Source: Nostoc sp. T09 (GTDB lineage Bacteria; Cyanobacteriota; Cyanobacteriia; Cyanobacteriales; Nostocaceae). From it: a stretch of 64,000 nucleotides of DNA. The position numbers and the translations under genes were made by a program. Where the stretch lies: positions 1-64,000 of the forward strand of contig NZ_MTAV01000020.1 of NCBI RefSeq assembly GCF_002154695.1, written 5' to 3'. Under the pieces are notes generated by a model that was given only the letters and a program-made list of their open reading frames with translations, was not told the DNA's origin and did no database searches. Shown here piece after piece: positions 1-64,000 of this stretch (position 1 is the first letter of the stretch; every line of letters begins with the position of its first letter).

Positions 1-66
1 TCCCTGTTCCCTGTTCCCTGTTCCCTCCCTACGTAAATAATTTCAGTAATCAAATCGGATCGCTAT
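1..66. repeat. Heptamer tandem repeat plus dispersed repeat R3 (copy 1)
   Basis: The first 25 bases hold three copies of TCCCTGT, a short tandem heptamer as is common between genes of heterocystous cyanobacteria. Bases 18-66 match, in inverted orientation and almost base for base, the stretch at 22079-22126, so this is a dispersed repeat ending next to the stop codon of the gene that follows. No coding function is seen. Confidence 0.7.
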
Positions 67-67
67 T

Positions 68-568
68 TTACCGTTCCCAAAATCTAAAATTGATACCTCC
101 AGTTGTACGCCGGAAACGCCGAGTTGTTTTCCTTCTTCGCTTGATAGTGTTTCTTTCAGTAGATTGTTCTCCTTCAGTCTCTTCTGTGGGTTCAAGTGGC
201 AACTGAGTTCTAGCTTCTTCCTTACTTCCCCACCAAGCGATCATCCAGCCTCCACCTAAAGCACCTAGTGCCCCCAATAAAATACTCATGGGTGCTGGAT
301 AGCCTAACCAACTAAAGCCTATCAAGAACAATAACCAATATTTCAATGCTGCATCAACGCCATCAGAGGAGGCTACAGACTGGGGTTGGGCATTATTCTT
401 GCTGGCTGCGGTGATCCAACCTAAGGTGAAGCCGCCCATGATGCCGAGGAAGATGCTCAAGGCTATAGATGACCCTGTCATCGACAATACAAGGGTTAAA
501 ATTAACCCAAATATCAATTGTGATAGGAAGTTTGGCGAAAAATTTAAAAAGTCTTTTTTTTGTGCCAT
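68..568 (-). CDS. Small membrane protein, unknown function
   Basis: A 166-residue protein not assigned to a family. Residues about 15-55 and 75-115 contain hydrophobic, glycine-rich segments (LIFGLILTLVLSMTGSSIAL, WLLFLIGFSWLGYP, ILLGALGALGGGWMIAW), giving three or four likely membrane helices. The C-terminal 50 residues are acidic and then strongly basic (KRRRKTTRRFRR), which would favour a cytoplasmic tail. It lies 16 nt downstream of the kinase fusion on the same strand, so the two are probably cotranscribed. The function is unknown; the membrane location is inferred from hydropathy only. Confidence 0.6.
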   Translation of the reverse strand: MAQKKDFLNFSPNFLSQLIFGLILTLVLSMTGSSIALSIFLGIMGGFTLGWITAASKNNAQPQSVASSDGVDAALKYWLLFLIGFSWLGYPAPMSILLGALGALGGGWMIAWWGSKEEARTQLPLEPTEETEGEQSTERNTIKRRRKTTRRFRRTTGGINFRFWER

Positions 569-584
569 GAGGTAAACAAGGCTA

Positions 585-2126
585 TTAGGGAATTATTGCT
601 TTTAATTGTGCCTGTTGTGGCTGAGTTGTATCCAAAATCTTAACGTAGGGTTTTTCCGTGTCGCTGAATTGTTCAAATTGTTTAAGTTGGGATGCCAATA
701 AATCGGCAGTTGCATCAGCGATATCCCCAGTACGTTTATGAAGGCGCTCTTGTACAACTTCTAAGGGTGCTGTGCATTGAACAATTTGCAGGGGTATTTG
801 ATGCTTTGCAGCTTGGGAAATAGCTTCTTGGCGTAAATTTTGTCGGTCATACTTAGCATCCAAAATTACGGAAAAACCTTGATTAGCCAGTATAATTCCT
901 AATTCCAGCAGTCGTGTATAAGTTTTCTGCGTCATCTCTGGTGTATATATTTCATCACCACCCCGTTCTAATAAGGGAATTCCCGCCAAATGTTTTCTCA
1001 CTGCATCTGAGCGAATGTGGATTGCTCCTAGTTGACGCGCTAAATATCGTGCTGTTGTACTTTTGCCAGAGCCAGATAAACCCGACATTAAAATCAATTG
1101 CCCTTGTTTGGGTTTAGTGTACTCCCAAGCTAGCTTGTAATACTTTGCTGCCGTTTTTGCGGCATCTTCCTTTACCGCCACTGGTACGCCAGGATCGTCT
1201 AACAAAAACGAGGTCACCTTTGCACGTACATATGATTGACGGATTAAATATATGGGTAATACCTGTAACCCTTCCCAATCACCAGTCTGCTCTACGTAGG
1301 TATTCAAATAGGCATTACTGAGGTCTTTTCGCTGCTGTGCTTCTAGATCCATTACTGCATAAGCGATATCGAACATGACATCAACAAAGCGAAACGGTTC
1401 ATTAAATTCAATGCAATCGAACAGCATGATTTTGTCACGCCATAGAGCAATATTTCTCAGGTGTAAATCTCCATGACATTCGCGGATGTAGTTATTTTGA
1501 ATTCTGCTGGCAAATAAATCTGGGCGTTCTGCAAAAAACTGCTCAGTGTAGGCTTTAGTTTCGTCAAACTGTACCTGCGTCTGAGGACCACCAATATATT
1601 TCTCGGTTTGCTCATAATTTTCGTCAAAGGCAGCTCTAACTTGCGGGACTTCACCAAAACTCCGAATATAATCATTTGTCTCAGTTTTGGCATGGTATTG
1701 AGCTACAACCTGTCCCAATTCTTCTAGACATGCCTCATTTAACTTACCTTGTTCAAATAGAGCACTCAACAAAGCTTCTTGGGGAAACTGGCGCATCTTC
1801 AGCACATATTCTACAGGCTCTCCCGTTCCCCCTAGATGGTATTGCTTCTCTACGAGAGTTATAGGTAACACTTCCAAATACAGTTCCCCAGCACCCCGCT
1901 GATTCAATCGCAATTCTTCGTGACAAAAATGCTCCCGTTTTTCTAAGGTTGAGTAGTCTAAAAAGCCAAAATTGACAGGCTTTTTCACTTTATAAACATA
2001 ATCACCTGTGAGCAGTACATAGGAAACGTGGGTTTGAATCAGTTGAATGGGTTCTAAGACTGTATGAGGATAAAATCCAGGCTGCAACATTTGCTGAATT
2101 AACGCTGGAATAGTAGCTTCTGTCAT
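585..2126 (-). CDS. Fusion of aminoglycoside-phosphotransferase-like domain and P-loop kinase
   Basis: Two nucleotide-binding halves in one 513-residue chain. The N-terminal half (about residues 10-310) has the APH/choline-kinase signature: a lysine-containing start (YVYKVKKPVNFGFLDYS), the Brenner-type loop ECHGDLHLRN and the metal-binding DCIEF. The C-terminal half (about 340-510) opens with the Walker A motif GLSGSGKST, followed by IRSDAVRKHLAG and VILDAKYDRQNLRQEA, as in gluconate-kinase/zeta-toxin-like kinases. Such fusions are widespread in bacteria and are annotated as bifunctional APH/ATP-binding proteins; the substrate is unknown and antibiotic resistance should not be assumed. It is the first gene of a likely two-gene unit. 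Confidence 0.85.
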   Translation of the reverse strand: MTEATIPALIQQMLQPGFYPHTVLEPIQLIQTHVSYVLLTGDYVYKVKKPVNFGFLDYSTLEKREHFCHEELRLNQRGAGELYLEVLPITLVEKQYHLGGTGEPVEYVLKMRQFPQEALLSALFEQGKLNEACLEELGQVVAQYHAKTETNDYIRSFGEVPQVRAAFDENYEQTEKYIGGPQTQVQFDETKAYTEQFFAERPDLFASRIQNNYIRECHGDLHLRNIALWRDKIMLFDCIEFNEPFRFVDVMFDIAYAVMDLEAQQRKDLSNAYLNTYVEQTGDWEGLQVLPIYLIRQSYVRAKVTSFLLDDPGVPVAVKEDAAKTAAKYYKLAWEYTKPKQGQLILMSGLSGSGKSTTARYLARQLGAIHIRSDAVRKHLAGIPLLERGGDEIYTPEMTQKTYTRLLELGIILANQGFSVILDAKYDRQNLRQEAISQAAKHQIPLQIVQCTAPLEVVQERLHKRTGDIADATADLLASQLKQFEQFSDTEKPYVKILDTTQPQQAQLKAIIP

Positions 2127-2158
2127 CTTTTTTTGCTGGGTCCTGTGTAGTTAAAATA

Positions 2159-2185
2159 CAAAAAAACCAGGAGTTTCCCCCTGGT
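2159..2185 (-). terminator. Intrinsic terminator of rplY
   Basis: Read on the minus strand, just after the rplY stop, ACCAGG and CCTGGT pair around an 8-base loop and are followed by a run of seven T. It separates rplY from the kinase fusion gene. Confidence 0.75.
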
Positions 2186-2211
2186 ATCATCAAAAACTAT
2201 TACCTACTTTA

Positions 2212-2826
2212 TCAAGCTTCTGAGACTGTTTGACTCTCTGTTTCAGCATCAGCCTCAGCAGCAGCACTGATTTGCGGCTGCGAAACGCTGACCACAACTT
2301 GTTCCGCTTCACTTAGAGGTGTCACACCTTGAGGTAAGGCTAACTCATGGATACGCAAACTGTCTCCAATTTGCATATTAGAGACATCAATTTCAATAAC
2401 ATCTGGTATATTTTCAGGCAAGCAACTCACTTGTAATTCAGTGATTACAGTGTCTAAAAAACCACCATCTTGTTTAACACCTACAGCATTCCCTACAATG
2501 CGCAGAGGCACTTTTACATTAGTTTCACCGTGACCTGCGACCGCGAAAAAGCTGAGGTGGTAAGGCGTACCTTTGGCTGGATGAACTTGAAGTTCCCGTA
2601 GCAGGGCTTTGCCTCGCCAAGGTACGTCAGTAACGTTTAAATCAATTAAGGTATTGTTAACTGAAGCTGCTTTGAGCAAGCGCTCAACAGTTTTGGCATT
2701 AATAGTCAAGGAAATTGACTCTGTACCTTTGTGACCATACAAATTTGCAGGTATTTCTCCAGAACGGCGCAAAGCTTTTGATTTGCTACCTTCTGGTCGC
2801 TTTTGACATTCGACTGTAAGAGGCAT
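2212..2826 (-). CDS. rplY: 50S ribosomal protein L25 (CTC/TL5 type)
   Basis: The N-terminal 90 residues match L25, which binds 5S rRNA: the [22 protein letters not shown] start and [19 protein letters not shown]. The second half is the beta-rich CTC-type extension ([49 protein letters not shown]), so this is the long 204-residue form rather than the short enterobacterial L25. The C-terminal tail is Ala/Glu-rich and poorly conserved. The gene is monocistronic, with its own terminator downstream and repeat-rich spacer upstream. Confidence 0.95.
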
Positions 2827-2885
2827 ACAAGTTGTGAGTTATAAATTATCTTTGGTTCTCTTTTACAAAGTTTTGATGCCGTCGG

Positions 2886-3058
2886 CAACCCCTACCTTGC
2901 GAGAAGGGCTAGCCTAGCCTGCGGGAACTACTTCGTCAAAGGGTAACGCCTGCCGTAGGATGCCCGAAGGGCTTTAGGGCGAACGCCCGAACGAGAACGG
3001 AGTGAAACTTCGTAAGAGATTTTGCGCTTTGTACTTTGCCATTTGCTAATGACTAGCG
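2886..3058. repeat. Dense block of nested palindromic repeats
   Basis: The spacer between purA and rplY is GC-richer than its surroundings and built of small inverted repeats, such as GCCCGAAGGGC near 2958 and GGGCGAACGCCC near 2978. Similar blocks recur at 22205-22240 and 42455-42530. It is the kind of dispersed repeat typical of Nostoc genomes. It ends immediately at the purA stop codon. Confidence 0.65.
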
Positions 3059-5137
<2,079 letters not shown>

Positions 5138-5561
5138 GAAGCACTATATAAGACCCGTATTCAATTTTTCGCACCAGAATACAGAGAAGCTTTTGCTGAT
5201 CTGCACGAACGTGTTTGTCAAGGTGAAAAGGGTACTTTAGAGTTTGAAATAGTGGGGTTTAGAAACATATAATTATCGAGTTTTGACTGCCAGTAATGGT
5301 GTGGAAGCAGTAGCAATATATGCTCAGTACCAGCAGCAAATTAGTGTAGTGTTACTGGATATGATCATGCCAGCGATGGATGGTGTGATCGCTATTCGCA
5401 AGCTAAAAAAAATTAATCCCCATGTCAAAATTATTGTCATTAGCGGACTGTTATCAAATCAAAATAAAAAAGAAGCGGCTAACTTGGGTGTAAGAGCATT
5501 TTTATCCAAACCCTGCACTGCTAAAGAGTTATTACAGACGATTAGTGCAATTAATTGCTAA
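5138..5561 (+). pseudogene. Decayed PAS-REC hybrid sensor kinase fragment
   Basis: Bases 5138-5269 encode the tail of a PAS domain (FFAPEYREAFADLHERVCQG, then TLEFEIVGF). At about 5258 the reading shifts by one frame into LETYNYRVLTASNGVEAVAI, the second helix of a REC domain, which then continues with the phosphoacceptor strand VVLLDMIMP and ends with FLSKPC. The N-terminal REC acidic pair, the PAS core and any kinase domain are missing. This is what remains after a large internal deletion of a hybrid histidine kinase. A 92-codon frame starting with TTG at 5283 exists but would give half a receiver domain and is unlikely to be functional. Confidence 0.75.
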
Positions 5562-5853
5562 ATAGTGAGTCATGAATGCTGAGTTAAAAATCAGGTAATT
5601 CCACTGAAAAAATTTTCATCCCCATAGGTGCAAAAGGGACGCGAGAAGGGGGATGACGAAGGTGTAGAGGACTCAAAGGTGGCTTCCCATCAGGTGAAAG
5701 ACGCGGGGACACGGAGAATAACTAATGACTAATGACAACTAACCCGCCAAGTGCAATAAATTAACAATACTTTTACGAATATCTCTTCAGATACAGATTT
5801 TTTTTCGCTATCTTATTGTTAAGATTATTTAAATTTTTTCAGAAAACACCACT
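5562..5853. repeat. Spacer with STRR-type repeats
   Basis: Contains the element GCTGAGTTAAAAATCAGG (5573-5590), also present between glmM and hpsL, and ACTAATGACTAATGACAACT near 5720-5745, a TGACTAA-type heptamer repeat. The last 80 bases are AT-rich and are presumably the promoter of the downstream deaminase gene. Confidence 0.5.
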
Positions 5854-6897
5854 ATGGCTTTATACGCTGAATTGCATCGGCATCTGGGCGGTTCGGTTGT
5901 ACCTCGTGTGTTATGGCGATATTTCGAGAGACATGCATCGGAGTTAATTTCCCGATTTGCGGACTATCCAGAATTTGAAGACTTTTATACAAGGCCGCGC
6001 AACACCCTAGATGAGTATCTAGAATTGCATACCCTAGTAGAAAGTGTGCAGACTGTAGAGACTTTGCCTTACTTTATCTATCGCTTGCTACGGGGTGCTT
6101 ACATATTTGAGAATTTGGCTTATTTGGAACTGCGCTACACTCCCTATCTCCGCACACCTGAACATCTGAGTCAATCCGAAAGAATTGACAAGATGGCAGA
6201 AATTGTAGAAGTTGTGGGACGAGCTAGTCAGTTGGAAGAATATCCGATTGTGACTAGCCAAATTCTTTGTATGCACTCGCGCCTACCTTATGAGGTGAAT
6301 AAGGCAATTATTGATTTGGCGGCGCAAAGTAAACAGTATGTCTGTGCGGTAGACATCGCTGGGGGTGATAGCTACTATGCCGAGCGTATGGAAGAATGGA
6401 TTAACCTGTATGATTATGCTTGCTCCTTGGGTATTAACACCACAGGACACCTTTACGAAACCACAGCAGGTTGTTACACCCAACTTCTACCCTATCTAAA
6501 ACGGATTGGTCACGGAATTCAAATTCCGCTGTTGCATCCTGAGTTACTCCCAGATGTAGCTAAAAGGGGACAGTGTTTGGAGGTTTGCCCCACGACTTAC
6601 CTAAAAACAGGTACTTTACAGGATATACGTCAACTCAAGTTAGTTTTTGACAGATGTTTTGAAACTGGGGTAGACATTGCTATTTGTACTGATAACGCTG
6701 GTTTGCACAATGTGCGTCTGCCATTTGAGTATGAAAATCTTTTGACATACGACATTATTAGCTTTAAACAGTTGCAAGCTTGTCAGGATGCAGCTTTTCG
6801 CCATGCTTTTGCTTGGCCTCATGGCGAACGTCCTGCATCTCTGTTGAACGGATTGCTAAAACCTGAACCCCCGAAAGTTTTGGCAATGAGAGATTAA
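5854..6897 (+). CDS. Adenosine-deaminase family amidohydrolase
   Basis: A metal-dependent deaminase of the ADA/AMP-deaminase superfamily, 347 residues. The N-terminal metal pair is H8-R-H10 (ELHRHLGG), the third metal His is H199 with the general base E202 (GHLYE, in place of the usual HAGE), then RIGHG with H220, and the metal Asp D280 in CTDNAG. Classical ADA has two aspartates here; the second, which contacts purine N7, is Asn281. The family fold and hydrolytic deamination are well supported, the substrate (adenosine, a modified nucleotide or another aminopurine) is not. It stands alone, with a hairpin downstream. Confidence 0.8.
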   Translation: MALYAELHRHLGGSVVPRVLWRYFERHASELISRFADYPEFEDFYTRPRNTLDEYLELHTLVESVQTVETLPYFIYRLLRGAYIFENLAYLELRYTPYLRTPEHLSQSERIDKMAEIVEVVGRASQLEEYPIVTSQILCMHSRLPYEVNKAIIDLAAQSKQYVCAVDIAGGDSYYAERMEEWINLYDYACSLGINTTGHLYETTAGCYTQLLPYLKRIGHGIQIPLLHPELLPDVAKRGQCLEVCPTTYLKTGTLQDIRQLKLVFDRCFETGVDIAICTDNAGLHNVRLPFEYENLLTYDIISFKQLQACQDAAFRHAFAWPHGERPASLLNGLLKPEPPKVLAMRD

Positions 6898-6936
6898 TCA
6901 ATCACTGATGGCAAAAGTGTTAAATAAAGGGCCATT

Positions 6937-6971
6937 GGTATTGCACCGAGATTCTTATTAAGTGCAATACC
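6937..6971. terminator. Hairpin between convergent genes
   Basis: GGTATTGCAC and GTGCAATACC form a perfect 10-bp stem with a 15-base loop between the convergent deaminase and methyltransferase genes. There is no T run, so it may be a bidirectional processing or weak termination hairpin. Confidence 0.5.
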
Positions 6972-7004
6972 TTGGCACCATAACGAGCAATATGCAGGCA
7001 AGAG

Positions 7005-7745
7005 TTATTTAACACACTCAATGCCAACTATGGGCATACAGTCAAGGAAATCCTGCCAAAACTCTTGACCAAATTCTGTCACCCCATCAGGGGAGACTAT
7101 TGGTTTTTGCCAGCGAACCTCTTTGAAACCTACGCTGCGTAACGCCCATTCATAAGTAGCTGTGCCGAGGTAATAGTTATCAAAACTGAATTGCTGCTTG
7201 CTATCAGAGATTGTGAATGTGTATTTTATCGGCGTGCCTTCTCTTAATGGTGAGGTTATGCTTTTGATAAATCCATACTTTTCAGTTGAGAGATAGGACT
7301 TAAGGGGTTGGGAGTCATTGTTATTAATGGTGACGAAACGACCGCCTGGTTTTAGGTTGGCAAATATGCTCTGACTTATTTTGAGTAATTGTTCTCTGCT
7401 TTGGGCGTAATTGAGTAGATAGGAAGCCACCACCAGATCAAAGCTACCAATTTTACCCAGTTCAAATACATTACCAAGAATATATTCAATGTTTTGGGGT
7501 TCTCTGGTTTCTTCCTGTCTTGCGAGTTCAATCATTTTTTCGGAAATTTCGACACCTATCACCCGTGCTGCATCTAGGAGTTTGAATTGTCTGGTATAAA
7601 ATCCTTCTCCGCAGGCCAAATCTAGGAGTGATTTGCCTACAATATCCCCTAGCAGATGAAAGTATGTATATGCTTCAATATGCAGGCGAAACGGCAATTG
7701 TTTGGATTTTTTATACTGCTGGGCTATGGAGTCATAATATGTCAT
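7005..7745 (-). CDS. Class I SAM-dependent methyltransferase
   Basis: A 246-residue methyltransferase. Motif I is LLDLACGEGFYTRQF (about residues 39-53), the acidic ribose-binding residue is in VIGVEISEKMIELARQ, then the IEYILGNVFEL loop, FDLVVASYLLNYA (motif IV region) and LKPGGRFVTIN (motif VI). The N-terminus (YYDSIAQQYKKSKQLPFRLHIE) resembles ubiquinone/menaquinone-type and small-molecule methyltransferases. No neighbour indicates a substrate. Nothing unusual in composition. Confidence 0.85.
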   Translation of the reverse strand: MTYYDSIAQQYKKSKQLPFRLHIEAYTYFHLLGDIVGKSLLDLACGEGFYTRQFKLLDAARVIGVEISEKMIELARQEETREPQNIEYILGNVFELGKIGSFDLVVASYLLNYAQSREQLLKISQSIFANLKPGGRFVTINNNDSQPLKSYLSTEKYGFIKSITSPLREGTPIKYTFTISDSKQQFSFDNYYLGTATYEWALRSVGFKEVRWQKPIVSPDGVTEFGQEFWQDFLDCMPIVGIECVK

Positions 7746-7941
7746 TTTTTTACTCCACTAACAGGCGTGATGTTCAAGAGCGAGTTTCTATAACTGATTC
7801 AACATCTATAGCAGTGCTATTAATTCTCAGCACCGTGCTTCGTATTGCCCTAGAAATTGCAAGAATAACAATTGTCGGACGTAAAAAATTGAAAATCTAT
7901 AATAACCGTAAATCTAAATTTATAGTTTCATTTAATGCTTA

Positions 7942-7972
7942 GAAAAAACTGTACTGCACACCGTGCAGTACA
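7942..7972 (-). terminator. Intrinsic terminator of the rhodanese gene
   Basis: On the minus strand TGTACTGCAC pairs perfectly with GTGCAGTACA around a three-base loop and is followed by six T. It lies 18 bases after the stop codon of the rhodanese-like gene. Confidence 0.85.
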
Positions 7973-7989
7973 CAGAAACCAAACAATAA

Positions 7990-8349
7990 TTAAGCACCAA
8001 TACCTTCTGTAGCACCACCGATGGCTTTCCAGCCAGCAAGACCACCTTGGATTGGTGAAACTTCAGCAAACCCAGCAGCCTTTAATGTTTGGGCAGCACT
8101 AGCTGATTGTTCATCATTTGTGCCATAAACATAGATATGGCGTTCTGTGTGCAAAGAGGATTTAGCTCTTTTTGCTAGTTCATCCAAGGGAAAGGGAATT
8201 GCTCCACTAATATGACCTTGGTTGTAGGTTTGGCGATCGCGCACATCAATAATTGTAAAAGCTGGGTGCCCCCATTCTAAACGCAGCTTTAGATCGTGGG
8301 CATCAGTTACTAAATTGGTACTCATCGGCTTTTTTACGCTTATATCCAT
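7990..8349 (-). CDS. Rhodanese-like protein lacking the catalytic cysteine
   Basis: A single-domain rhodanese fold of 119 residues: FTIIDVRDRQTYNQGHISGA (residues 31-50), then HIYVYGTNDEQSA at 71-83, then GFAEVSPIQGGLAGW. In active sulfurtransferases the residue after the VY strand is the persulfide-forming Cys; here it is Gly76 and the protein contains no cysteine at all. It therefore cannot act as a sulfurtransferase by the known mechanism and may be a binding or regulatory domain. The start codon is uncertain; Met9 is an alternative. It is divergent from mutL. Confidence 0.8.
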   Translation of the reverse strand: MDISVKKPMSTNLVTDAHDLKLRLEWGHPAFTIIDVRDRQTYNQGHISGAIPFPLDELAKRAKSSLHTERHIYVYGTNDEQSASAAQTLKAAGFAEVSPIQGGLAGWKAIGGATEGIGA

Positions 8350-8475
8350 AAAAGCAATCTATCAAAGATCTAATTTCGATCGATATTTCTTTACAATTAA
8401 TAAAAATTTCTTTTGAACGGGAAACAAAATTGCTTATTCTATTCAGTGGTTGGCTATTCGCCTACACTGTAATTT

Positions 8476-10179
8476 ATGACATCTACTATTCACGCTTTAC
8501 CAACAGAAGTCGTATATCTAATTACAGCTGGAGAGATCATCGACTCTTTAGCTTCTGTCGTGCGCGAATTGGTAGAAAATTCCCTTGATGCAGGCGCAAC
8601 GAGAATTGTAGTTTCTTTGTGTCCCCAGCAGTGGCGAGTAAGCGTAGCAGACAATGGTTGCGGAATGAACCTAGATGACTTGCAAAAAGCCGCAGCCACT
8701 CACAGCACCAGTAAGATTTATAGTTGTGCAGATTTGTGGAAAATTAGCAGTTTGGGTTTTCGTGGGGAAGCACTGCATAGTTTGACAAATTTGGCGAATT
8801 TAGAGATTTTAAGCCGTCCTGCAAATGAAAATTTCGGATGGCGCGTGATTTATCGTGATGGTGGGAAAGTTGACCAGGTAGAAATAACCGCGATCGCTCC
8901 TGGTACTGTGGTGACAGTCTCTAATTTATTTGCCAGTTGTGCGGCGCGTCGTCAGGGTTTACCCCCAGTAGCACAGCAAATGAAAGCCGTGCAAACCACA
9001 ATTCAACAAATTGCCCTATGTCACCCCCATGTTACCTGGCAAGTTCGGCAAAATAACCGTGAATGGTTCACCATCTATCCGGCTGCATCAATTAAACAAT
9101 TACTACCGCAGTTTCTACCTCAAGTTAAAGAAGCTGACTTACAGCAAATTCAACTAAAATTACCACATCCTCCCAACTCAGAACTGACAACTCACGACTC
9201 AGCACTGACATTGGTGGTAGGATTACCCGATCGCTGTCATCGTCATCGTCCAGATTGGGTGCGTGTAGCGATTAACGGCCGGATGATCAAAACACCCGAA
9301 CTTGAGCAAACAATTCTGGGAGCATTTCATCGGACATTACCACGCGATCGCTATCCAGTTTGTTTATTACATCTTGTCATTTCTCCCGATCAAATAAACT
9401 GGAATCGCAACCCAGCAAAAACAGAAATTTACCTCAACGAAGTCAGTTATTGGCAAGAACAAGTTACTCAAGGAATTGAGCAAGCACTGCGCCTCAGTTC
9501 AGCCAATATTAAAGAAGCAGTTCACATAACGCGAGTTAGTAAATTACTCAAAGCCGCAGAAGCTAAAGGCGGTTACAATTTTAATCCTAAAAATTCCAAT
9601 GAAGGAGATAACAATCAGCACTCAGGACTCAGCAATCCTTACTCTTTAAAAGCGGTTGCTCAAGTCAGCAACACTTATATTGTGGTGGAACATCCTGAGG
9701 GAATGTGGCTAGTAGAACAGCACATTGCCCATGAGAGAGTTTTGTACGAGCAATTATGCGATAACTGGCAATTTATTCCCGTCGAACCGGCAATAATTCT
9801 CTATCAATTATCCCCAAAACAAGTAGCACAATTACAACGCATCGGTTTAGATATAGAAACCTTTGGTGAACAACTTTGGGCAGTCCGGAATGTACCTGCA
9901 ATGTTGCAGCAACGAGAAGACTGTGCCGACGCAATTTTAGAACTCAGTTTAGGTGGTGATTTACAAGCAGCACAAGTAGCCGTTGCTTGTCGCAGTGCCA
10001 TTCGTAATGGTACACCGATGGATTTGCCAGAAATGCAAACACTTTTAGATCAATGGCAGCGTACTCGTAATCCTCGCACCTGTCCTCACGGAAGACCAAT
10101 TTATTTATCATTGGAAGAGTCTGCTTTAGCGCGGTTTTTTCGGCGTAATTGGGTGATTGGGAAGAGTCATGGAATTTGA
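8476..10179 (+). CDS. mutL: DNA mismatch repair protein MutL
   Basis: N-terminal GHKL ATPase: ELVENSLDAGAT, DNGCGM, TSKI and FRGEALHSL. The C-terminal dimerisation/endonuclease region shows EQHIAHERVLYE (residues 414-425), the counterpart of the DQHA(X)2E(X)4E nuclease motif with Asp replaced by Glu, plus ACRSAIRNG and CPHGRP and a C-terminal FFRR. Expected role: coupling MutS mismatch recognition to strand nicking. Two stretches, near 9174-9210 and 9613-9636, encode NSELTTHDSAL and NNQHSGLSN and resemble the CTCAGCACT repeats seen between genes, inserted in frame into variable loops. Length 567 is normal. Confidence 0.95.
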   Translation: MTSTIHALPTEVVYLITAGEIIDSLASVVRELVENSLDAGATRIVVSLCPQQWRVSVADNGCGMNLDDLQKAAATHSTSKIYSCADLWKISSLGFRGEALHSLTNLANLEILSRPANENFGWRVIYRDGGKVDQVEITAIAPGTVVTVSNLFASCAARRQGLPPVAQQMKAVQTTIQQIALCHPHVTWQVRQNNREWFTIYPAASIKQLLPQFLPQVKEADLQQIQLKLPHPPNSELTTHDSALTLVVGLPDRCHRHRPDWVRVAINGRMIKTPELEQTILGAFHRTLPRDRYPVCLLHLVISPDQINWNRNPAKTEIYLNEVSYWQEQVTQGIEQALRLSSANIKEAVHITRVSKLLKAAEAKGGYNFNPKNSNEGDNNQHSGLSNPYSLKAVAQVSNTYIVVEHPEGMWLVEQHIAHERVLYEQLCDNWQFIPVEPAIILYQLSPKQVAQLQRIGLDIETFGEQLWAVRNVPAMLQQREDCADAILELSLGGDLQAAQVAVACRSAIRNGTPMDLPEMQTLLDQWQRTRNPRTCPHGRPIYLSLEESALARFFRRNWVIGKSHGI

Positions 10180-10335
10180 CTTTCAGGGTTATTCATAAAC
10201 CCTCTGTATAATATGCTTAGCCTGCCCAAGTTCCTCCTCACCAGTTAAAAAAATTGAGAATAAGTAAGGCTATCGGTACAAAGTTATTGCCCATTATTAA
10301 AAACTGCAAAAAAAAATGACCAGGTAGGTGCGAAT

Positions 10336-11526
10336 ATGTCGTTTCAGCGCGTCCACCAATCCAATTCCGAGAATACCCAGACTTCACGGAGTACTTCTCA
10401 GTTTACGCCTCGCCCTTTCTCTGTCCAGCAGCCTGAACATCCTCTAACACAGGCGAAAATTGAGAATCAAGCCTTCGAGCAAACCCAGTTTGAAGCAACA
10501 GGGCTACGGCTTAAGGAGAAGTACGGCACAATCACTCCTGTGGAACAAGAAAAGCTGGGTGTACTGCAAGCCAAAATGGATAGCTTTTGGGCACAGCAGA
10601 TGGAAATGGCTAAAGCACAGCCGAATTTGTTGGAAATCCTCATTCGCAATGCTCAGTCAACTTCAGCAACCTCACCAGCAGCAATTATTCAGCCCAAGTT
10701 AACGTTGGGACAACCAAACAACCTATACGAGCAGCAAGCTGAACGTGTTGCCGATCCGCCTATACCGATTCCTTCTGATCAACAGGAAATAAGGGTTTAC
10801 TTTGCAGGAATAACTCAGCCAAAGGCTCCTCCCGCTGGAATGTCTTTTATTAGTCAGCAATCTTCCCAATCTTCACTGGGGACTGTATTGGGTTGGACTG
10901 GTATTCCTAACGCACCTGCTTATACTGCTCCCAGACTTGATGTGAAAGAATCCCATGTAAGAAAACCCAATAATACAGTAATGCATTATGCCGAAATCCT
11001 ACCTACAACGTCAAAAGATGCTGTTATCGAATCTTATTATCCGGCACCTGGGGATCATGCAAGGGGTACATATACCGACAAAGGAAAAACGTATATCTCC
11101 ATTTGGCGAATTAGCAAAGTGATTTCTAAGCTAGTTCAGGATGGGGAACAGGAACATGTGGATGATGCACAAAGAGCTTATGACATCACCTACAAACTCA
11201 TTGCCGATCAAATCAATCTTCTGGCTGCTAAAGGTGAGAAATTTGGTCCTGCAACTACCCCAGACAAAGCCCGTCAAATGGCTGAAGCTGAACTTTTCAA
11301 GTTACTTCCTGCACCACTGCAAACTGGCTATGGTGGTTGGGTTGCTATGCTTGATTTTCTTCTAAAAATGACCAATGCACGAGATGTAAAAGGTTGGCAT
11401 ACGCTAGATAGTTCTGCAAGTACCCAAGGTAATAAAACAATTTATACGATAGTTAAAACCGGGACTACTCAGATCACAACAGTCCCATCGGATAAGCTCG
11501 TCAATTATCCATCGGATAAATTCTAA
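10336..11526 (+). CDS. Protein with DUF4157/eCIS-type leader motif and unknown C-terminal domain
   Basis: A 396-residue protein. Residues 1-45 are Ser/Gln/Thr-rich and probably disordered, 45-110 are helical and Gln-rich, and 117-140 read IIQPKLTLGQPNNLYEQQAE then RVAD. This matches the leader that precedes the DUF4157 (eCIS core) domain in cyanobacterial proteins, but DUF4157 itself, including its HEAWHVVQQ-like motif, is missing. Instead a globular C-terminal region follows, with EQEHVDD at 271-277 in a helix, a cluster of acidic residues and His that could bind metal, and a conserved-looking HTLDSSAS near the end. A good Shine-Dalgarno (AGGTAGGTG) precedes ATG. Possibly a cargo or toxin of an extracellular contractile injection system; no structural eCIS genes are in the window. 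Confidence 0.65.
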   Translation: MSFQRVHQSNSENTQTSRSTSQFTPRPFSVQQPEHPLTQAKIENQAFEQTQFEATGLRLKEKYGTITPVEQEKLGVLQAKMDSFWAQQMEMAKAQPNLLEILIRNAQSTSATSPAAIIQPKLTLGQPNNLYEQQAERVADPPIPIPSDQQEIRVYFAGITQPKAPPAGMSFISQQSSQSSLGTVLGWTGIPNAPAYTAPRLDVKESHVRKPNNTVMHYAEILPTTSKDAVIESYYPAPGDHARGTYTDKGKTYISIWRISKVISKLVQDGEQEHVDDAQRAYDITYKLIADQINLLAAKGEKFGPATTPDKARQMAEAELFKLLPAPLQTGYGGWVAMLDFLLKMTNARDVKGWHTLDSSASTQGNKTIYTIVKTGTTQITTVPSDKLVNYPSDKF

Positions 11527-11592
11527 ATCGTATCTACAAATCACTCTATGAGAATATTTTTCTTGATATCGAGAATCCTTGGAAAAAATTTG

Positions 11593-11640
11593 CTATTAAT
11601 TTAAAGCCCAATCTTCTAGAAAAAACAAGCGATCGCACAA
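11593..11640. repeat. nagZ 3'-end repeat, copy A
   Basis: Diverged copy of the last coding bases of nagZ (compare 13344-13385), here 1.7 kb away from the gene and placed directly upstream of the first toxin-antitoxin operon. The homology with copy B continues through the promoter region to about 11758. Confidence 0.7.
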
Positions 11641-11717
11641 TACCCAGATCCAACTAGTTTTTGATTTGGCGAGTAGGAGCGATCGTAAACTTAAGACAAC
11701 GCACTCAACGTCACCCT

Positions 11718-11948
11718 ATGGACTGGCAATCTAAAATCACGATTGACCCTAATATCTTGGTCGGCAAACCCATTATCAAAGGCACTCGCCTTGCTGTGGA
11801 GTTTATTATCGACCTGCTTGCTCAAGGCTGGACAAACGACGAAATTCTCCGCAATTACCCTGGTATCACTCTTGAAGATATTCAAGCGTGCCTCAGCTAT
11901 GCCAGCGCCACCCTCAAAGCAGAAAAAGTCTACGCCTTTCCTGCATAG
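11718..11948 (+). CDS. DUF433 antitoxin-like protein
   Basis: The start is set at ATG 11718 (MDWQSKITIDPNILVGKPII) because DUF433 proteins begin here; the upstream extension is not conserved and lies in repeat sequence. It is 76 residues with the DUF433 core IDPNILVGKPIIKGTRLAV followed by a winged-helix-like LLAQGWTNDEILRNYPGIT and LEDIQACLSYA. DUF433 proteins are small DNA-binding antitoxin candidates that precede DUF5615 PIN-like toxins. The stop is three bases before the next gene's ATG, so the two form an operon. Confidence 0.85.
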   Translation: MDWQSKITIDPNILVGKPIIKGTRLAVEFIIDLLAQGWTNDEILRNYPGITLEDIQACLSYASATLKAEKVYAFPA

Positions 11949-11951
11949 CTC

Positions 11952-12278
11952 ATGCGCTTTCTTGCCAACGAGAACTTTCCCAGAGATGCTGTAGAAGCCC
12001 TACGACAGCAGGGGCACTATGTAGTTTGGATTCGCACTGATGCGCCTGGGATTGCAGATCCAGAGGTGTTGAACCACGCTCAAACAGACGATCGCATTCT
12101 GCTAACCTTCGACAAGGACTTTGGTGAACTTGCCTTTCGTTCACAGTTACCTGCTACCAGTGGAATTATCCTGTTTTGGATTAAAGCTCCCTCTGGTGCA
12201 GTTGTGGCTCAAAAAGTTGCTACTGCGATCGCATCCCGAAATGATTGGGCAGGTGATTTCAGCATGAGAACTTTCTAA
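11952..12278 (+). CDS. DUF5615 PIN-like toxin
   Basis: 108 residues of the DUF5615 (Mut7-C/PIN-like) family: FLANENFPRDAVEALRQQGH at the start with the first acidic site residue, then ADPEVLNHAQTDDRILLTFD followed by KDFGELAF, which hold the conserved Asp residues of the PIN-type nuclease centre. It is the probable toxin partner of the DUF433 protein just upstream. RNase activity is inferred from the fold. A second, broken copy lies at 13112-13331. Confidence 0.85.
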   Translation: MRFLANENFPRDAVEALRQQGHYVVWIRTDAPGIADPEVLNHAQTDDRILLTFDKDFGELAFRSQLPATSGIILFWIKAPSGAVVAQKVATAIASRNDWAGDFSMRTF

Positions 12279-12286
12279 AAACACCT

Positions 12287-12332
12287 ACTATTGATTTAAA
12301 ATCCTACTTCTTGAAAAGAACAAGCGATTACA
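12287..12332. repeat. nagZ 3'-end repeat, copy B
   Basis: The sequence TTGATTTAAAATCC(T)ACTTCTTGAAAAGAACA matches the nagZ 3' end at 13344-13377 nearly exactly. It begins nine bases after the toxin stop codon and opens the second copy of the operon's upstream region. Confidence 0.8.
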
Positions 12333-12466
12333 CAATACCTAGACTCAACTAGTTTTTGATTTGGTGGCTAGGAGCGATCGTAAACTTAAGACAACGCACT
12401 CAACGTCATCTTATGGACTGGAAATCTAGAATCACGATTGACCCGAATATCCTTAGTTGCGTTTAA
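12333..12466 (+). pseudogene. 5' remnant of a second DUF433 gene
   Basis: The stretch repeats the upstream region and first codons of the intact DUF433 gene (11641-11758) at high identity. From ATG 12413 it reads MDWKSRITIDPNIL and then runs into unrelated sequence and a TAA at 12464. The break at about 12456 is the left edge of the inserted three-gene cassette. Confidence 0.85.
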
Positions 12467-12469
12467 TTT

Positions 12470-12670
12470 TCAAAGATTTTCTTTTGTGTCTCGCTTTGCT
12501 TCTATCAATTCCTGTAGTATGTCAGCCTCGTCTACGGTGTAAAACTTTTGATTTGGTTCTGCATTAATTTTGTCCATTAATGCGTAAAACGCCTCTGTAT
12601 CGTTGCGATGTTCTAACAAATAACGTTTTAACTCAGATTTACTCATTTTCACAAAGTTCGGCTTGGTCAT
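12470..12670 (-). CDS. DUF6887-like small protein, third gene of cassette
   Basis: 66 residues: MTKPNFVKMSKSELKRYLLE, HRNDTEAFYALMDKINAEPN, then an acidic tail with DEADILQELIEAKR. It resembles small cyanobacterial proteins classed as DUF6887, recalled to occur beside DUF6888. No catalytic motif is evident; it is all-helical by eye. It overlaps the preceding gene by four bases (ATGA), so translation is probably coupled. Function unknown; a role in a toxin-antitoxin-like unit is an inference from operon form and location. Confidence 0.65.
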   Translation of the reverse strand: MTKPNFVKMSKSELKRYLLEHRNDTEAFYALMDKINAEPNQKFYTVDEADILQELIEAKRDTKENL

Positions 12671-12858
12671 TCGTCATATCTCCATTTCCCATTGCGGTTG
12701 ATCACAATTCCTGTTTCTTCTCCAGCCAAGATATAGATGTTTCCTGTTCGTTCATCTAATCTCACTATGAAGATAGCTAATAGCAAAGTTGTCAGGTTTT
12801 GGCTGAGAATGAAACAAGTCAGGTTTTGTTCATAAGTCGGATAGCGCGGATACCTCAT
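12667..12858 (-). CDS. DUF6888-like small protein, second gene of cassette
   Basis: The start is placed at ATG 12858, which overlaps the TGA of the upstream gene (TGATG), rather than the TTG one codon earlier. 63 residues: YPTYEQNLTCFILSQNLTTL, then LLAIFIVRLDERTGNIYILA and GEETGIVINRNGKWRY. The pattern of a helix followed by a beta-hairpin with an NG-W ending fits the DUF6888 family of cyanobacteria as I recall it. No known biochemical role. Confidence 0.65.
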   Translation of the reverse strand: MRYPRYPTYEQNLTCFILSQNLTTLLLAIFIVRLDERTGNIYILAGEETGIVINRNGKWRYDE

Positions 12859-13043
12859 CAACGTTGATTTACTTTTTTGATAGCCGCATCACACCACAAT
12901 CTGATTGCTTGCTCCATTGCCTCGCTATGCCCAACCTCTAATTCCAGAGCTAATCGCTTGAAATTCTTCAGTAAATCTTTTGGTAAGTAGGCAGCGCTTT
13001 GGGTGTAATCGCTGTGAGTCCTTTTGTTAATTCGATTTTCCAT
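12858..13043 (-). CDS. Small RHH/antitoxin-like DNA-binding protein, first gene of cassette
   Basis: 61 residues: a basic N-terminus (ENRINKRTHSDYTQSAAYLP), then KDLLKNFKRLALELEVGHSE and AMEQAIRLWCDAAIKK. The short strand followed by two helices is the layout of ribbon-helix-helix repressors and CopG-type antitoxins. A 16-bp palindromic element (13071-13086) sits just upstream, where an autorepressor would bind. It leads an overlapping three-gene operon. DNA binding is inferred. Confidence 0.6.
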   Translation of the reverse strand: MENRINKRTHSDYTQSAAYLPKDLLKNFKRLALELEVGHSEAMEQAIRLWCDAAIKKVNQR

Positions 13044-13070
13044 AATGAGAAGACAGTTAATTTGCTGTTA

Positions 13071-13086
13071 TGCTAGCACGCTAGCA
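13071..13086. promoter_or_regulatory. Palindromic operator candidate of the three-gene cassette
   Basis: TGCTAGC-AC-GCTAGCA, a double palindrome 28 bases upstream of the ATG of the RHH-like gene, overlapping the place where a -10 region of the minus-strand operon would lie. Two adjacent self-complementary GCTAGC half sites suit a tetrameric RHH repressor. Confidence 0.55.
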
Positions 13087-13111
13087 AATATCTAGAGGAA
13101 AGGATGTATCT

Positions 13112-13331
13112 GAGATTGTCGATCCACAGGTGTTAAGCCGCGCTCAAATCGGCGATCGCATTCTCCTCAGCTTCGATAAGGACTTTGGTGAACTTGCCTT
13201 CCGTTCACAGTTACCTTGCTATTGATTTAAAATCCTACTTCTTGGAAAAAACAAGCGATCGCTAACTCAATGTATCCTGCGATCGCATCTCGAAACTATT
13301 AGGCAGGTGATTTCAGCATGAGAACTTTCTA
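13112..13331 (+). pseudogene. Broken second DUF5615 gene
   Basis: Bases 13112-13214 encode VDPQVLSRAQIGDRILLSFD then KDFGELAFRSQLP, matching the middle of the intact toxin. The frame is then replaced by a nagZ-end repeat (copy C, 13217-13277) and resumes at 13278 with the last residues, interrupted by a stop (ASRNY stop AGDFSMRTF). The N-terminal third is missing, lost at the right edge of the cassette insertion. Confidence 0.85.
13217..13277. repeat. nagZ 3'-end repeat, copy C
   Basis: A copy of the nagZ 3' end that extends further into the gene than copies A and B (it includes the counterpart of GCGATCGCTAATTCAG). It is inserted inside the broken toxin copy. Confidence 0.8.
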
Positions 13332-13348
13332 AAAACACCTGCTTTGAT

Positions 13349-14449
13349 TTAAAATCCAACTTCTTGAAAAGAACAGGCGATCGCTAATTCAGCGTGTTCT
13401 TTTAACGTATCTTGATCGAGAGTATGAACCAGATACTGGGGAGTGACAGCCAGTAGTTTATCGATTCTGTTTCTAGCTGCTGCTACTACTGATTCATCAA
13501 GGCTACCGCTACTGAGAGAATCCCCAAAATCTTTAGCGATGTGATAGGTACGTTCCAAAGATGATGAATTAATGTTACGCGAGACAATAAACAAATCGCA
13601 GCCAGCATGAATTGCCCGCGCCACTGTACCTTTGTGGTTAAACATATCTGAGACTGCTTTCATATCTAGGTCATCAGATACCACTACGCCCTGAAAACCT
13701 AGTTCTTCTCGCAGTATGGCGTTGAGAATGCCTTGGGAAAGAGTTGCTGGCACATCAGGATCTATTTTAGGAAACAGGATATGGGCCGTCATAATCAAAG
13801 GCACCTGTTCCTCAATTAAAGCTTTGAAGGGTATGAGTTCTCGATTTCGCAGATCTTCTGTAGACAGATGCAGTACTGGTAGTTCCAGATGGGAGTCCTG
13901 GCTGGTGTCACCATGACCGGGGAAGTGTTTGGCACATCCGAGAATTCCTGACTCCTGAAGTCCGAGGTAGTATTCCCGCACAGCTTTGGCAGCAGTTTCG
14001 GGAGTCGTACCAAAGGCACGAGGGCCAATGACAGGATTTTGGGGATTAGAATAAATATCTGCTACAGGTGCCCAGGATATATTAATTCCCAGAGACTTGA
14101 GTTCTATTGCTGTGGCTTTTGCTACCTGACGCGATCGCGATTGCAACAGTGAGGCATGAGGAAAACGAGTAATTGGTAAAGGTGTACGCACGACCCGACC
14201 GCCTTCATGGTCTAGGGTAATAAACATGGAATCACGTTCGGCGTATTGTCGTATCTGGTCGATCAACTCTCTAAAAGTTTGCAACCAAATTTCATAGGAA
14301 GTGCCATCCAAAAAGTTCTTCGCGAAAAAGATTACCCCTATCGGTTGTAATTCACTAAGTGCCCGTTTATCGTCGTCACTTAATGTCGTGCCGGAAACAC
14401 CGAGAATTAAATGATGCCCAAAGCCCTGGAGATGCTGCGTTACTGACAT
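13349..14449 (-). CDS. nagZ: Beta-N-acetylhexosaminidase, glycoside hydrolase family 3
   Basis: 366 residues with the GH3 barrel: LGVSGTTLSDDDKRAL start, FITLDHEGGRVVRTP, the NagZ signature KHFPGHGDTSQDSHLELP with the catalytic His/Asp pair of the loop, and VVSDDLDMKAVS carrying the nucleophile Asp in the SDD motif. It removes N-acetylglucosamine from anhydromuropeptides or GlcNAc-glycosides, normally in the cytoplasm during wall recycling. The last 14 codons (AELAIACSFQEVGF) are the sequence duplicated three times downstream. Length is typical. Confidence 0.93.
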   Translation of the reverse strand: MSVTQHLQGFGHHLILGVSGTTLSDDDKRALSELQPIGVIFFAKNFLDGTSYEIWLQTFRELIDQIRQYAERDSMFITLDHEGGRVVRTPLPITRFPHASLLQSRSRQVAKATAIELKSLGINISWAPVADIYSNPQNPVIGPRAFGTTPETAAKAVREYYLGLQESGILGCAKHFPGHGDTSQDSHLELPVLHLSTEDLRNRELIPFKALIEEQVPLIMTAHILFPKIDPDVPATLSQGILNAILREELGFQGVVVSDDLDMKAVSDMFNHKGTVARAIHAGCDLFIVSRNINSSSLERTYHIAKDFGDSLSSGSLDESVVAAARNRIDKLLAVTPQYLVHTLDQDTLKEHAELAIACSFQEVGF

Positions 14450-14582
14450 AACGTTTTACCTGTGGCTATCTATTCAATAGCATTTAATTTCTGATACCAG
14501 AGGTATGGTAATTGCTAGTAGCTATTTATGCAATCAGCTATTAGCAATCAGCCATGAGTAATTAGCAATAATCAAGACTCGA

Positions 14583-15818
14583 TTAAAAGTCGGAGACTAA
14601 GGCAAGTTGCCTGACAGGTTTGGGTTTTCCAGTTTTGGGGTTGGAAGCTTTCAAGGTCATTTTGGGTTTACTACTTTGCAAAATCACGGCTTCATAGGGC
14701 ACTACTCCAGCAATTTCGCTGTCGAGACAACGCGCTGCTGCTTGTGATAGATCTAAGCTTCGAGGTGGAATATAAGGACCGCGATCGTTCACTCGCACAA
14801 TTACAGCTTTTCTTGTTTTTAAATTTGTCACCTGCAAATATGTATTAAAGGGCAGGGACTTATGGGCTACTGTCAATTCATTTTGGTTGTATATCTCGCC
14901 GTTTGCTGTTAAACGTCCATGAAAATAGCCCCCATACCAAGAAGCTAACCCAGATATTTTGCTTGGAGAAGGGGTGACACCATACATTTCCCTCTGCCCT
15001 TCTACGAGTGTCAGTTTTGGTGCTTTGAATGCAGAACGCAGATTATTAATCCAATCAATTGCTAATAATTCACCACTTCTATGGAATCGTCGAGAAATCT
15101 GTTTTTCAATTCCCCATAAAAAGCGATTACCTGCCATTAACGCAGGTATACCATCTACTAAAGCAGGCCGTAATTGATGAGCATCTAAGTTGGGTGACTT
15201 AACTAAGGGCATTAAGCGTTGTTGCATTGACTTTGCAGCAATTTCTGTGGGCAAAGTCGCAACTGCACGGTTATTTACCCAGACTTCATAGTTCTCTCGA
15301 CCTCTATGAACAACCAATACTGGCAAGGAAGCAGACATAAAATTCTGCTCAACAGGATTAGCAAAGCGAAAGAAATCTTGCAGCGATCGCAGGATTTTAT
15401 TCGGTAAAAAATCTCGGTTTAAAGAGCCAGAGTTAATTATTTTTCCAGAAGACAACCCGCTAGATGTCTGTAAGATAGGTTGTTTTGATGCTATCTCTTG
15501 ACCAAAACTACAAAGCTGTTTTTTGCTATTGTTAACTGCTGTTTCCTTAGCATTTGGCGGTTGCTCTAGATTTGTTTTGCTTTCACTCTTTCCCCAATCT
15601 ATTCTTAAAAATCTTGTGGGTAGTAACGTCGTGCTCCAAACATTTATCGACTGTTTAGGTTGCACAAACAATGGGCGGTGCCTACTTACAAATTTTCCCA
15701 GATTGGCTGAAACTTTTGTTGGTAATACATTTGCTGTAATACTTGGTGGTAAGTTGTTGCTAAATGACAAAAAAGAACTAATCCAAGATGTCATGCAAAG
15801 GAATTCAAACAATATCAT
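14583..15818 (-). CDS. rlpA: RlpA-like septal ring lytic transglycosylase family protein
   Basis: 411 residues. The C-terminal double-psi beta-barrel (about 280-385) is clear: GLASWYGGYFHGRLTANGE, ELTVAHKSLPFNTYLQVTN, VNDRGPYIPPRSLDLSQAAA. The N-terminal 270 residues are poorly conserved, Ser/Asn-rich with a central globular stretch (YEVWVNNRAVATLPTEIAAK) typical of cyanobacterial RlpA-like proteins. The first residues contain only a weak hydrophobic start (MILFEFLCMTSWISSFLSF), so export is probable but not certain. It would act on peptidoglycan at septa. It follows nagZ on the same strand 133 bases upstream, consistent with a wall-metabolism neighbourhood. Confidence 0.88.
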   Translation of the reverse strand: MILFEFLCMTSWISSFLSFSNNLPPSITANVLPTKVSANLGKFVSRHRPLFVQPKQSINVWSTTLLPTRFLRIDWGKSESKTNLEQPPNAKETAVNNSKKQLCSFGQEIASKQPILQTSSGLSSGKIINSGSLNRDFLPNKILRSLQDFFRFANPVEQNFMSASLPVLVVHRGRENYEVWVNNRAVATLPTEIAAKSMQQRLMPLVKSPNLDAHQLRPALVDGIPALMAGNRFLWGIEKQISRRFHRSGELLAIDWINNLRSAFKAPKLTLVEGQREMYGVTPSPSKISGLASWYGGYFHGRLTANGEIYNQNELTVAHKSLPFNTYLQVTNLKTRKAVIVRVNDRGPYIPPRSLDLSQAAARCLDSEIAGVVPYEAVILQSSKPKMTLKASNPKTGKPKPVRQLALVSDF

Positions 15819-16543
15819 GTCGGTTTAATGTCCAAGTAACTGCACAATTCAACAGTGCACCCCTGGTTTTGCTAAACAACATTCTTTGGCTACGAAATTA
15901 AAATTTTATTCTTTGAAACAGAAAAAAATCCTCTCATTTTTTGGCAAAACACTGAGCGATCCCCAGCAGGGATCATCATATCTTGTTGTCAGTAAATATA
16001 CAAATAAAACTTTTAGATATTGTTTTGAATTATTAGCCTGTTTTAAATTTAAATTTTTTATAATTCACTTTCATCCCACAGGAAAAAATGCATAATCATT
16101 TATTTAACAACTGCAAAAATACCTAAATATAAAACTAAAAAGTATTAATTTTTACATAAAACATTTATTTATAAAAATAAAATACACCGATAAGTGACCA
16201 ACAATCTTCACCAATTGGGAAATTTAGCGTGAAAACAAATTTCAGTAGATTGGTAAAAAATCAATTCTGGGTGTCTACACAACAAGGTAAAAGGCTCAAA
16301 TTAAAAGCTTTTAAGTTTTAAACATGAGTTGCTTTAAATAAAAATAATCTGATTGAGTGAGACTTTTGGGATTGATCGGGTATAGCGAAAGACCTAAAAC
16401 TAATAGTGCTAAATAGTGATTTCACAGCCTATTTAAAAGTTTTTTTGGGAAGCGATCGCACAATCGCTGCGAAATGTAACAGATTGCAACGTATAATGAG
16501 AACGGCAAAATGACTAAGAAATCTTGAAGAGCAGTAGGGTTAA
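15819..16543. other. AT-rich spacer between divergent rlpA and crtP
   Basis: 725 bases without a convincing gene; a 69-codon open frame at 15886 has no start context or coding character. It contains a small hairpin GATCCC-GGGATC at 15958-15974 and, close to crtP, a TATAAT box at 16492-16497, 46 bases before the start codon. It must contain both promoters. Confidence 0.5.
16492..16497 (+). promoter_or_regulatory. Candidate -10 box of crtP
   Basis: A perfect TATAAT preceded at a suitable distance by no clear TTGACA, in the only plausible spot before the crtP-crtB operon. A factor-dependent or extended promoter is possible. Confidence 0.4.
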
Positions 16544-18899
<2,356 letters not shown>

Positions 18900-19019
18900 A
18901 GCTTAGTCAAGGGTCAATAGTTAAGAGTTAATAGCCAAGCTAATCAGCACGGGTCAAGAGTCAATAGTCTCAGAGCTTTTGACTAATGACCAATGGCTAA
19001 TAACTAATGACTAAAAAAT
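18900..19019. repeat. STRR-type repeat spacer after crtB
   Basis: A run of degenerate heptamers such as GTCAATAGTTAAGAG and ACTAATGACCAATGGCTAAT, the same TGACTAA/GTCAATA type of repeat found near 5720, 32750, 41236 and 58900. No gene or clear terminator. Confidence 0.6.
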
Positions 19020-19066
19020 GTTTGACTTCTCTGAATCTATCTGCTACCATTGTTATTCGTGACCCA

Positions 19067-19158
19067 GGAGAGGTGGCTGAGTGGTCGAAAGCGGCAGATT
19101 GCTAATCTGTTGTACGGCAGGCAACTCCGTACCGAGGGTTCGAATCCCTCCCTCTCCG
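19067..19158 (+). tRNA. tRNA-Ser(GCU)
   Basis: Acceptor GGAGAGG (19067-19073) pairs with CCTCTCC (19151-19157) followed by the discriminator G. The anticodon loop reads TTGCTAA with anticodon GCT. A long variable arm (TTGTACGGCAGGCAACTCCGT region) and T arm GAGGGTTCGAATCCCTC mark a class II serine tRNA. No CCA is encoded. Confidence 0.97.
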
Positions 19159-19443
19159 TTTTCCAAGGTATTGGAACTAAGTGATGAATAATGAAAGCTC
19201 AATTTAATCACTAGCGAAACTATACCTTATATATTTTTTTTTACAATTGAGCGCCATAAATTTTTCCAAAGTGATAAAAATATTTTCTTTGGGTATAGGT
19301 ATTAATTTTGGTGTGCATACTTCTATATCTTCAAGGGGATGATATTATTTATCCTTTGGAGTCTGTTAAAATCGGCCTAACCTGAAAATATAGTTTAGAA
19401 TCCTACTTTCAGGCTCCTAAAGATTAGAGGAGTGAAAGTATTT

Positions 19444-20769
19444 ATGCAAAGAATTAGTACTGCCTTAGCCTTGAGTATAGCTACCCTAGCAACAGGTTTC
19501 TTTCTAGGGGCTTGTAGTGATAGTGCTACTAACGCGAATAACACAGGTAACACTCAAAATGCCGCCCCAGCAGTGAACTCAACTACTACAACTAGCAATG
19601 CTAAGGGATTGAAAATTGGTTCCCTACTGCCAACAACCGGCGACTTAGCATCTATCGGACAACAGATGGTAGGTTCAGTTCCCCTGCTCGTTGACACAGT
19701 TAATGCTTGTGGTGGAGTTAACGGTGAACCAGTGACGTTAGTGCCAGTAGACGATCAAACAGATCCTAAAGCAGGTGCTGCTGGTATGACCAAACTAGCA
19801 ACCTTAGATAAAGTTGCTGGTGTAGTGGGTTCTTTTGCTAGTAGTGTTTCTACTGCTGCTGTCTCTGTTGCTACACCGAATAAAGTGATGCTGGTTTCTC
19901 CAGGTAGCACCAGTCCTGTATTTACCGACAAGGCTCAAAAAGGTGACTATAAAGGCTTTTGGGCGCGTACTGCTCCCCCAGATACCTACCAAGCACTAGC
20001 TTTAGCCCAACTTGCTAAGAAAAAAGGATTTAAGCGCGTTTCTACAGTAGTCATTAATAACGACTATGGCGTTGGTTTTGAAAAAGCATTTGTGCAAACT
20101 TTTGAAAAGTTAGGTGGAACAGTAGTTAATAAAGACAAACCCGTCCGCTACGACCCCAAAGCCCAAACATTTGATACCGAAGCTGGTGCGGCTTTTGCTG
20201 GTAAACCAGATGCAGTGCTGGCAGTGCTGTATGCCGAGACAGGTAGCCTGTTTCTCAAAGCTGCTTACCAACAAGGCTTGACTAAAGGAGTGCAAATTCT
20301 ACTGACAGATGGCGTCAAAGCTCCTACTTTCCCAGAGCAAGTTGGTAAAGGTAGTGACGGCAAATATATTTTAACCGGAGCGATCGGTACAGTACCTGGT
20401 TCTGATGGAAAAGCCTTGGAAGGATTTAACAAGCTATGGAAAGATAAAAAGGGTGGTTCCCCTGGAGAATATGCTCCTCAAGCTTGGGACGCAGCTGCAT
20501 TGTTGGTATTAGCTGCACAAGCTGCTAAAGAAAACACAGGCGTTGGCATCGCCAATAAAATTCGAGAAGTTTCTGCTGGATCAGGTACAGAAGTTACTGA
20601 TGTTTGTGAAGGGCTAAAATTACTGAAAGAAGGTAAAAAAATTAACTACCAAGGAGCTAGTGGCAACGTTGACGTTGATGCTAATGGCGATGTTGTTGGT
20701 GTCTACGATGTCTGGACTGTCGGAGATGATGGCAAAATCAAGGTAATTGACAAAGTTAGTCCTAAATAG
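19444..20769 (+). CDS. ABC transporter substrate-binding lipoprotein, branched-chain/neutral amino acid type
   Basis: A periplasmic binding protein of the LivJ/NatB class (type I periplasmic fold). ATG 19444 is preferred over GTG 19432 because the GAGGAG Shine-Dalgarno is then at a normal distance. The start MQRISTALALSIATLATGFF then LGAC is a lipoprotein signal with the acylated Cys, followed by an Asn/Thr-rich linker and KIGSLLPTTGDLASIGQQMV, LVDTVNACGGVNG, VGSFASSVSTAAVSVA and the ligand-pocket LVSPGSTSP. No permease or ATPase gene is adjacent, so it must work with transporter parts encoded elsewhere. The strong palindrome at 20837 ends its transcript. Confidence 0.9.
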   Translation: MQRISTALALSIATLATGFFLGACSDSATNANNTGNTQNAAPAVNSTTTTSNAKGLKIGSLLPTTGDLASIGQQMVGSVPLLVDTVNACGGVNGEPVTLVPVDDQTDPKAGAAGMTKLATLDKVAGVVGSFASSVSTAAVSVATPNKVMLVSPGSTSPVFTDKAQKGDYKGFWARTAPPDTYQALALAQLAKKKGFKRVSTVVINNDYGVGFEKAFVQTFEKLGGTVVNKDKPVRYDPKAQTFDTEAGAAFAGKPDAVLAVLYAETGSLFLKAAYQQGLTKGVQILLTDGVKAPTFPEQVGKGSDGKYILTGAIGTVPGSDGKALEGFNKLWKDKKGGSPGEYAPQAWDAAALLVLAAQAAKENTGVGIANKIREVSAGSGTEVTDVCEGLKLLKEGKKINYQGASGNVDVDANGDVVGVYDVWTVGDDGKIKVIDKVSPK

Positions 20770-20836
20770 AGAGAGGTTAAGAAAACCTGTATTTAGGCTG
20801 TAAATTTAACCTTTTGCAAAAGTCGATTTTAGGAAA

Positions 20837-20879
20837 AACCACAGATAAACACCAATTTTATTAGTGTTTATCTGTGGTT
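20837..20879. repeat. Palindromic repeat R1, perfect 16-bp stem (likely terminator)
   Basis: AACCACAGATAAACAC and its exact reverse complement flank an 11-base loop, 68 bases after the binding-protein stop. Relatives of this palindrome occur at 46502-46579 and 51696-51748, with a half copy near 39904. It can act as a transcription end, but its recurrence points to a dispersed, MITE- or REP-like element. Confidence 0.8.
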
Positions 20880-21040
20880 CCGAATCAAAAACTAGGATTT
20901 TGACAGAAAATCTGATAAGTGCTGAGTGAAATATACTTACAACTCAGCACTCACTAAGCTAATCATCATTCAAACTGCATCTTTGCGTCTTGCTGATGCT
21001 ACGGATTATGCAGCTTAAAGCACATTAGCTTACTATGCTT

Positions 21041-21928
21041 TTAGAAACCACTGAAGTTATAACCAACTCCTACCAACAAACCTATGTCGGTATTATCAAA
21101 AAAGCCAGCATTGACAGCAGCTGTGGCTGTAAATTGAGAAGTTAGCGGGAAATCAACACCACCAGTTATTAAAAAGGCAGCTTCAGAATTATCCCCAGTT
21201 TTAAACGCTGCACCTGCGCCAATGTAGGGTGCAATCGGTAAAGGTTCGCTAAATGGGTCTGCTACCTGCTGAAAGCTAAAGTCATAGGTGAGGGGCACTA
21301 AAATCGTGGTATTGTCACCTAATATTGCTGATGGTCGCACTGAGAAAGTATTTGTCAGCCCGACTTTGCTGATGACCGCAAAGTTACCATCACCTAAAGC
21401 TGAGTCACTACCACTCAAACCAATGTTACCAGCAACACCAATATAGCTTCTACCTCCACGGGTAGGCCTACCTGGGTCGATATCTGCTTGCGCCACTGTA
21501 GCAGCAGATGGTTGAGAAGTAGACTGTTGAGAAGTAGATTCTGGGTTTTGAGTTACAAACCCAGCAGCTGAAGTAATTGCTGTACCTGGAACGGGTGTAA
21601 CTATACGAGTAGCGGTTTCCTGTGTAGCAGCGTTAGGAAACTGCTGCAACACTGCTAAATTATCAGTTTCACTAGGTAGTTTTTGGCTTGTCGCCTCTAT
21701 TTCAGTACCTAATTGCTTGGGAGACTCTACAGTTGTAGTAGCCTCGCTTAACGGCTGATTGCTTGATGTGTCTACTGTTTGGGCTAAGGTAGGTAAGCTA
21801 GTACCTAAAATGGCTATAGCTGCTAAACTGGGTAGCCAAAAAACAGTTTTACGAAGAAAAATAGTATTCACATTCACTCCTGACAGAATATTGCCACACA
21901 TAGATAAAGGTTTTTTGTGTTGACTCAA
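21041..21928 (-). CDS. Outer-membrane beta-barrel protein, small
   Basis: 295 residues. A signal peptide with the hydrophobic core TVFWLPSLAAIAILGTSLPT and cleavage after TLA or AQ is preceded by a 25-residue basic leader, so a start at Val/Met nearer to FLRKTVFW is possible. A Ser/Thr/Gln-rich linker (about 50-150) leads to a C-terminal barrel with alternating strands (GRSYIGVAGNIGLSG, FAVISKVGLTNTFSVRP, GVGYNFSGF) ending in the terminal Phe typical of BamA substrates. This is a common cyanobacterial surface-protein type without known ligand. Confidence 0.75.
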   Translation of the reverse strand: MSQHKKPLSMCGNILSGVNVNTIFLRKTVFWLPSLAAIAILGTSLPTLAQTVDTSSNQPLSEATTTVESPKQLGTEIEATSQKLPSETDNLAVLQQFPNAATQETATRIVTPVPGTAITSAAGFVTQNPESTSQQSTSQPSAATVAQADIDPGRPTRGGRSYIGVAGNIGLSGSDSALGDGNFAVISKVGLTNTFSVRPSAILGDNTTILVPLTYDFSFQQVADPFSEPLPIAPYIGAGAAFKTGDNSEAAFLITGGVDFPLTSQFTATAAVNAGFFDNTDIGLLVGVGYNFSGF

Positions 21929-22245
21929 GAAACCTTAGCAATATTCAACCATTTAACACGAAAAAATTAATTCTTACATCCTGTATTTAACGGAATTAGC
22001 TAGGATTTGAGCCTCAGGAGTAGTGCAAAAATCAACTTCTGAATGCAGCACTATCAACGCTGGTTATAAATGCTTATATAGCAATCCGATTTGATTACTG
22101 AAATTATTTACGTAGGGAGGGAACAGAGAACAAAAGTGTACTGAGTTTTTTTCAAAAATCAAATATGAGTCCTATAGTTTTGGAATTAGCTTCAATTAAA
22201 AACTTACTTCGCTGCGCGAAATTCTGCGCAGCGCTATGAGAGTCC
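21929..22245. repeat. Spacer with dispersed repeat R3 (copy 2) and hairpin
   Basis: Bases 22079-22126 are the inverted counterpart of window positions 16-64 (ATCCGATTTGATTACTGAAA and on). Near 22208-22237 a GC-rich palindrome (TTCGCTGCGCGAAATTCTGC GCAGCG) precedes the stop of the serine hydrolase gene. No gene is seen. Confidence 0.7.
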
Positions 22246-23187
22246 CTATTGTAAACTACCGACAGCTTCGGTAATTAGCTTTGAGATAAAAGGTAGAATA
22301 GCTCGGTTTTTAGCGTTGGCTTTGCCTTCAGTAAATACTACTAAGAGGTAAGGATGGCGATCGCGTATCTCAATATATGCTGCATCGTGGCGCACTTGAC
22401 TTGTCCAACCAGCCTTTGACCAAAGTTGGGCATCTTGAGGAAGTCCACCGCCCAAAAAACCCGTTACTTGGTCTTCTTCGACATCAGTAGGTAAATCATC
22501 AGGCTTGAGACTACGTTTGAGCAAAGCCATCATTGCTTGCGATCGCGCACTTGAAACGGCTACTCCGCCAACAATACTATGTAATAATCGGGCGATTGCA
22601 TTTGTTGTCAGCATATTGCGATTTTCTAACATCTCTCCATAAAATGCTCTCTCCCTCCCATAGGGCCCATCACCCCAAGTTTTTTGGCAGACGTTAATCG
22701 TCTCCATTTCCTCCCAACCTAAAGACTGAAAATAGCGGTTGACAAAATTGCGCTGGGATTTCCAGGTTTCAAATGGGCCGGGGGGTAATTCTGGACCGGA
22801 AGTTGTGCCAGTGAGAACATCTACAACTAAACTGGTAGCATCGTTGCTAGAATCTACAATCATATCGCGGATGGCTCTTTCTAAGTCTTTGGAAGTTTGC
22901 ACCATCCCTTTTTCTAGCCATTCGTTAATTGCTACCAGATAAAACAATTTCACGACACTTGCTGGGTAAATCCGCTCAACACCGCGATAAGTAAAACCAC
23001 GTACAGAATGGTTCCAAAAGGCATCTGGAGTTAAAGCTCCACCAGTATTTACTAGTACAGGTGGATCGTAGACAATCCAAGTCAGAGCAATTTGATTCCG
23101 AGCTAACGTCGGAAATGCTGCCCAAGTTGCTTCTAAAATACTTAACCCTAGATTATCGAGTTGTTCGTCTTTTCGGAAGAAAATCAT
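22246..23187 (-). CDS. Serine hydrolase of the class A beta-lactamase fold
   Basis: 313 residues of the PBP/beta-lactamase fold without signal peptide. The nucleophile motif is PASVVKLF (SxxK), the SDN-type motif SSNDAT lies about 60 residues on, and the KTG-type triad is WSKAGWTS. Cyanobacterial members of this group are annotated as class A beta-lactamase-related hydrolases; a peptidoglycan peptide substrate is as likely as a drug. It is divergent from the NlpC/P60 peptidase gene 22 bases away, which suggests joint control and a role in wall turnover. Confidence 0.85.
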   Translation of the reverse strand: MIFFRKDEQLDNLGLSILEATWAAFPTLARNQIALTWIVYDPPVLVNTGGALTPDAFWNHSVRGFTYRGVERIYPASVVKLFYLVAINEWLEKGMVQTSKDLERAIRDMIVDSSNDATSLVVDVLTGTTSGPELPPGPFETWKSQRNFVNRYFQSLGWEEMETINVCQKTWGDGPYGRERAFYGEMLENRNMLTTNAIARLLHSIVGGVAVSSARSQAMMALLKRSLKPDDLPTDVEEDQVTGFLGGGLPQDAQLWSKAGWTSQVRHDAAYIEIRDRHPYLLVVFTEGKANAKNRAILPFISKLITEAVGSLQ

Positions 23188-23209
23188 ATTTAGTTATTAA
23201 CCTTGCAGA

Positions 23210-23914
23210 ATGCTCTCTAATCCAAAATCCATCATCCAAAATCTCTCAGCGGCTGAGTACAATTGTCTCGCTGACCTAAACTTATATGATTCTCCTGAAT
23301 GTGCGCGCCTGGCAACTCAAGCCGCTTCTGGGCGACATCTGCGGGTAACATCAAATCATCAAGATGCAGCTGTTGAGGTGTATTTGTGTGAAGATGACTA
23401 TCCAGGGTGGGTATCTCTTGCTGATGTAGGTTTATTACAAAGAGCTACTTTACCTTATCGGGTGACAATATTTTCTGAATCTGAGATTAAAAAACTGCTG
23501 CCAGAGGTAATCGCTTTTACTCACAAAGCGATGCAACAATCAAATTATTATCTTTGGGGTGGTACGGTGGGGCCAAATTATGATTGTTCTGGATTGATGC
23601 AAGCGGCTTTTGTGTCTGTAGGTATTTGGTTACCTAGAGATGCTTATCAACAAGAAGCTTTTACGCAATCAATTACTATTACAGAATTAGAGCCAGGAGA
23701 TTTGATATTTTTTGGCACTCCCCAAAAAGCAACTCATGTCGGACTCTATTTGGGAGATGGTTGCTATATCCATAGTTCGGGGAAAGATCAGGGACGAAAT
23801 GGAATTGGGATTAATCGGCTATCGGAACAGGGAGATGAGGTTAGTCGGTCATATTATCAGCAGCTGCGCGGTGCTGGCAGAGTTATCAAGAGTTACGAAC
23901 CACAGAGACGCTGA
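23210..23914 (+). CDS. NlpC/P60 cell-wall peptidase with N-terminal SH3-like domain
   Basis: 234 residues matching the cyanobacterial gamma-D-glutamyl-L-diamino-acid endopeptidases of known structure from Nostoc/Anabaena. Residues 5-75 form the bacterial SH3-like domain (SAAEYNCLADLNLYDSPECA, WVSLADVGLL). The catalytic part has YLWGGTVGPNYDCSGLMQAA with the nucleophile Cys, THVGLYLGDGCYIHSSG with the catalytic His, and a polar third residue near INRLS. It cleaves between D-Glu and diaminopimelate in muropeptides, in recycling. There is no signal peptide, so it acts in the cytoplasm. Confidence 0.95.
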   Translation: MLSNPKSIIQNLSAAEYNCLADLNLYDSPECARLATQAASGRHLRVTSNHQDAAVEVYLCEDDYPGWVSLADVGLLQRATLPYRVTIFSESEIKKLLPEVIAFTHKAMQQSNYYLWGGTVGPNYDCSGLMQAAFVSVGIWLPRDAYQQEAFTQSITITELEPGDLIFFGTPQKATHVGLYLGDGCYIHSSGKDQGRNGIGINRLSEQGDEVSRSYYQQLRGAGRVIKSYEPQRR

Positions 23915-23928
23915 GGACGCTGAGGAAT

Positions 23929-24942
23929 ATGAGGAGTGGCTTGGTTTCAGACAGGACAAATGGGGAAAATGGGGCGATTTTAGGAATTGTCCCCGATGTT
24001 TCGGTGGTGGTACCTGTACGTGATGAAGTGGAAAGCTTGCCATTATTAATAGAGGCGATCGCTTCTTGTTTAAGTGCCCATCAGTTAACCTATGAAATTA
24101 TCTGTGTAGATGATGGTTCAACCGATGGTTCCGCCGAATTGCTCAAGCAACAAGCACAAACACGCAATGATTTAAAAGCAGTAATTCTGCGGCGTAACTA
24201 TGGTCAAACTGCGGCAATGGCTGCGGGTTTTAATTATGCTTTAGGTAAAGTTATTGTCACTTTAGATGCTGACCTGCAAAATGACCCAGCTGATATACCC
24301 ATATTATTAACCAAACTAGAAGAAGGCTATGATTTAGTCAGTGGTTGGCGACACAAACGCCAAGATGCTGCTTTGTCGCGGTTACTTCCTTCAAAAATTG
24401 CCAATTGGCTGATTGGTAGGATTACAGGTGTCCAATTACATGACTATGGCTGTTCTCTCAAAGCTTATCGTGCCGAAGTTTTGGCAGATATGAATCTTTA
24501 CGGTGAACTGCATCGTTTTTTACCAGCCCTAGCTTACATTGAAGGCGCAAGAATTACAGAAATCCCCGTGCGTCATCATCCCCGGCGTTTTGGTCGCAGT
24601 AAGTATGGGTTATCGCGGACTTTCCGGGTCATGATGGATTTGTTGACGATTTCTTTTATGAAGAAATTTCTCACACGCCCAATGCATGTTTTTGGGCTGT
24701 TGGGCTTATTCTCAATGGTTTTAGGAGCAATTATCGGAATTTACTTGACCTTCATCAAATTGGCTTGGGGTGAAATGATTGGCAATCGCCCATTGCTGAT
24801 TTTAGCGGTTCTGCTATTAGTAACAGGGGTGCAGCTGTTTTCCTTTGGTCTGTTGGCAGAGTTGTTGATGCGTACTTACCATGAATCTCAAGGTAGACCT
24901 ATCTATCGCGTGCGGGAAGTGGTAGCAAAAAATGTTAACTAA
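23929..24942 (+). CDS. Family 2 glycosyltransferase, DPM/ArnC-like, membrane anchored
   Basis: 337 residues. The GT-A core has VSVVVPVRDEVESLPLLIEA, CVDDGSTDGS, a DXD-type LDADLQNDP and the polyprenyl-phosphate glycosyltransferase loop YDLVSGWRHKRQDA, with DYGCSLKAYR and the basic HHPRRFGRSKYG. Two C-terminal membrane helices (residues about 240-310: VFGLLGLFSMVLGAIIGIYL and LLILAVLLLVTGVQLFSFGL) are as in undecaprenyl-phosphate sugar transferases. It probably loads a sugar onto a polyprenyl carrier. It starts 14 bases after the peptidase gene and may be cotranscribed with it. Confidence 0.9.
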   Translation: MRSGLVSDRTNGENGAILGIVPDVSVVVPVRDEVESLPLLIEAIASCLSAHQLTYEIICVDDGSTDGSAELLKQQAQTRNDLKAVILRRNYGQTAAMAAGFNYALGKVIVTLDADLQNDPADIPILLTKLEEGYDLVSGWRHKRQDAALSRLLPSKIANWLIGRITGVQLHDYGCSLKAYRAEVLADMNLYGELHRFLPALAYIEGARITEIPVRHHPRRFGRSKYGLSRTFRVMMDLLTISFMKKFLTRPMHVFGLLGLFSMVLGAIIGIYLTFIKLAWGEMIGNRPLLILAVLLLVTGVQLFSFGLLAELLMRTYHESQGRPIYRVREVVAKNVN

Positions 24943-24988
24943 CGTAACAATAAGAGGAAAACACCTTTAGTATTCAACTGCATCTGCC

Positions 24989-26221
24989 TTGAAAGTCTTT
25001 GAGAACTTGGAATTCCAACTAAGACGTAACCTGCTGGCTTTATTTACAGCAGGTTTATTATTCTGGTCTAGTTTGGGTGCTTTATTACCAACGCTACCAC
25101 TATACATGGAGGATGTGGGTGCGACCAAGCAACAAATTGGCATTGTGCTGGGTAGTTTTGCGATTGGGATGTTGCTATTTCGCTCCGTATTTGGAAGGTT
25201 AGCAGATCGACGGGGCCGGAAAATAGTCTTGCTGATTGGGATATTGGTCAATGCGATCGCACCGCTTGGTTACATCGTAGTGCAATCAATTCCTGGGTTA
25301 ATGGCGGTGCGTGCTTTTCATGGCATCAGTATCGCGGCTTTTACTACAGGTTACTTAGCATTGGTAGCAGATTTAGCACCAGAAAAAAATCGTGGTGAAA
25401 TCATGGGCTACATGAGTCTGGTAACTCCGATTGGTGCAGCTATTGGCCCAGCTTTAGGGGGATATTTACAAGCGGCGAGTGGTTACACACTGTTATTTTT
25501 GTTATCTACGGGATTGGCTGTGGTTGGTTTATTGTGTCTTGTACCTATTGTTAATCCCCCAATCCACAAACAGCATCAAGTTGACAGTAATGATGGCAAG
25601 TTTTGGCAATTGTTATTTAGTCCGAGAGTGAAAGTCCTAGCAACAATCATGCTGATGATTGGCTTGGCTTTTGGAACTTTGCACACCTTTGTACCTTTAT
25701 TTATCAAAGCAGCTCAAGTTAATTTAAACCCAGGCTTGTTTTATACAGTTGGGGCACTTGCTAGTTTTAGCGTCCGCTTTTTCACTGGCAAAGCTAGCGA
25801 TCGCTATGGTAGAGGTTTGTTTATTACCCTAAGCCTGGTTGTTTATGCTGTATCCATGATCTTGTTATGGAAAGCTAGCAGCGCGAATGTTTTCTTAATA
25901 GCTGGAATTTTGGAGGGGGCTGGTTCTGGTATCCTCATGCCGATGATTTCCACTGTGGTTGCAGATCGGACGCTACCACAAGAAAGGGGACGGATATTTT
26001 CTATCTGTATTATGGGGTTAGATCTGGGAATTGCGATCGCTGGCCCTGTTTTCGGTTCTGTTGCTGAACAAGTCGGCTACCGTAATATGTTTGCTTTTTG
26101 TGCTGGTTTAACTATTCTGGCACTGCTAATTTTTCTTACCCAGTGCAACAAAGACCTTCCTGGTTCCCTGCGCTTTGCCTTGGGTCGTGGGAAGGATGCT
26201 TATTCCCTTAATCAATCTTGA
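24989..26221 (+). CDS. MFS transporter
   Basis: 410 residues with 12 predicted membrane helices. MFS motif A is FGRLADRRGRKIVLL (between helices 2 and 3) and its pseudo-repeat TGKASDRYGRGLFI in the second half; GPALGGYLQAASGY resembles the motif C of drug/H+ antiporters. No ATG lies near the conserved start, so TTG 24989 (KVFENLEFQLRRN) is the likely start; an in-frame TAG at 24968 limits extension. The substrate is unknown, drug or metabolite export being most likely. It ends at an intrinsic terminator (26234-26253). Confidence 0.9.
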   Translation: MKVFENLEFQLRRNLLALFTAGLLFWSSLGALLPTLPLYMEDVGATKQQIGIVLGSFAIGMLLFRSVFGRLADRRGRKIVLLIGILVNAIAPLGYIVVQSIPGLMAVRAFHGISIAAFTTGYLALVADLAPEKNRGEIMGYMSLVTPIGAAIGPALGGYLQAASGYTLLFLLSTGLAVVGLLCLVPIVNPPIHKQHQVDSNDGKFWQLLFSPRVKVLATIMLMIGLAFGTLHTFVPLFIKAAQVNLNPGLFYTVGALASFSVRFFTGKASDRYGRGLFITLSLVVYAVSMILLWKASSANVFLIAGILEGAGSGILMPMISTVVADRTLPQERGRIFSICIMGLDLGIAIAGPVFGSVAEQVGYRNMFAFCAGLTILALLIFLTQCNKDLPGSLRFALGRGKDAYSLNQS

Positions 26222-26233
26222 TATACAGCAAAA

Positions 26234-26260
26234 GACGCAATATTTATTGCGTCTCTAACT
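26234..26260 (+). terminator. Terminator of the MFS gene
   Basis: GACGCAAT and ATTGCGTC form an 8-bp stem with a 4-base loop 12 bases after the stop, followed by a pyrimidine-rich stretch. Confidence 0.65.
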
Positions 26261-26270
26261 TTATAATTAA

Positions 26271-26344
26271 CGGGCGAGGAGGGATTCGAACCCCCGACAC
26301 CGTGGTCCGTAGCCACGTGCTCTAGTCCACTGAGCTACACGCCC
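26271..26344 (-). tRNA. tRNA-Arg(ACG)
   Basis: On the minus strand GGGCGTG starts the acceptor, which closes with CTCGCCC (one T-T mismatch). The D arm is GCTCAGTGGACTAGAGC, the anticodon stem-loop is CGTGG-CTACGGA-CCACG with anticodon ACG, and the T arm is GGGGGTTCGAATCCCTC. The A34 is expected to be deaminated to inosine. No CCA encoded. Confidence 0.95.
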
Positions 26345-26378
26345 CTGCCAGGAAATTATATTAACACGTTCTCTCAAA

Positions 26379-26888
26379 ATGATGCAAGAAGATTTTTTAT
26401 CTAATTCTGCCAACTTAACCCATCTTGATCGGCAAGGACACGCACAGATGGTAGATGTGTCTGAAAAAGTGCCCACTGTTCGCCAAGCTGTAGCTACCGC
26501 CCAAGTACGAATGCTGCCGGAAACTTTTGCCGCCATCCAAGGCGGGAATGCTCCCAAAGGCGATGTGTTAGGAACTGCCAGGATAGCTGGAATCATGGCA
26601 GCTAAACAGACAGCTAATTTAATTCCTTTGTGCCATCCCTTGCCATTGCAAAAAGTTGAAGTTGAGGTGATACCTGATGCTCAACTGCCAGGCTATAAAA
26701 TTTATGCCACCGTTAAAACTAAAGCTGAAACTGGGGTAGAAATGGAAGCTTTAACTGCTGTTTCTGTCGCGGCTTTAACTTTATACGATATGGCAAAAGC
26801 TTTAGAAAAATCGATTCAAATTGAATCAATTCGGCTAATTAGTAAAACTGGCGGAAAATCAGGAGATTATTCCCCGCCAGAATCATAG
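26379..26888 (+). CDS. moaC: Cyclic pyranopterin monophosphate synthase
   Basis: Second step of molybdenum cofactor synthesis, converting the MoaA product to cPMP. 169 residues with [20 protein letters not shown], the [20 protein letters not shown] segment, the LCHPLPL active-site loop, and [20 protein letters not shown] with the conserved Glu and Asp of the catalytic site, ending in [11 protein letters not shown]. It is divergent from tRNA-Arg and isolated from other moa genes. Confidence 0.98.
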
Positions 26889-26889
26889 C

Positions 26890-27093
26890 CTACTCAAGCT
26901 CGCCTATAGCTTCGCTGAGATCGGTTGGACTTTCAAACTCTTCATCTTCTGGTAATTGCTCTAAAATTGAAAGCACTTCCTCATCAGCGCCTTGCTCTTG
27001 AGCGTACTCAATTAATTCTTCTGTGGTAGCAGGATAATCAACACCTTTCAAGTATTTTTGTACTGAAACTGGGTTAGCTTTAGCCATTTTCAT
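26890..27093 (-). CDS. DUF2795 family protein
   Basis: 67 residues: SVQKYLKGVDYPATTEELIE, YAQEQGADEEVLSILEQLPE and EFESPTDLSEAIGE. This is the DUF2795 pattern, a small all-helical domain common in bacteria and of unknown function. The gene is convergent with moaC, one base between the stops. Confidence 0.85.
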   Translation of the reverse strand: MKMAKANPVSVQKYLKGVDYPATTEELIEYAQEQGADEEVLSILEQLPEDEEFESPTDLSEAIGELE

Positions 27094-27436
27094 CTACCTC
27101 TGAATTTCATTTCCATCTTCACAAGTAGCTCTGTTAACTCCCTCTACCAAAAAGAAGAATCATTTTTAAGTTATAAAGATTTAAAGTCAACCAATGGGTT
27201 GATGTAACAATTTTTATATCAAATAATTTTTGATATCAATAATTTATTTAAAAAACGAATTTGATTAATATTGAGACTTGAATAATTATTAAATACTGGA
27301 AAAATAATTTTTATCTAACATTCTTCAGCCACAAGATGTTATAGTATTTATCTTAAATAGACATATAAATAAAAATACTTAAAACAAGACGAGATTTATT
27401 AGATTACGCTGATAATTATAAATTGAGATTAAAGCA
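27094..27436. other. AT-rich intergenic region
   Basis: About 340 bases between divergent genes, strongly AT-rich with several TATAAT-like stretches; no gene, RNA or clear operator recognised. Confidence 0.4.
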
Positions 27437-28636
27437 ATGTCCTCTCTAAATAATGATGCTTTTGAAGCAGGACGTGTTTACAAATCTAGTGGTGCAATTC
27501 CTTTTAATTTGTTGCGATCGCCAATTTATCATGCTTGGGAGCGATCGCATCTTCAAGGAGCTAACCCCTGCGCGCTACAAGCCGAAAAACTATCGAGCTT
27601 AGATACAGAACGTTTGGTAGAGCAAAATAGTCATCTGATCGCTGCTGTCCGTCCCTATTTTCGGCTACTGTCACAAGCGGCGGGGCAAGATCGCCACGCA
27701 GTCATGTTAGGCGATCGCCACGCCATCGTTTTGGATATGGTAGGTGACGAGCAAACCGTAAATGGTCCCGAAGCTGTTCCTGGGATCGGTTCACTGCTGT
27801 CGGAAGCTGTAGCTGGTGCCAATGGGCTTGGCACGCCTTTAGCAGCAGAAAATTATGTAGAAATCGTTGCAGCAGAACATTTTATTCAAGGGTTTAATCA
27901 GTTTACTTGTCAAGGCATTCCCCTACGAAATGATAAAAAGGAAATTGTCGGAGTCCTGGGTATATCTTTACAGCGTCCAGATACTAGACAACGGCTAAAA
28001 GAAATATTGCTGTGCGCATCTGGTGGGATTGAAGCACAATTGTTAATCGCAAATTTACAAGACGATATTCGCCGTGTACTAACATCAAATTCTCAAGAGT
28101 ATCAGCCATTAGAAGAACTACGTCAAGATATTATCCAAGCACATCAGGCGGCACGCTTAAAACTTGAAATTGGCTCTCGCATGGTAGCTGTTAATCGCTT
28201 AGATTATGCGATGCAATTACTGCAAAAAGCTGAGAAATCAATTCAAATATTTCGTCACCGTGCTGAAGTTTGGCGTAATTTGGCATCATTAGAGATTGGT
28301 ACAGTCCAAGCTGTGTCGCTCACTGATAGTATTCGTGATTTAGTAGATCTGCTCTCAACTGAAGCCTCTATCCGTAAACTAGAAGTTGTCACATACTGGC
28401 AAGAGCCTATTACAGTTGCGGCCGATTCTAGAAGCCTGTTACGCAAGCTTTTTCGTTATTTTTTGCAAGCTTTTGAGAGTGCAGATAGAGGCGGAACAGT
28501 AGAAGTGGTAGTGTCTAGGATGCTTAATTCTGATTTAGCACAAGTGAATTTTATACCAATTTCAGTATTAAATATTGATCAATCAGAACATACCCAGTAC
28601 ACTTTTTCTCTACCGATAGCAAACAAGAATTTATGA
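27437..28636 (+). CDS. GAF sensor with degenerate histidine-kinase-like C-terminus
   Basis: 399 residues. The first 60 resemble the start of AcoR/DhaR-type regulators (LLRSPIYHAWERSHLQGANP), followed by a GAF domain (about 65-205; VNGPEAVPGIGSLLSEAVAG, NQFTCQGIPLRNDKKEIVGV). No sigma-54 AAA domain follows. Instead a helical region (about 225-300) and an HATPase-like remnant (SLLRKLFRYFLQAFESADRG) appear, without an HExxxP H-box or a DxGxG box. The next gene, a receiver protein, overlaps by four bases. It may be an input protein or a pseudokinase that steers the response regulator; ligand unknown. Confidence 0.75.
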   Translation: MSSLNNDAFEAGRVYKSSGAIPFNLLRSPIYHAWERSHLQGANPCALQAEKLSSLDTERLVEQNSHLIAAVRPYFRLLSQAAGQDRHAVMLGDRHAIVLDMVGDEQTVNGPEAVPGIGSLLSEAVAGANGLGTPLAAENYVEIVAAEHFIQGFNQFTCQGIPLRNDKKEIVGVLGISLQRPDTRQRLKEILLCASGGIEAQLLIANLQDDIRRVLTSNSQEYQPLEELRQDIIQAHQAARLKLEIGSRMVAVNRLDYAMQLLQKAEKSIQIFRHRAEVWRNLASLEIGTVQAVSLTDSIRDLVDLLSTEASIRKLEVVTYWQEPITVAADSRSLLRKLFRYFLQAFESADRGGTVEVVVSRMLNSDLAQVNFIPISVLNIDQSEHTQYTFSLPIANKNL

Positions 28637-29016
28637 CCAATAACAGTTCAGTCAGACGCAAAGTGGTGATTGCAGACGATGATGATGATAGTCGAGAGAT
28701 GCTTGTTTTTTTACTTGAGGATGAAGGCTGGGAAGTCAGAGAAGCACGGGATGGCAGAGAAGCTTTAGAAAGAGTGGTTAACGAGCGACCTGACTTATTA
28801 ATTTTAGATAATCGGATGCCAGAACTAACAGGGGCAGAAGTTTATCAGCACCTCCAGGCAAAAGGCATCAATCTAGCAGTTGTATTGGCTACAGCCTATG
28901 GTCATGTAGAAGAATTAGCCTCATCCTTGGGTATTTCTTATTTTCTGAATAAACCCTATGACCCTACAGAATTATTGAAAATAATAGAGTCTGCTTACAA
29001 AAATTCTCCAACTTAG
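28633..29016 (+). CDS. Single-domain response regulator
   Basis: 127 residues, only a REC domain: the acidic cluster VVIADDDDDSRE, the phosphoacceptor Asp in LLILDNRMPE, the switch Thr in VVLATAYG and the conserved Lys in FLNKPYDP. There is no output domain, so it works CheY/Spo0F-like by protein contact. It overlaps the GAF sensor gene (ATGA), which identifies the likely partner. Confidence 0.92.
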   Translation: MTNNSSVRRKVVIADDDDDSREMLVFLLEDEGWEVREARDGREALERVVNERPDLLILDNRMPELTGAEVYQHLQAKGINLAVVLATAYGHVEELASSLGISYFLNKPYDPTELLKIIESAYKNSPT

Positions 29017-29131
29017 TGCTACATCTGTTCATTCTCAAGGTAAATTTTCCCTATTGCCTAGTTCTAATAGCAACTGCACCCCTATGACCTTTAGAATAAC
29101 TAGGGTGTGTTGAAATATGTAACAAATATTT

Positions 29132-29389
29132 ATGCCTCCTCGTTGGCCTACTAAACCCGATCGCCAAGACCCAGCCTACCGCAAGATAGATGACAGAATG
29201 AATTTTGCTGTACACGTGGCGATCGCAGCTACGATTAATTCTGGGCTGTGGTTTTTCCAAAATCTGAAAGCAGCTAACTGGGAATGGCTGCCTTGGTTGA
29301 CAGTAAGTTGGATCGTTGTATTGTTGGTGCATTTAGTTTATATCAGTGCGATCGCAAATTATTCCGATACACCACCAAAATCCACCTGA
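29132..29389 (+). CDS. 2TM domain-containing protein
   Basis: 85 residues with the 2TM-domain pattern: a charged start (KPDRQDPAYRKIDDRMN), helix one AVHVAIAATINSGLWFFQNL, a short loop with WEWLPWL and helix two TVSWIVVLLVHLVYISAIAN. Small inner-membrane protein of unknown role, as in many cyanobacteria. Confidence 0.8.
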   Translation: MPPRWPTKPDRQDPAYRKIDDRMNFAVHVAIAATINSGLWFFQNLKAANWEWLPWLTVSWIVVLLVHLVYISAIANYSDTPPKST

Positions 29390-29509
29390 AGATAGACTAC
29401 CAATGCTAGGGCGATTGTAACCTGTGACTGTAGAGTTAGCCTGACTAATTGAGCGATAATGTTAAATAACCTGAGAGTTTGCGCTCTTTGTTGATATGGG
29501 GTTATTTTT

Positions 29510-29818
29510 ATGGCTAAGACTAATACCACAGAGCTACTAGAAGCCCTAGCAGCCGAAATAGGTGAAAACATCTACATAGACATTGCTAAGTGGCATCTTT
29601 ATTTATCTAATGCCAAATTGCATACAGTTGTTGCCGAACAACTGTATCCCTTAATTACTTCTAATACTGTCAATGAAGACCGAGTTATAGCCGTATTAGA
29701 ATCCATCCCTGTCAAAATTGGTGGTGGGAGAAAGGAAATTCCTTTAATTGATTTACTACCATTGCAATGCCAGGTAAATTTAGTAGATATTTTGGAAAAA
29801 TTCCAACGTGAGTTTTAA
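29510..29818 (+). CDS. DUF3181 family protein
   Basis: 102 residues conserved in cyanobacteria: TTELLEALAAEIGENIYIDI, AKWHLYLSNAKLHTVVAEQL, then VLESIPVKIGGGRKEIPLID. DUF3181 members are soluble, small and uncharacterised. It is followed 63 bases on by another small cyanobacterial gene and may share its transcript. Confidence 0.85.
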   Translation: MAKTNTTELLEALAAEIGENIYIDIAKWHLYLSNAKLHTVVAEQLYPLITSNTVNEDRVIAVLESIPVKIGGGRKEIPLIDLLPLQCQVNLVDILEKFQREF

Positions 29819-29881
29819 TTTTTCTATCCACCCTAAGTGTCCATACTGGCTCTTGCAGCAACCTTCAATGAGGAAGTGGAC

Positions 29882-30103
29882 ATGACTGCATATCAATTCC
29901 ATGATGAACAGACCCTAGCAGAAACAGCAGAAAAACTGGGTAAAAAAGCTTTGGATTTGGGTTTGATACCTAGTTTTGTAGTGCGTTATTTTCCCGATAG
30001 CAGGCAATATTACATTCCCAACGAAAAAGAATCTGAACCGTTGACACCAGAAGAAGCATACATGCGGTTTAAAAAACTAGTTGAACAATCTGGTAAGGCT
30101 TAA
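29882..30103 (+). CDS. Small conserved-type protein, unknown function
   Basis: ATG 29882 is preferred over GTG 29837 because GAGGAAG lies just before it. The 73-residue product reads TAYQFHDEQTLAETAEKLGK, KALDLGLIPSFVVRYFPDSR and QYYIPNEKESEPLTPEEAYM. It has no motif I recognise; the composition is typical of the genome, which supports a real gene. Confidence 0.65.
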   Translation: MTAYQFHDEQTLAETAEKLGKKALDLGLIPSFVVRYFPDSRQYYIPNEKESEPLTPEEAYMRFKKLVEQSGKA

Positions 30104-30215
30104 GTAAGCATTCTCTTGTTAACTGGGGAAATTGAGCACTTACTCAAAGTAAAACACTTCAAACATTGACGCTAGTTGTAGTTAAATTTCAAGCAAATTT
30201 AGTGAGGTTAATTAG

Positions 30216-30443
30216 ATGTTTTTACAAATCAAAGATACTAATGATTTAGTAAAGATTGTTGATTTTGAGGAATTGATTGATCCTAATAGTGATAGTGTTC
30301 ATGCACAGGATCAAGAAGGTCAAGAAGAACAGGAAACAGAAATCTTTAAAAAAGAAGAGTTGGTTTTTCCTTCTGGGGAAAAGTTACCACTTTGTTGGTT
30401 AGATGCTAACTATAGAAAAGCTAGCTATAAAAAAGCTAGCTAA
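30216..30443 (+). CDS. Small acidic cyanobacterial protein
   Basis: 75 residues: FLQIKDTNDLVKIVDFEELI at the start, a Glu/Gln-rich middle and the motif VFPSGEKLPLCWLDANYR. Proteins with this C-terminal VFPSGE-LP-CWLD motif recur in cyanobacteria and are sometimes labelled acetyltransferases, but nothing of that fold fits in 75 residues. The last codons (RKASYKKAS) come from a short duplication of AAGCTAGCTA. Confidence 0.65.
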   Translation: MFLQIKDTNDLVKIVDFEELIDPNSDSVHAQDQEGQEEQETEIFKKEELVFPSGEKLPLCWLDANYRKASYKKAS

Positions 30444-30451
30444 AACTTGAT

Positions 30452-30484
30452 GGGTAATAGGTTCTTTCTGATTACCTATTACCC
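30452..30484. terminator. Bidirectional terminator
   Basis: GGGTAATAGGT pairs perfectly with ACCTATTACCC across an 11-base loop, between two convergent genes. T-rich sequence in the loop and A-rich flanks are present on either side. Confidence 0.7.
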
Positions 30485-30487
30485 AAA

Positions 30488-30967
30488 TTAGGTGTTACTG
30501 GATGATATAACTTTGTCTACTACTGTCGCCGCTTTCTCTTCAGAAGAGGGAAAGAATGTTTTAGTTGTCCAGTAAGTCAAGATATGAGATAAAACTCCTA
30601 AAGGACCAGCAAATAAACATAGTGCAAGGGAGTGAATTGTCCAAATACCTGTTTTTTGCCCTTGCCAATATATCCAACGGCCAACAAATAAATCCATCAC
30701 CAGAAAATGAATCCAACCAGTTGCCGCGGCTTTTTCATCGGCAAAAAATCTTGCAATGTCAGCTAATTGGGGATTAGATAAAGCTTGGGCATTTTCTGGG
30801 GTAATGCTGTTGATAAACAAATACAAATATGCCCCAGCTAAAGGTACAAAGGGTATATATGATTCCATTACCCGCCGAGTCACTTTCCAATTAGGTAGGA
30901 GAATCATCAGTGCCCAGAAAGGTAAAACAAAAAGATTGGCAATATTAAATAATTGTGTGATGTTCAT
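30488..30967 (-). CDS. ABA4-like membrane protein (DUF4281)
   Basis: 159 residues with four hydrophobic segments (LFNIANLFVLPFWALMILLP, YIPFVPLAGAYLYLFINSI, WIHFLVMDLFVGRWIYWQGQ, LALCLFAGPLGVLSHILTYW). The W-I-H-F-D-L-F-V-G-R-W pattern and FAGPLG are the signature of ABA4-like proteins; plant ABA4 is needed for neoxanthin formation. The cyanobacterial function is not settled. It would sit in the plasma or thylakoid membrane. Confidence 0.88.
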   Translation of the reverse strand: MNITQLFNIANLFVLPFWALMILLPNWKVTRRVMESYIPFVPLAGAYLYLFINSITPENAQALSNPQLADIARFFADEKAAATGWIHFLVMDLFVGRWIYWQGQKTGIWTIHSLALCLFAGPLGVLSHILTYWTTKTFFPSSEEKAATVVDKVISSSNT

Positions 30968-31008
30968 GAAGTTTATTGTTTGCCCTTAGTGACTAACTCT
31001 GTCACAAA

Positions 31009-31510
31009 TTATCCTACTCCCAAGATGGGTTCATGGAGAAATATAACAGACAATAATACAGATATTATGGGAGTCAGCAGCGCAATGTTAGAGCAAATTC
31101 CTGTTGTGATCACACGCAATCCCCGATTCCAAACTATAAAGGCGATCGCACCCAGAAAAATTGCCAAATAGAAGATTCCTAAGCATTGAGTATTCGTCTG
31201 TTAAAACCTAAATCCGAACAGAGGAATCATGCATAATAAAAATAAAAATCCAAATAAATTAAACAGAAATATCCCAATATCGGTAACCAATTTTTCGTGT
31301 TTAATTAATACTGAAAAGACAGCCCAAGACAAAGCAGTAGAAAAGGTGGCTATTGTTCCTAAATTCATACCTATATCCAGTGATTTGCCTTGAGCAATTA
31401 AAATTTATAGTCCGACAAATTCTAAGCAATTAATTAAAGCTAATTTTTTAGATATTTTTTCCTTAAACCAGAAACCTGATAATAGAAGAGGTAAGGGGTA
31501 GTAGGAAGAA
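31009..31510 (-). pseudogene. Decayed EamA/DMT-family transporter
   Basis: On the minus strand one frame reads YYPLPLLLSGFWFKEKISKK, LALINCLEFVGL, stop, ILIAQGKSLDIGMNLGTIAT, FSTALSWAVFSVLIKHEKLV and so on, then a second stop, and finally IFYLAIFLGAIAFIVWNRGL with ITTGICSNIALLTPIISVLL and FLHEPILG. This is the end of the first and all of the second EamA repeat, with two in-frame stop codons and no start. The gene was a drug/metabolite exporter and is now dead. Confidence 0.85.
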
Positions 31511-31553
31511 TCTTCCGCTTTTGCCCGTTCCTCTTCTTTTAATGCTGATTAAC

Positions 31554-32594
31554 TTACAAAGCTACAAGTTGCGATTCTATCTCCGCAGATTTCAAATCAC
31601 GACCGATGAAAACTAAACGGGTTTGCCTTGCTTCTTCTGGTTGCCAGGGGCGATCGTAAAATTTATCAAATCTGGTTCCTACACCTTGCATGACTAAACG
31701 CATGGGTTTATTTGGCACAACCACAAAACCTTTAATGCGATAAATCTCTTGCTGGTTTACTATGTGTTGCAGTTGTTGTTGTAGTTTTTCTGGGTCAAAG
31801 GCACGGTCTAAAATTACGTGAGTTGAGGTAATCTCTTCGTCGTGGTCGTGGTCTTCTTCAGTGTCGTGATGACTGGGACGGCTATCTAAGTCATCTTCCA
31901 CAGCGGCTTGGAATCCCAGTAATATAGATGGGTCGAGTTGACCGCGATCGCTCTCGACAATCTTCACCACCCTTGGTAACTCTTGTTTAACCAACTCCTC
32001 AACTTTTGCTTTTGCATCAGCATCTACCAAGTCAGTTTTATTTAAAATTACTAAATCTGCACAAGCCAGTTGATCTTCAAATAGTTCTTGCAATGGTGTT
32101 TCATGTTCTAGGCTATCATCTGCTTGCCGTTGTTCTGCTACTGCCTCGGGATTGCTGGCAAATGTCCCTGCAGCTACAGCTGCACAATCTACGACGGTAA
32201 TCACCGCATCCACCGTTGCACCAGTACGAATTTCCTGCCAGCGAAAAGCCTTGATCAGAGGTTTTGGTAAAGCTAAACCAGAGGTTTCAATCACAATGCA
32301 GTCGATGCTATCCCGCCGCTTGAGCAGCTGTTGCATTGTGGGGTAAAACTCTTCTTGCACGGTGCAGCACAAGCAGCCGTTAGTTAATTCAAAGATATTG
32401 CTCCCATCATCACTATCTTCGGGACAAATTTGACAGGATTTTAATAATTCCCCATCAATACCGAGTTCCCCAAATTCGTTAACTAAAACCGCAATTCGGC
32501 GTCCTTGGTTGTTTTGTAGCAGGTGGCGAATTAGGCTGGTTTTACCACTGCCTAAGAAGCCTGTGATTACTGTGACAGGAATTTTAGTAGCCAT
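31554..32594 (-). CDS. cobW: CobW/COG0523-family GTP-binding protein
   Basis: 346 residues. Walker A GFLGSGKTSL at about 12-21, the metal-binding GCLCC motif (ELTNGCLCCTV), IETSGLALP and the NKTDLVD G4 motif. A His/Asp-rich loop (HHDTEEDHDHDEE) before the C-terminal CobW domain can bind metal. Members act as GTP-driven metallochaperones for cobalt (cobalamin synthesis) or zinc; which applies here cannot be told, although the length and pattern are those annotated CobW in Nostocales. No zinc-uptake regulator site was recognised upstream. Confidence 0.85.
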   Translation of the reverse strand: MATKIPVTVITGFLGSGKTSLIRHLLQNNQGRRIAVLVNEFGELGIDGELLKSCQICPEDSDDGSNIFELTNGCLCCTVQEEFYPTMQQLLKRRDSIDCIVIETSGLALPKPLIKAFRWQEIRTGATVDAVITVVDCAAVAAGTFASNPEAVAEQRQADDSLEHETPLQELFEDQLACADLVILNKTDLVDADAKAKVEELVKQELPRVVKIVESDRGQLDPSILLGFQAAVEDDLDSRPSHHDTEEDHDHDEEITSTHVILDRAFDPEKLQQQLQHIVNQQEIYRIKGFVVVPNKPMRLVMQGVGTRFDKFYDRPWQPEEARQTRLVFIGRDLKSAEIESQLVAL

Positions 32595-32740
32595 TGTTTA
32601 ATGAGAATTTTGCCCAAAAGCCATAATTTGACTCTGTTTGCATTTTGCCTGATCGCCGCGCCGATTGGAAATCAGGATTTATATGTATGAAAAGGAACAG
32701 GGATGAGGCTGAGGCGGAAAGAGTAGAGCGGGACAAGAAA

Positions 32741-32782
32741 TACAAATGACAACTGACAAATGACCAATGACAAATGACTAAA
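32741..32782. repeat. Heptamer-type tandem repeat
   Basis: About five imperfect copies of ACAAATG/ACCAATG (CAAATGACAACTGACAAATG and on) in the spacer between ho1 and cobW. Confidence 0.7.
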
Positions 32783-32878
32783 TAGCAGTAGGGGCAACTT
32801 CCTTGCGATCGCCTAATTTTACTCAGGAGACCCCAGGGAAATCGCCCCTAGAATTTACAAAGATTGACTTACAAAAAT

Positions 32879-33595
32879 TTACTCAGCAGTAGCGAGTTCG
32901 GTGCTACCACGTGTACGCTTACGTGTCAGGGTGTTGTACAGCATGACACCAATTGCTTTGATCAAGTTGCCTTCCAATTCTTGGAACATCTTCATGTTCA
33001 TGCCAAAGGCAGCGTTAGCTTCATCAACAATGCGATCGGCTGTAGCTTCATCGATCGGCAATTCATCCAAAGCTTGACGATATTTAGCTTTGAATTCCTT
33101 CTCGTCCGGAATCTCTGCAAATTCATAAAAGGCAGTACCCTGCCCTTCCGAAAGGTTCATTGCCGTTACAGCAATGTTTTTGAGTATTTGACCACCAGAT
33201 AAGTCACCGAGGTAACGGGTGTAAGAATGTGCAATTAATAGTTCTGGTTGTGTTGCAGATATTTCTCGGATGCGCTGCACGTAAGCTTCGCCCGCCGGAG
33301 ATAGCTGGATTTGCTCTCGCCAGTTGAAGCCATAGTAGTAACTCAGGTCTTCCTCTAAGGTCTGCTTACGGTTGAGTTGGGGAAAATTAATTTTGCTAAC
33401 AATCGGATGGTCAACAAGCTTTTCCATTTCCTCTTCCATAGCTGAGTAGATGAAATAGAAGTTACCAACTAGCTTGCGGTATGAGCTTTTCTCCACCACT
33501 CCTTTTAAAAAGCACTTGACAAAACCGACGTTTTCTGCCATCGTATGGGCTTTCTTAGTGCCTACACGCAATTTGCTTGCTAAATTGCTACTCAT
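32879..33595 (-). CDS. ho1: Heme oxygenase 1
   Basis: Opens heme to biliverdin IX-alpha with ferredoxin as donor, the first step to phycocyanobilin. 238 residues with the proximal-ligand region LRVGTKKAHTMAENVGFVKC (His at about 17), and the distal helix YTRYLGDLSGGQILKN with the Gly-rich GDLSGG. The C-terminal basic tail TRKRTRGSTE is usual. The upstream region contains no obvious low-oxygen operator. Confidence 0.97.
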   Translation of the reverse strand: MSSNLASKLRVGTKKAHTMAENVGFVKCFLKGVVEKSSYRKLVGNFYFIYSAMEEEMEKLVDHPIVSKINFPQLNRKQTLEEDLSYYYGFNWREQIQLSPAGEAYVQRIREISATQPELLIAHSYTRYLGDLSGGQILKNIAVTAMNLSEGQGTAFYEFAEIPDEKEFKAKYRQALDELPIDEATADRIVDEANAAFGMNMKMFQELEGNLIKAIGVMLYNTLTRKRTRGSTELATAE

Positions 33596-34125
33596 GCTAA
33601 ATTTCTCAACTTTAAAAGGTCAACTACCAGAGTTCCGATTTACTAACGGCTAAAAAAGGCCATTAAAACGTTACATTAAAACTATTTGATGAGAATTTAT
33701 ATTAAAAATTTTTAAGCTCCTTGAGTTTGGGATCTAGTTTTACATAGCAAAACGTCTTATCAGGTGAGAATCTCTAGTTACGAAATTTGATTCTAAGTTC
33801 TAACTAGCTAATTTGGATATTTGCCAGAACAACTGCCGATTTGGCTCTAAATCCTAGAAAGTCATGCTTTTTACAGTTTATTTATCTTTGCTTACTTTGT
33901 AAAGTGATATTAATTACCGATAACCGGAAACAATACTGTCGAGATGACTGTCAGCAATAGTGATAGTTGCAGAGATTATTTATCAATTCCTGAGCAACAA
34001 GTCTCTACGAGAATCTTTACAATTAGCCAAAAATATTTATAAGTATTTTTACTTAACAACAGTATTTTTAGATTATAGAGATTCCGTCAAAAGAACAAAT
34101 ATATAGTAAGTTGGTAGGCAACAAT

Positions 34126-34156
34126 CAACTGACAAGGAAAGAATCGTCGTCAGTTG
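34126..34156 (+). promoter_or_regulatory. Hairpin in the glmM leader
   Basis: Perfect 8-bp inverted repeat CAACTGAC-GTCAGTTG with a 15-base loop, about 150 bases before glmM. It may be an RNA structure of the leader or a protein binding site. Confidence 0.35.
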
Positions 34157-34173
34157 AAAAGCAACGAGTGGCT

Positions 34174-34239
34174 ATGTCTACAGACAACTTTGATGCTGAC
34201 ATTGATCTACATCTAGTTACTTCACCAATCAAAAGCTAA
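34174..34239 (+). CDS. Possible 21-residue leader peptide
   Basis: ATG to TAA encoding MSTDNFDADIDLHLVTSPIK plus Ser, acidic at the start. A CGAGTGG stretch lies at Shine-Dalgarno distance. It sits between the leader hairpin and glmM. With so few codons chance is a fair explanation, so this is a candidate only. Confidence 0.25.
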   Translation: MSTDNFDADIDLHLVTSPIKS

Positions 34240-34308
34240 TAAGTCAGAATTGTTGAACATAGTGTAAAGTGCTATTCTCCTGTGTGACTGTGTGGAGTGT
34301 TTAAACAT

Positions 34309-35766
34309 ATGGTTTCATCAATAACTCGAACTCAAGGCGGCCTTCATGAAGGTTCCGCTGTGGAAGACAATATCGAAAGTAATTTTGCACTTAACTTAAT
34401 AGCACTACCAAAAAATCCTTTATTTGGTACAGATGGTATTCGCGGACGAGTAGGAGAGTTGCTGAGTGCGCCTTTAGCATTGCAAATAGGTTTCTGGGCG
34501 GGTATTGTTTTGCGTACTCATGCTGCCAACTCAGGTCCAGTTATTCTCGGACAGGACTCTAGAAACTCCAGTGATATGCTGGCGATGGCCTTGAGTGCCG
34601 GGTTAACAGCAGCGGGAATAGAGGTTTGGTATTTGGGGTTATGCCCTACTCCCTGCGTTGCTTATCTTACAAGCATTAGTGATGCCATAGGCGGAGTGAT
34701 GATTTCTGCCAGCCACAATCCACCAGAGGACAACGGGATTAAGATTTTTGGTGCGGATGGTGCGAAGTTACCGCTAGCATTACAAGCAGAAATTGAAGCC
34801 GGACTACGTGGCAATAAGTCAGCTGTTGCCAGTGTCAGTAATTGTGGGCGGCATTATTTAAGAAAAGAGTTAGTCGGGCATTATAGCGAAGCCTTAAAAC
34901 AACCCTTGCACAGTGCAGTCAATCTTCAGGGGATGAAGATTGTTTTAGACTTAGCATGGGGGGCAGCAGTTGGATTAGCCCCAGCAGTATTTAAGGAAAT
35001 GGGAGCAGAGGTTATTTGCTTGCATAACGAAGCAGATGGCGATCGCATCAATGTTAATTGTGGTTCTACTCATCTAGACATTCTCCAAGCTACTGTCAAG
35101 GAACACAACGCCGATGTCGGCTTTGCCTTTGATGGAGATGCCGATCGCGTTTTAGCTGTAGACAGTAAAGGAAGGCAAGTGAATGGCGATTACATTCTCT
35201 ACCTTTGGGGACGCCACCTCAAGCAAAAACAACAACTGCCAGATAATTTGATAGTTTCTACTGTCATGGCCAACTTAGGCTTTGAAAAGGCTTGGCAAAA
35301 ATTAGGTGGTAAATTGACTCGCACAGCTGTAGGCGACCAATATGTGCAAGCCGAAATGCTGCGACAAGGAGGAATGCTAGGAGGCGAACAATCGGGTCAC
35401 ATCCTTTGCCGTCATTATGGCATTACCGGAGATGGCTTGTTAACAGCCTTACATATAGCAGCTTTAATTAAAGAAGCTGGTGTTGCCCTCCACGACATGG
35501 TAGACCAAAGCTTTCAGACCTATCCCCAACTATTACAGAACGTGCGAGTTATAGATCGCGATCGCCGGATGGCGTGGAAAGATTGCGAACCGCTACAAAA
35601 AGCGATCGCCCTTGCCGAAACAGCAATGGGTGATGCTGGCAGAATTTTAGTCCGTGTTTCTGGCACAGAACCAGTCATCAGGGTTATGGTGGAAGCGGCA
35701 AATGCTGAGCTTGCTCACCACTGGACAAATGAATTGGTTTCACAAGTCCAGCAACACTTAGGATAA
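34309..35766 (+). CDS. glmM: Phosphoglucosamine mutase
   Basis: Interconverts glucosamine 6- and 1-phosphate on the way to UDP-GlcNAc. The start is set at ATG 34309, 11 bases after GGAG, rather than GTG 34297. Conserved parts: [20 protein letters not shown], the phosphoserine loop [17 protein letters not shown], the metal loop [14 protein letters not shown], the sugar-binding GEQSGHI and the phosphate-binding [14 protein letters not shown]. The N-terminus is about 40 residues longer than usual, as in other cyanobacteria. Its position before the hps genes fits supply of aminosugar precursors. Confidence 0.96.
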
Positions 35767-35777
35767 CCAGTGCTGAC

Positions 35778-35806
35778 GTGCTGAGTTAAATATCAGGACT
35801 CAGCAC
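35778..35806. repeat. CTCAGCAC-type repeat hairpin
   Basis: GTGCTGAGT and ACTCAGCAC form a perfect 9-bp stem with an 11-base loop between glmM and hpsL. The core GCTGAGTTAAATATCAGG recurs at 5573, and CTCAGCAC units occur inside mutL and near 20940. Confidence 0.7.
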
Positions 35807-35821
35807 GCAGAACTGAAACTC

Positions 35822-37465
35822 ATGGCCAAACCCAAGAAAAAATCTCAAAAATCAAAAAAGCGATCGCAATCCGAAACACCTACTCTTAGCCTGAAAGAAC
35901 GGTTAGCCCAAAAGCGCAAAGCCACCCTCGCACGTAAAGAATTTACGAGTTTATTGACCGCCGCCACCTTTGGCGGTGTCTTCTTTGGGATACTGCTTTT
36001 TTTTGTAGGTGGAATTAAGGTAGCAGTTCCTGGTGCTTTAGCAATTCTCATCTTTTCCCTATCTTACAAATACCCCCGCCAAGCTCTTTTTGCTTTCCTA
36101 ATTTACGTACCTTTGGGGGGTACTATCACTTACTACCTCGGCAGTAGTCCTATACTTCAATTAGCTAAAGACGCTTTTTATGTTCCAGCCTTAATTGGAC
36201 TTTGGCAAAATTGTCGTAAGCAGGGGTTACCCTTCATTCTGCCTCAAGCCATTAAAACTCCACTATTAATTTTATTAACATTTTGCTTACTAACACTGGT
36301 ATTTATCAATGGCGGGCAGCAGTTCAACCCACCTAAAGTAGGATTACTAGAACAAGTACCAAATGAATTTCCTATAGGTTTGGGCATTTTAGGATTAAAA
36401 GTATTTTTAGGCTATGTACCTCTAATTACCTGTGCTTATTATTTAATTCGCAATCAAAAAGATTTTCTATTTTTATCGCGCTTACAAGTTGTTGTAACAC
36501 TGATCTGTTGTGTCCTAGGATTTATTCAATACTTGTTACTACTAACTGGTGTCTGCCAAGGTACTAGAGGTCTAGAAGGTGATGCCTTATTTAGAGCAAC
36601 ATTAGAAGCTCGGTGTTATTTTGGTGGTGCCCTACTATACAGTCCAGAAGAAGGAGTAATTCGCCTACCAGGAACCTTTGTAGCTCCTTGGCAATGGGCA
36701 TGGTTTTTAATTGCTAGTACCTTTTTTACCTTTGCTACTGGCTTCAGCGATCCTTCAATAATTTGGCGGTTTATAAGTTTAGGTTCTTTAGCTTCCGTCT
36801 TTATTAATGCTGTGATTTCTGGGCAGAGAATTGCCCTAGCTTTAGTACCAATCTGCTTCGTAATTTTACTATTTCTTACTGGTCAAATTGCCAACCTCAA
36901 ACGTTTTATTCCCATTGGTGTAGGACTGGCTGTGATTCTGGGAATTGCCATGATCGCCAATCCTACTGTAGTGCAAGAACGAACTGAGAGTTTTACTGGT
37001 CGCTGGGAAGCTTCACCACCCCAAGAATTTATTGTTCAGCAATTTGAAGAAAACTGGACAAATGTCGATGGACCGTTAGGAAGTGGTTTAGGAAGAGCCA
37101 CTAATTCTGCTCGTTCAATGGGTTCAACTAAACTGGTGGAAACCTACTACCCTAAAGTACTGTTTGAAGTAGGAATTTGTGGATTAATAGCTTTCTTGCT
37201 ATTAGTCACCATCCTCACAAAAGCTGGATTCAAGACCTATCGCTCGTTAAAAAACCGTAATTTCCGCAGTTATGGAGCTTCTTTATGGGTGTTTATCTTG
37301 TTTATTAGCTATAACACCTACTATTACCCTCTAGACGTCGATCCTGTTGCTGTTTATTACTGGTTTTTTGCAGGTGTTCTTTTTAAATTGCCAGTAATAG
37401 AACAACAAGAGAAGGACAACATGGAAGTAGAGCAGACAGGAAATAAAAAGCGTCCTCTCAGATGA
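35822..37465 (+). CDS. hpsL: Hormogonium polysaccharide biosynthesis protein HpsL, O-antigen-ligase-like
   Basis: 547 residues. A basic, lysine-rich N-terminus (KPKKKSQKSKKRSQ) is followed by about ten membrane helices and a large loop between about 385 and 425 (FTGRWEASPPQEFIVQQFEE, GSGLGRATNSARSMG), the layout of Wzy/WaaL-type O-antigen polymerases or ligases. The order of neighbours and the sequence pattern (IYVPLGGTITYYLGSSPILQ, YNTYYYPLDVDPVAVYYWFF) fit HpsL of the hormogonium polysaccharide gene set. It would polymerise or transfer lipid-linked polysaccharide in the plasma membrane. The family is sure, the hps name is moderately sure. Confidence 0.75.
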   Translation: MAKPKKKSQKSKKRSQSETPTLSLKERLAQKRKATLARKEFTSLLTAATFGGVFFGILLFFVGGIKVAVPGALAILIFSLSYKYPRQALFAFLIYVPLGGTITYYLGSSPILQLAKDAFYVPALIGLWQNCRKQGLPFILPQAIKTPLLILLTFCLLTLVFINGGQQFNPPKVGLLEQVPNEFPIGLGILGLKVFLGYVPLITCAYYLIRNQKDFLFLSRLQVVVTLICCVLGFIQYLLLLTGVCQGTRGLEGDALFRATLEARCYFGGALLYSPEEGVIRLPGTFVAPWQWAWFLIASTFFTFATGFSDPSIIWRFISLGSLASVFINAVISGQRIALALVPICFVILLFLTGQIANLKRFIPIGVGLAVILGIAMIANPTVVQERTESFTGRWEASPPQEFIVQQFEENWTNVDGPLGSGLGRATNSARSMGSTKLVETYYPKVLFEVGICGLIAFLLLVTILTKAGFKTYRSLKNRNFRSYGASLWVFILFISYNTYYYPLDVDPVAVYYWFFAGVLFKLPVIEQQEKDNMEVEQTGNKKRPLR

Positions 37466-37690
37466 GAATTTAACTCAATATGAAACCCAAGCCAAATATA
37501 ATACTCCCGTAAACTCTCGGAGGGCAAATACTTAATTTTAGACTAGGCTAGATTCAAAGTTAAAAACTTATATATTTAGCTTGATAACGGCTATTTTTGA
37601 TTATTAATAAATTCAAAAATATTGTTTAACTTTTTAATCCAAGTTAGAGATACATAATCTTTTTAGCCTTGCGAACAAAAATTATTATAT

Positions 37691-38812
37691 ATGATACAAA
37701 ATCAAAATCCTGAATATCGGAGGAGATTTAATTGGATTGACCAGACGAAAGGTTTTGCAATCTTAGCCATTCTAATATTTCATTTTTTTCAAAATTATCC
37801 AGAACGAATACAACTGATTTCTATATTAGACCGAAATACAGCCAAGCTAGGATATGCTGCTGTAGATATATTTTTTGTTATGGCTGGTTTTAATACAAGT
37901 TACAGTCTAATTTCTAAATTAATTAAATTCCAATCACAAGATATTAAAATAAACTGGCGATCGTGGCTTACTAAAAGATTACTAAGAATTTACCCAGCAT
38001 ATTTATTATCTGTTATATTAAGTTGTTTGCTTTATTATTTGTTTTCTAATTTAAAGATAAAATCTTATACTAACTTTATTTTAACCTGTCTAGGTCTAGC
38101 AGGAATTAAGTTCCAAGCTATTAACCCAGGGTTTTGGTTTTTCACAGTTATCTTAGAAGCTTATATATTTACTCCTTTAATATTTCTAATTTGTCGTAAT
38201 CAAACCAAAAGAATACTTTGGTTAGGTTTGATATTTGCCAGCTTAACAAAATTTATATCCATCTACTTTCTACAACAAAATAATATTGAAAATTACTTGT
38301 TTTTTTTACAAAATAACTTTTTAGGTAGCTACGTATTTCAATTTTGTCTGGGAATTTATTGGGGATTTATTTATGCAGAAAAACAAAACTTCAGAAAAAT
38401 AGATTTTATCATCTCGGCTAGTATTTTTAGTCTAGGACTAGTTTTTTACGTTATTTTGGGCATTACAAAAATAAATATCATATATATGCTAGGCTTTGAT
38501 ATCTTATTTACTCCCTTCTTTTTCTTGGGTATCCAAGCGTTATTAAGTCGTTTAGATAAAATAGCTAAACTAGAATGGATTTTAAGTTTTACTTCAATGC
38601 TAGGAATTTATTCTTACCAAATTTATTTAATTCATCAACCTTTGTATTTTGTCTTATTACCAAAATTAAATAATATTTTACAAACTAATGTTTATTTTAA
38701 AATTATGCTGTCATTATTATTGCTAACTATTTTAGTGGCAATCTATACCTTTTTATTTACTAAATTAGAAAAAATTGTTACCAAAAAACTATTAACTGTC
38801 ATAAGTAAGTAA
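37691..38812 (+). CDS. Acyltransferase family 3 (OafA-like), AT-rich
   Basis: 373 residues with about ten membrane helices. RRFNWIDQTKGFAILAILIF then HFF contains the catalytic His of acyltransferase-3 proteins, and DIFFVMAGFNTSYSL and the Arg of RSWLTKRLLRIYPAY are the usual companions. It would O-acetylate a polysaccharide on its way out. The gene and its upstream region are visibly more AT-rich than the flanking hps genes (runs of ATATTTTT and AAAATT), suggesting later acquisition. It occupies the place an hpsM gene might take, but I cannot assign that name. Confidence 0.8.
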   Translation: MIQNQNPEYRRRFNWIDQTKGFAILAILIFHFFQNYPERIQLISILDRNTAKLGYAAVDIFFVMAGFNTSYSLISKLIKFQSQDIKINWRSWLTKRLLRIYPAYLLSVILSCLLYYLFSNLKIKSYTNFILTCLGLAGIKFQAINPGFWFFTVILEAYIFTPLIFLICRNQTKRILWLGLIFASLTKFISIYFLQQNNIENYLFFLQNNFLGSYVFQFCLGIYWGFIYAEKQNFRKIDFIISASIFSLGLVFYVILGITKINIIYMLGFDILFTPFFFLGIQALLSRLDKIAKLEWILSFTSMLGIYSYQIYLIHQPLYFVLLPKLNNILQTNVYFKIMLSLLLLTILVAIYTFLFTKLEKIVTKKLLTVISK

Positions 38813-38914
38813 AATTCAAGTTCATAAAGATTAAATTTAATAAACTTAAGAGAGATAAAAATGGTAAAGGTAATTGCGGTTATTTTCTTATTTATCAACT
38901 AAACAAAAATATAT

Positions 38915-39895
38915 ATGAGTAATTTACCTTTAATTTCTGTAGTTATCCCGACCTATTATCGAGAAGAAGCACTACGCGATAGTCTTGTAGATGTCTTGAA
39001 ACAGGATTATCCGAATTTTGAAGTTATAGTGGTAGACCAAACCCCAAAACATCAACCAGAAATTCAAGCTTATCTGGAAGAACAGGCAACCGTAGGCAAA
39101 ATTAAATGGTTCCGCTTAGATTGGGCAAGTTTACCAGGTGCACGCAATTATGGGGTGCGGCGGTCAGAAGGTGAAATAATTTTATTTATTGATGATGATG
39201 TTCAGTTAACACCTGGTTTTTTATCAGCCCATGCGAAAAACTATGTGCAAAATCCAGAGGTAGGGGCTGTTGCTGGACGAGTATTTGACAGAATGAAATT
39301 AGGTGATTCTGGAGGCGATTTGCAAATTGAATATCTTCCACCGCAAGCGATGGACCCAGGAATTGCTTGGTATCACATAGATTTAGTCCATACCATCAAA
39401 CCTCAGCAAGTACTGACAGCTAGGGGTTGTAATATGTCCTTTCGCCGCGAAATTTTTACCAAGCATGGACTGAGATTTGACGAACGTTTTCGTGGTAGTG
39501 CAGTGCGCGAAGAATCAGACTTTTGTTTGCGCCTGCGGCAGACGGGATATAAGATTTGGTATGACCCAGAGGCTGATTTAGTGCATTTAGGTGAAGAAAC
39601 AGGCGGTTGTCATGATATGAGTATGCGATCGCTCAAATATCAACTCACCTTTTACCATAACCATTTCTTACTGGGACTGAAAAACCTCACGGTTACCCAA
39701 GCTTTACGCCTTTACGCCCGTTTATTTGATTGTCACGTTTTGGGAAGACCTCCTTGTCATAAAAGCGGTTCTCCGATCAAAATTGTGACTCGCGGCTTTT
39801 TCTATATTTTGGGTTTTCTCAAAGCTGTAAGCACTATCATTCAATCAATATGGAATGATGGACAAATTTATAGTCGTCTTGATCAAGAATTTTAG
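38915..39895 (+). CDS. hpsN: Family 2 glycosyltransferase, HpsN-type
   Basis: 326 residues, soluble GT-A fold: ISVVIPTYYREEALRDSLVD, VIVVDQTPKHQPEIQAYLEE, GARNYGVRRSEGEIILFIDD with the DDD metal motif, and LTARGCNMSFRREIFTKHGL with the acceptor-side Glu of VREESDFCLRLRQTG. It adds a sugar to the exported polysaccharide repeat unit. Its place after hpsL and before two GT4 genes supports HpsN; the substrate is unknown. Confidence 0.75.
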   Translation: MSNLPLISVVIPTYYREEALRDSLVDVLKQDYPNFEVIVVDQTPKHQPEIQAYLEEQATVGKIKWFRLDWASLPGARNYGVRRSEGEIILFIDDDVQLTPGFLSAHAKNYVQNPEVGAVAGRVFDRMKLGDSGGDLQIEYLPPQAMDPGIAWYHIDLVHTIKPQQVLTARGCNMSFRREIFTKHGLRFDERFRGSAVREESDFCLRLRQTGYKIWYDPEADLVHLGEETGGCHDMSMRSLKYQLTFYHNHFLLGLKNLTVTQALRLYARLFDCHVLGRPPCHKSGSPIKIVTRGFFYILGFLKAVSTIIQSIWNDGQIYSRLDQEF

Positions 39896-39950
39896 TTGAT
39901 TTTAACCGCAGATGTACGCAAATATATTACCTATTAATTAGTTTGGTATT

Positions 39951-39981
39951 TTTGTAGGGTGGGCATTGTCCACCTTACAAA
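39951..39981. repeat. Dispersed palindrome R2 (copy 1)
   Basis: TTTGTAGGGTGGGCATTGTCCACC, then TTACAAA: an imperfect inverted repeat in the hpsN-hpsO spacer. A second copy is at 46628-46650. A half copy of repeat R1 (AACCGCAGATGTACGC) lies just before it. Confidence 0.7.
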
Positions 39982-40028
39982 GTTTTCACTGTTACTGAAA
40001 TATTTCAATTTTATTAATTAACTTACTT

Positions 40029-41204
40029 ATGAGAATTTTAGTTGCTAGCCATACTTACATTGTAGATTTAAACTGCGAAAAATTACGCACTTTATCTCAA
40101 CTAGAACCAGGAATTGAAGTGATTGTTGTTGTGCCTAAACGCTGGCAACCTGGTGGTGTACAAAATAAAATGATTGAAACTGAATACCGTGATGAAGGCT
40201 CATTTAAAATAGTACCAATTTCTAACTTTAGTCAAAATCATCAGGGACTTTTAGCATTTGGTGCTGATTTAATAAATTTGTTAAAGCAGTTTCGTCCTCA
40301 AGTTATTCAGGTAGAACAAGGCTCTAGAGGACTAGCGTATACCCAAATGATTGCGTTAAATCAACTCTTGGGTTTGAAAGCAAAAAATGTATTTTTTACT
40401 TGGTGGAACTTGCCATACGAACTAAAATTGCCAGTGGCTTTACTAGAAAAATATAACCTCAGCCATAGCCACGGAATTATTTGTGGTAATCAGGATGGAG
40501 CAGAAATTTTACAACAAAAAGGGTATCATGGACCAATTAAAGTAATGCCGCAACTGGGTGTAGATGATAAATTATTTACTCCCCAATCGCTACCAGAACT
40601 AGCTACTAAATTAGGAATTTTACCAACCGATTTTGTAGTCGGTTTCGTTGGCAGATTTGTTCAGGAGAAAGGGTTGCTAACGCTTTTGCAAGCATTAATA
40701 TCTTTAAAAGATAAAGCTTGGAAGTTACTGCTGCTTGGACGAGGAGAGTTACATACAGAATTACTTAAAATAGCAGCAGAAAATAACATTAAAGAACGAG
40801 TGCTTGTGATTGAAAGTGTCGCACATAATGTAGTGCCTCAGTATATCAATTTAATGCATACTTTAGTACTGCCATCAGAAACTACTTATAAATTTAAAAC
40901 TTTAACTGCTATTGGCTGGAAAGAACAATTTGGTCATGTACTCATTGAAGCAATGGCTTGCAAAGTACCTGTAATTGGTTCAAGTTCTGGCGAAATTCCC
41001 CATGTAATTGGTGATGCTGGTTTATTGTTTCCTGAAGGAGATTTCCAAGCCTTAGCTAATTGCTTAACTCAATTAATTGAAAACCCAGAATTCGCTCAAA
41101 AAATAGGTGCAATGGGTTATCAAAAGGCAAAGGCTCAATATACAAATCAAGCTGTAGCACAGCAGCAATTATATTTTTACAAAGAACTTGTTAATAGTCA
41201 ATAG
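40029..41204 (+). CDS. hpsO: Family 4 glycosyltransferase, HpsO-type
   Basis: 391 residues of the GT-B fold. N-terminal acceptor domain MRILVASHTYIVDLNCEKLR with PQVIQVEQGSRGLAYTQM; the second domain has VVGFVGRFVQEKGLLTLLQA, KLLLLGRGELHTELLKIAAE and the nucleotide-sugar binding GHVLIEAMACKVPVIGSSSG then EIPHV (E-x7-E motif). It continues the polysaccharide gene order L, (acyltransferase), N, O, P. Donor and acceptor unknown. Confidence 0.75.
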   Translation: MRILVASHTYIVDLNCEKLRTLSQLEPGIEVIVVVPKRWQPGGVQNKMIETEYRDEGSFKIVPISNFSQNHQGLLAFGADLINLLKQFRPQVIQVEQGSRGLAYTQMIALNQLLGLKAKNVFFTWWNLPYELKLPVALLEKYNLSHSHGIICGNQDGAEILQQKGYHGPIKVMPQLGVDDKLFTPQSLPELATKLGILPTDFVVGFVGRFVQEKGLLTLLQALISLKDKAWKLLLLGRGELHTELLKIAAENNIKERVLVIESVAHNVVPQYINLMHTLVLPSETTYKFKTLTAIGWKEQFGHVLIEAMACKVPVIGSSSGEIPHVIGDAGLLFPEGDFQALANCLTQLIENPEFAQKIGAMGYQKAKAQYTNQAVAQQQLYFYKELVNSQ

Positions 41205-41243
41205 TCATTGCTTATCGGACAAAATATAAAGGATAAATGACAA

Positions 41244-42443
41244 ATGACAAATGACAAAAATCTGCGAATTCTCCACATTATTCCCTCAATTTCTCTAATT
41301 TATGGTGGTCCCAGCCAAATGGTGTTAGGACTGGCTCCCGCCTTGGCAAAAGAGGAAGTAGAAGTTACAGTAATCACAACTGATAGTAATGGTGATACTG
41401 GACAAAAACCGTTGGATGTTCCCTTAAATTTTCCAGTTAAACAAGATGGTTATGAAATAATTTATTTTCGTTGTGCTCCATTTCGTCGCTATAAGTTTTC
41501 CCTAGATTTACTTAAGTGGCTAAAACTTCACGCCTGCGAATTTGAGATTGCACATATTCATGCCTTATTCTCTCCTGTTAGTAGCGCTGCGGCGACTATC
41601 TGTCGTCAGCAGAAATTGCCCTATATTTTGCGTCCTTTGGGAACTCTTGACCCGGCTGATTTACGTAAGAAACAGCTATTAAAACAGCTTTATGCCGCAA
41701 TTATTGAACGGCGAAATTTAGCTGGTGCAGCAGCAATTCATTTTACTAGCGATCAAGAAGCAAAAATATCAGCAAGATTTGGAGTTACTACGCAAGATTT
41801 AGTGATTCCTTTAGGTGTGGTTCCGCCTAAATTCATCAAGCAAAAACAGAAGAGTTTGGTACGCAATGAGTTGGGGATACCAAATGATGTACCTGTAATA
41901 GTATTCATGTCACGCATTGACCCCAAAAAAGGTTTGAATTTGTTGATTCCAGCGCTAGAAAAGCTGTTAGTATCTGGCTGTAATTTTCACTTTGTCTTGG
42001 CAGGGACAAATCCCCAAGATCCAGATTATGAACAAAATATCATCTCTCAAATCCAAAATTCACCACTGCGATCGCACACTACAATTACAGGCTTTGTCAC
42101 AGGTGAGTTAAAAGCTAGTTTACTGCAAGCTGCCGATTTGTTTGTCTTGCCTTCGTACTATGAAAATTTTGGTATTGCTGTTGCTGAGGCGATGGTAGCA
42201 GGAATACCTGTGGTAATTTCCGACCAAGTGCATATTTGTCACCAGATACTTGAAAGTGAATCGGGGTGGGTAGGTGCAATGGATGTACAAGTACTGGTAA
42301 ATTTACTGCAAGAAGCTTTGCAAAACCCCGAAGAACGCCAACGCCGGGGATTGAATGCCCAACAATTTGCATTAAAACATTACAGTTGGGATGCGATCGC
42401 TCACCAAACTATCCTGGCATACAAGCAAATCTTGCGATCTTGA
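41244..42443 (+). CDS. hpsP: Family 4 glycosyltransferase, HpsP-type
   Basis: 399 residues, GT-B fold: RILHIIPSISLIYGGPSQMV with the GGP loop, YILRPLGTLDPADLRKKQLL, VIVFMSRIDPKKGLNLLIPA and the donor-binding ENFGIAVAEAMVAGIPVVIS. The start codon lies inside three tandem copies of AAATGAC (41236-41256), so the first residues MTNDK are encoded by a repeat; the upstream ATG of the repeat is in a frame that stops at once. 39 bases separate it from hpsO. Confidence 0.75.
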   Translation: MTNDKNLRILHIIPSISLIYGGPSQMVLGLAPALAKEEVEVTVITTDSNGDTGQKPLDVPLNFPVKQDGYEIIYFRCAPFRRYKFSLDLLKWLKLHACEFEIAHIHALFSPVSSAAATICRQQKLPYILRPLGTLDPADLRKKQLLKQLYAAIIERRNLAGAAAIHFTSDQEAKISARFGVTTQDLVIPLGVVPPKFIKQKQKSLVRNELGIPNDVPVIVFMSRIDPKKGLNLLIPALEKLLVSGCNFHFVLAGTNPQDPDYEQNIISQIQNSPLRSHTTITGFVTGELKASLLQAADLFVLPSYYENFGIAVAEAMVAGIPVVISDQVHICHQILESESGWVGAMDVQVLVNLLQEALQNPEERQRRGLNAQQFALKHYSWDAIAHQTILAYKQILRS

Positions 42444-42823
42444 AGAAGGCAGAAGTACGATAGCGTAGCGTTAGCGAGTCTTCTCCTAAGGGGAGACGCT
42501 AAGAGCGAACGAGCGTCGGGCAGAGGGCAGAAGGTTCTGTTAAGAAAGGGATTCAGACCCCTCCTGAACGTAGTGGAACCAGCGAACAAAGTTTCCAGAG
42601 GGCTTGATATCCTTACTGCTTTTAGTCGTGGGCAGAAATTGAAGGTATTCCTTCTGCCTCCTGCCCTTTGCTTTTTTTATTCATCATGTATTGAGCTTCT
42701 TTAAGGGAAATTACGTAACATAAAATTTTCTTGCACATCTCTTAACCCGATGGGGAAACCGGGGTTTTATGTCACGATCGCATAGTAGAATACATAATGC
42801 CTTCTAACTACAGGAAAGCTCTC
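42444..42823. repeat. Spacer with GC-rich dispersed repeats
   Basis: Bases 42458-42530 contain stacked short palindromes (GCGTAGCGTTAGCGAG, CTCCTAAGGGGAG, GAGCGAACGAGCG) like those at 2886-3058. The remainder is ordinary sequence and should contain the peroxiredoxin promoter; GGGGAAACCGGGGTTTT near 42752 can form a small hairpin. Confidence 0.6.
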
Positions 42824-43462
42824 ATGACTCTCCGTCTAGGTGATACAGTACCCAACTTTACGCAAGCCTCTACACACGGCGACATAAATTTTTACGAATG
42901 GGCAGGTGACAGCTGGGTAGTGCTGTTTTCTCACCCTGCTGACTTTACACCTGTTTGCACCACCGAATTAGGCACAGTTGCCAAGCTGAAACCAGAATTT
43001 GACAAGCGCAATGTCAAAGCGATCGCCCTCAGCGTCGATGATGTAGAATCCCACAATGGATGGGTGGGCGATATTGAAGAAACCCAAAGTACTACTCTCA
43101 ACTACCCAATTTTGGCAGATGCAGATCGTAAAGTTTCTGACCTTTACGATATGATCCACCCTAATGCCAACGCAGCGGTAACAGTGCGATCGGTTTTTGT
43201 TATTGACCCCAATAAGAAGCTACGTCTTAGCTTTACTTACCCTCCTAGCACTGGACGCAACTTTGATGAACTATTGCGGGTAATTGATTCTCTGCAACTG
43301 ACTGATAATTACAGTGTGGCTACACCAGCTGACTGGAAAGATGGAGATGATGTTGTAATTGTCCCCTCACTCAAAGATCCAGAAGTGCTGAAGCAGAAAT
43401 TCCCCAAAGGTTACGAGGAAGTCAAACCCTATCTAAGGATGACACCTCAGCCTAACAAGTAA
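42824..43462 (+). CDS. 1-Cys peroxiredoxin (Prx6 type)
   Basis: ATG 42824 is chosen because CAGGAAAG precedes it and the protein then has the family's usual 212 residues (MTLRLGDTVPNF). The peroxidatic site is DFTPVCTTELG (Cys at about 47) with the PxxxT/SxxC context, and no resolving Cys is seen. The long C-terminal domain (LQLTDNYSVATPADWKDGDD) is that of Prx6-type enzymes. It reduces hydrogen or alkyl peroxides in the cytoplasm. An intrinsic terminator follows. Confidence 0.95.
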   Translation: MTLRLGDTVPNFTQASTHGDINFYEWAGDSWVVLFSHPADFTPVCTTELGTVAKLKPEFDKRNVKAIALSVDDVESHNGWVGDIEETQSTTLNYPILADADRKVSDLYDMIHPNANAAVTVRSVFVIDPNKKLRLSFTYPPSTGRNFDELLRVIDSLQLTDNYSVATPADWKDGDDVVIVPSLKDPEVLKQKFPKGYEEVKPYLRMTPQPNK

Positions 43463-43495
43463 ATCTGAAAATTATTTCATGTAACTGTTTGGTGT

Positions 43496-43533
43496 AAAGG
43501 CGCGAAGATAAAACTTTGCGCCTTTATATTTTT
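43496..43533 (+). terminator. Intrinsic terminator of the peroxiredoxin gene
   Basis: AAAGGCGCGAAG pairs with CTTTGCGCCTTT (one G-T wobble) around a 6-base loop, followed by TATATTTTT. Confidence 0.9.
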
Positions 43534-43571
43534 GCGTGAGAATAAAGATAAAAGTTAGTCTGGTAAGCATT

Positions 43572-44156
43572 ATGTTTTCATCTCCCTTGGTGTTACAAAT
43601 TCCGCCATCAATGCAAATGACAGACGAACAATTCTTTGAGTTTTGTCAGGTAAATCGTGATTTACGTATTGAGCGTAATAAATTAGGAGAAATATCAATT
43701 ATGCCACCCACAGGATCAGAGTCAGGTAATCGTAACTTCAGCATAGCTGGTCAGTTATATGTGTGGGCAGAAAAAGATGGTACAGGTATTTGTTTTGACT
43801 CTAGCACTGGATTTAAGCTATCAACTGGTGCAGATAGATCGCCTGATGTTTCTTGGATGAAATTAGAAAGGTGGAATACTCTTTCAGCCGAACAACAACA
43901 AAAGTTTGCTCCGATTTGTCCAGATTTTGTAGTTGAATTGAGACTCCCCAGCGATAAACTCCAACCTCTTAAGGAAAAAATGGAAGAATATATAAAGGAA
44001 CCAGGAGTAAAGTTAGGCTGGTTAATTGATCGCAAACACCGCAAAGTTTATATTTATCGTTCTGGTTTACCAGAAGAATGTTTAGATAACCCTAATACTG
44101 TAAGTGGTGATCCGGTATTACCTGGGTTTGTCTTAAATATGAGTAAAGTTTGGTAA
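43572..44156 (+). CDS. Uma2 family protein (DUF820, PD-(D/E)XK fold)
   Basis: ATG 43572 (MFSSPLVLQIPPSMQMTDEQ) is preferred over GTG 43536. 194 residues with the Uma2 core: LRIERNKLGEISIMPPTGSE, GICFDSSTGFKLSTGADRSP then DVSW (the Asp), and PDFVVELRLPSDKLQPLKEK (the ExK-like element is VEL-R). The family is hugely expanded in cyanobacteria and is restriction-endonuclease-like; the biological function is not settled. Stands alone. Confidence 0.88.
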   Translation: MFSSPLVLQIPPSMQMTDEQFFEFCQVNRDLRIERNKLGEISIMPPTGSESGNRNFSIAGQLYVWAEKDGTGICFDSSTGFKLSTGADRSPDVSWMKLERWNTLSAEQQQKFAPICPDFVVELRLPSDKLQPLKEKMEEYIKEPGVKLGWLIDRKHRKVYIYRSGLPEECLDNPNTVSGDPVLPGFVLNMSKVW

Positions 44157-44217
44157 TTAAATTCGTAGTCCTGGATTGTTAAGCACTAATGTACTTACTA
44201 TTAACGAAGAGTAGATT

Positions 44218-46455
44218 TTATTGAAATTTCTCTGCCAAAATTGTATAAGCTTCATTTACCAGCCGCATTTTTTCTTGAGCTTGTTGTTGCAATTGGGGTT
44301 TAGCTACAAATAAATCTGGATGCCATTTTTTTACCAAAGTTTTATAAGCCTGTTTTACTTCAGTAAATGACACACCAGGTTGTAATCCTAAAATGGTATA
44401 AGCGCGAGTAATTTTGTCTTTTTCTGCTTGGGTTTTAGGTTGCTGAGGCGATTTGTTGCTTTGGGATGTATTTTGTTGTTTGTTAGCTTGAAAACCAGGA
44501 GAACGCATTTCTGCTTTCATTCGTGCTATTTCTTCATCGAGTTCCCAATTGCGAAATTTGGTTTCCAATTCTGCTGGATTTGGAGAGGGTGAAGCCTTCG
44601 GTGGTGGAGGGGGAGAAGCGCTAACACGGTGAGTAGAAGATGTTTGAGAAGTAGCAGAAGTGCGATATGTGGAAGATGCAGAAACATTCACCCTCTCTTC
44701 TACTTTTGAGTAACTTCTTTGCTCCTTTTCGACTGGGGGAGAATATGCTGTATATTTTGGCGTTTCTCGATAAGGTTGATAGTTTGAAGATATCTTGGCT
44801 TTTGTTAACTCTTGCAGTAATTGATTAAAACTATTTTGTAAACCCTGCAAATTTTTGCGCTTATTAGCAATTTCTGGTGGCTCTTGGCAACCTGTAAAGC
44901 GAATTACTTTTTTTGTTTTTTGCTCATATTCAGCTAATACTGATAATCCTTGATTGCTCAAGCGAGAAAAATAATCTTCGGTTGTAGCTATGCAAATTTT
45001 AGCAACCTGCTGATGATAAGTTTCCTTAGCTGATTTTTCTTCTGAATCTTGAATATTTTTGTTTAATAAATAAGAAATACTACCAACCACAGCCGCACCG
45101 ACAGGGCCACCCAATAACCAACCAATCCCACCACCAACTGCTATGGCTCCAGGTTCACTTAAATCATTACTATTACTTGGCTTGGGAGGTAATGTAATTT
45201 GTGGTTCAATAGGTAAGGAAATTAATAAATCTTCTGGTCTTTCTTCTCGAAAAAATTCATAAGCTTGATAAAGCCATTTCATCACAGAGCGTTGTAACTC
45301 CATAAGGTCTTTTTTTAAAGTACCTATTTGCCAAGTTTTAAAGTTATTCTCCGCGAGTGCTACTGTGGCATCAGTTTGATATTTTCTGAGTAGGTTGGAT
45401 AAATCTAACCAATTACGTAACTCTGAAATACTAGTGTTTAAGCCTTGTTGAATTAGATTGGCAGCTTTTTGTTTAACTTCAACTTTAGCCTTTTGTTTTT
45501 CATCAAAGGAGTTAATTTCACTCAGGATAGGGTCAATTTTAGCTTTTAAATTTAATTGGATTTGGGAAGCGATCGCCTGCACTCTCGGTAACCGCACATC
45601 CCCACGATTTTGTTGTAAAATACCTACAATATTTTGCAAAGCTGCTTCAAAGGTTGCTAATCCGCTACTAGTAGCCGCCGCCGCATCACCTTTTAATCTG
45701 GCTCTTAAAGCAGGTAAAGCATCAACACGATATAAATTACTAAACCCAGGCGGTAATTCGGCGCGAAAACTTTCTGCAACAAACAACAGACGATTTTGCA
45801 CTTGCTGTTGTTCTTCGGGTTCGAGTAAGTTAATAAAATTAGCGACAAAAATAACTGTTTTAATACCCCGATCTAATAACCAATCACGCAAGTTTTCACG
45901 CTCACCTAAAGTCATTAGCTTGCGGGCATCGAGTAATTGTACTACTAAATCTGTAGATAACAGGCGATCGCGTACTAAACTATCTTGTTCTTCGCGATCG
46001 TTTGTACCTGGTAAATCTAGTAATTCTATACCCCTCTCTAAAAAAGGATGAGGACAAAAAACTTCTACAGAGATTACATCTTGACGCATCTGTCTGTTAC
46101 CATCGAGAATTGCATACTGCTGCAAAATTTCCGTACCGCTGCGATAAATTTCTGTACCATCTCTCAACATAATCCGAGTGCGCAAATCAGTACCATACTT
46201 GACAGTAATTGCTGCGCCTGTTGTGGGAATTAAATCAATTGGTAAAGTACGATTTCCTAAGATGGCATTTAGCAGGGTGGATTTACCATGATTAAAAGGG
46301 CCAAATACCGCAATCTGAAAGTTAGGATTAGTCAGATAATTAGAGATGGCATTTATATCTTGATATAGTTGTGATTTGCGCTCTAAATTTAGTAATGCAG
46401 ATGCAGATTTGAGTGCATTTACCAAATCCTGATAATCTTCAGACTGTTTTTGCAT
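44218..46455 (-). CDS. Dynamin-like GTPase fused to a C-terminal DnaJ domain
   Basis: 745 residues. The GTPase domain has G1 GPFNHGKST (52-60), the G2 Thr in IPTTGAAITV, G3 ELLDLPGTNDREEQDSLVRD and a G4 candidate VIFVANFINLL. Long helical segments follow, then a Gly-rich hydrophobic hairpin (AVGGGIGWLLGGPVGAAVVG) suited to membrane insertion. After a Ser/Thr/Pro-rich linker (about 560-660) a J domain closes the chain: AYTILGLQPGVSFTEVKQAY and LVKKWHPDLF with HPD at 712-714. The J domain should recruit a DnaK. It is the third gene of the dynamin operon. A dynamin-J fusion in one chain is unusual. Confidence 0.85.
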   Translation of the reverse strand: MQKQSEDYQDLVNALKSASALLNLERKSQLYQDINAISNYLTNPNFQIAVFGPFNHGKSTLLNAILGNRTLPIDLIPTTGAAITVKYGTDLRTRIMLRDGTEIYRSGTEILQQYAILDGNRQMRQDVISVEVFCPHPFLERGIELLDLPGTNDREEQDSLVRDRLLSTDLVVQLLDARKLMTLGERENLRDWLLDRGIKTVIFVANFINLLEPEEQQQVQNRLLFVAESFRAELPPGFSNLYRVDALPALRARLKGDAAAATSSGLATFEAALQNIVGILQQNRGDVRLPRVQAIASQIQLNLKAKIDPILSEINSFDEKQKAKVEVKQKAANLIQQGLNTSISELRNWLDLSNLLRKYQTDATVALAENNFKTWQIGTLKKDLMELQRSVMKWLYQAYEFFREERPEDLLISLPIEPQITLPPKPSNSNDLSEPGAIAVGGGIGWLLGGPVGAAVVGSISYLLNKNIQDSEEKSAKETYHQQVAKICIATTEDYFSRLSNQGLSVLAEYEQKTKKVIRFTGCQEPPEIANKRKNLQGLQNSFNQLLQELTKAKISSNYQPYRETPKYTAYSPPVEKEQRSYSKVEERVNVSASSTYRTSATSQTSSTHRVSASPPPPPKASPSPNPAELETKFRNWELDEEIARMKAEMRSPGFQANKQQNTSQSNKSPQQPKTQAEKDKITRAYTILGLQPGVSFTEVKQAYKTLVKKWHPDLFVAKPQLQQQAQEKMRLVNEAYTILAEKFQ

Positions 46456-46501
46456 AGTTTCCTTGTTTCACGTTGCGTATGCAAATAAATTTTGTATTTG
46501 T

Positions 46502-46650
46502 AACCACAGATGTAGACACGAAGTGGCTTCCCGAAGGGTACACAGATAAACACCGATAAAATATCTACATTTATCTGTAATTTAATTCTTCATTTCCTAA
46601 TATCACCTGAGAATAAAATCAAACTATTGTAGGGTGGGCACTGCCCACCA
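46502..46650. repeat. Repeats R1 (interrupted) and R2 (copy 2) inside the dynamin operon
   Basis: 46502-46579 begins AACCACAGATGTAGACAC and ends ACACAGATAAACAC...TTATCTGT, an R1 palindrome interrupted by a GC-rich element (GAAGTGGCTTCCCGAAGGG). 46628-46650 is TTGTAGGGTGGGCACTGCCC then ACC, repeat R2. They lie in the 204-base gap between the two dynamin genes and could cause partial termination. Confidence 0.7.
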
Positions 46651-46659
46651 ATAATACTA

Positions 46660-48741
46660 TTAGCTATAGTAAGCCAATAAATTACTATAGGCTGTCTCAA
46701 TCTTTTGCAATTGTTCTATTACATCTTCCTGCAAATTTTTTAGCCGCTTTAACTCACTTTCGCGGTTAATCTCACGAGTGGCTTTTTGCTTTAGCAGATT
46801 ATCTAATTCAGATTTGCGAGATGTAATATCGTCGTTAATGCGCTTACTCACTTCTCTTTCATAAGAATCGAAACACTCTTTCACTGCATCATACACAGTT
46901 TGCGATTGTTCATGGGCTAACTGTGGTAGGTATTTCACTAACTCTTTCTTAGTAGTTTTTACTAACTCTTTACGTGCTTGATCTGCTTGTAGAAAACCTA
47001 CTCCTAAGCCTAGCAATGCAAAACCAATCGGCCCAAGGAAAATACCCGTTACAGCCGTAATTATGCCGCCAATACCAATTACGGTAAAGTAGTTTAACAA
47101 AATATTTTTCCAATCGAATCCTGCGCCAGCTAATGCAACACCAGCTAGGTTTCCTCGCGATAGAGATAACAATCCCATTGCCCATTTTGCCCATCCAGGA
47201 GAGTTATCATCTTCTGGAGTAGCAGCAGGATTTACTCTTACTTGCTGTCCTGTTAACTTTTCGGTAATTTGATCTGTAACTTGACTATAAGATGCGCCAT
47301 ACTGTGCAGCACTCAGAGAAAGTTCTCTAAAAGCTGCATTGATATCTTTTTCAGCAGTTAAAGTCCAAGCAGAGAATTTATCAGTAATGTATTGCTCAAA
47401 TGCTTTTTGTAGTGCAGCATTAAATGCTTCTCTTTTTCCATTACTGAGGAAATCCAACAAATTTAACTCTGGCTGATAGCGCAAGAAATCGGTTTCAAAG
47501 GTATTACCTAAGTTTAAAACGTAGCTGCGAAAGGATTCAGAAATCTTTCTGGCTTGGGTATCTCTGGTGTTGATAATTTCTTTTTGGAATTGATCGCGGA
47601 TAGTTGTAAGTTTATTAAACTCTGGTTCTACAGAGCCAATCCGTTGTTTCAATTCATTGACATCTTTATCAAGTAATGGTAGACGTCTTTCTATAGCTTC
47701 GCGAGTGTGATTGCACGCTTGTCTAGCTAAGGTTCTGACTTGACGAAGTTCCGCGATCGCACGTTCTCTAGTCAGAAAAGTATTGAGCGATCCCATAAAC
47801 TCTGGAAAGCCAGTCCCCTCTAAACCAGCTTGGGGATTTTTCAACCTTTTTCTGAGTGCTTGAATTGATGAAAGTTCAAAAACACGCTCATCATAAATAT
47901 CCCGACCATCTACATGACAATATTCTGCTAAATTCGCTTTGAATACTTGTCTTAACCTGTTTTCTGCTGCATTTAGCTCTTCTATATCATCAGGATCAAT
48001 CAATGATTCCCGCACCTGATCCCAAGCATTGATTAAAAAGAAAACCGTCAATCCTCGACCTTTAATGTAATTTTCTAAATAGCGACGTTCACCCAAGGTA
48101 CAAGGTTGCGATGCTCTCATCACAAACAAGATAGCATGGCAATTATTTACATAACCTAAAGATAATTCGTTACGCGCTTCTGTATCATTTAATCCTGGAC
48201 TATCGACAATTTCAATTCCCTTTTCTAATAGCATTAAGGGATACTCAACTACTGCATAATCGACATCAGGAAATGCTTGTTTTTTTTCTTGTTCTAATTT
48301 TTTAGCTTCAGCCGGGTCAATAGTATACTTGTATTTGAAGCTTTGAAAATCTAGCTGTTGTGGACTTTTACCATCATTAAAATGAATTGTGACTTTTTTC
48401 TCTGGCCCGTAGCGTAAAACTGTTAAGACTGCGGTACAGGGATTAACATCACTTGGTAACAAATTCTCTCCAATCAAAGCATTGAGAAACGTACTTTTAC
48501 CTCGTTTCATATCGCCTAAAACTAACAGGCGAAATACACCTTGTTTGAGATTTTTACTAGCTACTGTAATATCTTCAATATCTCGTTCTAAACTCAGCTT
48601 TCCTGATGAAGATTCCCCTGCTAATTCTGCTTGATTAATTGTGTCAGCAAGTCTACTCAAACATACTGACATGGACGATCGCACTTGCGCAACACGTTCT
48701 AAATCGTTGATAAATTTGTCAGCCGCAACTTGATTAGTCAT
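46660..48741 (-). CDS. Bacterial dynamin-like protein, BDLP1 orthologue
   Basis: 693 residues, the same length and, from memory, largely the same sequence as the Nostoc punctiforme BDLP of known structure. G1 GDMKRGKST at 76-84, G2 Thr in NPCTAVLT, G3 EIVDSPGLNDTEARNELSLG, G4 FFLINAWDQ. Neck and trunk helices follow, with the membrane-binding paddle at about 520-600 (WAKWAMGLLSLSRGNLAGVA, LNYFTVIGIGGIITAVTGIF, GPIGFALLGLGVGFLQADQ). It forms GTP-dependent helical coats on lipid tubes; its cellular task (membrane remodelling, possibly thylakoid or envelope stress) is not settled. It overlaps no other gene; 14 bases separate it from the upstream small gene. Confidence 0.96.
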   Translation of the reverse strand: MTNQVAADKFINDLERVAQVRSSMSVCLSRLADTINQAELAGESSSGKLSLERDIEDITVASKNLKQGVFRLLVLGDMKRGKSTFLNALIGENLLPSDVNPCTAVLTVLRYGPEKKVTIHFNDGKSPQQLDFQSFKYKYTIDPAEAKKLEQEKKQAFPDVDYAVVEYPLMLLEKGIEIVDSPGLNDTEARNELSLGYVNNCHAILFVMRASQPCTLGERRYLENYIKGRGLTVFFLINAWDQVRESLIDPDDIEELNAAENRLRQVFKANLAEYCHVDGRDIYDERVFELSSIQALRKRLKNPQAGLEGTGFPEFMGSLNTFLTRERAIAELRQVRTLARQACNHTREAIERRLPLLDKDVNELKQRIGSVEPEFNKLTTIRDQFQKEIINTRDTQARKISESFRSYVLNLGNTFETDFLRYQPELNLLDFLSNGKREAFNAALQKAFEQYITDKFSAWTLTAEKDINAAFRELSLSAAQYGASYSQVTDQITEKLTGQQVRVNPAATPEDDNSPGWAKWAMGLLSLSRGNLAGVALAGAGFDWKNILLNYFTVIGIGGIITAVTGIFLGPIGFALLGLGVGFLQADQARKELVKTTKKELVKYLPQLAHEQSQTVYDAVKECFDSYEREVSKRINDDITSRKSELDNLLKQKATREINRESELKRLKNLQEDVIEQLQKIETAYSNLLAYYS

Positions 48742-48755
48742 ATTGACACCCTAAA

Positions 48756-49076
48756 CTAAGGTTTATTTTTTGGAGATTCCAGAAAAAGTTTGTAAGCCAT
48801 CCAAGCCAGTGCAGCAAAAATCACAATTCCAGCTACGGCTGCGGCTATTCTGACAGCAACCAGCACCGCCACCCCAATCCCGAAAAGTTGTACACCGAGA
48901 ATCGCTTTTTTCATCCACGGCTGAGACAACTTTTCTGACTGATGCTTGACAGTTTGATGAAAAGGCGGATTAGGACGATTTATATCCGCTTCCATTTCTC
49001 GGAGTCGTAATTCCACTTCTCGTTGTCTGAGTTTACGTTCGCGCTGTTCTAAATCTTGATTGCGATCGTTTTCCAT
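48756..49076 (-). CDS. Small coiled-coil membrane protein heading the dynamin operon
   Basis: 106 residues. The first 40 are a charged heptad-type helix (NQDLEQRERKLRQREVELRL, then REMEADI), followed by a linker and two closely spaced hydrophobic helices (AILGVQLFGIGVAVLVAVRI and AVAGIVIFAALAWMAYKLFL). The cytoplasmic coiled coil on a membrane hairpin would suit an adaptor or anchor. Fourteen bases to BDLP1 make a shared transcript nearly certain. The family is not recognised. Confidence 0.75.
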   Translation of the reverse strand: MENDRNQDLEQRERKLRQREVELRLREMEADINRPNPPFHQTVKHQSEKLSQPWMKKAILGVQLFGIGVAVLVAVRIAAAVAGIVIFAALAWMAYKLFLESPKNKP

Positions 49077-49398
49077 TAATGTCCACCCTATCTAGGACAA
49101 TGAAATAGTTTCAGTATTTATAATCTTTATTATGTATTTTATTTTACTAATAAATAATACTCATCAGTATAATCGCTACTTTAATGTGAAATGGTAAACA
49201 GCAAAATTCGTCAGATAATTTAGATTCCACCAGTTGAGCTTGTTTTTTCGGATTTTTGAAACAATAGCTGAAAGGTTGTGAATTTATCTGCCAAATTTTT
49301 AATTTAAGGTTTTTCGCAAATATTTAATCTCAGTCTCTAATACCTATCTGTGATATGTAAAATGGTCAGCGTATCTCGCTCAATGCAGGCGATCGCTC
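49077..49398. other. Divergent promoter region
   Basis: 322 AT-rich bases between the dynamin operon and the permease gene; nothing beyond expected promoters is recognised. Confidence 0.4.
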
Positions 49399-50295
49399 AT
49401 GGCCATGACAAAACGGCAAATGCCGTCATTCTTACGCTTTCCCAAAAATCCGAATCTTTCTCAAAGACTAATGTTGATCGGGTTAGTCATTACCCTGTTT
49501 TTCTTATTCCTGGCGTTCTTCGCACCCGTATTTCAAGCTTGGGGATGGCTGCAAGATCCCAAAGATTTGTTAAGTAACCCGATTCAAGAGCCACCTTCAG
49601 CCAAATATTGGTTTGGCACCAGTCGCTTAGGTCATGATGTCTTCTCTCGCACAATCTTTGGTGCTCAAGCTGCTTTGCAAGTGGTGATATTAGCAACGGC
49701 GCTGAGTATGGTAATTGGTGTGCCTTTGGGTATGGTCAGCGGTTATCTTGGCGGTAGACTGGATAAACTATTGCTGTTTCTCATGGATAGCATCTACACC
49801 CTACCGGGACTATTGCTATCAGTGACGCTAGCATTTGTAGTAGGGCGGGGGATATTAAATGCAGCGATCGCCATTAGCATTGCCTACATTCCCCAATATT
49901 ACCGAGTTGTTCGCAATCACACTGTGAGCGTGAAAACTGAGGTGTTCATTGAAGCTGCTCAAGCAATGGGCGCTTCAACGTGGGTTGTGCTGTCTCGATA
50001 TCTATTTTTCAACGTTATTCAAAGCGTACCTGTATTATTTACCCTCAACGCCGCCGATGCGATTTTAGTCTTAGGTGGTTTAGGGTTTTTGGGTTTGGGA
50101 TTGCCAGAAGAAGTTCCAGAATGGGGACATGATTTAAAACAAGCACTAGAAGCACTACCCACTGGCATTTGGTGGACTACACTTTTCCCCGGTTTAGCGA
50201 TGACACTGATGGTGGTAGGGTTATCACTACTTGGTGAAGGTTTAAATGAATTTGTCAATCCTCGTTTGCGACGACAAAATAGTATTCGGAAATAA
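49399..50295 (+). CDS. Dipeptide/oligopeptide-type ABC transporter permease (DppC/OppC family)
   Basis: 298 residues with six membrane helices. The N-terminal periplasmic OppC_N part has LLSNPIQEPPSAKYWFGTSR and LGHDVFSRTIFGA, as in DppC. The cytoplasmic EAA loop is EAAQAMGASTWVVLSRYLFF. The C-terminal GEGLNEFVNPRLR is typical. Met3 is an alternative start. No binding protein, second permease or ATPase lies nearby; cyanobacterial peptide or nickel-type transporters often have dispersed genes. Confidence 0.92.
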   Translation: MAMTKRQMPSFLRFPKNPNLSQRLMLIGLVITLFFLFLAFFAPVFQAWGWLQDPKDLLSNPIQEPPSAKYWFGTSRLGHDVFSRTIFGAQAALQVVILATALSMVIGVPLGMVSGYLGGRLDKLLLFLMDSIYTLPGLLLSVTLAFVVGRGILNAAIAISIAYIPQYYRVVRNHTVSVKTEVFIEAAQAMGASTWVVLSRYLFFNVIQSVPVLFTLNAADAILVLGGLGFLGLGLPEEVPEWGHDLKQALEALPTGIWWTTLFPGLAMTLMVVGLSLLGEGLNEFVNPRLRRQNSIRK

Positions 50296-50353
50296 TTCAG
50301 TCAACCGTGAACAGTAATTAGTACACAGGCTGATCATTGATTTGGAGATTCAT

Positions 50354-50557
50354 GTGAAAGACAATTTGACTTTAATTGCCGCTGCCACTGGCGGGTTTAT
50401 GCTTTCTGTTGCTTTATCTGGCATTTTACGGGGAACACCAGTCACAGCTTGGCAGGGTGAATCGGGTGTGAAGTCGGCGAATGTTACAAATTTACAATTT
50501 GCAGCCAAAAAAACTGAGAGTTCAGAATTTTTTAGCAACAAGACGCAAAAAAGCTAA
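50354..50557 (+). CDS. Small exported or membrane protein, unknown
   Basis: GTG 50354 is chosen because GGAG lies six bases before it. 67 residues: KDNLTLIAAATGGFMLSVAL then SGILRG looks like a signal peptide or single membrane helix, followed by a polar tail rich in Ser/Lys. It lies 58 bases after the permease gene. No family recognised. Confidence 0.5.
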   Translation: MKDNLTLIAAATGGFMLSVALSGILRGTPVTAWQGESGVKSANVTNLQFAAKKTESSEFFSNKTQKS

Positions 50558-50697
50558 TATGCTTTTTGAAAGTATGGGGGATTGGGTAAGAGTCAAGAGT
50601 CAAGAGTTAGGAATTCTCCCCCTACTTCCTTGTCCCCCTGGTTTTCCTTGTCCCTCTTGTCCCTAGTCCCCAGTGTTCCCTTGTGAATATCTAAAAA

Positions 50698-51597
50698 GTG
50701 GTGGTGAATTCTCAAGTAATTGGTATTGATTTGGGGGGAACAGCGATTAAGCTGGGGCGATTTGATCGAGATGGCAATTGCCTGCAATCTCTGACAGTAG
50801 CAACTCCCCAACCATCCACACCAGAAGCTGTGGTGGCGGTAATGGTGGATGCGATCGCCCAAGTTGATCCAGATAATCAAACTGTAGCCATTGGTGTCGG
50901 CACTCCTGGCCCTGCTGATGCCAAAGGACGCATTGCAAAAATCGCCATCAACCTGGCAGGGTGGCGTGATGTGCCTTTGGCAGATTGGTTAGAAGCGAAA
51001 ACAGGCAAACCAACGATTGTCGGTAATGATGCTAACTGTGCAGGGTTGGGCGAATCTTGGTTAGGTGCCGGTCGCTGCTTTCAAAATTTTATTATGCTGA
51101 CTTTAGGCACTGGCGTTGGCGGTGCAATTATTTTAAATGGCAAACTGTTCATTGGACATCAAGGCGCTGGGGGAGAACTGGGTTTAATTAGCTTTAACCC
51201 TGACGGCCCGGTGTGTAACAGCGGCAATCGCGGCTCTTTAGAACAGTACACCTCAATCACAGCGATTCGTCGGCGCACTGGCAAGGAACCGCTTGAATTG
51301 AGCGCTTTGGCGCAAGCAGCAGATGCCAATGCCTTGAAGTTTTGGCAAGAATATGGTAGCGACTTGGGTATTGGCTTAACAAGTTTGATTTATGTTTTAA
51401 CTCCAGAAGCGATCGTGATTGGTGGCGGAGTTAGTGCCAGTTTCCAGTTTTTCTTACCAGCTGTAAAAGCAGAAATTGAGCAACGAGTTATGCCGACATC
51501 GCGTGTTGGTTTACAAATTTTACCCGCAGAACTGGGTAATGCTGCGGGGATGGTGGGTGCAGCAAAGTTGGCATGGCAACACCTTTTAGGACGTTAG
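50698..51597 (+). CDS. ROK family sugar kinase (glucokinase-like)
   Basis: 299 residues. ATP phosphate-binding loop IGIDLGGTAIKLGRFD at the start, the catalytic Asp in VGNDANCAGLGE, LTLGTGVGGAII and GHQGAGGELGL. The ROK zinc site is altered: the usual CxCGxxGCxE reads CNSGNRGSLE, with only one Cys, and the upstream GExGH ends in Leu. Three GTG codons in a row occur at the start (50698-50706). It probably phosphorylates glucose or another hexose; zinc-free folding is inferred from the lost ligands. Confidence 0.88.
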   Translation: MVVNSQVIGIDLGGTAIKLGRFDRDGNCLQSLTVATPQPSTPEAVVAVMVDAIAQVDPDNQTVAIGVGTPGPADAKGRIAKIAINLAGWRDVPLADWLEAKTGKPTIVGNDANCAGLGESWLGAGRCFQNFIMLTLGTGVGGAIILNGKLFIGHQGAGGELGLISFNPDGPVCNSGNRGSLEQYTSITAIRRRTGKEPLELSALAQAADANALKFWQEYGSDLGIGLTSLIYVLTPEAIVIGGGVSASFQFFLPAVKAEIEQRVMPTSRVGLQILPAELGNAAGMVGAAKLAWQHLLGR

Positions 51598-51695
51598 ATG
51601 ATACTGCCAAAAATCACAGCGACTGATGCATTTGTAGGGTTTCCCTTGAGGACAATCCATCAATTGACCCGTTGCAAAAATCGGAAATAAAAAGG

Positions 51696-51748
51696 AACCA
51701 CAGATGAACACAGATGAACACAGATAAATATCAGTGTTATCTGTGGTT
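51696..51748. repeat. Palindromic repeat R1 near rca 3' end
   Basis: AACCACAGAT and ATCTGTGGTT bracket tandem copies of GAACACAGAT. It lies between the ROK and rca stops and probably ends both transcripts. Confidence 0.75.
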
Positions 51749-51756
51749 TGATATGT

Positions 51757-53031
51757 TTAATTTTTCCCGTTCGGACGCTGAATAATCGTTTCTATCACCC
51801 GCCGCTTCGCCTTTGGATCAATTCCTACCAAACGTAAGTACTCACCACTATATTCAGCTAGACATGATTCTAAAGCTGAGATTGCATCTGAGTGCGCATC
51901 GATGTGGGTGTTAAGACAACTTTCCCAAGAACCTGTGCGGAAGCGGCGTTCATTAACGTGTTCAATATTAATTGTGTAACCTTGAGCCAAAATTTGCCGA
52001 ATCTGTTCTTGTGTCTCTAGGGTTAAATGCGGACTCGATACTTCCTTCTGAAAACCATTAGTTTTTGGGGCTTGATTTCCACCATTCCTTGACGGCTGAC
52101 TAGTTGGTGTCACATCAGCAGGTGGCGGCGCAGCTTGATAACTTCTACCGCGATTCAGGCGATTGTACTCATCAACTAACTGAGAATTTTCCACCCGTTT
52201 TTGTTCGCTTACCATCAAGTGACCTGATTCAATCAAATGAGACAGGCTAAAATCTGGCTTTTTAAAGGCTGGCGGTCCTTCTAGGCTGTTTACCACGCGT
52301 AAGGAAACGCGCTCAAATCCTACTTGATGGATAAATTCCCGGATTTGTTGATCATAAATACGCGATCGCAAAGCGCTAAAGAAGTCAATCGATTGATTGG
52401 CAAATGTATCAACTAGCTGTTCAATTTCTCGCCCAGAAAGTCCATCTGGTTCAAAAATTCCCCCAACAATCCCCACTTTATCGTCGCGGTTCGGTTCCCA
52501 GTAGAATTTCTCCATGCGACCATCCCGAATTAATGGTGCATAAAGAGTGGAAAAATCATTTCCTGTGACAATAATCGGCACACGATGTAAAGGTGTGGAA
52601 TCGTAGCTTCCAGGTAACTGCACATCTGTAGGATTATCAGCAATATTCATCAGTGTGGCATTCACTAACTGGGTATTTACAGTATATTGAGTGCCTTCAT
52701 CAAAGCGTCCTGCACCTGCATCTAAATCATTAATCATGAGCACGCACATTTTACCGCGCACTTTGATTAGTTCCGCTGTTTCACGATAGCGCAGACGAAT
52801 TAAACGCGCTGGATCTCCTGCATCTGGACTTTCCAATTCCCCACCAGAGATGTGAGTCACTTCGACACCCATTTTCTCGAAGACTAACTCACATTGAAAA
52901 GATTTTCCTTCACCTTTTCGTCCATGAATTCCCAAAATCAAGGGTACACGCACCCCAGGAAGATCTAAGAAGTTTTTGGTAATGTGGACACCGAGTTTAT
53001 CCAGAAACTGAGGAGCAATGTAGTAACTCAT
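51757..53031 (-). CDS. rca: RuBisCO activase with C-terminal RbcS-like (SSUL) domain
   Basis: 424 residues. The AAA+ module has Walker A GIHGRKGEGKSF (about 34-45), Walker B VLMINDLDAGAG, sensor region IIVTGNDFSTLYAPLIRDGR and an arginine pair in GRMEKFYW. After a Pro/Ser/Asn-rich linker (about 295-330) an RbcS-like domain follows (LTLETQEQIRQILAQGYTIN, ESCLNTHIDAHSDAISALES then C), with two Cys as in redox-controlled SSUL domains. It removes inhibitory sugar phosphates from RuBisCO; the SSUL domain recruits it into carboxysomes. It follows the rbc operon, separated by three unrelated genes. Confidence 0.96.
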   Translation of the reverse strand: MSYYIAPQFLDKLGVHITKNFLDLPGVRVPLILGIHGRKGEGKSFQCELVFEKMGVEVTHISGGELESPDAGDPARLIRLRYRETAELIKVRGKMCVLMINDLDAGAGRFDEGTQYTVNTQLVNATLMNIADNPTDVQLPGSYDSTPLHRVPIIVTGNDFSTLYAPLIRDGRMEKFYWEPNRDDKVGIVGGIFEPDGLSGREIEQLVDTFANQSIDFFSALRSRIYDQQIREFIHQVGFERVSLRVVNSLEGPPAFKKPDFSLSHLIESGHLMVSEQKRVENSQLVDEYNRLNRGRSYQAAPPPADVTPTSQPSRNGGNQAPKTNGFQKEVSSPHLTLETQEQIRQILAQGYTINIEHVNERRFRTGSWESCLNTHIDAHSDAISALESCLAEYSGEYLRLVGIDPKAKRRVIETIIQRPNGKN

Positions 53032-53120
53032 AAAATTATTCTTGCCTGGGACTTATTAAATTAATGCTAAGTTTTTTGTGTCTATTTTTCATTTATCTTT
53101 TGGTAGAAAGGGAATGCTAA

Positions 53121-53510
53121 CTACCACAAACGCTGAATTGGATAGGCATCAAAAATTGTATCAGCGCTAAGTACAGGGATATTTTCTACTATGGACTGTG
53201 CAATTAACAGTCTGTCAAATGGGTCACGGTGATGTAAAGGAAGTGTACTAATTTGAGCAAGATGACTGATTTTAATATCTAGTAATGTGAAATCATTGAA
53301 GTTGAGTTGCTGTGTGATGAATATTTCAAATTGCTGATTAAAACTAAGCTTTCCTACACTCTGCTTTATTGCTATTTCCCAAAGACTAGCTATACTCAGC
53401 AAAATTTGATTGTCCTCGTCATTGATTAGCTCTATTACTTGATTACTAAGTCTTGAATTGTCAGTTACATACCAAATAAAAGTATGTGTATCAAGCAATA
53501 GCACCATCAC
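53121..53510 (-). CDS. vapC: PIN-domain toxin, VapC family
   Basis: 129 residues: VLLLDTHTFIWYVTDN with the first catalytic Asp, LLSIASLWEIAIKQSVGKLS with the Glu, and LPLHHRDPFDRLLIAQSIVE with the paired Asp residues, all of the PIN nuclease centre. Mg-dependent RNase; the target RNA is unknown. It overlaps the antitoxin gene by four bases. Confidence 0.9.
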   Translation of the reverse strand: MMVLLLDTHTFIWYVTDNSRLSNQVIELINDEDNQILLSIASLWEIAIKQSVGKLSFNQQFEIFITQQLNFNDFTLLDIKISHLAQISTLPLHHRDPFDRLLIAQSIVENIPVLSADTIFDAYPIQRLW

Positions 53511-53731
53511 ATATAATCCTGAAAATCTTCTAGCGGTTCATCAAAGTCATCAGATATTATAATTAAACCCTTGGCACTACCTGGTTGACGGCGGCGTTTC
53601 ACTTGCAATACAGGAGTTAGCTTCACTACAGGTTGATTATCTTTGATAATAATAATTTCTTCCCCACTGAGTGCTGCTTCAATCAAGTCTGGTAAGTGTT
53701 GGGATGCTTCAGCTAAAGTAATTTGCTGCAT
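53507..53731 (-). CDS. vapB: Phd/YefM-type antitoxin of the VapC pair
   Basis: The start is set at ATG 53731 (MQQITLAEASQHLPDLIEAA), the conserved Phd-type start; the seven upstream residues lack support. 74 residues, with EEIIIIKDNQPVVKLTPVLQ as the second strand-helix part and an acidic tail DDFDEPLEDFQDYM that should cover the toxin site. It represses its own operon and neutralises VapC. Confidence 0.88.
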   Translation of the reverse strand: MQQITLAEASQHLPDLIEAALSGEEIIIIKDNQPVVKLTPVLQVKRRRQPGSAKGLIIISDDFDEPLEDFQDYM

Positions 53732-53779
53732 AATATTAAGACCTTGGGGCACCTTTAAATAAAAAATCAGATGCTACTA

Positions 53780-54430
53780 CTATCCTAACTTTGGATTATC
53801 AATTAAATTATAAGGAAACCAACTTAACCAAGCGTCCCAATTTTCTAAGATTTGGGCAAATTCTGCATAACCTCCTGCATTCGGATGAACGCCGTCATTT
53901 CCTATAGCTTCATCTCTCCAAATAGTTGATTTTTCTAATATGGAAAAAATGTCTAAATAAGGTACGTTCAATTCATGACAAACTAATGCAAACTGTTTAG
54001 ATAAATCGCTAATTCTTTTCTTTCTCTGGGGGTCTTCTTGTTCTGCATATGGCGCAGGACCAATCATTAAAACAGGATATAACTGCTTAGCTTCAGTTAA
54101 AATTTTGCGAGCATTTCTGATGGAATCTATCAGGTCTACACGAGTTTTACCGTTTTCTACTGTTGTGTCATTTAGCCCAAAAGAAAATACAACTCTGCCA
54201 TAAGAATTTTTAGGTAAGCGAACTGATACTTCTTGTAACCAACGCTTTGCTATATCGGTACTCGTATCTCGCCTAACTCCTAAATTATAGTAGGTTATGT
54301 CATAACCTTTTTTATTAGCATTAATGCATATTCTGCCTGTCCAACCAAGATACTCAGGGTCGCCAGTGCCATTAACAAAGGAGTCTCCAACAAAACAAAT
54401 TCTGAGATCTGGTAGCTGTATTGAATTCAT
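53780..54430 (-). CDS. SGNH/GDSL hydrolase
   Basis: 216 residues. Block I is RICFVGDSFVNGTGDPEYLG with the nucleophile Ser, block III VVFSFGLNDTT with the Asn, and block V AIGNDGVHPNAGGYAEF with the catalytic Asp-His pair. Esterase or lipase of the tesA/rhamnogalacturonan-acetylesterase type; substrate unknown, deacylation of a polysaccharide or lipid being likely. No signal peptide. It lies downstream of rbcS beyond a terminator, so it probably has its own promoter. Confidence 0.9.
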   Translation of the reverse strand: MNSIQLPDLRICFVGDSFVNGTGDPEYLGWTGRICINANKKGYDITYYNLGVRRDTSTDIAKRWLQEVSVRLPKNSYGRVVFSFGLNDTTVENGKTRVDLIDSIRNARKILTEAKQLYPVLMIGPAPYAEQEDPQRKKRISDLSKQFALVCHELNVPYLDIFSILEKSTIWRDEAIGNDGVHPNAGGYAEFAQILENWDAWLSWFPYNLIDNPKLG

Positions 54431-54445
54431 AATTCCGATTCATGA

Positions 54446-54474
54446 AAGAAGAGAGGCAGATAATTCTACCTCTC
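54446..54474 (-). terminator. Terminator of the rbcL-rbcX-rbcS operon
   Basis: On the minus strand GAGAGGTAGA pairs with TCTGCCTCTC (one wobble) around ATTA, followed by TTCTTTC, about 60 bases after the rbcS stop. Confidence 0.75.
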
Positions 54475-54530
54475 CTATGGGGGAATTAATAAATAACCTA
54501 AAGCCCCTAAACTAATTCAGCTTGTCAGCT

Positions 54531-54860
54531 TTAGTATCTGCTGGGTTTGTGAACGATGAAGCTTAGTACTTGGCACTGCTTGATGTTGTCAAAACCAACA
54601 ACACGGATATATTGGTTGGAATACTGAGAACGGCAAGCTTGAACTTCGTTCAGTACTTCTTGAGTAGATTTAGCACCAAACAAAGGTAGCTTCCACAGTG
54701 TCCAATATAATTCTGTTGGCTCAGAAGTTTCGTTAAACTCAATTGCTGGGATGTAACCTTGGTTGAGGATGTACTGGATCTGCTTGGCAATTTGAGCGTC
54801 AGAAAGAGGTGGCAAATAGGAAAGGGTTTCGTAACGACGCTCTTTTGGTAAAGTTTGCAT
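54531..54860 (-). CDS. rbcS: RuBisCO small subunit
   Basis: 109 residues, form IB type: [20 protein letters not shown], the [10 protein letters not shown] strand, [11 protein letters not shown] and [20 protein letters not shown]. It caps the L8 core of the enzyme in the carboxysome. Third gene of the operon, 45 bases after rbcX. Confidence 0.99.
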
Positions 54861-54905
54861 AGCTGTTGATAATGGGTTGCGATTTTTTAGTACTATGTTG
54901 ACCGA

Positions 54906-55313
54906 CTAACTGGATAGGTTATCCAAATTTGGGTCTGAGCTTGTTTGCTGTTCTGGTTGCAGACTGGGGTTTGATGTCTCTATTTGAGTGATTCGCTCTA
55001 GATGCTGGCGACGCTGTTCCATATTGGCTTGCTGAATGCCAGTACGAACCATTTCTGGTAAAAACTCTGCAATTTCCTCAGCAATGTGTTCTCTAACAGT
55101 CATGATCCGCAATGCCAAATCTGGCTTTTCCTTTAACAATTGGGCAATATACGATTCTCCATCCTGAATTTTGTCAGCAGAAAAGTTATGCAGCCAAATC
55201 GCCAATGGAGGATTAGTTTCGCCTACCTGTGCCAGTACCGTCCTTAGTGCCTGATAAGTCAGGTAGCTTTGGAGAGTCTTGGCTGTGTCTTTCGCAATTT
55301 GCTTCAGATTCAT
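54906..55313 (-). CDS. rbcX: RuBisCO assembly chaperone RbcX
   Basis: 135 residues, all-helical: MNLKQIAKDTAKTLQSYLTY, the peptide-binding QALRTVLAQVGETNPPLAIW then LHNFS, and REHIAEEIAEFLPEMVRTGI. The dimer binds the C-terminal EIKFEF-type motif of RbcL, which is present here in RbcL ([11 protein letters not shown]). Poorly conserved Gln-rich tail. Standard position between rbcL and rbcS. Confidence 0.98.
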   Translation of the reverse strand: MNLKQIAKDTAKTLQSYLTYQALRTVLAQVGETNPPLAIWLHNFSADKIQDGESYIAQLLKEKPDLALRIMTVREHIAEEIAEFLPEMVRTGIQQANMEQRRQHLERITQIETSNPSLQPEQQTSSDPNLDNLSS

Positions 55314-55413
55314 GCTTGACCCCAGCCTTGAAAGTATGAGTATGAAGGATAAAGGATGAAATTATTGAAGTAATTTTAACTTCAGCCTCTATCCATACCA
55401 CTTTCAACCTTTA

Positions 55414-56844
55414 TCAGACGGTATCCATTGCCTCGAATTCAAACTTGATTTCTTTCCACAGTTCGCAAGCAACAGCCAATTCAGGAGACCACTTAGCCGC
55501 TTCACGGATAATGTCGTTACCTTCACGAGCCAAGTTGCGACCTTCGTTACGAGCTTGAATACAAGCTTCTAAAGCTACACGGTTAGCTGTAGCACCAGGA
55601 GCATTACCCCAGGGGTGACCGAGTGTACCACCACCGAATTGCAGCACGGAGTCATCACCAAAGATTTCTACTAGTGCAGGCATGTGCCATATATGGATAC
55701 CACCAGAAGCAACCGCCATTACGCCAGGTAGAGAAGCCCAGTCTTGGGTAAAGTAAATACCGCGAGACTTGTCTTGCTCGATGTAGTTTTCACGCAACAG
55801 GTCAACGAAGCCCATTGTAATACCACGCTCGCCTTCCAATTTACCAACTACAGTACCGGTATGGATGTGGTCACCACCAGATAAACGCAGGGCTTTAGCC
55901 AATACACGGAAGTGAATACCATGGTTCTTTTGACGGTCGATTACAGCGTGCATCGCCCGGTGAATGTGCAATAGAATACCGTTATCGCGGCACCAACGAG
56001 CCAATGTAGTGTTAGCGGTGAAACCTGCTGTCAGGTAGTCGTGCATGATGATGGGCTGTTTGAGTTCTTTTGCGTACTCAGCCCGTTGCAACATTTGTTC
56101 ACAGGTGGGGGCGGTGACGTTGAGGTAGTGACCTTTGATTTCACCGGTTTCTGCTTGTGCTTTAGCAATAGCTTCAGATACAAACAAGAAGCGATCGCGC
56201 CATCTTTGGAATGGTGCGGAGTTAATGTTTTCGTCGTCTTTGGTGAAGTCCAAACCACCGCGCAAGCACTCGTATACAGCGCGACCGTAGTTCTTAGCAG
56301 ACAGACCTAATTTGGGCTTAATTGTACAACCCAGTAAAGGACGACCATATTTGTTTAACTTATCACGCTCAACTTGGATACCGTGGGGAGGGCCTTGGAA
56401 GGTCTTGATGTAAGCAACAGGGAACCGGATATCTTCTAAACGTAGCGCCCGCAAAGCTTTAAAACCAAACACGTTACCTACAATCGAGGTCAACACATTG
56501 GTAACAGAGCCTTCTTCAAACAGATCCAGGGGATAAGCAACATAACAAATGTATTGGTTATCTTCGCCAGGAACTGGTTCGATGTCGTAGCAACGACCTT
56601 TGTAGCGATCTAGGTCGGTGAGCAAGTCTGTCCACACAGTTGTCCAAGTACCAGTGGAAGACTCAGCCGCCACAGCCGCACCTGCTTCTTCGGGGGGAAC
56701 TCCAGGCTGTGGTGTAACACGGAATGCCGCTAGAAGATCTGTATCTTTAGGTGTGTAATCGGGTGTGTAGTAAGTTAGTCTGTAATCTTTAACCCCGGCT
56801 TGATACCCAGTTTTTGACTGAGTCTTCGTTTGAGCGTAAGACAT
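55414..56844 (-). CDS. rbcL: RuBisCO large subunit
   Basis: 476 residues, form IB. The carbamylated Lys is in [20 protein letters not shown], the loop 6 residues in [14 protein letters not shown], and the N-terminal substrate site in [14 protein letters not shown]. The C-terminal [12 protein letters not shown] carries the RbcX-binding sequence. Carboxylates ribulose 1,5-bisphosphate in the carboxysome. The first gene of the operon, with a 100-base gap to rbcX that contains a small TGAAGT/ACTTCA hairpin. Confidence 0.99.
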
Positions 56845-56992
56845 AAATTCCCTTCCAAGAAGTCACACTTTGTTACTTATCAAATCACGTTGTATGCAAT
56901 TTTCCCCCACTCTCCACTGTTCCTCTGTAGGCAAGGAGAAGATTAGAAAAATTTTTTGTTAGGGGTCGTCTATGGCAAAGAGGTAGCGGTTG

Positions 56993-57291
56993 CTATTCAG
57001 GAACATTTGGTGAAGTATCCAAGACATCATCACTAACTTCCTTGATTTTTCGAGGTACACGACTGTGTACTTCTGATTCTTCCTCTGTTCCCAGCATATA
57101 AATTCTTTTTATCTCTTTCTCACACTCCTCTAAATATTGCCTAGCCCACTTAACCTTGCTGCTTTACAAGGCTGGCTTTTACCCATTTTCCCTAAAGGAT
57201 AACCTAGGTATTTGGGCTTTTTCGCTCGTACATCTGCTGTTTTTCCTTGATTTCCAGGGAAATCTTCAGAGTAATTTGGCTTGAGGTGGGT
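56993..57291 (-). pseudogene. Decayed reading frame upstream of rbcL, unknown origin
   Basis: On the minus strand one frame gives KPNYSEDFPGNQGKTADVRA then KKPKYLGYPLGKMGKSQPCK and, after a one-base frame change near 57165, KVKWARQYLEECEKEIKRIY then MLGTEEESEVHSRVPRKIKE and VSDDVLDTSPNVPE to a stop. Lys/Glu-rich, protein-like composition with no start codon and a frameshift. I do not recognise the family. It occupies part of the rbcL upstream region. At 57053-57068 a perfect GTACAC-GACT-GTGTAC palindrome lies inside it. Confidence 0.4.
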
Positions 57292-57766
57292 TTAGAGGAA
57301 TGGTAAGCGCAAGACAAAAATTGCACACCACGTAATTTGTAGCTTGTCTCACAATATATCAAGAAATCAATAAGTTATACTTTGAAACTTTTTAACTTAT
57401 ATATTTAAATTTGTTATTACATAAAGTTTTAAACATTTTGTTAAGAATACTTTACAAAGTCTCTCATGAATTGTATGTGCCTTTGGTAAGCAAGGGTTTA
57501 AGGGTCTACACACAAGGCGGATACGGGAGACAAGGGAGCAGGAGGACAAATGACCAATCCCCAGTCCAAGAGAAAAATTGCTGAAGGCGTTTAAAAAATT
57601 CCTGGTAGGGGAACACTGAAATTAACCCCCAGCCAATTTCAGCAACAGACATCTTGTAGCGGTGGGGAGAGGAAAAATCAATTTCTTGAAACTTTTCCCT
57701 TGATCCTTTCCCAACTTCTGTAAGAAGCCTAATGGCTTGGGTACTGTCTCCAAAGGGAATGTTACC
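57292..57766. other. Spacer upstream of the beta-propeller gene
   Basis: Contains ordinary AT-rich DNA and a repeat-like AGACAAGGGAGCAGGAGGAC stretch near 57530. Promoters of rbcL (to the left) and of the propeller gene should be between 56845 and this point. No gene recognised. Confidence 0.4.
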
Positions 57767-58891
57767 GTGGTATTGTTTTGCAAGCGTACTAATGTACTGA
57801 TTACTTCTATCCTGGCAGGATTTATGGTGCTGCCGAGTCTGGGAATTGTTACATCAACAAATCCAGCAAGGGCCCAAAAAACCGCTAGTCCTGCTCCGAC
57901 ACAAAAAAAACCTGTTACTAATTCGTCCAAGCCAACTACCTCTTACCCAGCTTCTGCGCCACCCCCGCGAGTAGATCCCTTGCCCGACCAACGGGAAGAG
58001 CAAGAGCATTCAATAGAAACCGATTATCGTGTCAGTAATTTATTAGCGGATGTTACTGGCAATCTTTGGGTAGCTTCTTGGCGAGGCTTGTCGCGAATTG
58101 ACCCCAAAACTGGCAAGATTGTCTCTCGCGTTAGCCTACCTAATGTTGCCATTAGTGCTTTAGCTCAAGACAAAGTAGGGCGCGTGTGGGTAGGAAATTA
58201 TGAGGGTCTAATCCGCGTAGAACCTCGCACTAGCGAAATCACGGCGCAGAATTTATTTTTGCCTTCCAAACGGGTGTTATCGCTATTGATTGACAAACGT
58301 GGTTATTTGTGGACGGGAACTGATAACGGCTTAGCCTTGATTAGTCCTGACCAAGGCTTAATTATGACCACCTTAAAAAACTTGCCTGGTGTTAGCGCTA
58401 ACGCCCTAACTTTAGATGCAGAAGGTCACCTGTGGGTAGGCACTTTAGACGGACTGATCCGGGTAAATACTGCTAATGCTTTAATTATGAAGCGGATTGC
58501 TGATTTACCGGGGACGACTGTGCAAGCTTTAGCTATTAGCCCAGAAGGCTTAATTTGGGCGGGAATGCCGAATAATTTGCTAGTAATTAACCCGAAAACT
58601 GGTGCAGTGCTGCGGTCTGTGACTCGTTTGCGTGGACGTAACGTTACAGCAGTCCGCTTTGCCCAAGATGGTAGTGTTTGGATCGGTACGAACAATGGTT
58701 TGTTACGATTAAATCCAAATACAGGATCTGTATTGGATGAAGTTGCAGGCCTTCCTTCCAGTCGGGTGCTTGCCCTTGCCCCTGATATCGCCAATAAATT
58801 ATGGATCGGTACCAGTGAAGGTCTAGCTTGGTTAATGCCCAAAGTGGGTAGTGCAAAAACCCATCTTGCTTTTAGTCGCGCTGTGAAATGA
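57767..58891 (+). CDS. Exported beta-propeller protein (two-component regulator propeller repeats)
   Basis: GTG 57767 is chosen because AGGGAA precedes it; TTG 57737 would add ten residues. The signal peptide is NVLITSILAGFMVLPSLGIV with cleavage near ARA-Q. After a Thr/Pro-rich linker come about six repeats with the pattern D-G-LWVGT--GL-R--P-TG (GNLWVASWRGLSRIDPKTGK, GRVWVGNYEGLIRVEPRTSE, GYLWTGTDNGLALISPDQGL, GHLWVGTLDGLIRV and more), closing as a propeller. Such Reg_prop domains are sensors in hybrid kinases; here there is no kinase, so a periplasmic binding role is inferred. Confidence 0.85.
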   Translation: MVLFCKRTNVLITSILAGFMVLPSLGIVTSTNPARAQKTASPAPTQKKPVTNSSKPTTSYPASAPPPRVDPLPDQREEQEHSIETDYRVSNLLADVTGNLWVASWRGLSRIDPKTGKIVSRVSLPNVAISALAQDKVGRVWVGNYEGLIRVEPRTSEITAQNLFLPSKRVLSLLIDKRGYLWTGTDNGLALISPDQGLIMTTLKNLPGVSANALTLDAEGHLWVGTLDGLIRVNTANALIMKRIADLPGTTVQALAISPEGLIWAGMPNNLLVINPKTGAVLRSVTRLRGRNVTAVRFAQDGSVWIGTNNGLLRLNPNTGSVLDEVAGLPSSRVLALAPDIANKLWIGTSEGLAWLMPKVGSAKTHLAFSRAVK

Positions 58892-58894
58892 GTA

Positions 58895-58938
58895 GTCATT
58901 TGTCATTTGTTATTTGTCCTTGGCAAATGACAAATGAC
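58895..58938. repeat. Heptamer repeats forming a perfect 15-bp hairpin
   Basis: GTCATTTGTCATTTG and CAAATGACAAATGAC flank a 14-base loop, four bases after the propeller stop. It is the ATGACAA-type heptamer in inverted orientation and is likely to end the transcript. Confidence 0.8.
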
Positions 58939-58980
58939 GAATAATAAATTACAAAAACTCCAAAATCTTAATAATTGGCA

Positions 58981-59751
58981 ATGGTAGTTACCACCCAGCA
59001 ATTAATTCAATGGAAACAACAAGGACGTTCAATTGTAGCGTTGACCGCCTGGGATTATGCGATCGCCCAACTCCTCGATGCAGCTGGGGTAGACTTAATC
59101 CTGGTAGGTGACTCTATGGCTGTGGTTCTGGGTTATGAGACAACATTGCCAATTACTTTAGAGGAGATGCTATACCATGCTAAAGCCGTGCGCCGTGGCG
59201 TGAAACGCGCTTTAGTTGTGGTAGATTTGCCATTTTTGACTTATCAAGAGAGCATTCAACAAGCAATGCACTCGGCTGGACTGGTGCTGAAAGAAACTGG
59301 CGCTCAAGCTGTCAAGTTGGAAGGTGGCTACCCAGCAATGGTAGAAACGATTGCTCGTTTGGTGCAAGCAGGAATTCCAGTTATGGGACACGTGGGTTTG
59401 ACACCACAATCAGTTCATCAACTCGGTTTGCGACAACAGGGCAAAACTCATGAAACCGCAGAGAGAATTTTAAACGAAGCGATCGCTCTTGAACAAGCAG
59501 GCGTATTTGCAATCGTCTTAGAGCATATACCTGCTGATTTAGCACTGCGTATTACAGAAAAACTCCGTATTCCTACCATTGGCATTGGTGCCGGAATCCA
59601 TTGTAATGGACAAGTGTTAGTCACATCTGATGTTCTTGGACTTTCAGAAAGACAGCCACCTTTCGCTAAAATTTATACTAATCTACGGGAGAATATTACT
59701 AAAGCTGTACAGGATTATGCACTAGAAGTGCGAGAGCGAAAATTTCCTTAG
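58981..59751 (+). CDS. panB: 3-methyl-2-oxobutanoate hydroxymethyltransferase
   Basis: First step of pantothenate synthesis, adding a methylene-THF-derived hydroxymethyl group to alpha-ketoisovalerate. ATG 58981 is preferred over the TTG two codons earlier. Key parts: [20 protein letters not shown], the metal site [43 protein letters not shown] and the catalytic Glu in [10 protein letters not shown], with [20 protein letters not shown]. 256 residues, normal. Confidence 0.98.
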
Positions 59752-60462
59752 TAAATATAAAAAATGACAAGGAAGCAGGGGAAGAATATTTACTCCTGAC
59801 TATTGGCAAAAAAATAGTAATTGAAGATGAAGATACTGCAATTATCACTATCAGAAAACTAATTACCCGAAATCAGGAAGTGATAGATTTGCAAATATAA
59901 CATCAGCAATTACTAAAGTTATAGCTTGAATCGAGAGGAAAACAGGCAATATTTAGTTTGAGCAATTTGCTGCAAACTTGGGTTTATAAGAAGGTAGACA
60001 ATAATAGTCTTTTAGAGACAATATTTAGAAGCTGTACCCAGTGCAGTGTAAGTAGACTCCTATACTTTATAAGAAGCTGTTCTGAGTCTACAATATGCAG
60101 CAAAAGCCTAGACAATAATAAACGTCTTTTTAGTTTTGACTTCGGTACATAGGTACTAGATTATTAGCGTTAAGCTTAACTGTAGAACAAATAACACAGT
60201 CCTTGGATTTGGATGTTATACAATTTCAGCAAGTAGGAAAGCCATTTTTGCCAAATCCATAAATCCAGAAAAGAAGTCTAAACTAAAATATTTTTAGAAC
60301 AAGCGCATTAAGCGGATCAACGCTTGATACAAAGGCTGAGATAAATAGTTATACATCTAGTTGAGTGAGTCTCAACTGCAAGCATCATCCTTTCCCTAGC
60401 CAATGCAGAGTGATTTTTTGTTTAGTCTCAATTTCAGTAGAAATCGCAAGGTTCACAACCTT
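59752..60462. other. 711-base spacer with no recognised gene
   Basis: Just after panB a frame reads NDKEAGEEYLLLTIGKKIVI then EDEDTAIITIRKLITRNQEV to a stop at 59900; it has no own start and could be the tail of a lost gene. Other open frames here (for example at 59958) lack start context. Near 59995 and 60108 the sequence TAGACAATAATA is repeated. No RNA gene recognised. Confidence 0.35.
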
Positions 60463-60762
60463 TTAATTTTGTAAATCTGCGTATCTTTTATCAAGACGAA
60501 AATCAGGCGCAGGCTCTAACAAAAGCCAATGTTTACGCTTAGTCTTATTCTTGAGGATATTCACATAGTTATCAGCGTAGCGGAAAGCTGATGCACGGTC
60601 ATAAGCAGCAATAGCCACAGCTTGCGAGAAAACCTTTGTAGGGATTTCAAAGCCTGCAAATTTCTGCATTAAAATAAACAAATCCTCTTCTGTTACAGGT
60701 AAACTAGTTTCTTCTACCTGTTCTGGTTCATTAAAGATATCTTCATTTAGCACTTTGGACAT
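60463..60762 (-). CDS. Unknown small protein, second of an overlapping pair
   Basis: 99 residues: an acidic start (NEDIFNEPEQVEETSLPVTE), a helical middle EDLFILMQKFAGFEIPTKVF and YDRASAFRYADNYVNILKNK, and a basic end. GAGG lies six bases before the ATG. It overlaps the upstream gene by 20 bases. No family recognised; the pair layout resembles small toxin-antitoxin or regulatory modules but there is no direct evidence. Confidence 0.6.
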   Translation of the reverse strand: MSKVLNEDIFNEPEQVEETSLPVTEEDLFILMQKFAGFEIPTKVFSQAVAIAAYDRASAFRYADNYVNILKNKTKRKHWLLLEPAPDFRLDKRYADLQN

Positions 60763-60988
60763 TTAGCACCTCACCAAAAGCATAAGAAGCGAAACCTGCG
60801 ATGAAATTGAGCTGTTGCTCGCGAGTCTGTAAATTTACTGGGAGTTCATTACTAGAACATCCAATCTCCCGCAAAATTTCCAAACAGTAAGCACTCAGTT
60901 CAGTATATGAAGCTCGTTCCCAGTTCAGAGCCACCTCTTTCGCCTTTTCTAGATTGACTCTAATAACCGTCATTACAGGGCTTGTCAT
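60743..60988 (-). CDS. Unknown small protein, first of an overlapping pair
   Basis: 81 residues: VMTVIRVNLEKAKEVALNWE, RASYTELSAYCLEILREIGC and a region with LQTREQQLNFIAGFASYAFG. AGGAGG is located eight bases before the ATG at 60988, which supports this start. A palindrome (61016-61043) sits just upstream. Unknown function. Confidence 0.6.
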   Translation of the reverse strand: MTSPVMTVIRVNLEKAKEVALNWERASYTELSAYCLEILREIGCSSNELPVNLQTREQQLNFIAGFASYAFGEVLNVQSAK

Positions 60989-61015
60989 AAATCTACCCTC
61001 CTAAACTGGATATTC

Positions 61016-61043
61016 GTCATTTTGATCTGAACAACAAAATGAC
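61016..61043. promoter_or_regulatory. Palindrome upstream of the overlapping pair
   Basis: GTCATTTTG and CAAAATGAC, 9-bp perfect arms with a 10-base spacer, 28 bases before the ATG of the first gene. Operator or leader hairpin. Confidence 0.4.
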
Positions 61044-61562
61044 GTAACCGTGTTATTGCGGAATTTCTCTCGGTGGGGGGGGAGAATATCAGGGTATTTA
61101 CGGTCAAACTTTCAAGGTTAAAGCTTGCTTTATTTATTTAATTAATACAACCTAAGTACTTATAGATTTGCTTGGTTATTTATATCGTTAAAAGGGTTTC
61201 AGCCTAAATTTGTTAATATTTTTTTATTTTTTTAGTATACTTACTTGCATACACTTAAGCAATAATACGCAAGTAGCTAGATAATGGATGCAGAGCTAAC
61301 AATGGATGAAAACCGCTAATTTTTCGGTTACGAAATACTTCACATCTGTAGAGTGAGCGCTTGCTCATGAATCCGAAAAAGAATTATGGTACATATCTCG
61401 CAACATTGTCGATACTACATTGGTTATAGTTTTTGATGATGTACGAAGAATTACGGGCGATCGCCTGCGATGATATCAACGTCCCCAGTCTTTCCCCGAA
61501 ATGGCATAGTTGAATTTTCGGATAGCAATGCTGTCTAACGGTGGTGCAATCAAGAAGGAAAT
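61044..61562. other. Spacer between the overlapping pair and the Uma2 remnant
   Basis: AT-rich with a GGGGGGGG run near 61075. A frame at 61438-61517 reads MYEELRAIACDDINVPSLSP then KWHS, protein-like but not recognised, and may belong to the same decayed locus as the remnant that follows. Confidence 0.35.
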
Positions 61563-61667
61563 TTGCTGTTGTGGAGTAACGAACAAGCTGAACAAGAACG
61601 CCAACGCGCTGATACATTAGCAGCTAAGTTAGGCGAGCTAGGTGTTGATCCTGATGCGATCGCATAA
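61563..61667 (+). pseudogene. C-terminal remnant of a Uma2 family gene
   Basis: The frame reads LLWSNEQAEQERQRADTLAA then KLGELGVDPDAIA and a stop, the usual coiled tail of Uma2 proteins (compare AEQLRALGIDPDKLG in the intact gene at 62727). The catalytic domain is gone. Confidence 0.75.
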
Positions 61668-61774
61668 AGGTATAAAGAAAATAATGAATATAACTACCCG
61701 AACAGTAGAAAAGAAAACCAAAACACAGTTCGGTTAAAACGAGATGCATCTGAAGACAGGAACACTGAAATTTC

Positions 61775-62629
61775 ATGAAACAGCAACAAAATCAATTCAG
61801 TCATCTCACAGCGATAGAAAGAACTAACTTGTCATTCCCTGCACAGTTTTTACTAACTCAAAATCTGCTGCAAGGAAAAATACTAGATTTTGGTTGTGGC
61901 TTTGGCAATGATGTTAAAATCCTGCGTCAAAAAGGCTGTGATATTACAGGATACGATCCTTTTTATTTTCCTCAATATCCTCAAGAAAGATTTGATACAA
62001 TAATTTGCTTTTATGTTTTAAATGTTTTATTTCCTGAAGAGCAAGCTAATGTGCTCATGCAAGTATCACACTTATTGAAACCAGGGGGTAAAGCTTATTA
62101 TGCAGTGAGAAGGGATATTAAAAAAGAAGGTTTTAGAGAGCATTATGTTTATAAGAAGCCTACATATCAATGTCTTGTAAAACTTCCCTTCCATTCAATT
62201 TATTTGGATGATATTCGAGAATTTTATGAGTATATTCATTATAATTACCAGCATAATTCATCCAATAATTGTATATTTTGCAACCCCCATAAAAATCTAA
62301 TTTTATTAACAGAATCGGCAACTGCCTATGCTATTTTAGATGGTTACCCTATTAGTAAAGGGCATGTTTTGATTATTCCTAAACGCCATGTCAGCAGTTA
62401 TTTTGATATACCATTTAAAGAACAGTCTGCTTGCTGGTTTATGGTGAACAAAGTTCAAGAAATTCTCAAAACAGAATTTGCACCTGATGGTTTTAATGTA
62501 GGAATAAACATCAATCGAGCAGCAGGACAAAATATGATGCACGCCAGTATTCATATCATCCCTCGTTACACAGGTGATACTGTTGGTTCTAAAGGTGGAA
62601 TTAGAAATGTGATTCCTAAAAAGAAGTAG
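61775..62629 (+). CDS. Methyltransferase-HIT domain fusion with altered HIT motif
   Basis: 284 residues. N-terminal half: class I SAM methyltransferase with motif I ILDFGCGFGNDVKIL (36-50), acidic D61 in ITGYDPF, and LLKPGGKAYYAVRRD. C-terminal half (about 163-284): HIT domain with the zinc-type CIFC pair (166 and 169), GHVLIIPKRHVSSYFD and AAGQNMMHASIHIIPRYTGD. The histidine triad HxHxH reads H256-A-S258-I-H260, so the middle His, the nucleophile in HIT hydrolases, is Ser. The methyltransferase-HIT layout is known in bacteria; the Ser makes nucleotidyl transfer by the usual route unlikely. Substrate unknown. Confidence 0.85.
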   Translation: MKQQQNQFSHLTAIERTNLSFPAQFLLTQNLLQGKILDFGCGFGNDVKILRQKGCDITGYDPFYFPQYPQERFDTIICFYVLNVLFPEEQANVLMQVSHLLKPGGKAYYAVRRDIKKEGFREHYVYKKPTYQCLVKLPFHSIYLDDIREFYEYIHYNYQHNSSNNCIFCNPHKNLILLTESATAYAILDGYPISKGHVLIIPKRHVSSYFDIPFKEQSACWFMVNKVQEILKTEFAPDGFNVGININRAAGQNMMHASIHIIPRYTGDTVGSKGGIRNVIPKKK

Positions 62630-62726
62630 TTTTCTGAAGTACATCTTGCACCAATGGCGACAACCGCGATTCCAGCAAATGTGTAAATCTGAAAACTCTA
62701 CAGAATGTATTTATTTCTGGAAATAT

Positions 62727-63446
62727 TTAACCGAGTTTATCAGGATCTATTCCCAACGCTCTTAATTGTTCTGCTAGTTTTTGAGCGCGTTGTTCTGCTT
62801 GTTGAGCACGTTGTTCTGCTTGTTGAGCACGTTGAGCTTCTTGTTGAATTTGTTCTTTTGGCGTAGGATAACGCTTACCTTCCTCGTCATACCAATACAG
62901 CCATTCCCGCGTTACACCAGAATAGTTTCCTCGTTCGCAGCCAATTCCTAAGCCAATTTCTGGTAGCCAAACTGGGTTTCCTGCTTGCAATTCATACCTA
63001 CCATTAACTAATTTATGCACTTCCAGGCGAGGTTTGCGACGACGACGAGAAGAATAAATTACGTAGTACAGTACGCCTAATTCTGCATATTGATCTAATT
63101 TAGTCGTGTATTCTTTGCGATAATTTTGGGAAACTACCTCTAGCACTAAAATAGGTACAACATTTTCATCCCACAACACATAACTGGGACGTAACTCTTC
63201 ATCATAAAAACGCTCTACACCCAAACTCAAAAAACCATCAGGCACAATTGGCGGTTCATCTGGGTGATAATAAATACCCATATCTACCCCAAAAAACCAG
63301 TCCATGCGTTCTGCCCAAAGTATCAGTAGTATTGCCTTGAGCAAGCCTGGTATTAATTCTTGCAGTTCATTATCCACAGGTGCGTCGTCAGAGTCTGGTA
63401 GTTCTTCGGCAGAGGGCAAATACCTCGGCAGGTTGTACTCTAACAT
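62727..63446 (-). CDS. Uma2 family protein with repeat coiled tail
   Basis: ATG 63446 is chosen (MLEYNLPRYLPSAEELPDSD). 239 residues: FFGVDMGIYYHPDEPPIVPD with the Asp, VVPILVLEVVSQNYRKEYTT with the Glu, then KLDQYAELGVLYYVIY, the PD-(D/E)XK core of Uma2 (DUF820). The tail consists of near-identical heptads (AQQAEQRAQQAEQRAQ) encoded by a 21-base tandem repeat, a coiled coil ending in LRALGIDPDKLG. Function of the family is unsettled. Confidence 0.9.
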   Translation of the reverse strand: MLEYNLPRYLPSAEELPDSDDAPVDNELQELIPGLLKAILLILWAERMDWFFGVDMGIYYHPDEPPIVPDGFLSLGVERFYDEELRPSYVLWDENVVPILVLEVVSQNYRKEYTTKLDQYAELGVLYYVIYSSRRRRKPRLEVHKLVNGRYELQAGNPVWLPEIGLGIGCERGNYSGVTREWLYWYDEEGKRYPTPKEQIQQEAQRAQQAEQRAQQAEQRAQKLAEQLRALGIDPDKLG

Positions 63447-63551
63447 GGTTGATTTTCCCAAAACTCACCAGAATTATAGCGATTTATCGGGTTACTGACA
63501 GCAACCAATCACTAGGCGATAATTACTTTATCTGCTGATAGATATACGTAT

Positions 63552-64000
63552 CTGATATGTTGCCTCAACTCTGCTTGTGAGAATCCCTCCAATCCTGATG
63601 GAACCCAGTTTTGCTCTCACTGTGGAGTTTCCCTAATCGTATTGCGACACTATCGTCCCATCCGGGTATTAGGTAGTGGAGGATTTGGCAAAACCTACTT
63701 GGCTGAAGACGTTGAAAAGTTTAATGAACTATGTGTCATTAAGCAATTTGCACCTCAGATACAGGGAACTGGCGCACTACAAAAAGCAACGGAATTATTT
63801 GAGCAAGAAGCAAGGCGACTGCAACATCTAGGAGAACATCCACAAATCCCCACGCTATTTGCATACTTTGAGCAAGATCATCGTTTGTATTTAGTGCAGC
63901 AGTTTATCGATAGGGAGAATTTATTAGATGAATTACAACACCAGTTGCGATCGCCTTCAGAAATGCCTGCTACAGTAGCTTATCCTCAGCAAACATCACC
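63552..64000 (+). CDS. Serine/threonine protein kinase with N-terminal zinc ribbon, partial
   Basis: The frame continues beyond the window edge. It begins ICCLNSACENPSNPDGTQFC SHCG, a four-cysteine zinc ribbon used by many cyanobacterial kinases, then YRPIRVLGSGGFGKTYLAED (Gly-rich loop), VIKQFAP with the catalytic Lys and EQEARRLQHLGEHPQIPTLF, as in Hanks-type kinases. No ATG, GTG or TTG precedes the ribbon at the usual place; CTG 63552 stands where ATG is expected. The C-lobe lies outside. Confidence 0.85.
   Translation, partial: MICCLNSACENPSNPDGTQFCSHCGVSLIVLRHYRPIRVLGSGGFGKTYLAEDVEKFNELCVIKQFAPQIQGTGALQKATELFEQEARRLQHLGEHPQIPTLFAYFEQDHRLYLVQQFIDRENLLDELQHQLRSPSEMPATVAYPQQTS

Follow-up and report, generated by a model that had tools for sequence, protein, structure and literature searches.

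Several described systems resemble, in part, the cassette examined here. In the type II modules HicAB and HigBA, the small toxin gene comes first and the antitoxin gene second, while in omega-epsilon-zeta a separate RHH-type repressor gene, associated with repeated short operator boxes, precedes the toxin-antitoxin pair; DUF433/DUF5615 pairs are toxin-antitoxin-like as well. In PMC5472188, the Streptomyces gene sigR is described as starting with GTC behind a strong ribosome-binding site and as being held down by IF3, and rsrA, which overlaps it at an ATGA, as an independently translated inhibitor gene with its own ribosome-binding site, the inhibitor being kept in excess. Similarly, PMC9431474 reports a conserved weak GUG start, affecting toxicity, in the gene of the GNAT toxin KacT4, together with a gene overlap of 14 bp. 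Here we describe a probable toxin-antitoxin-type family of cyanobacteria that appears to be new, a presumably self-regulated and apparently mobile variant of it, and an unexpected start-codon feature in the relatives.

The variant was found in a 64,000-nucleotide stretch of Nostoc sp. T09 (contig NZ_MTAV01000020.1, positions 1 to 64,000), hereafter the window, and comprises the following features:

13050..13086, minus strand: candidate operator upstream of the RHH gene, made up of a double GCTAGC, ATAACAGCA and an A/T-rich tail
12858..13043, minus strand: RHH (CopG/Arc-type) gene, 61 aa, PF01402 match, presumed autorepressor
12667..12858, minus strand: DUF6888 gene, 63 aa from ATG, PF21828 match, toxin candidate
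12470..12670, minus strand: DUF6887 gene, 66 aa, PF21826 match, antitoxin candidate

The ORF coordinates confirmed what a sequence-only reading had noted, namely three minus-strand genes of 61, 63 and 66 codons overlapping by 1 base (RHH and DUF6888, the ATG of the latter lying on the stop of the former) and by 4 bases (DUF6888 and DUF6887); a TTG one codon 5' of the DUF6888 ATG would give a product of 64 aa. The RHH-like layout ascribed to the first product was borne out by an RHH_1 (PF01402) match of 24 bits, above the curated Pfam cut-off of 20.5, and by a match to a PHROG Arc-like repressor (21.8 bits). The two core proteins were plain members of Pfam families of unknown function, DUF6888 (PF21828, 87.5 bits vs. 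a cut-off of 27) and DUF6887 (PF21826, 74.9 bits vs. a cut-off of 24.2), in agreement with the earlier statement that neither is a known toxin: none of the three proteins matched the anti-phage defence models of PADLOC up to an E value of 1, and NCBIfam gave no known-toxin match. Single-chain structure models had pLDDT values of 94 (DUF6888) and 87 (DUF6887), and the structural matches of the modelled proteins, including one to MotA, were within the range of chance. No match to the DUF6888 of the window was obtained in phage records, and the two families were named in no paper found, nor mentioned in the passages of PMC4963859 that were examined. The small, co-directional and overlapping genes are consistent with the toxin-antitoxin-like form proposed for the cassette.

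Among 292 cyanobacterial genomes sampled, DUF6888 was present in 58 and DUF6887 in 62, with a patchy distribution and often in several copies (up to 13 DUF6888 matches per genome; 10 DUF6888 and 9 DUF6887 matches in the genome of the window). In 149 loci, fetched from DUF6888 sites among the matches listed and with repeats removed, DUF6887 lay directly downstream of 154 of 155 DUF6888 matches, and the two genes overlapped in 141 of these 154 pairs, by 4 bases in 70 of them; in the named genomes, all 84 DUF6888 matches (80 loci) were paired with DUF6887. As in type II toxin-antitoxin systems, the unit consists of two small, adjacent, co-directional and usually overlapping genes. Moreover, distances within the two families covaried (Mantel r 0.73 over 205 pairs, with a 500-permutation maximum of 0.10), a correlation that shared descent alone could give. 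The conserved order that had been anticipated for three genes was near-obligate for the pair, while the trio was conserved only in a minority clade: an RHH gene stood beside DUF6888 in 2 of the 149 phylum-wide loci (phmmer), and, once named close relatives were added, 12 of the 203 distinct DUF6888 genes that could be assessed had it in front. These counts rule out a generally conserved trio, and also displace the RHH gene from the core of the cassette, which is DUF6888-DUF6887. Trio carriers included Nostoc, Plectonema, Tolypothrix, Scytonema and Spirirestis, among others, and one copy was located on the 24.6-kb plasmid6 of Fischerella sp. NIES-4106.

The DUF6888-DUF6887 loci that were read had no constant neighbour gene. 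Some pairs kept one chromosomal neighbourhood across related genomes (L011, L013 and L022; L104, L106 and L114), those at L011 and L013 following a ClpC-like gene, named by eye, and those at L104, L106 and L114 following one conserved gene, so that not every copy of the pair is a recent arrival. At a further locus (L287), which has no DUF6888, a DUF6887 domain opens a longer reading frame, which continues into a different conserved sequence, and a second, partial DUF6887 comes after it.

The double GCTAGC palindrome reported by the sequence-only reading (TGCTAGCACGCTAGCA) was present at 13071-13086. All 14 trio loci on the list, which includes two repeats or near-repeats, had the block TAGYRTGCTAGCATAACAGCA immediately 5' of the RHH start with a few bases varying, and the DNA farther upstream was mostly unrelated between loci. 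Across the 12 distinct copies, 21 of 44 columns were invariant and the self-match was 0.558 at a lag of 8, compared with at most 0.394 at every other lag from 3 to 15; the block can be read as tandem 8-bp boxes, reminiscent of MetJ/Arc-type operators. Close pair-only relatives were devoid of both the RHH gene and the operator. Within the 8.25-Mb assembly, the 20-mer TAGYRTGCTAGCATAACAGC matched exactly only at the site in the window, and with 3 mismatches at one other, and the operator 15-mer occurred in one of 291 genomes, again that of the window, the trio carriers G278 and G512 not being among the genomes listed. In what was searched, the operator is conserved and private to the trio. The single exact 20-mer site and the confinement of the 15-mer to one genome left a function as recombination site or as part of a wider regulon unsupported. 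The autoregulatory type assigned to this operator at first reading fits its conserved position before the RHH start, where the RHH protein would be expected to bind.

The RHH gene itself may derive from a CopG-like copy-control gene, since three weak relatives on Nostoc plasmids, out of six plasmid records with a match, have replication genes close by, namely DUF5906 and CyRepA1 genes immediately downstream and a VapE-domain gene at a distance of one gene. In a Brasilonema angustatum contig (L208, upstream of position 3992), the RHH position is occupied by an unrelated 102-aa gene that overlaps DUF6888, has no Pfam match and is RHH-like by eye only, which makes a regulator swap possible. In another locus (L137, G278 C104), a gene for a Cro/C1-type HTH protein stops 36 bp upstream of the DUF6888 domain, and is a candidate for a second kind of regulator.

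The proposal that the cassette moved as a block agreed with the recurrence, in 12 distinct loci, of a unit extending from the conserved operator to just past the DUF6887 stop, in mostly unrelated surroundings that included a plasmid; DUF6888-DUF6887 pairs were likewise present on plasmids. In the window, the trio lies between two fragments of a second DUF433/DUF5615 copy, next to an intact one:

11724..12278, plus strand: intact DUF433/DUF5615 pair, the yardstick for the remnants (DUF433 at 11724-11948, PF04255, 93.2 bits; DUF5615 at 11952-12278, PF18480, 81.4 bits)
12288..12451, plus strand: left remnant, with the first codons of DUF433 and the DNA upstream of them (145 identities with 11593-11756 over 163 aligned bases)
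13110..13353, plus strand: right remnant, part of DUF5615 and following DNA (202 identities with 12046-12300 over 238 aligned bases)

The remnants were 89% (left) and 85% (right) identical to the stretch of the intact pair, with alignment scores of 224 and 206 (at most 32 when the right flank was shuffled 200 times), and the equivalent of 11757-12045, approximately 289 bp, was missing where the trio sits, as expected from the earlier description of a second pair destroyed by the cassette. Three copies of a 29-base stretch, AATCCTACTTCTTGAAAAGAACAAGCGAT, are present around the trio and the remnants (window 12300-13400), a sign of repeated local duplication.

Genes related to mobility or toxicity were observed near some trio copies. 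On the Fischerella plasmid6, a tyrosine-recombinase gene lies 1.2 kb beyond the trio. In three other loci, a tyrosine-recombinase frame begins right at the DUF6887 stop (L202, from 3151; L205, from 4387; and L206, 4386-4940, which encodes a 184-aa Phage_integrase protein), and the trio may share one operon with its own recombinase there. Members of toxin families were found about 1 kb downstream in 2 of the 12 trio loci with neighbours listed (BrnT at L205 and YafQ at L201), and a HicB-like match just below the cut-off was found near the trio at L203, in a scan that covered seven chosen neighbours without a control set.

The decay of the two genes was scored at 184 sites in 180 loci among the stronger matches listed for either family, of which 149 loci were reached via DUF6888 and 31, picked by eye as DUF6887 matches without a listed intact DUF6888, via DUF6887. 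Both genes were intact at 136 sites. At 35 sites an intact DUF6887 accompanied a DUF6888 that was broken (22) or absent (13), whereas the reverse situation, intact DUF6888 with broken DUF6887, occurred at a single site, and the remainder were seven others and five at locus edges that were left unscored. Among these listed matches the ratio was 35:1 (binomial p 1e-9, a value that ignores shared ancestry), or 33:1 without L098 and L111, two of the 22 broken copies that are doubtful because they differ from intact genes only by having no recognised start. This is the outcome expected when the toxin is lost first, and DUF6888 looks like the harmful partner.

Start codons were analyzed in 206 distinct complete DUF6888 ORFs. 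The codon directly before a conserved Pro-Thr was ATG in 40, TTG in 35 and GTG in 3, a standard start lay farther upstream in 73, and no ATG, GTG or TTG was found within 25 codons in the remaining 55. Fifty of these 55 have an AUU-type codon no more than 4 codons from Pro-Thr (ATT 44, ATC 4, ATA 2), with a standard codon still farther upstream in 3 of them; the other five may be broken or otherwise started. The median ribosome-binding energy was -7.15 for the AUU-type and -7.0 for the TTG class, compared with -2.65 for the ATG class and -1.9 at random positions. A GGAG/GAGG/AGGA core was located 3-12 nt upstream of 43 of the 50 AUU-type codons vs. 72 of 354 internal Ile codons in the same ORFs, all 43 cores lying at 6-9 nt and mostly at 7, a peak that is partly there by construction because the core nearest 7 was kept. 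A strong site combined with an Ile codon was found in 45 of the 55 ORFs, compared with 231 of 2200 internal positions, and ATT was over-represented with respect to Ile usage (44 of 50 vs. 52.5%; p 1e-7, uncorrected and ignoring shared ancestry). Among the 73 ORFs with a standard codon farther upstream, the strong site was only at an AUU-type codon in 12 and at the standard start in 13, so that 55 may be an undercount. At the same loci, DUF6887 starts with ATG in 192 of 205 cases and with GTG or TTG in 13, with a median ribosome-binding energy of -7.8.

The AUU-type genes, which span 40 genome labels, experience purifying selection equal to that on other DUF6888 genes (median dN/dS of 0.064 in 70 pairs vs. 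0.072 in 325 pairs of the latter, the pairs not being independent). On a FastTree tree, the state required no fewer than 19 changes, compared with 40 or more in 100 shuffles; it is heritable, yet has changed many times. In the window clade, 11 of the 12 trio loci have an ATG for DUF6888 at the RHH stop, L209 having TTG and ATA there. The DUF6888 of a Nostoc plasmid (C052) was ruled out as AUU evidence, as it has an ATG and the plasmid gene table is incomplete. No related precedent for an AUU start in toxin-antitoxin systems was found in the literature searched, relative to which the AUU feature would be new.

Taken together, we consider it rather probable that DUF6888-DUF6887 is a small cyanobacterial toxin-antitoxin-type pair, to which the window clade has added RHH autorepression, and that the cassette moved as a block, in this case into a second DUF433/DUF5615 pair. 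DUF6888, encoded first, would be the harmful partner and DUF6887, encoded second in the same overlapping operon, its protein antidote. In many relatives, translation of the toxin gene would begin at an AUU preceded by a good ribosome-binding site, while the antidote gene gets AUG; initiation of DUF6888 would be inefficient because of the AUU, despite the good site, and by analogy is probably held down by IF3. In the window clade, with the RHH gene and its operator placed in front and the ATG of the toxin candidate overlapping the RHH stop, the brake would probably be transcriptional autorepression, and the RHH repressor may have taken over the limiting role from the translational brake. The fuller proposal, that AUU is the usual toxin start in several lineages, working with an AUG-started antidote as an IF3-dependent throttle which the window clade swapped for a captured RHH gene and operator, is more tentative, and we place it slightly below an even chance.

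Some observations speak against parts of this scheme. The toxin-antitoxin reading has against it that no known toxin was matched, by sequence or by fold, in PADLOC, NCBIfam and the structure comparison, and that some pairs hold one chromosomal site in related genomes, in the manner of a housekeeping function. Since DUF6887 overlaps DUF6888, translational coupling could tie the antidote to the weak start, against an antidote excess, and the ATG of the window's own DUF6888 argues against an AUU throttle in the window. A non-toxic regulatory pair could also account for a weak start, which would limit an activator: DUF6888 would bind nucleic acid as a regulator and be inhibited by the DUF6887 protein, in a sigma/anti-sigma-like arrangement. 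We regard this as unlikely in view of the high copy numbers, patchy distribution and wrecked copies, the lack of a constant neighbour in the loci read, and a MotA match within chance range.

The other two explanations start from the RHH gene. The weak RHH relatives near plasmid replication genes and the trio on the Fischerella plasmid would suit a plasmid-derived copy-control or partition remnant, made up of a CopG-like RHH gene with passenger genes, yet most loci have the pair without RHH, and the window copy lies on a 101.6-kb contig with no replication gene adjoining in the 5 kb read, so that this origin seems quite improbable. Still more improbable, to the point that we give it very little weight, is a trio in which RHH serves as the true antitoxin and DUF6888-DUF6887 jointly as toxin or accessory; known systems often have RHH antitoxins, and the RHH gene does overlap DUF6888, but RHH-less pairs are the rule, close relatives included. 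If the toxin-antitoxin reading is correct, two function-unknown families become a testable toxin-antitoxin family present in about one in five cyanobacterial genomes of the sample (58 and 62 of 292), and the non-standard start on the harmful partner would be a built-in route to antidote excess. Moreover, AUU-started toxins would respond to the initiation-factor state of the cell and would be easily missed by gene finders, leaving hidden small genes to be added to annotations, and the trio would show one module trading a translational for a transcriptional brake.

With respect to known systems, HicAB and HigBA share the gene order proposed for DUF6888-DUF6887, toxin first, and no Pfam match to HicA, HicB or HigB was found among the trio proteins (up to an E value of 1 for HicA and HicB). 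Omega-epsilon-zeta resembles the trio in the RHH-type repressor in front and in the repeated operator boxes, although homologues of zeta and epsilon were absent from the Pfam scan, which gave DUF6888, DUF6887 and one sub-threshold eukaryotic family. DUF433/DUF5615 pairs are also small two-gene cassettes of the same genomes, adjoining the trio in the window, but the protein families differ. KacT4, as described in PMC9431474, shares a weak start codon on the toxin (the candidate toxin in the case of DUF6888) and a gene overlap, and differs in that GUG is a standard alternative start, which AUU is not, that the toxin is a GNAT protein and that the RHH protein is there the antitoxin. Finally, according to PMC5472188, sigR-rsrA is unlike DUF6888-DUF6887 in being a sigma/anti-sigma pair with a GTC start and redox control and with neither toxin nor RHH. 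It resembles the arrangement proposed for many DUF6888 relatives in that the first gene is risky, starts at a non-standard codon and has a strong ribosome-binding site, with an overlapping inhibitor gene downstream.
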